Source of the DNA: Alphaproteobacteria bacterium
GTDB lineage: Bacteria > Pseudomonadota > Alphaproteobacteria > Rickettsiales > UBA1997
Assembly: GCA_030835905.1 (NCBI GenBank)
Contig: JAURQX010000049.1
Span: 1 to 35,946, forward strand
Reading direction: 5' to 3'
DNA length: 35,946 bases
The notes beneath the pieces are model-generated. The model searched no databases and was not told the origin of the DNA. It saw only the letters and a list, made by a program, of their open reading frames with translations. The position numbers and the translations under genes were made by a program. Below are positions 1-35,946 of the stretch, in pieces. How positions within the stretch are numbered: position 1 is the first letter of the stretch; each line of letters opens with the position of its first letter.

Positions 1-260
1 AATTTTTTAAATTCACTTATATCTTGATACGCTAAAATTTAAAAAATATAAAATGCCTAAAAATTCCTCAAAATTGGTTGATTTGCAGGGGTCTTCTAAA
101 AACTGCTATTTTAACCAATTTTGGTGTTATTAAAAATTTTTGAAATTCATGTACATTTAAGTACACTAAAATTCCAAAAATTTTAGCCGATTTGATGGTT
201 AAAATAGTCGTTAAGACTATTTTAATTGATCAAATCTCCCTACAAATTGGCTAAAATATC
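1..260. repeat. Intergenic array of AT-rich hairpins upstream of iscU
   Basis: The stretch before iscU has no gene but is full of inverted repeats. Arms at 2-13 and 36-47 pair perfectly over 12 bp. Arms at 70-79 and 113-122 pair perfectly over 10 bp. Arms near 131-147 and 170-185 enclose an inner TGTAC/GTACA stem. A long imperfect stem spans 189-236, with outer TTTTAGCC/GGCTAAAA at 181-188 and 249-256. The first and third hairpins share the arm motifs AAATTCA and CTAAAATT but differ in their cores. The last matches, in inverted orientation, a hairpin at 35824-35882. From 261 to 334 I see only AT-rich leader. I see no clear promoter. Confidence 0.7.
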
Positions 261-334
261 TATTTTTTATAGCCAATTCATATTTTGAGAGTTGGTTAAT
301 TTAGAAAATTTGTTAACTTAAAAATTATAATAAT

Positions 335-745
335 ATGGCCTATTCAAAAAAACTTTTAGATCATTATGAGAATCCTCAAAATGTCGGTTCTTTTGCTAAG
401 GAAGAAAAAAATATCGGCACCGGCCTTGTAGGAGCGCCGGCTTGTGGCGACGTTATGAAGTTACAAATCAAAGTTTCAGATGATGGTGTGATTGAAGATG
501 CTAAATTTAAAACTTTTGGTTGCGGTTCGGCAATTGCCTCAAGTTCTCTGGCAACTGAATGGATTAAGGGTTTAAATATTGACGAAGCAGTGAAAATCTC
601 TAACAAGGAAATTGCTGAAGAATTATCATTGCCGCCAGTAAAAATTCACTGCTCACTTTTAGCTGAGGAGGCAATTAAATCGGCGATTGATAATTATAAA
701 TCTAAAAAAGACCAGTCCGATAATGATAATAAAAACAATAATTAG
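335..745 (+). CDS. iscU: Iron-sulfur cluster assembly scaffold IscU
   Basis: IscU is the scaffold on which [2Fe-2S] clusters form before HscA/HscB-driven transfer. The 136-residue protein has the three cluster cysteines at the standard places (C37 in ACGD, C63 in GCGSA, C106) plus D39 and H105. The HscA recognition motif LPPVK lies at 99-103. The last 15 residues are a low-complexity Asp/Asn/Lys tail. It is the first visible gene of a tight cluster with iscA (2-nt gap), hscB and hscA. No iscR or iscS precedes it inside the window, where about 330 bp of hairpins lie instead. The ATG start gives a normal IscU N-terminus, without an obvious Shine-Dalgarno sequence. Confidence 0.97.
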   Translation: MAYSKKLLDHYENPQNVGSFAKEEKNIGTGLVGAPACGDVMKLQIKVSDDGVIEDAKFKTFGCGSAIASSSLATEWIKGLNIDEAVKISNKEIAEELSLPPVKIHCSLLAEEAIKSAIDNYKSKKDQSDNDNKNNN

Positions 746-747
746 CA

Positions 748-1116
748 GTGAAATTTACAGATTCTGGCAATCCAATTGTTGATTATTTGACGATTACTGA
801 TGAAGCGTTGTTGCAAGTAAAATCATTGCTTAACGAGCGCAAAGAGCCATGTGAAGGCATTAGAGTTGGGATTAGAACTCGTGGCTGTTCAGGTCTTAGC
901 TATAATATTGAATATGCTATAAAAGATAACAATATCACTAAATTTGACGATGTGGTGCAAAAAGACGGTATTAATGTTTATATCGATCCTAAAATCTCGA
1001 TGTTTTTGATTGGCAGTAAAATGATTTATAAAGAAGGTGATATTGAATCAGGATTTGATTTTGTGAACCCAAATGAAAAAGGGCGTTGTGGTTGTGGTGA
1101 AAGTTTTAAGGTTTAG
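748..1116 (+). CDS. iscA: A-type Fe-S carrier IscA
   Basis: This is an A-type carrier that delivers Fe-S clusters to target proteins. The three conserved cysteines are C47 (RGCSG) and the C-terminal pair C114 and C116 in GRCGCGESF. At 122 residues it is about 15 longer than typical IscA because of an N-terminal extension before LTITDEA. The start is GTG at 748, two bases after the iscU stop, and no ATG lies between it and the conserved core. A later in-frame TTG near 787 could instead be used and would give a family-typical length. It is co-transcribed with iscU by position. Confidence 0.95.
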   Translation: MKFTDSGNPIVDYLTITDEALLQVKSLLNERKEPCEGIRVGIRTRGCSGLSYNIEYAIKDNNITKFDDVVQKDGINVYIDPKISMFLIGSKMIYKEGDIESGFDFVNPNEKGRCGCGESFKV

Positions 1117-1125
1117 TTTATAGAG

Positions 1126-1620
1126 ATGGTAAATTATTTCGCAGTTTTTGGTCTAAATACAGGATTTGATATTGATATAGATGTTCTTGAAAAAAAATAT
1201 TTTGAGTTCCAAGCGCAATTACATCCAGATAAAGCAGGGGTTGAAGAAATTGAAAAATCAATAAAAATTAATGAAGGCTACAAAGTTTTAGTAGATGATT
1301 TTTTGCGTTGCTGTCATTTGCTGGCTTTGCAAGGATTTGATATTTTACAAGATGAAAAGGCAATTAAAGTTGATCAGAAAATTTTGCTAGAGATTTTAGA
1401 ATTACAAGAGCAAATCGCTGATAATAAAGATTTAAAAAAGCTTGATGAATGGCAATCTTGGCTAAATCAAAATATTAAAAATCTGATCAATTTAGCGAAA
1501 AAAAATATTGATGATAAAGAAATGGCTAATGCAGCACAAATTTTGGTTAAGGCAAAATATTATAAAAAATGTCTAGCTGATATTAAAAACAAGAAAAAAT
1601 CTTTAAAAAATGCCACTTAA
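1126..1620 (+). CDS. hscB: J-domain co-chaperone HscB
   Basis: HscB is the dedicated J-protein that brings IscU to HscA and stimulates its ATPase. The J-domain is at about residues 4-75, with HPD at 33-35. The C-terminal part (about 85-160) is the helical domain that binds IscU. The 164-residue length is normal. The gene begins 9 bp after iscA and its last 11 bases overlap the start of hscA, so translation is probably coupled. The sequence is diverged, but HPD and the neighbours make the call secure. Confidence 0.93.
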   Translation: MVNYFAVFGLNTGFDIDIDVLEKKYFEFQAQLHPDKAGVEEIEKSIKINEGYKVLVDDFLRCCHLLALQGFDILQDEKAIKVDQKILLEILELQEQIADNKDLKKLDEWQSWLNQNIKNLINLAKKNIDDKEMANAAQILVKAKYYKKCLADIKNKKKSLKNAT

Positions 1621-3379
1621 AATTGAAGAACCTCAAAAGCCAGCTAATCAAAATAATCATCAAGAAATTATTGTCGGTATTGATCTTGGCACTACAAATT
1701 CACTGATTGGAATTGTCGAAAATGATAAATTAAGAATTTTTGCTGATCAAAATAATAAAAATATTATTCCCTCAATTGTCAGTTTTAATCAAGAAGGTGA
1801 CATTACTGGCGTTGGCGATTATCAAAAAGATGCTGTAAATATTTCATCAATTAAAAGATTAATGGGTAAAAATTATGATGATGTTAAGGATCAAAAATTT
1901 GATTTTAAAATATCGCCAAAAAATGGCCTAACCATTAAAATTGCTGATAGAAGCTACCGTCCAGAAGAAATTTCGGCCAAAATTTTAAAATATCTTAAAC
2001 AAATTGCTGAAGATAAATTAAAAACCCAAGTTAAAAAATGCGTTCTAACAGTTCCTGCTTATTTTGATGAAGCGGCGAAAAATGCCACTAAACATGCGGC
2101 GCAAGTTGCTGGATTAGAAGTGGTGAGATTAGTCAATGAGCCGACTGCTGCGGCTCTAGCTTATGGACTCGATGAAAAAGTAGAAGGTTTGTATTTGGTT
2201 TATGATCTGGGTGGTGGCACATTTGATGTTTCGCTCCTAAAAATGCAACAAGGCGTTTTTAAAGTTTTAGGAGTTGCTGGTGATAATCAACTGGGTGGCG
2301 ATGATTTTGATCATTTAATAATCTCAAAATTTCCCAATTTAAGCAAAGAACAAGCTAAAGAAATAAAAGAAAAATTTTCTGCACAAGAATTTGTTAAGAT
2401 TGATGATCAAAAATTTTCGATTCAAGATTTTAATGAATTGATTGCTAAAAAAGTTGATAAAACTATTCATCTAACCCAAGATCTGATCGATGATCTTGAA
2501 ATTGATCAGGAAAAAATTAATGGTGTAATTTTAGTTGGTGGTTCTACTCGTTTAAAATTAGTTCAAGAAAAATTAGCTGAAATTTTTGGTATTAAAAAAA
2601 TTCTAACCAATCTTGATCCAGATCGTGTAGTTGTTATGGGTGCTGCTTGGCAGTCTTATAACTTATCTGGTCATGGTCAAAATTTATTGCTTGATGTTGT
2701 GCCTTTATCTTTGGGTATTGAGATGATGGGAGGTATTGTTGATAAAATTATTCATCGAAACACTACAACGCCTTGTGCCTACGGCAAAGAATTTACCACT
2801 TACGCTGATAATCAAACCGGTATGAAATTTCATATTGTTCAGGGCGAAAGAGAATTGGCTCAGGATTGTAGGTCGCTGGCTAATTTTGAAATCAAAAATA
2901 TTCCGCCAATGAAGGCCGGATTAGCTAAAATATTGGTAACTTTTAAGGTTGATGTTGATGGATTGTTAACGGTAAGTGCCAAAGAGCAAAAAACTGGTCA
3001 ACAGCAAGAAATTATTATTAAACCTACTTTTTCATTGGATGAATCTAAAATAAAAGAAATGTTGCTCGATTCTTTGAAAAATTCTAAAGCTGATATTGAA
3101 AAAAGGCTAACAATTGAAGTAAAAAATGGCCTTAAAAAAGACATTGCTATAATTAAACAAGATTTAATCAGTTCGCCAGAATTGGTTGATTATGCAGAAA
3201 TAAATCTAATTCAAGATCAAATAAAAGAGATTGAAGAATTACTTTCAAAAAATCCAAACAAACAAGAGCTTGAAAAATCAGCTGAACGATTCCACAAAAT
3301 CACCGAAAATCTGGTTTTAAATAAGGTCAACAAAGTTTTGAACTCCAAAATTTCTGGCAAGAAAATAGAAGAGATTTAA
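1610..3379 (+). CDS. hscA: Fe-S assembly Hsp70 chaperone HscA
   Basis: HscA is the Hsp70-class ATPase that acts with HscB to release Fe-S clusters from IscU. The nucleotide-binding domain shows GIDLGTTNS at 23-31, then DLGGGTFDVSLL and VGGSTR. The substrate-binding domain carries the HscA-typical EFTTYADNQTG and QGERELAQDCRSLANF. At 589 residues it is shorter than the about 616 of E. coli HscA. Most of the loss lies between LGGDDFDH and VGGSTR, a part of the ATPase lobe that varies in the family. It overlaps hscB by 11 bp. No [2Fe-2S] fdx gene follows; a palindrome at 3411-3436 closes the cluster. Confidence 0.96.
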   Translation: MPLKIEEPQKPANQNNHQEIIVGIDLGTTNSLIGIVENDKLRIFADQNNKNIIPSIVSFNQEGDITGVGDYQKDAVNISSIKRLMGKNYDDVKDQKFDFKISPKNGLTIKIADRSYRPEEISAKILKYLKQIAEDKLKTQVKKCVLTVPAYFDEAAKNATKHAAQVAGLEVVRLVNEPTAAALAYGLDEKVEGLYLVYDLGGGTFDVSLLKMQQGVFKVLGVAGDNQLGGDDFDHLIISKFPNLSKEQAKEIKEKFSAQEFVKIDDQKFSIQDFNELIAKKVDKTIHLTQDLIDDLEIDQEKINGVILVGGSTRLKLVQEKLAEIFGIKKILTNLDPDRVVVMGAAWQSYNLSGHGQNLLLDVVPLSLGIEMMGGIVDKIIHRNTTTPCAYGKEFTTYADNQTGMKFHIVQGERELAQDCRSLANFEIKNIPPMKAGLAKILVTFKVDVDGLLTVSAKEQKTGQQQEIIIKPTFSLDESKIKEMLLDSLKNSKADIEKRLTIEVKNGLKKDIAIIKQDLISSPELVDYAEINLIQDQIKEIEELLSKNPNKQELEKSAERFHKITENLVLNKVNKVLNSKISGKKIEEI

Positions 3380-3410
3380 AAAATATTGCAATATATCCTT
3401 CAAAATTCAT

Positions 3411-3436
3411 CTTTTAGCGCAAATTGGCGTTAAAAG
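3411..3436. terminator. Palindrome between converging genes, probable bidirectional terminator and repeat
   Basis: A stem of about 10 bp has arms CTTTTAGCGC and GGCGTTAAAAG around an AAATTG loop. It sits between the convergent hscA and Hpt genes. The core GCGCAAATTGGCG recurs at 30187-30206 (where IS1 interrupts it) and, inverted, at 35765-35789, so it is also a dispersed repeat. T-rich flanks fit a Rho-independent terminator. Confidence 0.65.
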
Positions 3437-3442
3437 AGTCAA

Positions 3443-3853
3443 TTAATAATGACCTAAATTATTTTTAATGAAGTCAAGAACCTCATCAAAATCTGTTTTA
3501 ATTTTTGCTAAAACATTCTTTTTTACCGTTCTATTTTCTTCGGGGCTTTGTTGCGCTTTTTCCAATATTTCGGCCAAGGTAAAGGCGCCAACAGAAGTGG
3601 CTGCTCCTTTAAAGGCATGAGATGCCATATACCAGCTATTGCTATCACCAGACTCGATGGAATCTTCTAGTTTTTCAATATTTCTTTTGGCGGTATCAAC
3701 AAATATTTCAAATAATTCTTTTTCAAATTGTTTGTCATTGTCAATTATGCCTCTTAAGAATTCTAAATCAATTGCAGGCTCCTTGCTTTCTATATTAGCT
3801 TTTGTCATATTGTTTTGATTATTTAAGATTTGAAAGTTTTTTGAAGTAAACAA
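3443..3853 (-). CDS. Stand-alone histidine phosphotransfer (Hpt) protein
   Basis: This is a single-domain Hpt protein of 136 residues. The phosphoacceptor is H79 in SHAFKGAATSVGA, within a four-helix region at about residues 28-133. Hpt proteins relay phosphate between a hybrid sensor kinase and a response regulator in the cytoplasm. No kinase or regulator gene lies nearby, so its partners are elsewhere. M16 is an alternative start that would drop a non-conserved Asn-rich lead. It reads away from a 50-bp spacer beyond the HAD gene. The family call is firm; the signalling pathway is unknown. Confidence 0.88.
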   Translation of the reverse strand: MFTSKNFQILNNQNNMTKANIESKEPAIDLEFLRGIIDNDKQFEKELFEIFVDTAKRNIEKLEDSIESGDSNSWYMASHAFKGAATSVGAFTLAEILEKAQQSPEENRTVKKNVLAKIKTDFDEVLDFIKNNLGHY

Positions 3854-3903
3854 TATATGTCTTAAAATAATCCAGTAAAATTTAAAAAATATATCAGTTT
3901 TTT

Positions 3904-4602
3904 CTATTTAGACTCAATATCAGTCAATGATAGCAAGATTTCTTTTATTTCAAGATGATCATCATAGCTAATAATTGATTTTTCTTTGATTAATTGTGGA
4001 CTAATAGATTTAGATATAGAGCCATCTTGTGTTTTAAAAATAATTGGTCGACAACCAGAATTTAAGGCGCAATGAACATCAGCAATTGTATCGCCAATAA
4101 ACCAAATTTCATCTTTGTTTGGATCTAAATCGCTACCCATTAAAGCTAAATCAACTGGATCTTTACTGGGTTTATCATTATAGGCATCATGAGCGCCAAT
4201 TATAGCAAAAAATAAATCACTTACTCTCAAAGCTTTACATTCTTGTCTTAAAGTTGATCCCACCTTATTACTGATTACAAATTGCAAAATATCAGTTTTG
4301 GCAACGGTTCTAATTAAATCATAAGCATTTGGTAAAAAATCTATATCAAGATGGATTTCATGATAGGATTTTTTGTAAATTTCGCCCGCTTCTTGCCATT
4401 TGTCGCCAAAAATCTGAGGAAATGATTCACGCATTGACTGATGAACTGAATTTTTAACCTTCTCTAAGCCCCAAGGTTCTTTATCAAAAGCGATCATAGT
4501 TTTATCGATTGATCTTTGAATCAACGGCCAACTATCAACTAAAGTGTTGTCCCAGTCATAAATTATAGCTTTAGGCTTGGATAAGCTTTTTAATGAATTC
4601 AT
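3904..4602 (-). CDS. HAD-superfamily phosphatase, phosphoglycolate-phosphatase-like
   Basis: This is a cytoplasmic HAD-IA hydrolase of 232 residues. Motif I is DWDNTLVD, with nucleophile D16 and acid/base D18. A Ser in VISNK forms motif II, a Lys in NDKPSKDP fits motif III, and WFIGDTIADVHCA gives the motif IV aspartates. A helical cap lies between motifs I and II. The layout resembles Gph-type phosphatases, but the substrate cannot be read from sequence. It is 16 bp downstream of the ferredoxin gene on the same strand, so it is probably transcribed with ccmC and the ferredoxin. Confidence 0.88.
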   Translation of the reverse strand: MNSLKSLSKPKAIIYDWDNTLVDSWPLIQRSIDKTMIAFDKEPWGLEKVKNSVHQSMRESFPQIFGDKWQEAGEIYKKSYHEIHLDIDFLPNAYDLIRTVAKTDILQFVISNKVGSTLRQECKALRVSDLFFAIIGAHDAYNDKPSKDPVDLALMGSDLDPNKDEIWFIGDTIADVHCALNSGCRPIIFKTQDGSISKSISPQLIKEKSIISYDDHLEIKEILLSLTDIESK

Positions 4603-4618
4603 AATTTATTTTGTTGTA

Positions 4619-4951
4619 TCACTTTTTAAAAGGTTTTGGATCGAAATGATTTTCAAATTTATTTTTAACACCATCAAATTCCTTAGCCTCAGGCAACGCA
4701 TCTTTTTTCTTAGTAATCACTGGCCATTTCTTAGCATATTCACGATTAATCTCAACCCATTTCAATAAGTTTTCGCTTTCAGGAAAAATAGCTTCAGCTG
4801 GACACTCGGGTACGCAAACCCCGCAGTCAATACATTCGTCAGGGTCAATTACTAGCATATTTTCACCCTCATAAAAACAATCAACTGGACACACCTCAAC
4901 GCAGTCGGTATATTTGCATTTAACGCAATTATCAGTTACTACATAAGTCAT
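4619..4951 (-). CDS. fdxA: 7Fe ferredoxin (3Fe-4S/4Fe-4S)
   Basis: This is a soluble electron carrier of the FdxA type, 110 residues. The N-terminal cysteines C9, C17 and C50 fit the 3Fe-4S site. C21, C40, C43 and C46 fit the 4Fe-4S site ([12 protein letters not shown]). The pattern and the C-terminal helical extension (about 60-110) are typical of alphaproteobacterial FdxA. It is not the [2Fe-2S] ferredoxin of the isc operon. Its ATG overlaps the ccmC stop as ATGA, so translation is coupled. It ends in TGA, evidence that TGA is a stop here. Confidence 0.95.
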
Positions 4952-5661
4952 TTTGTTTGTAAATTAGTTAACTTAATTTTCATAATTTCGGTTTTTACTC
5001 TAATTAAAGATAAAAACACAAAAAAACAAAAATACACTCCAAACATTAAAAGCAAAGGTTTTAACATTGATTCGTGAATTGCCAAACCGCCACTGCGAAT
5101 TATACTTGCTGGCTGATGTAGTGAGTTCCAATATTCCACTGAAAATTTAATCAAAGGCACATTGATAAAGCCTGCAATCGACAAAATCGCGGCGATTTTT
5201 TCACCTTTTTCTTGATCGTCAAAAGAATCAATTAAAATTATATAACCAAGATAAAGAAAAAATAAAATTAAAACCGAAGTCATACGTGCATCCCACGCCC
5301 ACCAAGTGCCCCAAATTGGTTTACCCCACAAGCTTCCAGTTATTAAAGTTATGGCGGTAAAAACAGTGCCGATCAAAGCTATTGATTTGGCAATTATGTA
5401 AAAAAATCGATTTTTCCAAATAAAGCCAGAAATGTTGAAAATGGCCATTATAGTGTAGATTAAAAGTGACATCCAAGCTGCCGGCACATGCACATACATA
5501 ATTTTAACAGCATTTCCTTGCTGATAATCATCTGGTGAATTAAGAATGGCAGGAACTGCTAGTGCCAAGAAAATAGCCAGACAAGCTAAGGAAAATGGCA
5601 AAAATAGGCGAAAATTTTGCTCAAAATTTTGAAATTTGAATAAAGATTTAAATGGAACCAT
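4948..5661 (-). CDS. ccmC: Haem exporter protein CcmC
   Basis: CcmC is an inner-membrane protein of cytochrome c maturation system I that presents haem to CcmE. It has 237 residues and six predicted membrane helices. The signature tryptophan-rich periplasmic motif [10 protein letters not shown] is at 117-126. The two flanking haem-ligand histidines are H58 (VHVPAAW) and H182 (SLHQPAS). It overlaps the ferredoxin start by 4 bp. Other ccm genes are not in the window; scattered ccm genes are usual in Rickettsiales. Upstream lies the DUF559/inverted-repeat element, whose left repeat is about 60 bp from the start codon. Confidence 0.96.
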
Positions 5662-5722
5662 TGTAATAAAATACTAATTTTTCTAAATTTTTAATAATTT
5701 GTAGAGGTCTTGTTTAAAAAAT

Positions 5723-5792
5723 CTTAAAAACTCCGAATTCCTTAAGACATACACCTAAGCCCCTGCGGGGCACCCCTCTAGAAGAGGGGAAT
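5723..5792 (+). repeat. Left inverted repeat with two GC-rich hairpins (stop-containing version)
   Basis: The repeat contains two successive hairpins, GCCCC-TGC-GGGGC and CCCCTCT-AGA-AGAGGGG. Its GC-rich core stands out strongly against the AT-rich background. This copy carries ACACCTAAG, which would read Thr-stop in the frame used by the gene-fused copies. It could also terminate transcription of the DUF559 gene, which ends 5 bp away at 5797. Confidence 0.85.
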
Positions 5793-5796
5793 GGCC

Positions 5797-6309
5797 TCAG
5801 TAATTTTCTTTAATAAATGACATTAAGCCTTCAATAACCTCGCTTAGATTATTTTTTACTTCAAAATCGGTAATTCTAAAAATTTTTAAACCAAAAGATT
5901 TAAGATAAGCTTCTCGTTTTTGATCATATTCAATTTTGTCTTCATGTGAAGATCCATCTATTTCAACTATCAACCCTAAAGATTTAACAAAAAAGTCGAC
6001 GATATAGTCACCAACGATTTTTTGGCGGTCAAAATCAAGTCCCAAGATTTTTTTGTTTTTGACTTGCTGCCAAATTAGTACTTCTGATAAATTGCCAGAT
6101 TTTCTGAGGTTTTTGGCTTTTTCTCTAAGATTTATATTTTTTGGCAAAGATTTGTAACCATTATAGGTTAAATTCCCCTCTTCTAGAGGGGTGCCCCGCA
6201 GGGGCGGGGTGTATGTCTTAAGGAATTCGGAGTTTTTAAGAGGGGTGCCCCGCAGGGGCGGGGTGTATGTCTTAACAAGCTCTATATTATTTAAAAGATT
6301 TTTATCCAT
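5797..6309 (-). CDS. DUF559 (Vsr/PD-(D/E)XK-like) endonuclease-domain protein with repeat-encoded N-terminus
   Basis: This is a 170-residue protein whose residues about 66-165 form a DUF559 domain. Family landmarks are LSEVLIW (E76), YIVDFF (D105), VEIDGSSH (E116, D118, H122) and YDQKREAYL, a PD-(D/E)XK-type nuclease core related to Vsr. Residues 13-24 and 31-42 are two identical copies of KTYTPPLRGTPL, translated from the GC-rich repeat copies. They are not part of the nuclease fold. The long start is ATG at 6309. An in-frame TTG at about codon 55, after the repeats, could be the original start. The domain call is firm; the biological role of DUF559 proteins is unknown. The linkage to flanking repeats suggests a role in spreading them. 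Confidence 0.82.
   Translation of the reverse strand: MDKNLLNNIELVKTYTPPLRGTPLKNSEFLKTYTPPLRGTPLEEGNLTYNGYKSLPKNINLREKAKNLRKSGNLSEVLIWQQVKNKKILGLDFDRQKIVGDYIVDFFVKSLGLIVEIDGSSHEDKIEYDQKREAYLKSFGLKIFRITDFEVKNNLSEVIEGLMSFIKENY
6172..6240 (-). repeat. Right inverted repeat, in frame inside the DUF559 gene
   Basis: This is the mirror copy of 5723-5792. It has ACACCCCGCCCC where the left copy has ACACCTAAGCCCC, so it lacks the TAA and is translated as KTYTPPLRGTPL within the nuclease gene. Confidence 0.85.
6241..6275 (-). repeat. Third, partial copy of the GC-rich repeat, tandem to the right repeat
   Basis: This copy covers the section from CTTAAGACATACACC-type sequence to CACCCCT and abuts the full right copy. 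It has the stop-free CCG version and encodes the first KTYTPPLRGTPL of the DUF559 protein. Confidence 0.8.
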
Positions 6310-6372
6310 ATTTAAAAATTATGGTATTATACTAAAATTTAACCTTTGTATACGCTATATATAACTAGTCTT

Positions 6373-7617
6373 TTAACCAAAAAATTGCAATAAATTCTCA
6401 AGCTTAACTTTTTGTTCTTGGCCATTATCAAGATTTTTAACTACTAATTCCTTGGTTTTTGCCTCGTCTTCGCCGATAATAACAGCAAATTGACAGTTTT
6501 TTTGGGCGAGCTTTTTCATTTGTCTTTTAAAATTGCCAGCAAAGCTAAAATCAACTAAAAAACCATTTTTTCGTAAATTTTGAGCGATTTCAAAAGCTAA
6601 AAATTTCTCATTTTCTGAAATATAATTAATGGCAATTGCTCTATTTTCGACTAATTTAATTTCACTCATCAGCATCAGCCTTTCAACGCCAGCAGCAAAG
6701 CCAATAGCTGGTACATCTTTACCTGACATTTTTTCAACCAAATTATCATAGCGACCTCCGGCAAGTACGGTATTTTGGGCGCCATCATGATTGTTTACAA
6801 ATTCAAAAACCAAACCAGTGTAATAATCTAGGCCACGCACTAAATTTGAATCTAATTCAAATTTTACGCCAAATTTTTGTAAAAGATTGATAATATTTTC
6901 AAGATTTTGCTTAGCTTCGTCACTATAAAATTGAGTAATCTTGGGAGCGCTAGCAAATAGTTTTTGATCATTTTTATCTTTTGAATCAAGAATTCTTAAA
7001 GGATTTTTGGCTAAACGATTTTTTGAATCGTCAGATAGCTCGCTTGCATATTTTGCAAAATAATCTTTCAAAGCTATTTCAAAATTTGTTTTGCTTAGTG
7101 CATCTCCTAAATGATTAATTTTTAAAGAAACTTGATCTAAAATAGCTAATTTTTGTAAAATTGCCTGTGCTAAAAGCAAAATCTCAACATCGCAGTAAAA
7201 ATTTTCAGCGCCAAAAACTTCATAATTTACTTGATGAAACTGTCTTTGCCTGCCTTTTTGAGGGCGATCATAACGAAAAACTGGACCATAAGAAAAGAAT
7301 TTTTGTGGTAGAGTTTGACTTAATTCACCATTGCTGACAAAGCTCCTCACAATACTGGCCGTGAATTCTGGTCTCAGGGTTAAAAAATTATCGGAGCGAT
7401 CTAAAAATTTATAAACTTCTTTAGTTAAAATATCGCTATCTTCACCTAAATTTCTTTCAAAAATCTCGCTAAATTCAAAAATTGGCGTTTGTAATTCACT
7501 AAAGCCATAGTTTTTAGCAGAATTTTTAGCAATTTCGATAACTTTATTAAATTTATATAGCTCTTCGCCAAATAAATCCTTTGTGCCACGCACTGCTTGT
7601 AATTTGTGATCTGACAT
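6373..7617 (-). CDS. hisS: Histidyl-tRNA synthetase
   Basis: This class II aminoacyl-tRNA synthetase charges tRNA-His. The 414 residues include motif 2 (VFRYDRPQKGRQRQFHQVNYEVFG, split as residues 113-125 and 126-136), the HisA motif LVRGLDYYTG at 259-268, and motif 3 (AGGRYDNL and GFAAGVERL, about 286-313). The C-terminal about 90 residues are the anticodon-binding domain. The start MSDHKLQAVRGTKD is family-typical. It stands alone between the DUF559 element (about 60 bp away) and the ankyrin gene. Length is normal and all key residues are present. Confidence 0.97.
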   Translation of the reverse strand: MSDHKLQAVRGTKDLFGEELYKFNKVIEIAKNSAKNYGFSELQTPIFEFSEIFERNLGEDSDILTKEVYKFLDRSDNFLTLRPEFTASIVRSFVSNGELSQTLPQKFFSYGPVFRYDRPQKGRQRQFHQVNYEVFGAENFYCDVEILLLAQAILQKLAILDQVSLKINHLGDALSKTNFEIALKDYFAKYASELSDDSKNRLAKNPLRILDSKDKNDQKLFASAPKITQFYSDEAKQNLENIINLLQKFGVKFELDSNLVRGLDYYTGLVFEFVNNHDGAQNTVLAGGRYDNLVEKMSGKDVPAIGFAAGVERLMLMSEIKLVENRAIAINYISENEKFLAFEIAQNLRKNGFLVDFSFAGNFKRQMKKLAQKNCQFAVIIGEDEAKTKELVVKNLDNGQEQKVKLENLLQFFG

Positions 7618-7711
7618 GAAAATTGACTAACATAAATATCATTAATGTAAGTATTAAAGCAAATTACATAAATGTTATAATTGCAATCAGTTTATGAAAA
7701 TGTGAAATCTA

Positions 7712-8299
7712 TTATCTTTGTAATACTGTTTTTTCGGTGAGAGTTTTAGCTAATGTTGTTCTGGGGGTTGCAAGTGGCTCTAGAATTTTATCGCCAATTC
7801 TACTTAGACCCACCTTTTCGGCTATTGAGCTCGGAGTTTCTCCTTCGCTATTTTTAAAGTATAGGCTTTGGATCTTGTTGGATTCAAATAAATGATTTAT
7901 AAGCAACTCTGCGTTATCTGTTCTCCTGCTTTTTAAAGCTATATGCAGCGGCGTATTTTTGTCAAAGTCTTGAATCTCGGGTTTTGCGCCCTTATCAAGC
8001 ATAAGCATAATAATCTTTGTTGTGTTATTGTTTGTATCATTATTATGAATTGCTAGAAGATGCAAAGCAGTCTTATTTTTATCGTTGCAAGTATTTAGAT
8101 CTTCTAAATTATTAACATCTAAATTATTAACAAGAGTTTCTAAAATTTCTAGCCTCTTAAATCTTGCGGCATAATGCAATGCTGTATTGCTATGATTGTC
8201 TTTGGCGAATGCCAATTCCGGATTCGATTCAATACTATTTTTGAAAGACTCAGTATCTCCTGTTTTTATAAAATTTAAAAATTCTACATCACTTGTCAT
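7712..8299 (-). CDS. Ankyrin-repeat protein
   Basis: This 195-residue protein has about four ankyrin repeats. Clear ones begin near residues 37 (NTALHYAAR), 76 (KTALHLLAI) and 115 (NTPLHIALK). A degenerate one lies at about 151 (EGETPSSIAEKVG). The middle repeat carries an Asn-rich insert (NNDTNNNTT). There is no signal peptide or membrane segment. Such proteins mediate protein-protein contacts and are often host-directed in Rickettsiales, but no secretion signal can be read here. It is flanked by hisS and a repeat-bearing spacer, and the target is unknown. Confidence 0.85.
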   Translation of the reverse strand: MTSDVEFLNFIKTGDTESFKNSIESNPELAFAKDNHSNTALHYAARFKRLEILETLVNNLDVNNLEDLNTCNDKNKTALHLLAIHNNDTNNNTTKIIMLMLDKGAKPEIQDFDKNTPLHIALKSRRTDNAELLINHLFESNKIQSLYFKNSEGETPSSIAEKVGLSRIGDKILEPLATPRTTLAKTLTEKTVLQR

Positions 8300-8336
8300 T
8301 TTGCTTAAATTATTAAGGTTAAAAATCTATTTATAG

Positions 8337-8438
8337 CAATATTCGTCTTTAATAACACATTTGTATTTTGTCTTTTTGGTCTAAAATATTTCCCCTAAAG
8401 TGGTTGATTTGCAGGAGTCTTTTAAAGACGAATGTTGG
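8337..8438. repeat. MITE-like palindromic element with GGTATT end
   Basis: Terminal arms at 8337-8352 and 8422-8438 pair (15 of 16 bases) and contain ATTCGTCTTTAA. The interior resembles the left half of the element at 27827-27998 (ACACATTTG, then TTTGTCTTTTT). It also carries the 20-mer GGTTGATTTGCAGGAGTCTT (8402-8421), which recurs near 76-95 and, inverted, near 35798-35818. The right end runs into GGTATTAGAT as in the 27.8-kb copy. The rest of the 8300-8569 spacer holds nothing else I can name. Confidence 0.65.
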
Positions 8439-8569
8439 TATTAGATAATGATACTAAAATTAGCAAATTCAATCAATGAATATACCCAAGATCTGGGATA
8501 AAAAGCTTCGATGTCTCAATTTTGAAAAAATAACTAAATAGCAGTTTTTTTGGGATGAGTTCAATAATT

Positions 8570-8595
8570 TCACCAAATCAAGACTGATTTGGTGA
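8570..8595 (-). terminator. Hairpin overlapping the 3' end of tRNA-Lys
   Basis: Perfect 11-bp arms at 8570-8580 and 8585-8595 pair around a 4-nt loop. On the minus strand the stem begins inside the tRNA's last six bases, including CCA. No U-run follows, so termination is only suggested; it may instead be an RNA-processing element. Confidence 0.45.
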
Positions 8596-8665
8596 GCACG
8601 GTTGGAATCGAACCAACGACAACCTGATTAAAAGTCAAGTGCTCTACCGACTGAGCTACGTGCTC
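8590..8665 (-). tRNA. tRNA-Lys (anticodon TTT)
   Basis: On the minus strand a 76-nt cloverleaf can be folded. The acceptor stem is GAGCACG/CGTGCTC, followed by T8-A9 and a D-arm GCTC..GAGC. The anticodon loop is CTTTTAA with anticodon TTT, and the T-arm GTTGG/CCAAC encloses TTCGATT. The 3' CCA is encoded in the genome. It decodes AAA/AAG, which are heavily used in these AT-rich genes. Confidence 0.97.
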
Positions 8666-8735
8666 CTATACAAAAGAAAAGCAAGGTCACATATCTAAAT
8701 GGCTTTTCTTCTAAAAAGCAACTATTTTATTTAAC

Positions 8736-9677
8736 TCAAATTTTGATAAGATTTGACAAAAATTGAGCTGTGATATTTTTAGCTTCTAAAAAATTGTCGA
8801 CATTAAATCTTGTATGATAAGGACTGTTTTGAGTTGATTGATTCCTAAACCAAGTTAGTTGTCTTTTAGCGTAATTGCGGGTTTTTTGGCAGATAATTTT
8901 TTTCATTTCTTCAAAATCAAGTTCTTGATTTAGGTAATTGCTGATTTCTAAAAAGCCAATTGTGCGTGCGATAGGTAAATTATTTAATTGGGTATTATTA
9001 GGTAATTTTTTTAACAAATTCTCAACTTCTTGAATTGCGTCTTCTTTTATCATGCTATCAAATCTTAAATGGCATTTTTGATAAAGTTGATCTCGATCAA
9101 TATTAAGATTAAAATGAATAAATTGAGCATTATCAATGATTTTTTGATTTGATTGTTGGTGCCAATAAAGAATTGGTTTACCAGTTTCTAGCCAAACCTC
9201 ATAGGCTCTTAAAACTTTTTGCGGATCTTTGATGTCGGTAATTTGTGATTTTTCAATAATAGCTTCAAGCCCTAATGTATCTAGATCAGTTTTAGCCTTA
9301 ATTTTTTTTTGAGGAGAAATTGCAGGAATAATTGAGATGCCCTCAATTAATTTTGAAATATACATGCCACTGCCACCAACAATAATTGGTACTTTATTTT
9401 TGGCAAAAATTTCATCAGTTTTTTCTTTAACTAATTTTAACCAATCAAAAACTGAAAAATTTTGATCATAATCTAAAAAACCATAAAGATGATGCTTTAA
9501 TTTTTGCTGATCTTTTAAAGATGGTTGAGCTGATAAAATTGGCAAATCTTTATAAATTTGCAACGAATCAGCATTAATAATTTCGCCGCCACTTTCTAAT
9601 GCCAAATTCAATGCTAAATCTGATTTACCCGAAGCGGTTGCGCCAGATATTACGATAATTTTTTTAGATTCTGACAT
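8736..9677 (-). CDS. miaA: tRNA dimethylallyltransferase MiaA
   Basis: MiaA adds a dimethylallyl group to A37 of tRNAs that read UNN codons. The 313-residue protein has the P-loop GATASGKS at 12-19, ADSLQIY at 36-42 for tRNA/substrate contact, VGGSGMYI near 100, and the C-terminal tRNA-binding region with ARTIGFLEI and RNYAKRQLTWFR. Its 5' end overlaps the 3' end of rluD by 28 bp, so the two are likely co-expressed. The gene sits directly upstream of tRNA-Lys on the same strand. Length and motifs are normal. Confidence 0.96.
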   Translation of the reverse strand: MSESKKIIVISGATASGKSDLALNLALESGGEIINADSLQIYKDLPILSAQPSLKDQQKLKHHLYGFLDYDQNFSVFDWLKLVKEKTDEIFAKNKVPIIVGGSGMYISKLIEGISIIPAISPQKKIKAKTDLDTLGLEAIIEKSQITDIKDPQKVLRAYEVWLETGKPILYWHQQSNQKIIDNAQFIHFNLNIDRDQLYQKCHLRFDSMIKEDAIQEVENLLKKLPNNTQLNNLPIARTIGFLEISNYLNQELDFEEMKKIICQKTRNYAKRQLTWFRNQSTQNSPYHTRFNVDNFLEAKNITAQFLSNLIKI

Positions 9678-10639
9678 AATTCTTGTAAATCTAGTGGTAA
9701 ATCAATGCTAAAAGATATTGTTTTTTTGGTGATTGGATGAGTAAAGCCAATTTTATAGGAATGTAAAGCCTGTCTTGAAAAATTTTTAATAAACTCAATT
9801 GCTTGATGATTAAAATTGATAAGCGGTTGTTTTTTGCATGAACTATAAAGCTGATCGCCGATTAAAGAGTGTTTTTCGGATTCGAAATGGACTCTAATTT
9901 GATGGGTGCGACCAGTTTCTAATTTGCATTCAACAAGGCTAGCAAAATTATCGGCAAAGATTTCTATAGTTTTGTAGTTGGTAATAGCATTTCGCCCCTT
10001 AGTTCTGCTAGTAGTCATTTTTAGGCGATTTTTAGGTGAGCGCGTTATCTTTTTATCAATTCTGCCATTTTGGGGGTTGATAACCCCATAAATAAATGCC
10101 AAATAATAGCGCTCAATTTTGTGTTGCTCGAGCATTTTACTTAATAGCTGATGGGTAAGATCGTTTTTAGCCACCACTATCAAACCACTAGTGTCTTTAT
10201 CTAGGCGGTGAACAATTCCTGGACGAAAATCACCATTAATTGAAGATAGATTATTTTGAAAACGATATAATAAGCCATTAGCCAGAGTTTGATCATGATT
10301 GCCCGGTCCGGGATGCACTGTAAGATTATGTGGTTTATTAATAATTAAAAGATGTTCGTCTTCAAAAATAACTTCAAAATTAATTTCTTGGGCAGTTAGT
10401 TCGTTAGGTTTAGATTGAGTTATTTCAATCAAATAATTTTCATTAAAGTTTATTTTTTGTGAAGGTAATATTTTTTGTTTTGGATTTTGAGGGTTCAGTA
10501 ATGCAACAAAGCCATTTTCAATTAGGTCTTGAATTTTTTTGCGACTTAATTCAGGCTTAATTGGCTGTAGCTTGTTAACCAAAAAGATATCGAGCCGTTC
10601 TTTATCAAATGGCTTATCAACACAAAATTCAAATTTCAT
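9650..10639 (-). CDS. rluD: RluA-family pseudouridine synthase, RluD-like
   Basis: This enzyme isomerises specific uridines of 23S rRNA to pseudouridine. It has 329 residues from the ATG at 10639; a GTG three codons earlier (10648) is possible but less likely. An N-terminal S4 RNA-binding domain covers about 13-60. The catalytic motif HRLDKDTSG lies near residue 147, with the Asp of RLD as nucleophile. ETGRTHQIRVH follows in the catalytic domain. RluD rather than RluC is favoured by overall layout, but this is not certain. It overlaps miaA by 28 bp. Its start is only 17 bp from the divergent helicase gene, so promoters must overlap. Confidence 0.9.
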   Translation of the reverse strand: MKFEFCVDKPFDKERLDIFLVNKLQPIKPELSRKKIQDLIENGFVALLNPQNPKQKILPSQKINFNENYLIEITQSKPNELTAQEINFEVIFEDEHLLIINKPHNLTVHPGPGNHDQTLANGLLYRFQNNLSSINGDFRPGIVHRLDKDTSGLIVVAKNDLTHQLLSKMLEQHKIERYYLAFIYGVINPQNGRIDKKITRSPKNRLKMTTSRTKGRNAITNYKTIEIFADNFASLVECKLETGRTHQIRVHFESEKHSLIGDQLYSSCKKQPLINFNHQAIEFIKNFSRQALHSYKIGFTHPITKKTISFSIDLPLDLQELCQNLKKLS

Positions 10640-10656
10640 AAAATGCACAAATTAAC

Positions 10657-11928
10657 ATGATCAAATTACAACTTTCTGCAAATCAGCTTGATATTGTCAA
10701 CAAATTTGAAGCAGGAAAAAATATTTTTATTACAGGAAGTGCAGGTTGTGGAAAATCTTTTTTGCTAAATCACTTGAAGATAAACTATGCTAAAGACGGG
10801 TTGGCAGTGACTGCTAGCACTGGAATTGCGGCGGTAAATATTGGTGGTTCAACCATTCATTCATGGGCCGGAATTGGTCTTGGTAATTTACCAGCAGAAG
10901 AAATTGCTAAAAATTTATTTAGTGCTAAATTTGCTAGATTAAGAAAAAAAATTATCCAAACAAAAGCTTTGGCAATTGATGAAATTTCAATGATTTCGCC
11001 GCAAACTCTAGATTTACTTGATCAAGTTTTGCGCCATGTTCGCCAAAATGATAAGGTAATGGGCGGTTTGCAAATTTTATTTTTTGGTGATTTTTTGCAA
11101 TTACCGCCAATCAATAATTTTGCTAATGATATTGATTTTTGCTTTAATTCTAGATGCTGGCATGAGCTTAACTTAGAAATTTGCAATCTAAATGAAAAAT
11201 TTCGTCAAAAAAATCAAAATTTCGTCAAAATTTTAGATAATTTAAGATTTGGCGAATTAGATGAGGAAGATATTCTAACTTTAAAAAGCCGAGTTAACGC
11301 CAAAGATCATAACTTAGCAATTAAGCCAACAATTTTAACCACTCATAATTTTAAAGTAGAAAAAATTAACCAATTTTATCTCAAAAATATTGTAGCAGAT
11401 GAGGTAATTTATAAAGCTAAATATAGCGGTACGCAAAGTAAAGTCGATCTTTTAAAAAAAAATTGCATTGCCCCTGAAACGCTTCGCTTAAAAATGGGCG
11501 CCCAAGTAATGATGACTAAAAATACCTATCAAAAAGATGGAGTTATCAATGGCTCTTTAGGTATAGTTAAAGGATTTTCGCTTAAGAAAAAATATCCAAT
11601 TGTCGAATTTAATAATGGTGTTGAGTTAACGATTAGCCCAGAAGAATGGTCGATTGAAAATTTTGATAATACAAAAAAAGAGTTGGTTCAAGAGGCGGTT
11701 GTGGCACAAATTCCTTTAATTTTAGCTTGGGCAATTACAATTCATAAATCGCAAGGCCTAACATTGGATAAAATTTCATGTGATTTATCTGATGTTTTTA
11801 GCCCGGGGCAGGCATATGTTGCACTTTCAAGAGCAAAAACTTTGGAGGGTGTTTTTATTGAAAAAATTGATTTTAAAAAAATAATTTCTGCTAAAAAGGC
11901 TAAGGAATTTTACCAAGGAATATCGTAA
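10657..11928 (+). CDS. PIF1-like DNA helicase
   Basis: This is a superfamily 1B helicase of 423 residues. Walker A is GSAGCGKS at 27-34, STGIAAVNIGG is motif Ia-like, and Walker B is AIDEISM (D108, E109). GDFLQLPP matches motif III, and the C-terminal TIHKSQGLTLD and AYVALSRAK are the conserved PIF1/RecD motifs. PIF1 enzymes unwind DNA 5' to 3' and are known for G-quadruplex and replication roles in eukaryotes. The bacterial counterparts are short, like this one, and little studied. It is followed 20 bp later by an EamA transporter gene on the same strand. Confidence 0.9.
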   Translation: MIKLQLSANQLDIVNKFEAGKNIFITGSAGCGKSFLLNHLKINYAKDGLAVTASTGIAAVNIGGSTIHSWAGIGLGNLPAEEIAKNLFSAKFARLRKKIIQTKALAIDEISMISPQTLDLLDQVLRHVRQNDKVMGGLQILFFGDFLQLPPINNFANDIDFCFNSRCWHELNLEICNLNEKFRQKNQNFVKILDNLRFGELDEEDILTLKSRVNAKDHNLAIKPTILTTHNFKVEKINQFYLKNIVADEVIYKAKYSGTQSKVDLLKKNCIAPETLRLKMGAQVMMTKNTYQKDGVINGSLGIVKGFSLKKKYPIVEFNNGVELTISPEEWSIENFDNTKKELVQEAVVAQIPLILAWAITIHKSQGLTLDKISCDLSDVFSPGQAYVALSRAKTLEGVFIEKIDFKKIISAKKAKEFYQGIS

Positions 11929-11948
11929 TTAATTATTAAGATTGATAA

Positions 11949-12845
11949 ATGATCTTATCTAGAAAATTTTCAGAAAATACGCATGGTATCTTTTATATGG
12001 TGCTTTGTTGTTTTTTGGTTTCGGTTATGGTAGCGATTGTTCGTCATTTGTCTGATAGTTTCCATATTCTATTTATTTTGATGATGCGCAATTTTTTTTC
12101 GCTAGTTTTTTTTGTCCCAGAATTATTTAAAGATTACCAATCATTACTCAAAACCAAAAGAATTAAACTGCATTTGCTAAGGGGATTTAACGGATTTTTT
12201 TCAATGTTTTGCTGGTTTTATGCTATTTCAATATTGCCTTTAGCAGAAGCTGTCTCAATTAGTTTTGTTATTCCTTTTACCACAACTTTGGTAGCAATAT
12301 TTTTTTTAAAAGAAAAAGTTGAGAGTAAAAATTGGCTAGCAATTTTAATTGGTTTGTTAGGTGTTGTGATAATTTTACGCCCTGGATTTAGAGATTTAAA
12401 TAATGGTCATTATTTTGTAGCTGGTGCTGTTATATTGTGGACGATTTCAAATCTTACCACTAAAATGATGACCAAAACTGAAAAATCAAAAACAATTGTT
12501 GCATATATGGCAATAATAATGCTTATTATTTCTTTTCCCTTTTCCTTACCATATCTGAAGCCAGTAAATAATTTTGCTGATTTATTTTGGTTTTTAGCTT
12601 TGGGTTTAATTTCAAATATGGCGTATTTTAGCCTTTCTTTTGCTTATAGAAGCTCTAATTTGTCAATGCTACAACCTTTTGATTATACTCGTTTAATTTT
12701 TACCTCGATAATTGCTTATTTTGTTTTTGGTGAGATTGTAGATTTTTGGGTAATTTTGGGTTCATTAGTTATTTTAATCGGGGTAATAATTATGTTGCCA
12801 AGAAGAAAGCGAGAGAAATTAAAAAAGATTTTGGTTGATGAGTGA
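11949..12845 (+). CDS. EamA/DMT-family permease
   Basis: This inner-membrane transporter of the drug/metabolite superfamily has 298 residues. About ten hydrophobic helices are arranged as two EamA repeats (about 12-140 and 150-285). The first repeat carries the typical [15 protein letters not shown] section and the second [19 protein letters not shown]. Many Rickettsiales encode several such permeases, some shown to import S-adenosylmethionine, but the substrate here cannot be told. Its TGA stop overlaps the start of hemA, so the two are translationally coupled. The basic C-terminus (RRKREKLKK) fits a cytoplasmic tail. Confidence 0.9.
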
Positions 12846-14049
12846 AGTTTTAACAATTTTTGATAAAAATAAGCCTTTTTTGGCTGTTATAGAACAGCTT
12901 AAAAGCCAAAATCGCTATCGTGAATTCACTACAATTTCAAGAATTTGCGGTCAATTTCCTTATGCTAGAAATTCTAAAAATGGTCAAAAAGTTTTAGTCT
13001 GTTGCTCCAATGATTATTTGGGAATGGGGCAAAATCCACAAGCAATTGAGCAATCAATTCTTGCCTTAAAGAAATTTGGTATTGGTGCAGGAGGAACACG
13101 CAATATTTCTGGAAGTACAGCAATTATTGTTGAGTTAGAAAAAGAAGTGGCCGATCTTCATCAAAAAGAATCAGCGATTGTTTTTAGTTCTGGCTATATT
13201 GCCAATGATGCCACAATTCAAAGTTTGGCTAAAATTATGCCAGATTTGGTTGTTTTTTCTGATGCCAAAAATCATGCTTCAATTATTTCAGGAATTCGCA
13301 ATAGTCGGCTCACCAAAGAGGTTTTTGCACATAATGATTTGAATCATCTTGAAGAATCTTTAAAAAAATATGATTTAGATCGCCCCAAAATAATTATTTT
13401 TGAGTCAGTTTATTCAATGGATGGTGATTTTGGCAAAATCAAAGAAATTATCGCTTTAGCCAAAAAATATAATGCTTATACTTATATTGATGAGGTTCAT
13501 GGTGTTGGGCTTTATGGAACAAGAGGCGGGGGCTTGAGTGAAGAATTGGGAGTTATGGATCAAATTGATATTATTCAAGGCACTTTTGCCAAAGCATATG
13601 GGGCAATTGGTGGCTATATTGCTGCAAATAAGGAAATTATTGACGCTATTAGATCAGTAGCTTCTGGATTTATTTTTACCACAGCCCTACCGCCAGTTAT
13701 AGTTGCCGCAATTATTACTAACATCAAGCATTTAAAAAATTCTGATGTTGAAAGAAAGGCGCTGTGGCAAAAAGTAAAATTTCTTAAGGAAAAGCTTATT
13801 GAAAACGGTATAAATATTGCTGAAAACCAGTCGCAAATTATTTCAATCAAAATTGGCAACGCCAAAAAAGCGCAAGAAATTTCAAAAAAACTACTCGATG
13901 ATTTTAATATTTATATTCAACACATCAATTATCCAACTGTAGCAATCGGCGATGAAAGATTGCGCTTAACTGTTACGCCAATGCATAGCCAAGAAAATTT
14001 AGAAGAGATAGTTTTGGCTATTTCAACTCTTTTTGGGCGTGGCCAATAG
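12838..14049 (+). CDS. hemA: 5-aminolevulinate synthase
   Basis: This PLP enzyme condenses glycine and succinyl-CoA to 5-aminolevulinate, the first step of haem synthesis in alphaproteobacteria. It has 403 residues from the ATG at 12838; a TTG one codon earlier is an alternative. The PLP lysine is K252 in [23 protein letters not shown] at 83-93 and the C-terminal [23 protein letters not shown] (in two blocks) favour ALAS over the related KBL, BioF and SPT enzymes. It overlaps the EamA stop by 8 bp. Its last 32 bp overlap the convergent pyrD 3' end. Confidence 0.94.
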
Positions 14050-15124
14050 CTTGTGAAATATTTTCAAAACCATCTTCTTTGAGCATTTTGCTTAGATCTT
14101 TTTTAATTCTTTCGACCAATCCAAATCCTTCATAAATAAAAGCTGAGTATATTTGTACTAAAGAGGCGCCAAGTTTTATTTTTTCGTAGGCTTGCTTAGC
14201 ATTTGAAATTCCGCCAACGCCAATTATTGGTACCTTGCCTTTGGTTAATTTATAAAAATTAGCTAAAACTTGATTTGATTTTTCAAATAAAGGCTGACCA
14301 CTTAATCCGCCAACTTCATTTTTTTTTGAGCTTTTAAGATTTAAATTGCGATCAATTGTGGTATTAGAAATAATTAAACCATCAATTTTTTGCTTAAGGA
14401 TTATTTTAGCGATTTTTTCTTGCTCTTCCTCGGTTAAATCTGGAGCAATTTTTAGCAAAATAGGTACATTTTTTTTGCATTTATTTTGAATATTTTGTTT
14501 TTGAGCAACAATTTTTTGTAAAAACTCTTCAAGATTTTCTTCTTTTTGAATATCTCGTAAATTTTTGGTGTTTGGTGAAGAGATATTTATGGTGATATAA
14601 GTTGCTTGGCGATAAAATTTATCAAGCATTTTTATATAATCATCAGCAAAATTTTTAGTATCTTTATTTTTGCCTATATTTATGCCTAAAATTAAGTTAG
14701 ATTCACTTTTGGCAAAATTTATGTGATGCAAAAGTTGTTCTATATTTTGGGCAGCCAATTCCGCGCCAAGATTGTTAAAGCCAAGACGATTTATGATGGC
14801 TTTATCTTTTTGAAGTCGAAACATTCTTGGTTTAAGATTTCCTTCTTGTGGTTTTGGAGTTATAGTGCCAACTTCAATAAAGCCAAAGCCGAATTTTGCT
14901 AAAGTTAGAACTGTCTGAGCATTTTTATCAAAACCGGCGGCTAGGCCAATTGGATTTAAAAAATCAATATTCCAAACTTTATTTTGTAAATTTTGGTGTT
15001 TTTTGTTAAAGCAAAAAAGAGTGACAAAATTTGGTAGAAATTTAAGAAAATTTATTGCCAAATTATGAGCGTTTTCAGCTTTTAAGTAAAAAAACACAGG
15101 TCTAAATAATTTATAAAAAGACAT
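14018..15124 (-). CDS. pyrD: Class 2 (quinone-dependent) dihydroorotate dehydrogenase
   Basis: PyrD oxidises dihydroorotate to orotate in pyrimidine synthesis, passing electrons to membrane quinone. The 368 residues begin with the amphipathic membrane-binding helices typical of class 2 (about 1-38). [11 protein letters not shown] binds FMN. The catalytic serine is in [13 protein letters not shown], and LLKIAPDL plus IGVGGI complete the FMN site. Its tail overlaps hemA by 32 bp in antisense. Its start codon is only three bases from the divergent ybgC start. Its presence argues for pyrimidine synthesis, which classical Rickettsia species lack. Confidence 0.95.
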
Positions 15125-15127
15125 AAA

Positions 15128-15526
15128 ATGAAAAATTTTAGTTATCGTATCTATTATGAAGATACAGATGCTGGTGGTGTAGTTTATTATGCTAATTATC
15201 TTAAATTTTATGAAAGAGCAAGAACTGATTTTTTGCGTAATCTAGGAATCGATCAAAATCAATTATTAACCAATGATGATTTAGCTTTTGTTGTTAGAAA
15301 CTGCCAGATAGATTTTTTAAAACCAGCAAAATTAGACGATATAATTGATATCGTTGTTAGAATTGAAAAAATTAGTGCAGTTTCGTTGGAAATTTTACAA
15401 CAAATAAAAGTTAATGATATTTTGATTAATCAAGCTAAAGTCAAAATTGTTAGTGTTGGCTATCTAAATTTTAAACCTAAAAAAATACCACAAATAATCA
15501 TAAATAAGTTAAAAAACAATGTTTGA
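15128..15526 (+). CDS. ybgC: YbgC-type acyl-CoA thioesterase
   Basis: This hot-dog-fold thioesterase has 132 residues. The family active-site signature EDTDAGGVVYYANYLKFYER begins at residue 11, with the catalytic Asp in TDAGG. In proteobacteria ybgC is usually next to tolQRAB; here it is followed by ffh with an 8-bp overlap. The physiological substrate is unsure: short-chain acyl-CoA or acyl-ACP have been reported for the family. Its ATG is three bases from the opposing pyrD ATG. Confidence 0.93.
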   Translation: MKNFSYRIYYEDTDAGGVVYYANYLKFYERARTDFLRNLGIDQNQLLTNDDLAFVVRNCQIDFLKPAKLDDIIDIVVRIEKISAVSLEILQQIKVNDILINQAKVKIVSVGYLNFKPKKIPQIIINKLKNNV

Positions 15527-16901
15527 TAATTTTTCTAGTAAAATTTCAGGAATTTTTGATAAAATTTCACGCCGTCGCTTTCTTTCTCAAGATGATTTAA
15601 AAGGGGCTTTGCGCGAAATACGTGTTGCTTTGTTAGAAGCTGATGTTTCTTTGCCTGTCGCTAAAGATTTTATTGCGCAAGTCAGAGAAGTTGCTCTTGG
15701 TCATGAGGTTTTTAAAAGTGTGTCACCAGGGCAAATGGTGGTTAAAATTGTTCATGATGAGCTTGTAAAATTACTTGGTAGCGAAAAATCAGAAATAGAT
15801 TTAAGTGTTTCTCCGCCGGCAATAATTTTGGTTGCAGGTTTGCAAGCCTCTGGAAAAACTACATCATGCGCCAAACTAGCCAATCTTTTAAAAAGGAAAG
15901 GTAAAAGAATTTTATTGGCATCTTTAGACGTTTATAGGCCAGCTGCTGCCAAGCAGTTGCAGATTTTAGCTGACAAGCTTCAAGTTGATTGCGCTGAGTT
16001 TGACGAAAAGAAATCGCCGCTAGATTTAGCTCTTCAAGCGCAAAAAAAGGCCAAAGATTATAATTATGACGTTTTGATATTGGATAGTGCGGGGCGAACC
16101 GTGGTTGATGAAAAAATGATGCAAGAAATTATTCAAATTGAACAAAAAATCGAGCCAATTGAAACTTTGCTAGTTGTTGATGCCATGATTGGTCAAGATG
16201 GAGTAAATATAGCTAAAGTTTTCAATGAAAGCTTAAACCTTACTGGAGTTATTTTAACTAGACTAGACGGTGATGTGCGTGGTGGTGCAGCTCTTACTAT
16301 GAAAGCGGTAACTGGCTGTGCTATTAAATTTATCGGTGTTGGTGAAAAAATAGATGATTTTGAAGAGTTTAATCCAGATCGCGTTGCTTCAACGATTGTT
16401 GGTATGGGTGATGTGGTATCTTTGGTAGAAAGAGCTCAAGAATTTTTAGATGAAGAAAAAGCGGAAAAAACTGCTCAAAAAATACAAAAAGGACAATTTG
16501 ATTTAGAAGATTTGTTAAATCAGATTCGTAACATGAAAAAAATGGGCGGTATTGCTAAAATTATGAAAATGCTTCCAGGTGTAGCCAAAATTCAGAAGCA
16601 AATTGAAGCTAAGGGTGGAATGGATAGCGAAATAAAATTGCAAGAAGCCTTAATTTTATCTATGACTAAAAAAGAAAGGCGAAATCCAGATATTCTTAGC
16701 TCATCACGCAAAAGAAGAATAGCAAATGGCTCGGGCACTAATATTCAACAGCTTAACAGTCTGCTTAAGAAATTTAAGCAAATGCAAAAAATGATCAAAA
16801 AAGTTAGTGGCAAAGACCCGAGTGAGATTGAGGGTATGATGTCACAATTTGCAGGCTCAAAAGCGCCAAACTTCAATAATATATTGAATTTAAATAAATA
16901 A
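15519..16901 (+). CDS. ffh: Signal recognition particle protein Ffh
   Basis: Ffh, with 4.5S RNA, directs ribosomes making membrane proteins to FtsY. The 460 residues contain the N domain (1-90), the G domain with G1 GLQASGKT at 107-114, DSAGR at 189-193 and TRLDG near 248, and the methionine-rich M domain (about 300-445: MRNMKKMGG-like and MLPG segments, ending in SGKDPSEIEGMMSQF). It overlaps ybgC by 8 bp and abuts the next gene as TAAATG. The 4.5S RNA gene is not evident nearby. Length and motifs are normal. Confidence 0.97.
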   Translation: MFDNFSSKISGIFDKISRRRFLSQDDLKGALREIRVALLEADVSLPVAKDFIAQVREVALGHEVFKSVSPGQMVVKIVHDELVKLLGSEKSEIDLSVSPPAIILVAGLQASGKTTSCAKLANLLKRKGKRILLASLDVYRPAAAKQLQILADKLQVDCAEFDEKKSPLDLALQAQKKAKDYNYDVLILDSAGRTVVDEKMMQEIIQIEQKIEPIETLLVVDAMIGQDGVNIAKVFNESLNLTGVILTRLDGDVRGGAALTMKAVTGCAIKFIGVGEKIDDFEEFNPDRVASTIVGMGDVVSLVERAQEFLDEEKAEKTAQKIQKGQFDLEDLLNQIRNMKKMGGIAKIMKMLPGVAKIQKQIEAKGGMDSEIKLQEALILSMTKKERRNPDILSSSRKRRIANGSGTNIQQLNSLLKKFKQMQKMIKKVSGKDPSEIEGMMSQFAGSKAPNFNNILNLNK

Positions 16902-17351
16902 ATGCCCTCATTTACCCAAGAAAAAGAGCTAAATTTTAGTGCTAAGCAAATGTATGATTTGGTAATGGATATTGAAAAATATCCAGAATTTTTGCCATGG
17001 TGTAAAAAAGGGGAAATTGTTAATAGAAGTTCTAACAATTTACTAGAGGCGGATTTGTTGATTGACTTTAAAAATATTTATGAAACTTATCGATCAAAAG
17101 TTAATCATTGTCAAGAAGGTGATGATTATTTTGTAGATGTTGAAGCTATCTCGGGACCATTTCAACTTTTGTTAAATAATTGGCATTTTAAAAAAATCGA
17201 TTATGCAAATTGCCAAATATTTTTTCATGTTGAATTTGAATTTAACTCAAAAATCCTTACTAAATTAATTGGCTTGATTTTTAAAGAGGCTAGCAAAAAA
17301 ATGGTTCGTGCTTTTGAAGATAGGGCAAGAGAAGTTTATGCAAAAAATTAA
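16902..17351 (+). CDS. RatA/COQ10-like START-domain protein
   Basis: This 149-residue protein has a single SRPBCC/START-like (polyketide cyclase) domain over its whole length. It shows the family opening TQEKELNFSAKQMYDLVMDIEKYPEFLPWC and the ending IFKEASKKMVRAFEDRAREVY (both read here in part as residues 5-34 and 126-147). Relatives include mitochondrial COQ10, which handles ubiquinone, and E. coli RatA, named as a toxin of 70S assembly. In alphaproteobacteria the quinone-binding role is more likely. The start follows the ffh stop without a gap. Confidence 0.88.
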   Translation: MPSFTQEKELNFSAKQMYDLVMDIEKYPEFLPWCKKGEIVNRSSNNLLEADLLIDFKNIYETYRSKVNHCQEGDDYFVDVEAISGPFQLLLNNWHFKKIDYANCQIFFHVEFEFNSKILTKLIGLIFKEASKKMVRAFEDRAREVYAKN

Positions 17352-17353
17352 TT

Positions 17354-17728
17354 ATGACTTACGACCAAAACAACATTTTTGCTAAAATTATTCGTGGTGA
17401 AATACCAGCTAACAAACTTTATGAAAATGACAAAATTTTAGCTTTTCATGATATTTCAAAAGCAGCGCCAACGCATATTTTAGTTATTCCAAAAGGAGAA
17501 TATATTGATTTTGTTGATTTTGTACAAAAAGCTAAAGCTGATGAAGTTACTGAATTCTTTAAAAAAGTTAGTGAAATTGCTCTAGATTTAGGTCTTGATA
17601 AAAATGGCTTTCGAATCATTTCTAATATTGGCACTGATGCTCATCAAACTGTTAAACATTTTCATGTGCATATTTTGGCTGGTAAAAAATTGGGTCCACT
17701 ACTAAAAGAAGACAATATTAATCGATAA
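17354..17728 (+). CDS. HIT-family (HinT-like) nucleotide hydrolase
   Basis: This 124-residue histidine-triad protein has the motif HFHVHI with H102, H104 and H106, and an upstream conserved helix starting IFAKIIRGEIPANKLYE. HinT-like enzymes hydrolyse AMP-lysine and similar phosphoramidates. The cellular role is poorly defined. It lies 2 bp after the RatA-like gene and 3 bp before metC, so it is part of the same run of co-directional genes from ybgC. Confidence 0.92.
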   Translation: MTYDQNNIFAKIIRGEIPANKLYENDKILAFHDISKAAPTHILVIPKGEYIDFVDFVQKAKADEVTEFFKKVSEIALDLGLDKNGFRIISNIGTDAHQTVKHFHVHILAGKKLGPLLKEDNINR

Positions 17729-17731
17729 TTT

Positions 17732-18934
17732 ATGAAGAAAAAAGCAGGAACCGCAACGCAAGTTGTGCATTTAGCAAGAAGTCCAAAAGAGCAGGGCTGG
17801 ATGGTAAATCCACCAATCTATCAAACTTCAACTATTGTTTTTCCTAAGCTTAAAGATTTGCTTTATGCTGAAAGAGGCTATTCTGACAATGACAAGGTTA
17901 AACCTTATGAATTAAAATACGGTCGTTATGGTACACAATCAAACTTTAGCTTGGAAAAGGCCATAGCTAGTCTTGAAAATGGCTATAATAGCTTTGTTAC
18001 ATCTTCTGGTGCAGCTGCTATCAACACTGCACTGGTGGCTTTTTTAGGTAAGGGGGATCATATGCTATTGGTTGATAATACTTATTCCCCAACTCGCGGC
18101 TTTGCTGATAAATTTCTTAAAAAATTTGGCATTGAAACCACCTATTATGATCCAAAAATTGGCGGTGATATTAAAAATCTTATCAAGTCAAATACTAAGG
18201 TGATTTTTATGGAATCTCCTGGGTCTTTAAGCTTTGAAATTCAGGATGTTAAAGAAATTTGTAAAGTTGCCAAAGCGCATAATGTGGTAACAATTTTAGA
18301 TAATTCTTGGGCTAGTGGTATCTATTTCAAGCCACTTAATCATGGTGTTGATGTTTCGGTGATGGCTACTACTAAATATATCAATGGTCATTCTGATGTG
18401 ATGATGGGCGCAATTACCGTCAAGAAAAAGCATTTTCGTGTGATGTATGAGGCTTTTCGTTACATGGCGGTAACGGCAGCGCCATTTTCATGCTATTTAA
18501 CGCAAAGAGGACTTCGAACCTCGAAATTAAGAATGGATCATTGTTTTAAAACCGCTTTGCAAGTAGCTAAATGGCTTGAAAAAAGGCCAGAAGTTCATAA
18601 GGTTTTATATCCAGCGCTCGAATCAAGTGATGATCATAAATTATGGAAGCAATATTTCACTGGTGCGGCTGGTTTATTTACTATAATTTTGAACAAAAAA
18701 TATACTAATGAAGCTTTGGCAAGAATGATCGATAATTTGCATTATTACGGTGTTGGTTATTCTTGGGGTGGCTATGAATCTTTAATTTTACCTTGTCATG
18801 TGCCAAATGTTAGATCGGCTACTAAATGGCCTTACGGTGAAAAAACCTGCCTAAGAATCAATGTTGGTCTTGAAGATTTGGAAGATTTAAAAGAAGATCT
18901 TGAGGAAGGTTTTAAAAGATTGCTTAAATCATGA
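17732..18934 (+). CDS. metC: Cystathionine beta-lyase (Cys/Met-metabolism PLP enzyme)
   Basis: This PLP-dependent lyase probably cleaves cystathionine to homocysteine, pyruvate and ammonia. The 400 residues contain the PLP lysine K215 in MATTKYINGHSD, substrate/cofactor residues YGRYGTQSN (63-71), SSGAAAIN (91-98) and the Asp in TILDNSWASG. The MetC subtype is favoured by its start and the SYSWGGYESLI-like C-terminal region (GVGYSWGGYESL). A complete methionine route is not visible in the window. Its TGA stop overlaps the ATG of the HEPN gene (ATGA). Confidence 0.9.
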   Translation: MKKKAGTATQVVHLARSPKEQGWMVNPPIYQTSTIVFPKLKDLLYAERGYSDNDKVKPYELKYGRYGTQSNFSLEKAIASLENGYNSFVTSSGAAAINTALVAFLGKGDHMLLVDNTYSPTRGFADKFLKKFGIETTYYDPKIGGDIKNLIKSNTKVIFMESPGSLSFEIQDVKEICKVAKAHNVVTILDNSWASGIYFKPLNHGVDVSVMATTKYINGHSDVMMGAITVKKKHFRVMYEAFRYMAVTAAPFSCYLTQRGLRTSKLRMDHCFKTALQVAKWLEKRPEVHKVLYPALESSDDHKLWKQYFTGAAGLFTIILNKKYTNEALARMIDNLHYYGVGYSWGGYESLILPCHVPNVRSATKWPYGEKTCLRINVGLEDLEDLKEDLEEGFKRLLKS

Positions 18935-19350
18935 ACAAGTCAGAAATAGATCTATCTATTCTTAAAAAGGCTTTAGCCTCATTTCAAGAGGTAATTTTGG
19001 AATATAAAAAAGACCAAAATAATAGTTTTGTTAGAGACTCTTATATTCAAAGGTTTGAATATTGCTATGATTTGTCAGTCAAATTTATTAGAAGATTTTT
19101 AAAGAATGAAGCTGATTATCAAGAAAATATCAATCAGATGTCTTTTCAAGAAATAATTAGAGAAGGATATAATAAAGGCATTTTAAAAAATAGCTGGGAC
19201 AAATGGTGGCAATATAGAGATGCCAGAAATGCAACTTCTCACAGCTATAATGAAAAAAAGGCGCTAGAAATTATACCAAATCTTGAGCCATTTTATCAAG
19301 AAGTTAAGTTTTTGTTAGAAAAATTAGTACAAAATGAAACTAAAATTTGA
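18931..19350 (+). CDS. HEPN-domain protein, putative type VII toxin (HepT-like, HI0074 family)
   Basis: This 139-residue all-helical protein matches the nucleotidyltransferase-substrate-binding (HI0074) family. The HEPN motif RX4HXY is seen at R99, H104 and Y106 (RNATSHSY), the same arrangement in which HepT toxins carry their RNase site and the tyrosine AMPylated by the antitoxin. The next gene is an MNT nucleotidyltransferase that overlaps it by 17 bp, the order seen in HEPN/MNT pairs. Its start overlaps the metC stop, so it appears to ride on the metC transcript. Toxicity is inference from motif and context. Confidence 0.82.
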   Translation: MNKSEIDLSILKKALASFQEVILEYKKDQNNSFVRDSYIQRFEYCYDLSVKFIRRFLKNEADYQENINQMSFQEIIREGYNKGILKNSWDKWWQYRDARNATSHSYNEKKALEIIPNLEPFYQEVKFLLEKLVQNETKI

Positions 19351-19642
19351 TGTATCACCCAAGGAATATCAAATTATCAGTGATATTTTAATCAAATATT
19401 TGCCAAAAGATGTACAAGTTTTTGTTTTTGGAAGTCGCGCAAAAAACCAAACTAAATTTAATTCTGATCTAGATTTAGCAATTAAAAGCAAAATAAAAAT
19501 TGATCAAAAAACTATTTATAATTTAAAAGAAGATTTGATTGATGCACCAATTGCTTATAAAATCGATATTTTGGATTTAAATGATATTGATGAAGATTTT
19601 AAAAAAACCATCGAGCCAGATTTTGTAGAGTTTTTTAAATAG
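19334..19642 (+). CDS. Minimal nucleotidyltransferase, putative type VII antitoxin (MntA-like)
   Basis: This 102-residue minimal nucleotidyltransferase (MNT) has the catalytic motif GSX10DXD: G33-S34 and D45, D47 in FGSRAKNQTKFNSDLDLAI. A third acid is probably D69 or close by in YKIDILDL. In type VII systems such proteins AMPylate the HEPN partner on the tyrosine of RX4HXY and so silence it. The 17-bp overlap with the HEPN gene supports a functional pair. The GC-rich solo repeat follows 34 bp downstream. Confidence 0.85.
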   Translation: MKLKFDVSPKEYQIISDILIKYLPKDVQVFVFGSRAKNQTKFNSDLDLAIKSKIKIDQKTIYNLKEDLIDAPIAYKIDILDLNDIDEDFKKTIEPDFVEFFK

Positions 19643-19676
19643 AAGTCTAATAAATCAAGTCTTGAGTTTGCTGAGG

Positions 19677-19721
19677 CTTACACCTAAGCCCCTGCGGGGC
19701 ACCGCTCTAGAAGAGGGGAAT
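19677..19721 (+). repeat. Solo copy of the DUF559-associated GC-rich repeat
   Basis: It matches the left repeat of the DUF559 module (5748-5792) nearly base for base from TACACCTAAGCCCC to GAAGAGGGGAAT, with one G for C in the second hairpin (ACCGCTCTAGAAGAGGGG). Like the left copy it has the TAAG form. No nuclease gene is adjacent. It lies in the 134-bp spacer between the MNT gene and pheS and may act as a terminator. Confidence 0.85.
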
Positions 19722-19776
19722 TTAATATCGTAATTATAATATTTTAAAGAAAAAACTAAAAGAAAGAACCAAAACA

Positions 19777-20808
19777 ATGAAGCAAAAAATCACTGAAATT
19801 AGTCAAAATTTTGCGCAAGAAATTGCCAAAATCTCTTCTTTAAATGATCTTGAAAATATCCGCATCAAATTTTTAGGCAAAAAAAGCGCCATCAACGATC
19901 TTTTTGGCGAACTTAAAAATTTAGCAAATGATGAAAAAAGGGAAGCGGGGGCAGTAATAAATGAATTAAGAGCTGAAATCACTCAAAAAATTACTGATCT
20001 TAAAGAAAAATTAGAAATTAGCGAAATCAATAAAAAGCTCGAAAATGAGAAAATAGATCTAACTTTGCCAGCGAGAGCTGAATTTAAAGGCTATTTGCAT
20101 CCGCTGACCAAAGTTAAGGCTGAGGTTAAAGTGATTTTACAAGATTTGGGTTTTGAATTTGCTGACGGGCCTGAAGTTGAAGATGATTTTCATAATTTTA
20201 GTGCGCTAAATATTCCCAAAGATCATCCAGCAAGGCAAATGCAAGATACTTTTTATCTTAAAAACTCTGAAATGCTGCTTAGAACCCACACTTCAAACAC
20301 GCAAATTCGTAAAATGTTAAGTTCAAAACCACCCATGCAAATTGCTTCTTTAGGGCGAGTTTTTCGTTGCGATTCTGACAAAACGCACACGCCAATGTTT
20401 CATCAAGTTGAAGGCTTTGCAGTTGGTGAAAATATCACCATGGGCAATTTAAAATGGGTTTTAGAAAATTTCTTGCAAAGATTTTTTGAAAGCAAAAATG
20501 TTGAACTAAGATTTCGCCCGAGCTTTTTTCCTTTTACCGAACCATCGGCGGAAGTAGATATTAATTACTCAATTGATCAACAAAATAGAATTATTATTGG
20601 TAAAGGTGATAAATTTATGGAGATTTTAGGTTGTGGCATGATTCATCCTAATGTGCTTAAAAATTGCCAAATTGATGCTGATAAAAATCAAGGCTTTGCC
20701 TTTGGTATCGGCATTGAAAGACTTGCCATGTTAAAATATGGCATTAATGATTTGCGCCTGTTTTTTGAAAATGATATCAGATTTTTACAGCATTATGGTT
20801 TTAATTAA
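19777..20808 (+). CDS. pheS: Phenylalanyl-tRNA synthetase alpha subunit
   Basis: PheS is the catalytic subunit of the heterotetrameric PheRS. The 343 residues have an N-terminal coiled coil (about 1-85) and a class II catalytic core. Motif 2 is VFRCDSDKTHTPMFHQVEGF and motif 3 is FGIGIERLAMLKYGI, with ILGCGMIHPNVL in between. The gene is intact and of normal length. pheT does not follow directly; instead a 162-bp inverted-repeat element begins at the last base of the pheS stop codon and a divergent-strand gene lies beyond. PheT must be encoded elsewhere. Confidence 0.97.
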   Translation: MKQKITEISQNFAQEIAKISSLNDLENIRIKFLGKKSAINDLFGELKNLANDEKREAGAVINELRAEITQKITDLKEKLEISEINKKLENEKIDLTLPARAEFKGYLHPLTKVKAEVKVILQDLGFEFADGPEVEDDFHNFSALNIPKDHPARQMQDTFYLKNSEMLLRTHTSNTQIRKMLSSKPPMQIASLGRVFRCDSDKTHTPMFHQVEGFAVGENITMGNLKWVLENFLQRFFESKNVELRFRPSFFPFTEPSAEVDINYSIDQQNRIIIGKGDKFMEILGCGMIHPNVLKNCQIDADKNQGFAFGIGIERLAMLKYGINDLRLFFENDIRFLQHYGFN

Positions 20809-20969
20809 TACCAAATCCCATCTATAATTCCATATAGATACAGAGTATTTTAAGGGAAAAATTATTAGAAAATTTAGCCTTGTATCTTGATATACATGGC
20901 TAAATTTTATGATGATTTTTAACTAAAAAGACGAAGTAGATATATGGAATTATAGACGGGACTTGGTAT
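20808..20969. mobile_element. 162-bp MITE-like element with 29-bp terminal inverted repeats
   Basis: Left end 20808-20836 and right end 20941-20969 are inverted copies agreeing at 27 of 29 positions, starting ATACCAAATCCCATC. There is no coding capacity. The terminal sequence recurs as a compact hairpin at 31631-31668, and its first eight bases (ATACCAAA) also begin the element at 27827. It touches the last base of the pheS stop codon and may double as its terminator. I cannot fix a target duplication; AT-rich TA/ATA bases flank both ends. Confidence 0.75.
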
Positions 20970-21007
20970 AATAATATTTCCATAAACTATCCATTTTCAA
21001 GTTAAAA

Positions 21008-21838
21008 TTATAGTTCAAGCTTTTCAATTTTAGCCTTACCATTATTAAAAGTAACAAATGAGCTTGGCGGTACTTCCTTCCAACTATCACAAAAATCATC
21101 CAATGGCTCGGACACAATAAAAATGCTATTTTTTGGTATTGTAGAGTAATCTTGGTTAATATCTTGCAAGCATTTAATGCTGGTTGAAAAATATTGAGTA
21201 TTTTGTCTTTTTTCAGTTGAATAGCGTACTGTAAATATAGATTTTCCATCACTTATAGCGCAAGAAAGTTGAATATATGGCTCAATATTATTTTTTGTAA
21301 TAATTCCAAGAAGATATTTAATTGTTCTTTCGATAGCTAGTTTTGGATTTTCTTCAAGACCAAAATTAACTGCTAACATAAATATACTTTCACTATCAGT
21401 ATCCCCTTTAATAGAATTAAACAATTCTGGTTTCAGGTCAAAAAGTAATTCTCTTCTTATTTTATGAAATTCACTAACCGAACCATTATGTTGGAATAGC
21501 CAATTTTTATATTTAAAAGGATGAGCATTGTTTCTTTGAACAGAGCCAACGCTAGCAGCTCTGATATGAGACATAAAGATTCGAGCTCGAACCTGATTAC
21601 AAATTTCAGATAAATTATCATTGGCCCATGCAGGCTCTGCAGTTTTAAAAAGACCAGGTTCTGGCTTTTTATTATACCAGCCAATGCCAAAGCCATCTCC
21701 ATTTGTTGTCAAAATACTTCCATCTTTTCTGAAAGACATTTTGGAGTTCAAGCTTTGCTCTAGCAAAGAAGATGGTGGTTTGATAATGATTGAATCCATA
21801 AAAATAGGATCGCCAATATAAGCTAGCCAACGACACAT
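21008..21838 (-). CDS. Class II glutamine amidotransferase (YafJ-like)
   Basis: This 276-residue N-terminal-nucleophile amidotransferase has catalytic C2 (MCRWLAYIGDP). Further GATase type 2 landmarks are GDGFGIGWY, SHIRAASVGSVQRNNAHPF and FQHNGSV. There is no synthase domain, so it is a stand-alone glutaminase module like YafJ or EgtC. No ergothioneine genes are near, so the acceptor is unknown. It stands alone, convergent to pheS across the MITE and divergent from the sHSP gene. Confidence 0.9.
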   Translation of the reverse strand: MCRWLAYIGDPIFMDSIIIKPPSSLLEQSLNSKMSFRKDGSILTTNGDGFGIGWYNKKPEPGLFKTAEPAWANDNLSEICNQVRARIFMSHIRAASVGSVQRNNAHPFKYKNWLFQHNGSVSEFHKIRRELLFDLKPELFNSIKGDTDSESIFMLAVNFGLEENPKLAIERTIKYLLGIITKNNIEPYIQLSCAISDGKSIFTVRYSTEKRQNTQYFSTSIKCLQDINQDYSTIPKNSIFIVSEPLDDFCDSWKEVPPSSFVTFNNGKAKIEKLEL

Positions 21839-21942
21839 AAATCTTAATATCTTGAAAAAAAGTTGCTAAAAATTATATAAAAAACCAAGGTCTTTTTAGG
21901 CGTTAATTTAGTAAATAAATTTCATATTTTGAAAATTATAGC

Positions 21943-21948
21943 AGGAGG
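21943..21948 (+). promoter_or_regulatory. Strong Shine-Dalgarno AGGAGG setting the sHSP start
   Basis: AGGAGG lies 4 bases before the ATG at 21953. Canonical ribosome-binding sites are rare in this window, so this one decides the start over a TTG eight codons upstream. Confidence 0.85.
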
Positions 21949-21952
21949 TTAT

Positions 21953-22651
21953 ATGACAAAAATCAATAATAAAAATAAAAAAATTAATTTTCACAAAATA
22001 AAAAGTTACTTAAAAATTAAATCTTCATTTAAAAATGTATTTTCATCAAAAATATTTATAGCTGTATTTTTTGCTTTGCTTGGAGTTTATGTTGCAGTAT
22101 TGTCTCAAAATGTAATTTTAGCAAAATCACAAAAAAACTATTACCAAATTCCAAAATCACAATTTGTTAGTGAATTTGAAGATCATACCAATCTTCTTTC
22201 TCATGAATTGACTAATTATGATCGTTTTTTTGCAGAATTTGATAATCAAATACAAGAAATAAGACAAGATTTTGATAGAGCTTTTGCTAAGCAAAATGAT
22301 TTATTTGCAAGATCTTTTAAAGAGTTTGCAACAAGCTCTCACAAATCATCGAGCTCAACTTCTTTTGAGAAAAGCCAAGATAAGAAATTTCTAATCTATA
22401 AGCTTAATTTTAAAGGTTACAACAAAGATGATATTGAAGTCTCAGTAAATAATAATATTTTGAAAATCAGTGCCAATAAAAAGCAGGAAAAAGTTCAGAA
22501 TAAAGGTGAAAAAGCCTTATCTAAAAAGATTTCAGAAAATAATTTTTATTATTCATTCTATCTGCCAAAAAATATTGATATAAATCCTGATATAAAGCGC
22601 ACGGATAATGAAATTTTGGTTAAATTTAAGAAATTAAATATAGAAAAATAA
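21953..22651 (+). CDS. Membrane-anchored small heat-shock (alpha-crystallin-like) protein
   Basis: This 232-residue protein begins at the ATG behind AGGAGG. A very basic cytoplasmic head (1-33) is followed by one hydrophobic helix at about 34-56 (IFIAVFFALLGVYVAVL). A charged, probably coiled region (75-128) and a Ser/Lys linker come next. A diverged alpha-crystallin domain occupies about 145-228, including FKGYNKDDIEVSVNNNILKI and the closing LPKNIDINPD..NEILVKF. With positive residues before the helix, the chaperone domain should face the periplasm. Ordinary sHSPs are cytoplasmic. No stress promoter was recognised. Confidence 0.78.
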   Translation: MTKINNKNKKINFHKIKSYLKIKSSFKNVFSSKIFIAVFFALLGVYVAVLSQNVILAKSQKNYYQIPKSQFVSEFEDHTNLLSHELTNYDRFFAEFDNQIQEIRQDFDRAFAKQNDLFARSFKEFATSSHKSSSSTSFEKSQDKKFLIYKLNFKGYNKDDIEVSVNNNILKISANKKQEKVQNKGEKALSKKISENNFYYSFYLPKNIDINPDIKRTDNEILVKFKKLNIEK

Positions 22652-22708
22652 TTTTTACTTAGCCAAATTGTTTGCCTTTAAAACTTACTAACTAAAATTA
22701 CCTTTTTA

Positions 22709-23680
22709 ATGAAAACAGCTCTAATATTTCCCGGCCAAGGTTCTCAGGTGGTTGGCATGGGTAGAGATTTACAACAAAACTTTCCTCAAGTCAAAAGAGT
22801 ATTTGAAGAAGTTAACGAAGCTTTAAAATTAGATTTAACCAAAATCATGTTTGAAGGTCCAGTTGAAGAGTTGACTAAAACCGAAAACACCCAGCCAGCA
22901 TTAATGGCTGTATCAATAGCAATAGTTAGGGTTTTAAAAGAAGAATTTGGTTACAATATTGCCGATCTATGTTCTTATGTAGCTGGACACTCATTGGGCG
23001 AGTATTCTGCTCTTTGTGCTGCTGAAGCTTTAACTTTAGAACAAACCGCCTATCTTTTGAAAGTCAGAGGCGCTGCTATGTCGCGATGTGCTGCTAAAAG
23101 TGAAGGAGCTATGGCAGCGATTCTTGGTCTGGACACTAAATCTGTTGAACAGCTCACTAAAAAAGCTGGGGAGGGTGAAATTTGTCAAGTTGCCAATGAT
23201 AATTCTGTTGGCCAAGTAGTTATTTCAGGGCAGAGATCGGCAATTTCAAGAGCGACTTCTTTAGCAAAAGAGTTTGGCGCTAAAAGGGCTATTATTTTAC
23301 CTGTTGGCGGCGCTTTTCATTCGGAGCTTATGGCAGATGCTAAGCAAGAAATGAAAGAGGCACTTGCAGATATTCAAATAAAAAAGCCAATCATACCTTT
23401 AATTGCCAATGTAACTGCTGATTTTGTTGAAGATCCGTCCAAAATAAAAGATCTTTTGATTGAGCAAATTACTGGTTCTGTCAAATGGCGCGAATCTTTA
23501 TTATTAATGCAAAAAAGCTCAGTTGAACAAACTGTTGAAATAGGTTCGGGAAAAGTTTTGTGTGGTTTGGTATCTAAAACATGCCCTGATATTAAAACGG
23601 TTTCAGTTCAAGATAGCCAAGATTTAAAAAGTTATTTATCAACCATAGAACTATCTTGCAAAAAAGCTAAAATTTTATAA
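22709..23680 (+). CDS. fabD: Malonyl-CoA:ACP transacylase FabD
   Basis: FabD loads malonyl groups onto acyl carrier protein to start fatty-acid chain extension. The 323 residues show PGQGSQ at 8-13, the active-site serine S95 in GHSLGEYSAL, R120 that binds the malonyl carboxylate, and H204 in GGAFHSELM. VEIGSGKVLCGL closes the fold. No other fab gene is adjacent; it sits between the sHSP and the amidase. Length and catalytic residues are normal. Confidence 0.96.
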   Translation: MKTALIFPGQGSQVVGMGRDLQQNFPQVKRVFEEVNEALKLDLTKIMFEGPVEELTKTENTQPALMAVSIAIVRVLKEEFGYNIADLCSYVAGHSLGEYSALCAAEALTLEQTAYLLKVRGAAMSRCAAKSEGAMAAILGLDTKSVEQLTKKAGEGEICQVANDNSVGQVVISGQRSAISRATSLAKEFGAKRAIILPVGGAFHSELMADAKQEMKEALADIQIKKPIIPLIANVTADFVEDPSKIKDLLIEQITGSVKWRESLLLMQKSSVEQTVEIGSGKVLCGLVSKTCPDIKTVSVQDSQDLKSYLSTIELSCKKAKIL

Positions 23681-23704
23681 TTTTAAATAAGGCGATAATA
23701 TAAA

Positions 23705-24928
23705 ATGCATGGTAAAGCTAAAAAGTTAGTTTTATTTTCTTTTTGGCTATTTTTAGTGATAAAGACAAATATTGCCTATGCCAATACTCTATTGAATCAA
23801 ATTGATTTTAATGAAAAAGCTCTTGAGTTAAATCTTTCATCCTCAGCTGAAATTAAACTGTTTACTCTTGAAAATCCTCCTCGCTTAGTTGCTGATATTT
23901 ATCAAGCCAAACTTTCTCAATCTTTGATTAAAAAAATAACTACAAAAAATTTTAAAGATATACGCTATAGTGCCACTGCAGAAAAATTACGCTTAGTTTT
24001 TGATTTAAAAGAAGCATTAAAAATTGGCAATGTTGATAAAAATAATAACAACAAATCATTTAATATAGTTGCCCAAATAATCAGAATTGAAAAAGGTAAA
24101 ATAATAGAAAATGATTCTTCAAGTAGTAGAGAAATTGATTTTGCCAATTTTATAGCCAGCAAAGTAAGTGAACTTGATCAAAGAAAGGTTAAGCCCGAAT
24201 TAATAGTAAAAAAATCAACTCAAGATAGAATAGTAAAACCAATCATTGTTATTGATGCGGGTCATGGTGGTAATGATCCGGGTGCAATTGGCAGTTATTT
24301 GCGCAGTAAAGAAAAAAATATTACCTTATCATACGCCAAAGAATTATATCGTCAATTAAAATCAGCTAATCGTTATAAAGTATACTTAACTAGAGATAAT
24401 GATAAGTTTATAACACTTAGGCAAAGAGTTGAAATAGCCCGCAAAAAACAGGCGCATCTATTTATATCAATTCATGCTAATGCAGCCGAAAACAGAGACG
24501 TTTCTGGTTTTTCAATTTATACTCTATCGGAGAATTCATCAGATAAACAAGCTGCATTGTTGGCTCAAAAAGAAAATAGAGCAGATATTATCAATGGTAT
24601 CAATTTTTCTGGAGCCAGTCAAGATATAGTTAAAACTATGATTGCAATGTCGCAACGAGATAGCATGAACCGCTCTGCTAGATTTGCTAAATTTTCAGTA
24701 AATTCTATGCAAAATGCCAATATTAATATTTTACGAAATGCTCATCGTTTTGCTGGTTTTGTGGTTCTAACCGCACCCGATATGATATCGGTCTTGGTTG
24801 AGCTGGGTTATATCACTAATTATCGTGAAGAGAGAAATCTTAATAGCTTTGGATATAAAAATAAGGTTGTAAAAAGCTTGGTTAAGGCCATCGAAAACTA
24901 TTTTGCCAAATATCAAATTAAAGAATAA
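23705..24928 (+). CDS. amiC: Periplasmic N-acetylmuramoyl-L-alanine amidase (AmiC-type)
   Basis: This enzyme cuts the amide between MurNAc and the peptide stem during cell separation. The 407 residues start with a signal peptide (about 1-26, cleavage after IAYA). An AMIN domain (about 30-130) for septal or cell-wall targeting follows. The Amidase_3 zinc domain lies at about 178-403. Zinc ligands are H187 (DAGHGGNDPGAIG), E203 and H257 (SIHANA); the catalytic Glu is E366 in LVELGYITN. The section at about 262-345 is a helical insert typical of EnvC/NlpD-regulated amidases. It lies upstream of PBP1A with a 299-bp spacer. Confidence 0.94.
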   Translation: MHGKAKKLVLFSFWLFLVIKTNIAYANTLLNQIDFNEKALELNLSSSAEIKLFTLENPPRLVADIYQAKLSQSLIKKITTKNFKDIRYSATAEKLRLVFDLKEALKIGNVDKNNNNKSFNIVAQIIRIEKGKIIENDSSSSREIDFANFIASKVSELDQRKVKPELIVKKSTQDRIVKPIIVIDAGHGGNDPGAIGSYLRSKEKNITLSYAKELYRQLKSANRYKVYLTRDNDKFITLRQRVEIARKKQAHLFISIHANAAENRDVSGFSIYTLSENSSDKQAALLAQKENRADIINGINFSGASQDIVKTMIAMSQRDSMNRSARFAKFSVNSMQNANINILRNAHRFAGFVVLTAPDMISVLVELGYITNYREERNLNSFGYKNKVVKSLVKAIENYFAKYQIKE

Positions 24929-25227
24929 AGCCAATTATCAAAATTAATTAGTCATACTAAATAAATTCCTCAAAATATTTATCCAAATGGTCAATTATAA
25001 AGTTTAAATGGTATAATATCAAATCTCAATTACTTTAATTTATATTTATTATTCTATATTATAAGGAAAATATTGAAGTTAAAAAGCAACTAGTTTATAG
25101 TTCATAAAGAAATAGGAATTTATTTGCTGAATAATTATCCTGATTTTGCAGATCTATTTATCATTCTCTTTTTAGAGATTCGATAAATCCCTAATTAGAA
25201 ACTCTGTTTTTTAAGCGATTTTAATCG
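24929..25227. other. Spacer between amidase and PBP1A genes
   Basis: There is no convincing reading frame. A TATAAT at about 25012-25017 could be a -10 box for a transcript into mrcA, but I see no good -35 box. No strong hairpin or known repeat was found. Confidence 0.4.
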
Positions 25228-27717
25228 ATGAAAAAATTTTTTAAATTTATATTTTTTGCCAGCTTAATATTTTTGGTATTGTCTAGTGTAGCTGTATTTA
25301 TGCTATTTAAGAAATATAGTGAAGATTTGCCAAAATATCGGCAGCTTAAAGATTATCAGCCAATGATAACTACGCGTATTTATGCAGCTGACGATAGTTT
25401 GATAACTGAATTTTCTAAGGAAAAAAGAATTTTTATTCCAATTCACTTAATTCCTAAAAATGTTATAAATGCTTTTTTAGCAGCCGAAGATGCTAATTTT
25501 TATAATCACTTTGGCATAGATATAATGGCTATAATGCGTACCATGCTCCAAAATCTATCTTCATCAATCAATGGCGATTCTAGATTTGGTGGTGCATCAA
25601 CTATTACTCAGCAAGTGGTTAAAAATTTCTTACTGACTAGCGACAGAACTATCGAAAGAAAAATTAAAGAAGCAATTTTGGCCGTCAGGATGAGTCAAAA
25701 CTTTACTAAGGATCAAGTTTTAGAGCTATATCTTAATCAAATTTATCTTGGTTCTGGTTCATACGGGGTAGCGGCAGCAGCTCAAAGTTACTTTAACAAA
25801 TCAATTTCAGAACTAGAAATTGAAGAGATTGCTCTTTTGGCAACTCTACCTAAAGCTCCTTCGCGTCTTGACCCTAGAAAAAATATGGAAAAAGCTAAAA
25901 TTCGTCGTGACTGGGTAATTTCACGCATGGTTGAAGAAGGATTTATCAGTAGTGCAGAAGCTGATCTGGCTATGTCAAAACCAATTATTCTTAATGAAAA
26001 AATGGAAGATGAAATTACTCAAGCACATTTTTTTGCCGATTCAGTCAAAAAGGAATTAACCACAATGTATGGCTCAGATGATGTGTTTGAGAATGGCATT
26101 TCGGTTAAAACAACTCTAAAACCAGATCTACAAGAAATTGCTCAAAATGCTCTGCAAAGAGGTATTGAAAAATATGATATTCGTCATGGCTATCGAGGCC
26201 CTTTGGGAAAAGCTAAAGATATAAAAAATTGGCAACAAGAGTTAAAAAACTTTGTAGTTGAAAAAGAATTTAGAGCGCATTGGGAAAAGTCAATAGTTCT
26301 TAATCTCACAAAAGATAAAGCTTTTATAGCAACCGCTTCGGGCAAGTTAGGTTTTATAACTATAGATAACTTACAATGGGCAAAACCATATATTGATACT
26401 GATAATCAAGGTTTGGAGCCAAAATTTCCATCTGATACATTGTCAGTTGGTGATATAATATTAGTTGAAGAAGATCAAAAATATTTAATGCTGCAAGATG
26501 GAATAATTAAAGAAAATAAGGATGATGAGTTAAGTTATAGTAATTTTAAAAGATCTTTCTTTTTAAGGCAAATTCCTAAAGTTAATGGCTCATTTATTGC
26601 GATGGATCCCCATACCGGAAGAATCTTGGCTATGTCAGGAGCGTACATTGATGCTCCTAACCAATTCAATAGAGCTACCCAAGCTTATCGCCAGACTGGT
26701 TCAACCATGAAAACTTTTGGCTATATAGCAGCTTTAGAAAACGGCTTTACTCCAGCTTCAATTATAATTGATGAAGAGATTTCGTTGGATCAAGGTCCAG
26801 ATTTGCCTCCATATAAACCTACTAACTATTCTGAGAAATTTTACGGACCAACAACCTTAAGAACTGGCTTAGAAAAATCACGTAATGTTACCACAGTTAG
26901 ACTAGCGCAGCAAGTCGGCTTGGATAAGTTGGCGCAAATGGTTAAGAAATTTGGTATTAACGATAATCCACAAGAAATATATTCTTTAGTACTAGGATCT
27001 AGTGAAACAAGTTTGATTAGGTTGGCGACAGGATACTCAATGATTGTTAATGGTGGAAAAAAAATAACTCCTGAAATGATTGAAAAAATCCAAGATCGAA
27101 ATGGTAAAATAATCTATCGTCGTGATCTAAGGTCTTGCACAGATTGTATAATTGATATTAATCAGTATCAAAATCTTAAAAAAATTCCAGTACCATTTCT
27201 AGAAGATATTAAAGAGCCAATAATTGATCCAGCAACTGCCTACCAAATTACCTATATGTTGCAAGGTGTTGTTGAGCGCGGAACTTCAATCAGAGCTAGG
27301 TCAGTTGGTAAGATTATCGGAGGTAAAACTGGCACGACTAATAATTCTTATGATTCATGGTTTGTTGGCTTTTCACCGGATTTAGTAGCCACGGTTTATA
27401 TTGGTTTTGATAATCCTAAAAGTCTTGGTGAAAAAGAAACGGGCTCTTCTATTGCTTTGCCAGTTTTTATAGATTTTATGAAAAAAGCTTTGCGCAATAC
27501 CCCTTCCACTCCCTTTAGAATTCCAGATTCAGTTAAATTTATCAAAATTGATAAAACTACTGGTAAAGTGGCAACTCCAGAAACCCCAAGAGAAAATATT
27601 TTTTTTGAAGCTTTTAAGTTAAGTGATATCGTCTTAAGAGAAGATGAGTACGAAGAGGATGAAAATGATTCATTAGATATGCGTGATAACAATCAATCAC
27701 CAATGGGAATATATTAA
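25228..27717 (+). CDS. mrcA: Penicillin-binding protein 1A (bifunctional transglycosylase/transpeptidase)
   Basis: This class A PBP polymerises and cross-links peptidoglycan in the periplasm. The 829 residues have an N-terminal anchor (about 5-27). The glycosyltransferase domain has E87 in AAEDANFYNHFGID and then GGASTITQQVVKN. An OB-like insert follows. The transpeptidase has S492-T-M-K495, S551-R-N553 and K700-T-G-T-T. The tail is acidic (EDEYEEDENDS). All catalytic motifs are intact, so a cell wall is probably made. A MITE-like repeat lies in the 324-bp spacer after it. Confidence 0.97.
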   Translation: MKKFFKFIFFASLIFLVLSSVAVFMLFKKYSEDLPKYRQLKDYQPMITTRIYAADDSLITEFSKEKRIFIPIHLIPKNVINAFLAAEDANFYNHFGIDIMAIMRTMLQNLSSSINGDSRFGGASTITQQVVKNFLLTSDRTIERKIKEAILAVRMSQNFTKDQVLELYLNQIYLGSGSYGVAAAAQSYFNKSISELEIEEIALLATLPKAPSRLDPRKNMEKAKIRRDWVISRMVEEGFISSAEADLAMSKPIILNEKMEDEITQAHFFADSVKKELTTMYGSDDVFENGISVKTTLKPDLQEIAQNALQRGIEKYDIRHGYRGPLGKAKDIKNWQQELKNFVVEKEFRAHWEKSIVLNLTKDKAFIATASGKLGFITIDNLQWAKPYIDTDNQGLEPKFPSDTLSVGDIILVEEDQKYLMLQDGIIKENKDDELSYSNFKRSFFLRQIPKVNGSFIAMDPHTGRILAMSGAYIDAPNQFNRATQAYRQTGSTMKTFGYIAALENGFTPASIIIDEEISLDQGPDLPPYKPTNYSEKFYGPTTLRTGLEKSRNVTTVRLAQQVGLDKLAQMVKKFGINDNPQEIYSLVLGSSETSLIRLATGYSMIVNGGKKITPEMIEKIQDRNGKIIYRRDLRSCTDCIIDINQYQNLKKIPVPFLEDIKEPIIDPATAYQITYMLQGVVERGTSIRARSVGKIIGGKTGTTNNSYDSWFVGFSPDLVATVYIGFDNPKSLGEKETGSSIALPVFIDFMKKALRNTPSTPFRIPDSVKFIKIDKTTGKVATPETPRENIFFEAFKLSDIVLREDEYEEDENDSLDMRDNNQSPMGIY

Positions 27718-27826
27718 AGCATAAAAATGAAGTTTAGTAGTTTTGTTACGTTATATAACAACAAATTACTTAAGATTTCAATTTACATCTTGCTCACAAG
27801 GTTGTATCATAACGTATTAAGTATTT

Positions 27827-27998
27827 ATACCAAAATTTATCTTTATCACACATTTGGACTTTGTCTTTTTAGTCTAAAATTTAAGAAAAACGAATGTAAT
27901 ATATCTATATTCTATAAGGCTTTTCTTTAATTTTATCCAAAAAGATGAAGAATATGGGGTTAATTTACTATAGTTTATCTAAAGATAAATTTTGGTAT
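27827..27998. mobile_element. 172-bp MITE-like element with perfect 19-bp terminal inverted repeats
   Basis: Ends 27827-27845 and 27980-27998 are perfect inverted copies beginning ATACCAAAATTTATC. From 27875 onward it is nearly the same as 30043-30160. Its left half resembles the repeat at 8337-8438. It is non-coding and fills most of the mrcA-glmS spacer. An apparent 67-codon frame at 27727-27930 runs through it and is rejected. Confidence 0.75.
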
Positions 27999-28041
27999 TA
28001 GATCTTTTTTAAAGAGCTATTCTTAATTACATTAGAAGTAT

Positions 28042-29883
28042 ATGTGTGGTATTGTTGGTGTTGTTGGCAATGTAAATGCGGTAGAAATAACTCTAGAAGG
28101 ACTCAAGAAGCTCGAATATAGAGGCTATGATTCGGCTGGCATTTGCGCTTTAAAAAATGATAATTTTAAAATTGTCAAAGAAAGAGGAAAAATTGTCAAT
28201 TTAGAAGAAGCTCTTGAAAAAGCTCAGCTATATTCTGATATTGCGATTGGTCATACTAGATGGGCGACTCATGGTATTCCTAGTCAAATTAATGCTCATC
28301 CTCATAACTCTCCACGTTTTTGCGTAGTTCATAATGGTATTATTGAAAATTATCAAGAAATTCAAAAGAAGCTAGATAAAAAAAAGTCAAACTTTTTAAG
28401 CGAAACCGATACCGAAGTTATTCCACACTTAATTGAATATCACTATGATAAAGAAAATGATATCAAAAAATCTTTAATCAAAGCTTGTCAAGATTTGCAT
28501 GGTACTTTTGCAATTGCGTTACTATTCAAGGAGCAGCAAGATGTAATTGCTGTAGCTAAAAAAGGATCTCCATTGGTTATTGGTGTAGGAAAAGGTGAGA
28601 ATTACATATCATCAGACTATTACGCTTTGAGTCAATATAGCGATAAAATAGTTACACTAGAAGATGGTGACTTTGCTCTGATTTATAAAGATAAAATTAT
28701 AATTTTTGACGAAAATTGCCAAGAAGTTAAACGGTCATTTAGAACTATTCACTCCAATAAAGCTAAAATTAGCAAAGAAGGTTTTGACCATTTTATGCTT
28801 AAAGAAATTTTTGAGCAACCAAGAGTTATTGAAGAGACTGTGCAAACCTATATTAATTTAAGCGATAATTCGATTCACCTTGCCAATTTTAATTTTGATC
28901 TAAGAAATTTTGAAAAAATAACTATCGTTGCCTGTGGAACTTCATATTACGCTGGAATGTCTGCCAAATACATTCTAGAAGAATTAGCAAGAATCCAAGT
29001 GGAAGTCGAAATAGCTTCCGAATTTCGTTATCGCAATAATGTTTTTAGTGATAAAAATTTAATGATTTTTATTTCACAATCTGGCGAAACGGCAGATAGC
29101 TTAGCTGCTTTAAAATATGCAAAAGCTAACAAGCAAAAAATTTTATCAATTGTAAATGTACCATTTAGCTCTATGGCACAACTTTCAGATTGTGTAATTA
29201 GAACGGTAGCTGGGCCTGAGATTGGAGTTGCTTCAACTAAGGCTTATAGTGCTCAAATTAGTATTTTATCTCTTTTTGCAATACATTTAGCTGATATTAA
29301 AGGCAAATTATCTAACCAGCAAAAAATTAATCTAATCAAGCAATTGCTTGAATGTGGTATAAAAATGCAAGAATTGCTTAAAGTTGGCTCAGTAAAGTCA
29401 ATAAAACAAATTGCTAAGTCATTAGCCAAGTCAAAAAATGCCTTATATATTGGTCGAGGAATTTCATATGTTAGTGCTTTGGAATCGGCTCTTAAGTTAA
29501 GAGAAATTTCTTATATCAATGCACATGGAATTGCTGCTGGCGAATTAAAACATGGCACTATTGCTTTGATCGACAAAAAAATGCCCGTAATTGTTATTGC
29601 GCCATATAATGAAGCTCATGATTTATTCGAAAAAACCTTGTCAAATGCTGCCGAAGTTAATGCCAGAGGTGGAAAGTTAATTGCTTTAAGTGACAAAACC
29701 GGACTTAAGCGTTTTGCGAAATATACTAAAAAATTTATTACCACTACCGAGATAAATGGATTAATCGAAGAAGCTTTGTTGCCAGTGGTTTCTATGCAAC
29801 TTTTAGCATATTACACCGCATTACATAGAGGTAGTGACATTGATCAGCCAAGAAATTTAGCAAAATCAGTAACTGTTGAGTAG
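28042..29883 (+). CDS. glmS: Glutamine-fructose-6-phosphate aminotransferase GlmS
   Basis: GlmS makes glucosamine-6-phosphate from fructose-6-phosphate and glutamine, the entry step to UDP-GlcNAc. The 613 residues start MCGIVGVVG, with C2 as the glutaminase nucleophile. HTRWATHG, VVHNGIIENY and LSETDTEVI lie in the amidotransferase half. Two SIS sugar-isomerase domains follow (CGTSYYAG, SQSGETADSL, STKAYSAQI; then GRGISY and ELKHGTIALI). The C-terminus KSVTVE is the standard closing motif. glmU at the end of the window supplies later steps. No glmS ribozyme-like leader is evident; the leader is mostly MITE sequence. Confidence 0.97.
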   Translation: MCGIVGVVGNVNAVEITLEGLKKLEYRGYDSAGICALKNDNFKIVKERGKIVNLEEALEKAQLYSDIAIGHTRWATHGIPSQINAHPHNSPRFCVVHNGIIENYQEIQKKLDKKKSNFLSETDTEVIPHLIEYHYDKENDIKKSLIKACQDLHGTFAIALLFKEQQDVIAVAKKGSPLVIGVGKGENYISSDYYALSQYSDKIVTLEDGDFALIYKDKIIIFDENCQEVKRSFRTIHSNKAKISKEGFDHFMLKEIFEQPRVIEETVQTYINLSDNSIHLANFNFDLRNFEKITIVACGTSYYAGMSAKYILEELARIQVEVEIASEFRYRNNVFSDKNLMIFISQSGETADSLAALKYAKANKQKILSIVNVPFSSMAQLSDCVIRTVAGPEIGVASTKAYSAQISILSLFAIHLADIKGKLSNQQKINLIKQLLECGIKMQELLKVGSVKSIKQIAKSLAKSKNALYIGRGISYVSALESALKLREISYINAHGIAAGELKHGTIALIDKKMPVIVIAPYNEAHDLFEKTLSNAAEVNARGGKLIALSDKTGLKRFAKYTKKFITTTEINGLIEEALLPVVSMQLLAYYTALHRGSDIDQPRNLAKSVTVE

Positions 29884-30042
29884 ATTTAATTCAACTGCTT
29901 TGAATATTTATAAATGATACTAATTATCTCAGTTAACTAGACACTGTTAACAAAGGTTATTTTTCTAAATTTTAGATCAAAAAGATAAGGCCTTTACCAA
30001 ATCCGATTTTTAGATAACCAATATTCAAAATATTTTTGAGAT

Positions 30043-30160
30043 AAAATTTAAGAAAAACGAATGTGATATATCCATATTTCATGAGGCTTTTCTTCAATTT
30101 TATCCAAAAAGATGAAGAATATGGGTTAATTTACTAAAGTGTATCTAAAGATTGGTATTA
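30043..30160. repeat. Second copy of the right two-thirds of the 27.8-kb MITE
   Basis: It matches 27875-27999 from TAAAATTTAAGAAAAACG to GGTATTA, with scattered substitutions and a deletion near the right end (AAGATTGGTATT against AAGATAAATTTTGGTATT). The left end differs. The rest of the 29884-30186 spacer has a weak inverted repeat around GGTTAT (29962) and GATAACC (30013) and no gene. Confidence 0.75.
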
Positions 30161-30186
30161 TATAGTTAATTGTGATAATAATTTCT

Positions 30187-30206
30187 TAAGCGCAAATTGG
30201 CGCTTA
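30187..30206. repeat. Palindromic repeat (GCGCAAATTGGCG family) at the IS1 insertion point
   Basis: TAAGCGC-AAATTG-GCGCTTA is a perfect 7-bp stem. Its right arm is the IS1 target duplication: GGCGCTTA is at 30199-30206 and again at 30997-31004. The same core occurs at 3411-3436 and, inverted, at 35765-35789. Confidence 0.85.
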
Positions 30207-30996
30207 GGTATTGTTAAATAATTATATCTTTTAAAATTATTCATCCTAATTTGAAGTTTTTTCAATAAAATTAGGAGGATATATGAAATGCAAACATTGT
30301 GCAAACTCTAAGTTAACAAAGGCGGGAATTATTTGGAATAAGCAAAGATATAAGTGTAAAAATTGCAACAGGACTAGTAGAGAAGGTGATGATAGAGTAA
30401 TTCACTGCGAAGAAAAAAAGATGAGAGTAATAAGATCTTACTTAGAAGGAGTTGGCATAAGATCTATTGAGAGACTGGAGAATATAAGTGCACCGATGGT
30501 TTTGCATTTGATTCGAAGTTTTTCTGAGAAAATTCAAAAAAAACTAAGATCTAAAAAAGTTAGTGATGATATTAAGGATATTGAGATATTGGAGGTGGAT
30601 GAGCTATTCAGCTACTGTCAAAAAAAAATTCCAAAGTCTTCGTATGGCTTGCTGTTGATCGGAACAGAAATGAAGTTGTTGATATCGAAATAACAACAAC
30701 AAGAGACTTTTTGGCTTATCTTCAAATATCTAGAAGGCTTGAAGAAAAATATAGAATTAAGATTCTTTGTAGTGATGCTTATCCTGTTTATGCAAAATAT
30801 CGGATAGCAGAAAATCATGCGATTACAAAAGCAGAGACTTCATTAGTAGAGTCTAAGAATTCTCTGATAAGGCATTATTTAGCTCGGTTTAATAGAAAAA
30901 CTAAGCGATATACTAAATCAATTGAGATGATATATCACTCGTTGGTACTTCTATTTAACCGAAAAGAAATAGAAAATATAATTATTTAACAATACC
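30207..30996 (+). mobile_element. Complete IS1-family insertion sequence
   Basis: The 790-bp element is bounded by perfect 21-bp terminal inverted repeats at 30207-30227 and 30976-30996 (outer bases GGTATTGTT). It is flanked by an exact 8-bp direct repeat, GGCGCTTA, at 30199-30206 and 30997-31004. It contains one transposase made by a -1 frameshift. Length, terminal repeats, 8-bp duplication and frameshift all agree with the IS1 family. Perfect ends and duplication suggest recent insertion. Confidence 0.95.
30283..30989 (+). CDS. IS1-family transposase, InsA/InsB joined by -1 frameshift
   Basis: The first frame (30283-30693) starts behind AGGAGG and encodes a zinc-finger (CKHC..CKNC) and helix-turn-helix region. 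At the A9 run 30620-30628 a -1 slip moves into the second frame, giving a product of about 235 residues, close to the 232 of IS1 InsAB'. The catalytic DDE residues are D106 (EVDELFSY), D165 (CSDAYPVY) and E190 (LVESKNSLIRHYLARF). Without the slip the first frame ends at 30693 with a tail that resembles nothing in IS1. The second frame alone lacks the first catalytic Asp. The frames appear undamaged, so the element may be active. Confidence 0.9.
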
Positions 30997-31058
30997 GGCG
31001 CTTAAAAATCAGCAATATTAAAAAAACTAAATTCGGGTTATTTAACAACTTTACAAAT

Positions 31059-31544
31059 ATGTTAATTTTTGAAATTATTGCTGTTGGTCTAGTATTGAGC
31101 GCTGATTCCTTTTCAGCGGCCGTAGCTATGGGTTTTCGTCCATTTAAGAAGAAAGATGCTATCAAATTTGCTATTTGTTCAGGAGGTTCAGAAGGTTTGG
31201 TAGCTTTTTTTGGTGCCATGGCAGGCTTGCATTTAATAAGTAAAATTAGCTCCTTTGATCATTGGATAGCTTTTGGGCTTTTGGCCATGGTTGCAATTCA
31301 TATGGCATATGAAGGATTTAGAGATCTTTTTAGCAAAGAAGTTAAGAATAAAAAGTTAGAATTTCATAGTTTTGCTAAAGTTTTAATAGTATCTTTTGCC
31401 ACTAGTCTTGATGCTTTTGGAGTTGGAATTGGTTTTGGTGTCGCGCAAAAAAATATACTGCCTTATATAATTTCGATTAGTTTTTTTGCTTTTATTGGAA
31501 CAATTTTAGGGCTAAACTTGGCTAAAAAGATAGCTAAATTTTGA
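31059..31544 (+). CDS. mntP: MntP-family manganese efflux protein, C-terminus cut by in-frame UGA
   Basis: MntP exports Mn2+ across the inner membrane. The 161 residues show the two family repeats with LSADSFSAAVAMG near the N-terminus and SFATSLDAFGVGIGFG in the second half, and about five membrane helices. A TGA at 31542-31544 ends the frame. The same frame then continues for 21 sense codons (IGAIILMIMAFEMLKI and others) to a TAG at 31608-31610. Together this makes 183 residues, close to the family's about 188, and supplies the missing sixth helix. So it is a recent nonsense mutation, a UGA readthrough case, or a truncated pump. IS1 lies 62 bp upstream. Confidence 0.82.
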   Translation: MLIFEIIAVGLVLSADSFSAAVAMGFRPFKKKDAIKFAICSGGSEGLVAFFGAMAGLHLISKISSFDHWIAFGLLAMVAIHMAYEGFRDLFSKEVKNKKLEFHSFAKVLIVSFATSLDAFGVGIGFGVAQKNILPYIISISFFAFIGTILGLNLAKKIAKF

Positions 31545-31630
31545 CCTGCTGTAAACCTAATTGGTGCCATAATTCTAATGATAATGGCTTTTGAAATGCT
31601 TAAAATATAGAAATAGTATAATAAACACTC

Positions 31631-31662
31631 AATCCCATCTATATAGAATTATAGATGGGATT
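31631..31662. terminator. Perfect 13-bp hairpin between converging mntP and RNase E genes
   Basis: Arms 31631-31643 (AATCCCATCTATA) and 31650-31662 pair around TAGAAT. It lies between convergent genes and fits a bidirectional terminator. The segment 31646-31668 equals the inverted terminal sequence of the MITE at 20808, so this is probably a collapsed remnant of that element. Confidence 0.7.
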
Positions 31663-31680
31663 TGGTATAATTTATTTATC

Positions 31681-33573
31681 CTACTTTTTAAATGCTGAAA
31701 ATATAGATTTTATCAAACCAGTACTCTTGTTATCTTTTCTATTAAAGTTTTTATGCTTGTCTCTCCTCTTCTTTTGATGATGAAATTTATTCTTCTTGTG
31801 AAATTTATGATATTTGTCAACCTCTTCATCTTTTGATGAGCCATTGTCATAGAAGTTTTTTTCGATCTCAAGCTGATTTACTTTACCGGTCTTAACTTTC
31901 ATTTCAATTTCTCTTCTTTCTTCATCAGAAAGACCTTTTCTCTTTTTGATTAAAAAGCCATTAACCCCAACCTCAGCCTCTGGATGCATAAAAATATGAA
32001 CTCCATAATTTTTTTCAGTAGTTAATATTTCATTTTTTTTGAAATTCATCATATAAGCTATAGTATCGGGATCGCAATAGATATAAATTACTCCAGCTTG
32101 TTTATCAAAGCAGGCATGGCGAATTGCTCTTAAAATGCTGACAGCAACAATCTCAACAGATCTTACATAACCAGTACCCGAGCAACTTTTACAAGGTTGA
32201 GTAATGATTTCAAAAAAGCTAGCTCCTAATCTTTGTCTCGATAATTCAAGTAATCCAAAAAGACTAATTCTTCCAAGTTGAATTCTAGCACGATCATTTT
32301 GTAGCTCGTCACGAAGAGCTCTTTCAATTGAGCGACGATTTTTGGAATCGGTCATATCAATAAAATCGATTACAACCAAGCCAGCCAAATCTCTTAAGCG
32401 TAATTGCCGTGCAATCTCTTTAACTGCTTCAAGGTTAGTATTGAAAGCCATATTTTCAACGCCACTTTCCTTGGTTGATTTTCCAGAGTTAACGTCAATA
32501 GCTACCAAAGCTTCAGTATGGTCAATTACAATTGAGCCACCAGAAGGAAGTTGAATTTGTTTTTCGTAAAGCTCTGTTATTTGTTGTTCAACTCTAAAGC
32601 GATTGAAAATCGGCACTCTATCATCATAGAGTTTGATGTTACTTGTGTTACTAGAAGTTAATCTAGCAAAACTTTCAACTGCATCATAAGCATCCTTACC
32701 TTCGATGATAACTTCTTTTGTTTTATCATCATAAGTATCTCGAATGCATTTTTTAATAATATCATCTTCAGCATGAATAAAGGTTGGAGTCTTAGATGAT
32801 TTTGTAGCATCTTGAATGCTAGACCATAATTTTTCTAAATATTCATAATCACGTTTTATTTCTTCTGGCCTTTTACCAATACCAGCAGTCCTGATAATAA
32901 TTGAACGATCCGAAGGAACATTTAGGTCTGCAATTACCGACTTCAATAATTTACGATCACGGAAATTTTCAACTTTTTTAGAAACCCCGCCCTTATTTGG
33001 TGTATTTCCCATTAAGACGCAGTACTTACCTGCCACTGAAATGTAAGTGGTCATTGAAGCACCTTTTTTACCGCGCTCTTCTTTTGTAACTTGTACTAAA
33101 ACAAATTGATCTTTTTTAATAACATCTTGAATGTTGAATCTCTTATAGAATTTACCTATATTACTGTGATAGCTTTCAGTTTCATCTTCTACTGAATATG
33201 TGCCAGTTATAATTGATTCACCTGCTGCTTCATCTTTTTTACCATGATCTTTTGACTCTTCTAGTTCTTCCTCAATATCCTGAGTAGCTTTACTATCTTC
33301 AATTAGCTTCTTCTTTTCTTCTTCAGAAATTTGAAAGTAATTAGGATGAATATCGGAAAATGGCAAAAAACCATGTCTTTCAGCACCATAATCAACAAAG
33401 CAAGCTTGAAGCGAAGCTTCAACTCTTGTTACTTTGGCATAATAAATGTTGCCTTTAATTTGATTTACAGAAAGTGCTTCACGATTAAAATCTTGTAATA
33501 CACCATTTTCTAGAACAGCAACTCTTTTTTCTTCTGGATGAGCTGCATCAATTATTATAGTTTTATTTTTCAT
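31681..33573 (-). CDS. rne: Ribonuclease E/G
   Basis: This endoribonuclease acts in mRNA decay and rRNA/tRNA processing. The 630 residues have an N-terminal S1 RNA-binding domain (about 36-190) split by an acidic insertion (about 90-145), as in alphaproteobacterial RNase E. The DNase-I-like catalytic domain has D360 in DVNSGKST and a second Asp in VVIDFIDM. The zinc link that joins subunits is C461-K-S-C464. The C-terminal about 70 residues are Lys/His/Asp-rich and disordered; the long degradosome scaffold of E. coli RNase E is absent. It has its own spacer upstream and the hairpin 31631-31662 downstream. Confidence 0.95.
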   Translation of the reverse strand: MKNKTIIIDAAHPEEKRVAVLENGVLQDFNREALSVNQIKGNIYYAKVTRVEASLQACFVDYGAERHGFLPFSDIHPNYFQISEEEKKKLIEDSKATQDIEEELEESKDHGKKDEAAGESIITGTYSVEDETESYHSNIGKFYKRFNIQDVIKKDQFVLVQVTKEERGKKGASMTTYISVAGKYCVLMGNTPNKGGVSKKVENFRDRKLLKSVIADLNVPSDRSIIIRTAGIGKRPEEIKRDYEYLEKLWSSIQDATKSSKTPTFIHAEDDIIKKCIRDTYDDKTKEVIIEGKDAYDAVESFARLTSSNTSNIKLYDDRVPIFNRFRVEQQITELYEKQIQLPSGGSIVIDHTEALVAIDVNSGKSTKESGVENMAFNTNLEAVKEIARQLRLRDLAGLVVIDFIDMTDSKNRRSIERALRDELQNDRARIQLGRISLFGLLELSRQRLGASFFEIITQPCKSCSGTGYVRSVEIVAVSILRAIRHACFDKQAGVIYIYCDPDTIAYMMNFKKNEILTTEKNYGVHIFMHPEAEVGVNGFLIKKRKGLSDEERREIEMKVKTGKVNQLEIEKNFYDNGSSKDEEVDKYHKFHKKNKFHHQKKRRDKHKNFNRKDNKSTGLIKSIFSAFKK

Positions 33574-33872
33574 AAATAACTTATTTTGCTTAGCAAAAGT
33601 AAGTCACTTTTTTCATTATTAAAATCAAATTCCTAATCTATTTTGTACAAAACTAATCAACATTATAAATTACAATAATCATAAAATTTAGCACCATCAA
33701 CCAAAATATAATTTAGAAATTCTTTAAAATTTAACAAAAAGCGACCAATACTTCGCCAAAATTAATATTAAAATCATCTAACTCTCATCTTTGAGTTTTT
33801 CATAATTCGAGTCACAACTTCGATTTGAAAATAAACTAACAAAGTTATATTGCTAGTGGTTATTTGTTATTT
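33574..33872. other. AT-rich spacer between RNase E and SH3-protein genes
   Basis: No reading frame, RNA gene or strong hairpin could be supported in these 299 bp. It should hold the rne promoter. RNase E leaders can be autoregulated by RNase E itself, but no specific element is visible. Confidence 0.5.
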
Positions 33873-34382
33873 TTAGAAGCCAAATAAATCAACCTTTTCG
33901 ACCCAACCACTTTTGTTGGCAACTTCAATTTTACACCAATTATCAAGGCATTTTACATAGTCACCAATTACATTATTTTCTAATTTTAAGATAGTTCTTG
34001 AATCTCTACTTCTTGAAGAGTGCATAAGTGCATAACTTTTAGAGGTTCTAATCATTAATGATCTTTTTTTTGTGATTAAACTTTTACTAATCCATCCAGT
34101 TTGTCCTTCGTAATCTCTAATTTCATTCCAATTGTCGTATTCATCAGTAATTAAAATTGGAATATTTTTAATTTTGTAAGTAAATTTGATTGGATAAATT
34201 CGACCTGGTCCAGATCTAACATTGGTTTCTGAAGCGCGCAAAGAAGCGAAGTAATTAAAAACACCCGATGACTTTGCCAAAGATTGCTTTGACAGTATAG
34301 CAAATAAGAAAAAGATTTGCAACGTCACTAGCAAGAGTTTGTAAGATAATTTATTTAACTTTGGCCAGTTTTTTGGTACCAT
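33873..34382 (-). CDS. Exported bacterial SH3-domain protein
   Basis: This 169-residue protein has an N-terminal hydrophobic signal (about 16-36, ending near QSLAKS). Two SH3-like segments follow: about 45-105 (LRASETNVRSGPGRIYPI, then GQTGWISKSLI) and about 108-165 (with WCKIEVANKSGWVEK). Bacterial SH3 domains often bind cell-wall peptides, so a periplasmic wall-associated role is plausible but unproven. Its start overlaps the glmU 3' end by 32 bp, tying its expression to UDP-GlcNAc synthesis. Similar proteins are widespread in alphaproteobacteria as hypothetical SH3 proteins. Confidence 0.85.
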   Translation of the reverse strand: MVPKNWPKLNKLSYKLLLVTLQIFFLFAILSKQSLAKSSGVFNYFASLRASETNVRSGPGRIYPIKFTYKIKNIPILITDEYDNWNEIRDYEGQTGWISKSLITKKRSLMIRTSKSYALMHSSRSRDSRTILKLENNVIGDYVKCLDNWCKIEVANKSGWVEKVDLFGF

Positions 34383-35691
34383 TTTTAATATTTACTTGTT
34401 TGCTGCGTGCAATTGCTAAATCACCATCTTCAACATTTTTATTAATTGTACTTCCAGCGCCAATTAAACAATTATCAGCAATTGTAACTGGGGCAATCAA
34501 AGCACAATTTGAACCAATAAAGCTATTTTTACCAATTTTAGTTTTATATTTATTAACCCCATCATAATTGCAAGTAATAGTTCCAGCGCCAATATTTGAA
34601 TTTTCACCAATTTCACAATCCCCTACATAAGATAGGTGATTGATTTTTACATTGTCGGCGATCTGCGATTTTTTAATTTCAACAAAATTGCCAATCTTGC
34701 AATTGTTACCAATGTCAACTTGAGGTCGAATTCTAGCATAAGGACCAATTGCTGAATTATGACCAATTTTTGTATTTTCAAGATGACAAAAAGATTTAAT
34801 TTCGACATTATTGCCAATTTCAACACCATTCCCAAAAAAAACTTGAGGATAAATGATGCAATCTTGGCCAATTTTAGTATCAAAAGAAAAGAAAACTGAA
34901 TTTGGGTCAATTATAGTTACACCGCTATCCATCATTTTTTGGCGAAGTTGTTTTTGCTTTATTGCCTCAACTTTAGAAAGTTCAAATTTTGAATTTACTC
35001 CCAAAACTTCTTGCTCATCGATTATATTATAGCCAATCTTAAGATTTTGACTTTTAGCAATACCAACAATATCAGTTAGATAATATTCTTTTGAATTATT
35101 GTTATTTTTAATTTGACTAACCAAGTCAAAAATATTAGTACCAGCAACGCCTAAAATTCCAGAATTGCAAAGCGTTATCTGCTTTTCTTGAAAATTAGCA
35201 TCTTTAAATTCTACAATTTTAAGTAGATTTTGTTGCTTATCAACTACTAAGCGACCATACATATTGTTTTCAAAACAATTAAAGGCAGCAATACAAAGCT
35301 GAGAATCGCTTAGCTTATCGGCTATATTTTGAATATTTTTACTAGAAAGCAACGGAGTATCTCCATAAAGAATTAGGCATTTTTGAGCAATATCTTTTTT
35401 TATCTTTTCTAAAGCAATCTTTACAGCATGGCCGGTTCCTAATTTTTCTTGTTGAACAATAAAGTTAATTTTGATTGATGGGTGTTCGTTAATAATTCGA
35501 TCTTTAAACTCTAAAACATCTTCGGAAACAACTATGGTAATATTTTTAGGTTTTAATTGCTTAGCGCTATCAATTACTAAATTTATCATCTCTCTACCAG
35601 CTACCTTATGAAGAACTTTGGGTAAAGTTGACTTCATGCGGGTTCCTTTGCCGGCAGCTAAAATAATAATCGACAAGCTATTATCAATCAT
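34351..35691 (-). CDS. glmU: Bifunctional UDP-GlcNAc pyrophosphorylase/glucosamine-1-phosphate acetyltransferase GlmU
   Basis: GlmU acetylates glucosamine-1-phosphate and couples it to UMP, giving UDP-GlcNAc. The 446 residues have an N-terminal uridyltransferase domain with LAAGKGTRMKSTLPKVLHK (11-29), YGDTPLL and EYYLTDIV. A C-terminal left-handed beta-helix of hexapeptide repeats (about 245-430) follows, with GPYARIRP, NHLSYVGDCEIG and ITCNYDGVNKYKT as the acetyltransferase active site. The C-terminal arm is short. With glmS it completes most of the route to UDP-GlcNAc in this window. The downstream SH3 gene overlaps it. Confidence 0.97.
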   Translation of the reverse strand: MIDNSLSIIILAAGKGTRMKSTLPKVLHKVAGREMINLVIDSAKQLKPKNITIVVSEDVLEFKDRIINEHPSIKINFIVQQEKLGTGHAVKIALEKIKKDIAQKCLILYGDTPLLSSKNIQNIADKLSDSQLCIAAFNCFENNMYGRLVVDKQQNLLKIVEFKDANFQEKQITLCNSGILGVAGTNIFDLVSQIKNNNNSKEYYLTDIVGIAKSQNLKIGYNIIDEQEVLGVNSKFELSKVEAIKQKQLRQKMMDSGVTIIDPNSVFFSFDTKIGQDCIIYPQVFFGNGVEIGNNVEIKSFCHLENTKIGHNSAIGPYARIRPQVDIGNNCKIGNFVEIKKSQIADNVKINHLSYVGDCEIGENSNIGAGTITCNYDGVNKYKTKIGKNSFIGSNCALIAPVTIADNCLIGAGSTINKNVEDGDLAIARSKQVNIKNGTKKLAKVK

Positions 35692-35764
35692 TTTGAGGTA
35701 AAATTGTTAAAATTGAGAATTTTCAAACAATGAGAATATAACCAGATCGATTGATAAAATCAAT

Positions 35765-35789
35765 CTTAAAACGCCAATTTGCGTTTAAG
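35765..35789. repeat. Third copy of the ACGCCAATTTGCGT palindrome (inverted)
   Basis: Arms CTTAAAACGC and GCGTTTAAG surround CAATTT. It is the same core as 3411-3436 and 30187-30206 on the other strand. It lies upstream of the minus-strand glmU, so here it is not acting as that gene's terminator. Confidence 0.75.
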
Positions 35790-35797
35790 AAATTAAA

Positions 35798-35946
35798 AGA
35801 CCCCTAGCAAATCAATCAATTTTGAGGGAGATTTGATCAAGAAAAATGACCTAAACGGTCATTTTTATCATCAAATCGGCTATGACCGAACACCGATCCA
35901 ATGAAATTGGAGCGGGTGAATGGGGAGATTTGATCAAGAAAAATGA
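35798..35946. repeat. Palindromic repeats at the window edge, including a direct duplication
   Basis: 35798-35818 is the inverted form of the GGTTGATTTGCAGGGGTCTT motif found at 76-95. A hairpin at 35824-35882 has outer arms GATTTGAT/ATCAAATC and an inner perfect 10-bp stem (35842-35851 with 35857-35866). It is the inverted relative of 181-243. The 24 bases 35826-35849 recur exactly at 35923-35946, where the window ends, so a further unit begins 97 bp on. Confidence 0.75.

Follow-up and report, generated by a model that had tools for sequence, protein, structure and literature searches.

REP palindromes have been sorted into two superfamilies, GTAG and CGTC, the latter including RPE-4 and RPE-6 of Rickettsia (Di Nocera et al. 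2013, PMC3733652). No dedicated transposase seems to exist for the CGTC REPs, among which are palindromic elements that Rickettsia carries within genes (PMC3733652). EDxHD enzymes are counted among the homing endonucleases that drive the mobility of their own genes (PMC3943268). An earlier note on the present DNA described the nuclease family DUF559 as lacking an assigned role, which holds in general, with the exception of Caulobacter VsrA, a DUF559 protein for which a role in very-short-patch repair was proposed in 2026; VsrA has a genetic link to a cytosine methyltransferase, and T:G mismatches are its proposed substrate (PMC12907096). Among open-access papers, none was found that links DUF559 to palindromic repeats, and prior work may exist.

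Here, we analyze a DUF559 gene enclosed by inverted hairpin repeats in a stretch of 35,946 nucleotides (the window), which lies in contig C33 of a Rickettsiales metagenome-assembled genome of 1.25 Mb in 57 contigs, 87.8% complete. At a probability of about 0.6, we read the DUF559 gene and its repeats as a minimal selfish nuclease-encoding element that works in a REP/RAYT-like manner with a homing-type enzyme, the solo repeats being its non-autonomous forms.

The Element in the Window

Table 1. Coordinates of the DUF559 element, its repeats, and its neighbors in the window (hp1 and hp2, the two hairpins of a repeat).
Feature	Position	Strand	Evidence and remarks
Inverted two-hairpin repeat, 3' side of DUF559 gene	5722..5792	-	Sequence self-comparison, genome repeat search, folding; hp1 5773-5789, hp2 5759-5770, 34-bp outer arm 5722-5755
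DUF559 (PF04480) nuclease ORF, 170 aa	5797..6309	-	Profile match; domain at residues 61-166
Two-hairpin repeat, 5' side of DUF559 gene, within the called ORF	6168..6241	+	hp1 6175-6191, hp2 6194-6205
Third repeat copy, partial, tandem	6239..6275	+	hp2 and tag, no full hp1; 100% identical to 6185-6221
Solo repeat, partly decayed, intergenic before pheS	19674..19725	-	94-97% identity
ccmC-like gene flanking the element	4948..5661	-	Directly joined to hisS in sibling genome G040
hisS, other flank of the element	6373..7617	-	Context marker for the unfilled site

Near-identical inverted repeats had been described around the nuclease, and the two copies that enclose it are indeed inverted, with 96% identity over 71 bases (Table 1). 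Each copy is made of two perfect 34-bp blocks (5722-5755/6208-6241 and 5759-5792/6172-6205), separated by a short mismatched stretch. The partial third copy reported at the right end was also recovered: it lies in tandem, 54 bp on, and is identical over 37 bp. Of the two GC-rich hairpins ascribed to every repeat, both form when the right-hand copy is folded as single-stranded DNA (z -4.8, with 0 of 200 shuffles as good); the left copy folds less strongly (z -2.5). The solo copy is present where it had been placed, but it has decayed and shows no clear fold (z -1.6).

Between the inverted repeats, the only sizeable ORF is DUF559. The ORF, as called, starts upstream of both right-hand repeats and reads through both in frame; thus, these repeats lie within the ORF, and much of its N-terminal part is repeat-encoded. 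The window repeats are oriented '<>' around the gene, as read from the sequence. The window copy is therefore atypical, since its repeats face the opposite way from those of the usual '><' element (described below); the unit that holds its gene may have been rearranged. Neither a target-site duplication nor an exact insertion boundary was identified at the window site, where insertion boundaries are hard to place.

The window holds further repeats. A 78-nt inverted repeat follows pheS (20802-20969), and its 38-bp arm (92%) is common to 31637-31674, within 31619-31674; this palindromic family has no visible relation to the DUF559 repeat. A direct repeat of 100 bp (87%), followed by one of 30 bp (93%), joins 27866-27986 to 30033-30152, and a 39-bp match connects 8349-8387 with 27842-27880. 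Near both contig ends, a 66-nt inverted repeat (184-249 and 35817-35882; 80%), with related short repeats inside the contig, possibly marks the points where the assembly stopped.

The DUF559 Enzyme

The ORF matches PF04480 with 96.4 bits (gathering cut-off 20.6; E 1e-27). Residues R21, E28, W32, R47, Q48, D57, E68, D70, H74, and D81 are invariant over 40 proteins, and the spacing of the active site equals that of Caulobacter VsrA apart from the last aspartate, before which the two differ by two residues. The predicted fold of the catalytic domain (pLDDT 91) has 3HRL as its best PDB match (E 1e-6), followed by the catalytic domain of the homing endonuclease I-Bth0305I (3R3P; E 2e-3, TM 0.63/0.77), with Vsr (1VSR) at rank 11. 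DUF559 has the Vsr-like fold together with the conserved E, D, H, and D active-site residues. Some DUF559 proteins, e.g., VsrA, may be housekeeping enzymes. A phage origin of the gene was considered and rejected, DUF559 relatives occurring in just 3 of 50,697 phage records.

DUF559 Loci across Phyla

Scanning named genomes yielded 80 DUF559 loci, from phyla that include Bacteroidota, Bacillota, Planctomycetota, Nitrospirota, Cyanobacteriota, Desulfobacterota-type groups, Pseudomonadota, Chloroflexota, and Patescibacteria; 75 loci, from over a dozen phyla, had enough flank for an inverted-repeat test. When an ungapped score of at least 16 across the domain was required, and placements elsewhere in the same loci served as controls, inverted repeats spanned the DUF559 domain in 49/75 loci versus 2/238 control placements, with no strong inverted repeat in the other 26. 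Inverted flanks are thus not peculiar to the window locus. Typical arms are AATTCCCCTCCnnnGGAGGGGTGCCCGAAGGGCGGGGTGGTT. Double hairpins on the same side were found in 42/90 cases, against 14/248 controls. The sequence of hp2 varies while its stem is kept, averaging 6.6 bp versus 3.8 bp in shuffles (108 distinct segments), a test whose p-value is inflated by related sequences. Repeats are oriented '><' in 21 of the 24 scorable loci and '>>' in the remaining three.

The association extends to several genomic settings. Other DUF559 genes from the family to which the window belongs bear different inverted palindromes, and plasmid or chromid copies of DUF559 in Sphingomonadales, Rhizobiales, and Cyanobacteriota have hairpins that look similar by eye. 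Repeat counts in other DUF559-bearing genomes reach 135, in G089, where the reversed pattern has 0 matches and the repeats form frequent inverted pairs with a spacing of about 113 bp. A Y1 transposase (PF01797) was not found in G089, nor in four further genomes (G083, G087, G093, and G094). At the Neisseria DUF559 locus, other hairpins flank the gene, and no obvious ATTCCC..GGGAAT repeat is seen there.

The ycjD gene of E. coli K-12 (L314, 1908-2261) is also a DUF559 gene. Most of its region is present in 3330/5426 genomes, and the neighboring palindrome matches a median of 4 places in each genome. No clean empty site was found for ycjD; two strains that lack the gene have a TetR/RND-pump cluster after fabI.

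In-Frame Cassettes inside Host Genes

In Rickettsiales relatives, DUF559 and its palindrome-coded flanking peptides lie, free of stop codons, inside the genes for ValRS, IleRS, LeuRS, and RecJ. Other hosts of such cassettes are HsdR (two loci), HsdS (two loci), a Type ISP enzyme, methylases, QueA, and an M14 peptidase, and one cassette opens a lipoyl-synthase-like frame. For instance, the LeuRS insert comprises query residues 249-457; in the alignment to E. coli LeuRS, its two flanks meet without a gap at residue 263, where the editing-domain stretch begins. In the alignment of ValRS to the T. thermophilus protein, the insert lies between residues 301 and 329. The element ends can be read in frame, and so, at the sequence level, some cassettes persist inside host genes. 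Two HsdR cassettes from two phyla (L086 and L103) occupy an identical site, as do two HsdS cassettes (L084 and L095), which would fit either preferred targets or old inheritance.

Repeats and Unfilled Sites in the Window Genome and Its Relatives

A 74-bp repeat query has 16 matches in the window genome, in about eight places, with E down to 4e-33; they fall on contigs C6, C18, C30, C33, C47, C49, and C52, and the genome encodes one DUF559 gene. CCCCGCAGGGGC occurs 14 times, against 0 for the reversed-pattern control. The pattern AGGGGTGN{8,14}CGGGGTG was found nine times in the window genome, once in G058, a member of the same GTDB family, and in 0/59 other genomes of that family, with zero matches in the reversed-pattern controls. 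The single match in G058 is 44 bp from its DUF559 domain. Chance duplication as the origin of the repeat is rejected by the genome matches, the zero reversed-pattern hits, and the counts at loci versus controls.

Arrays of the DUF559-type repeat with a spacer sequence in common stand at the end of contig C49 and at the start of C6. The assembly probably breaks at these arrays, and the copy number of the repeat may be underestimated.

Filled and empty sites could be compared, as the earlier note had proposed. In G040, a genome of the same genus, hisS and ccmC are a few bases apart, without element or repeat. In other genera of the family (L270, L271, L274, L276, L279, and L281), the hisS-ccmC order is kept, the spacing varies, and none of these intervals holds a DUF559 gene. 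Because the interval lacks DUF559 in G040 and in the other genera, a gain in the window lineage is the best reading of the element. Two more sites, recO/prepilin peptidase and rpsI/rpiB, carry the repeat in the window genome and lack it in G040. A contaminating contig is unlikely, hisS and ccmC having 67% and about 79% protein identity to those of G040, in the same order. The hisS-ccmC interval of L270 (genome G041) is occupied by another palindromic array (CCCTCTTTGAAAAAGAGGGTGGCATCGCACGAAGTGCGATGACGGGTGATT) and holds no DUF559 gene.

Copy Number and a Shared Site in Chryseobacterium

The relation between gene and repeat was followed in the genomes of 173 species of the Chryseobacterium genus group, taking E <= 1e-10 as a good DUF559 match. 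The median number of hairpin matches is 10 in genomes with DUF559 (n = 103), five of which have none, and about 2 in those without a good match (n = 70), 28 of which have none. DUF559 presence thus predicts repeat number (Mann-Whitney p = 5e-11, Fisher p = 1e-8, both uncorrected for shared ancestry), although 24 genomes have at least five repeats despite no good DUF559 match.

At one intergenic site shared among species, the distance between matched stretches is commonly about 690-760 bp in filled species and 130-280 bp in unfilled ones. In 8/10 unfilled species examined, the element position keeps one palindrome of the AATTCCCCTCCnnnGGAGGGGAATT type, which is either intact or degraded; in the other two, it is almost gone. 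DUF559 distances correlate with flank distances (Mantel r 0.65, p 0.003), which makes inheritance with repeated loss the simpler reading of this site. The single palindromes are more likely scars than insertion targets, and insertion into a palindromic target is the less favored explanation. The element occurs there in both orientations (L200 and L204 versus L203 and L195), through either inversion between the element ends or independent insertion.

A Proposed Mechanism and Its Rivals

In general terms, the element would consist of one small EDxHD/Vsr-fold nuclease bounded by inverted two-hairpin repeats, each built from an hp1 of the type CCCCTC..GAGGGG, an hp2 of variable sequence and kept stem, and a GGGGTG-type tag. 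Its spread may be rationalized into four steps. (i) The nuclease would recognize its own hairpin or palindrome, or a look-alike target, and nick or cut the DNA; we infer this step from the nuclease fold, the invariant active-site residues, and the hairpin structure, which is conserved. (ii) The host, by repair or replication, would copy the element, or a lone repeat, into the break in a homing- or REP-like manner, without a transposase. (iii) Single repeats and pairs, observed in their distribution, would be non-autonomous copies or remnants. (iv) Loss between two hp1 palindromes would leave one, a state seen at one Chryseobacterium site and presumably reached in that direction. Both the mobility of the element and the cleavage of its repeats by DUF559 are thus putative, and the cut-and-copy step specifically is less certain than the overall reading as a selfish element; none of the sites compared captured a transposition event. 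The selfish module suggested in the earlier note finds partial support in the dispersed copies, the unfilled sites, and the flanked loci, and none of the three outcomes by which that note would have dismissed it was obtained (a repeat as common in relatives lacking DUF559, a lack of empty sites, or inverted flanks confined to this locus). The '<>' orientation in the window and the decayed state of the solo copy depart from it. As to its further likening to REP/RAYT pairs with an unrelated enzyme, no Y1/RAYT-type transposase (PF01797) was found in the window genome (88% complete) or in sibling G040.

That the repeats move by other means, e.g., a Y1/RAYT transposase or replication slippage, with DUF559 as a passenger or tolerated nearby, seems unlikely. 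Many repeat-bearing Bacteroidota do encode Y1 transposases, and a good DUF559 match is missing from some repeat-rich genomes, but a Y1 transposase was found neither in the window genome nor in the most repeat-rich genome, G089; moreover, DUF559 and repeats are associated again and again across many phyla, with repeat sequences that differ, and the DUF559 active-site residues are invariant. Were DUF559 instead a repair nuclease of the very-short-patch type, and the hairpins ordinary terminators or mRNA-stabilizing structures, the genetics of VsrA (PMC12907096) and the presence of Vsr itself among the fold matches would be accounted for. However, long inverted repeats with dispersed copies are unexpected of terminators, terminators would not track the presence of the DUF559 gene, and in-frame repeats flank the nuclease domain on either side within LeuRS, HsdR, and further genes, all of which make this explanation quite improbable. 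We consider it very improbable that the nuclease is the effector of a defense or restriction system. Several in-frame cassettes do reside in restriction-modification genes, and there are weak PADLOC matches (E 4e-4 and worse), but the window element adjoins hisS and ccmC rather than defense genes, tRNA synthetases, RecJ, QueA, and a peptidase host cassettes as well, and palindromes bound the cassette inside those host genes.

The selfish-element reading, which we prefer, would make these units a family of very small selfish elements that has escaped notice, and DUF559 a candidate for the enzyme by which palindromic repeats spread. We propose more tentatively, as a possibility that is less likely than not, that DUF559 enzymes are the missing mobilizing enzymes of a large class of double-hairpin and CGTC-type repeats in bacteria, including the in-frame elements of Rickettsiales, acting by cutting and host copying in place of a transposase, at times within essential genes. 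DUF559, flanked across phyla by palindromes built broadly like CGTC REPs, is a concrete candidate for a class that apparently lacks a dedicated transposase (PMC3733652). If true, much of DUF559 would gain a role, a transposase-free kind of genomic parasite would be recognized, and the cassettes in LeuRS, ValRS, IleRS, and HsdR would help to explain how palindromes enter important coding sequence and persist there.

Comparison with Known Systems

Of the features of an insertion sequence, inverted repeats are present around one sizeable ORF, that of DUF559, but no target-site duplication is seen and the boundaries are hard to place. The DUF559 proteins 3HRL (NGO0050) and Caulobacter VsrA belong to the same Pfam family and share the fold, and differ in being known in free-standing form, with no repeat context reported for VsrA (PMC12907096).

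The partial likeness to CGTC REPs, described as a CGTC tag, a stem of 8-9 bp, a loop of 4-5 nt, and a CCA tail, lies in the hp2 units, mostly from Chryseobacterium, 76/108 of which have GAC at the end, read as CGTC on the opposite strand; 78/108 have a CCA-type tail, and 64/108 have both tag and tail. In-frame copies inside genes are a further shared feature. Compared by the published description, the window repeat differs in having CGCC for CGTC, and the stems and first base pairs differ as well.

With the REP/RAYT system (TnpA-REP, GTAG class), the element shares short GC-rich palindromes in many genomic copies, dispersed singly or often in inverted pairs, one enzyme gene standing between inverted copies of its own repeat, and a presumed non-autonomous spread. 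Unlike RAYT, an HUH tyrosine transposase, the enzyme here is a hydrolytic nuclease of the EDxHD/Vsr fold, each repeat has two hairpins, and the window repeat ends, by inspection, without a GTAG tag. The EDxHD homing endonuclease I-Bth0305I matches DUF559 in fold and in the type of active site, whereas DUF559 is bounded by hairpin repeats and, in the catalytic domain as modelled, has no recognized DNA-binding extension. By analogy, the element would resemble both REP/RAYT pairs and homing endonuclease genes in its working, and appears to be a member of neither.
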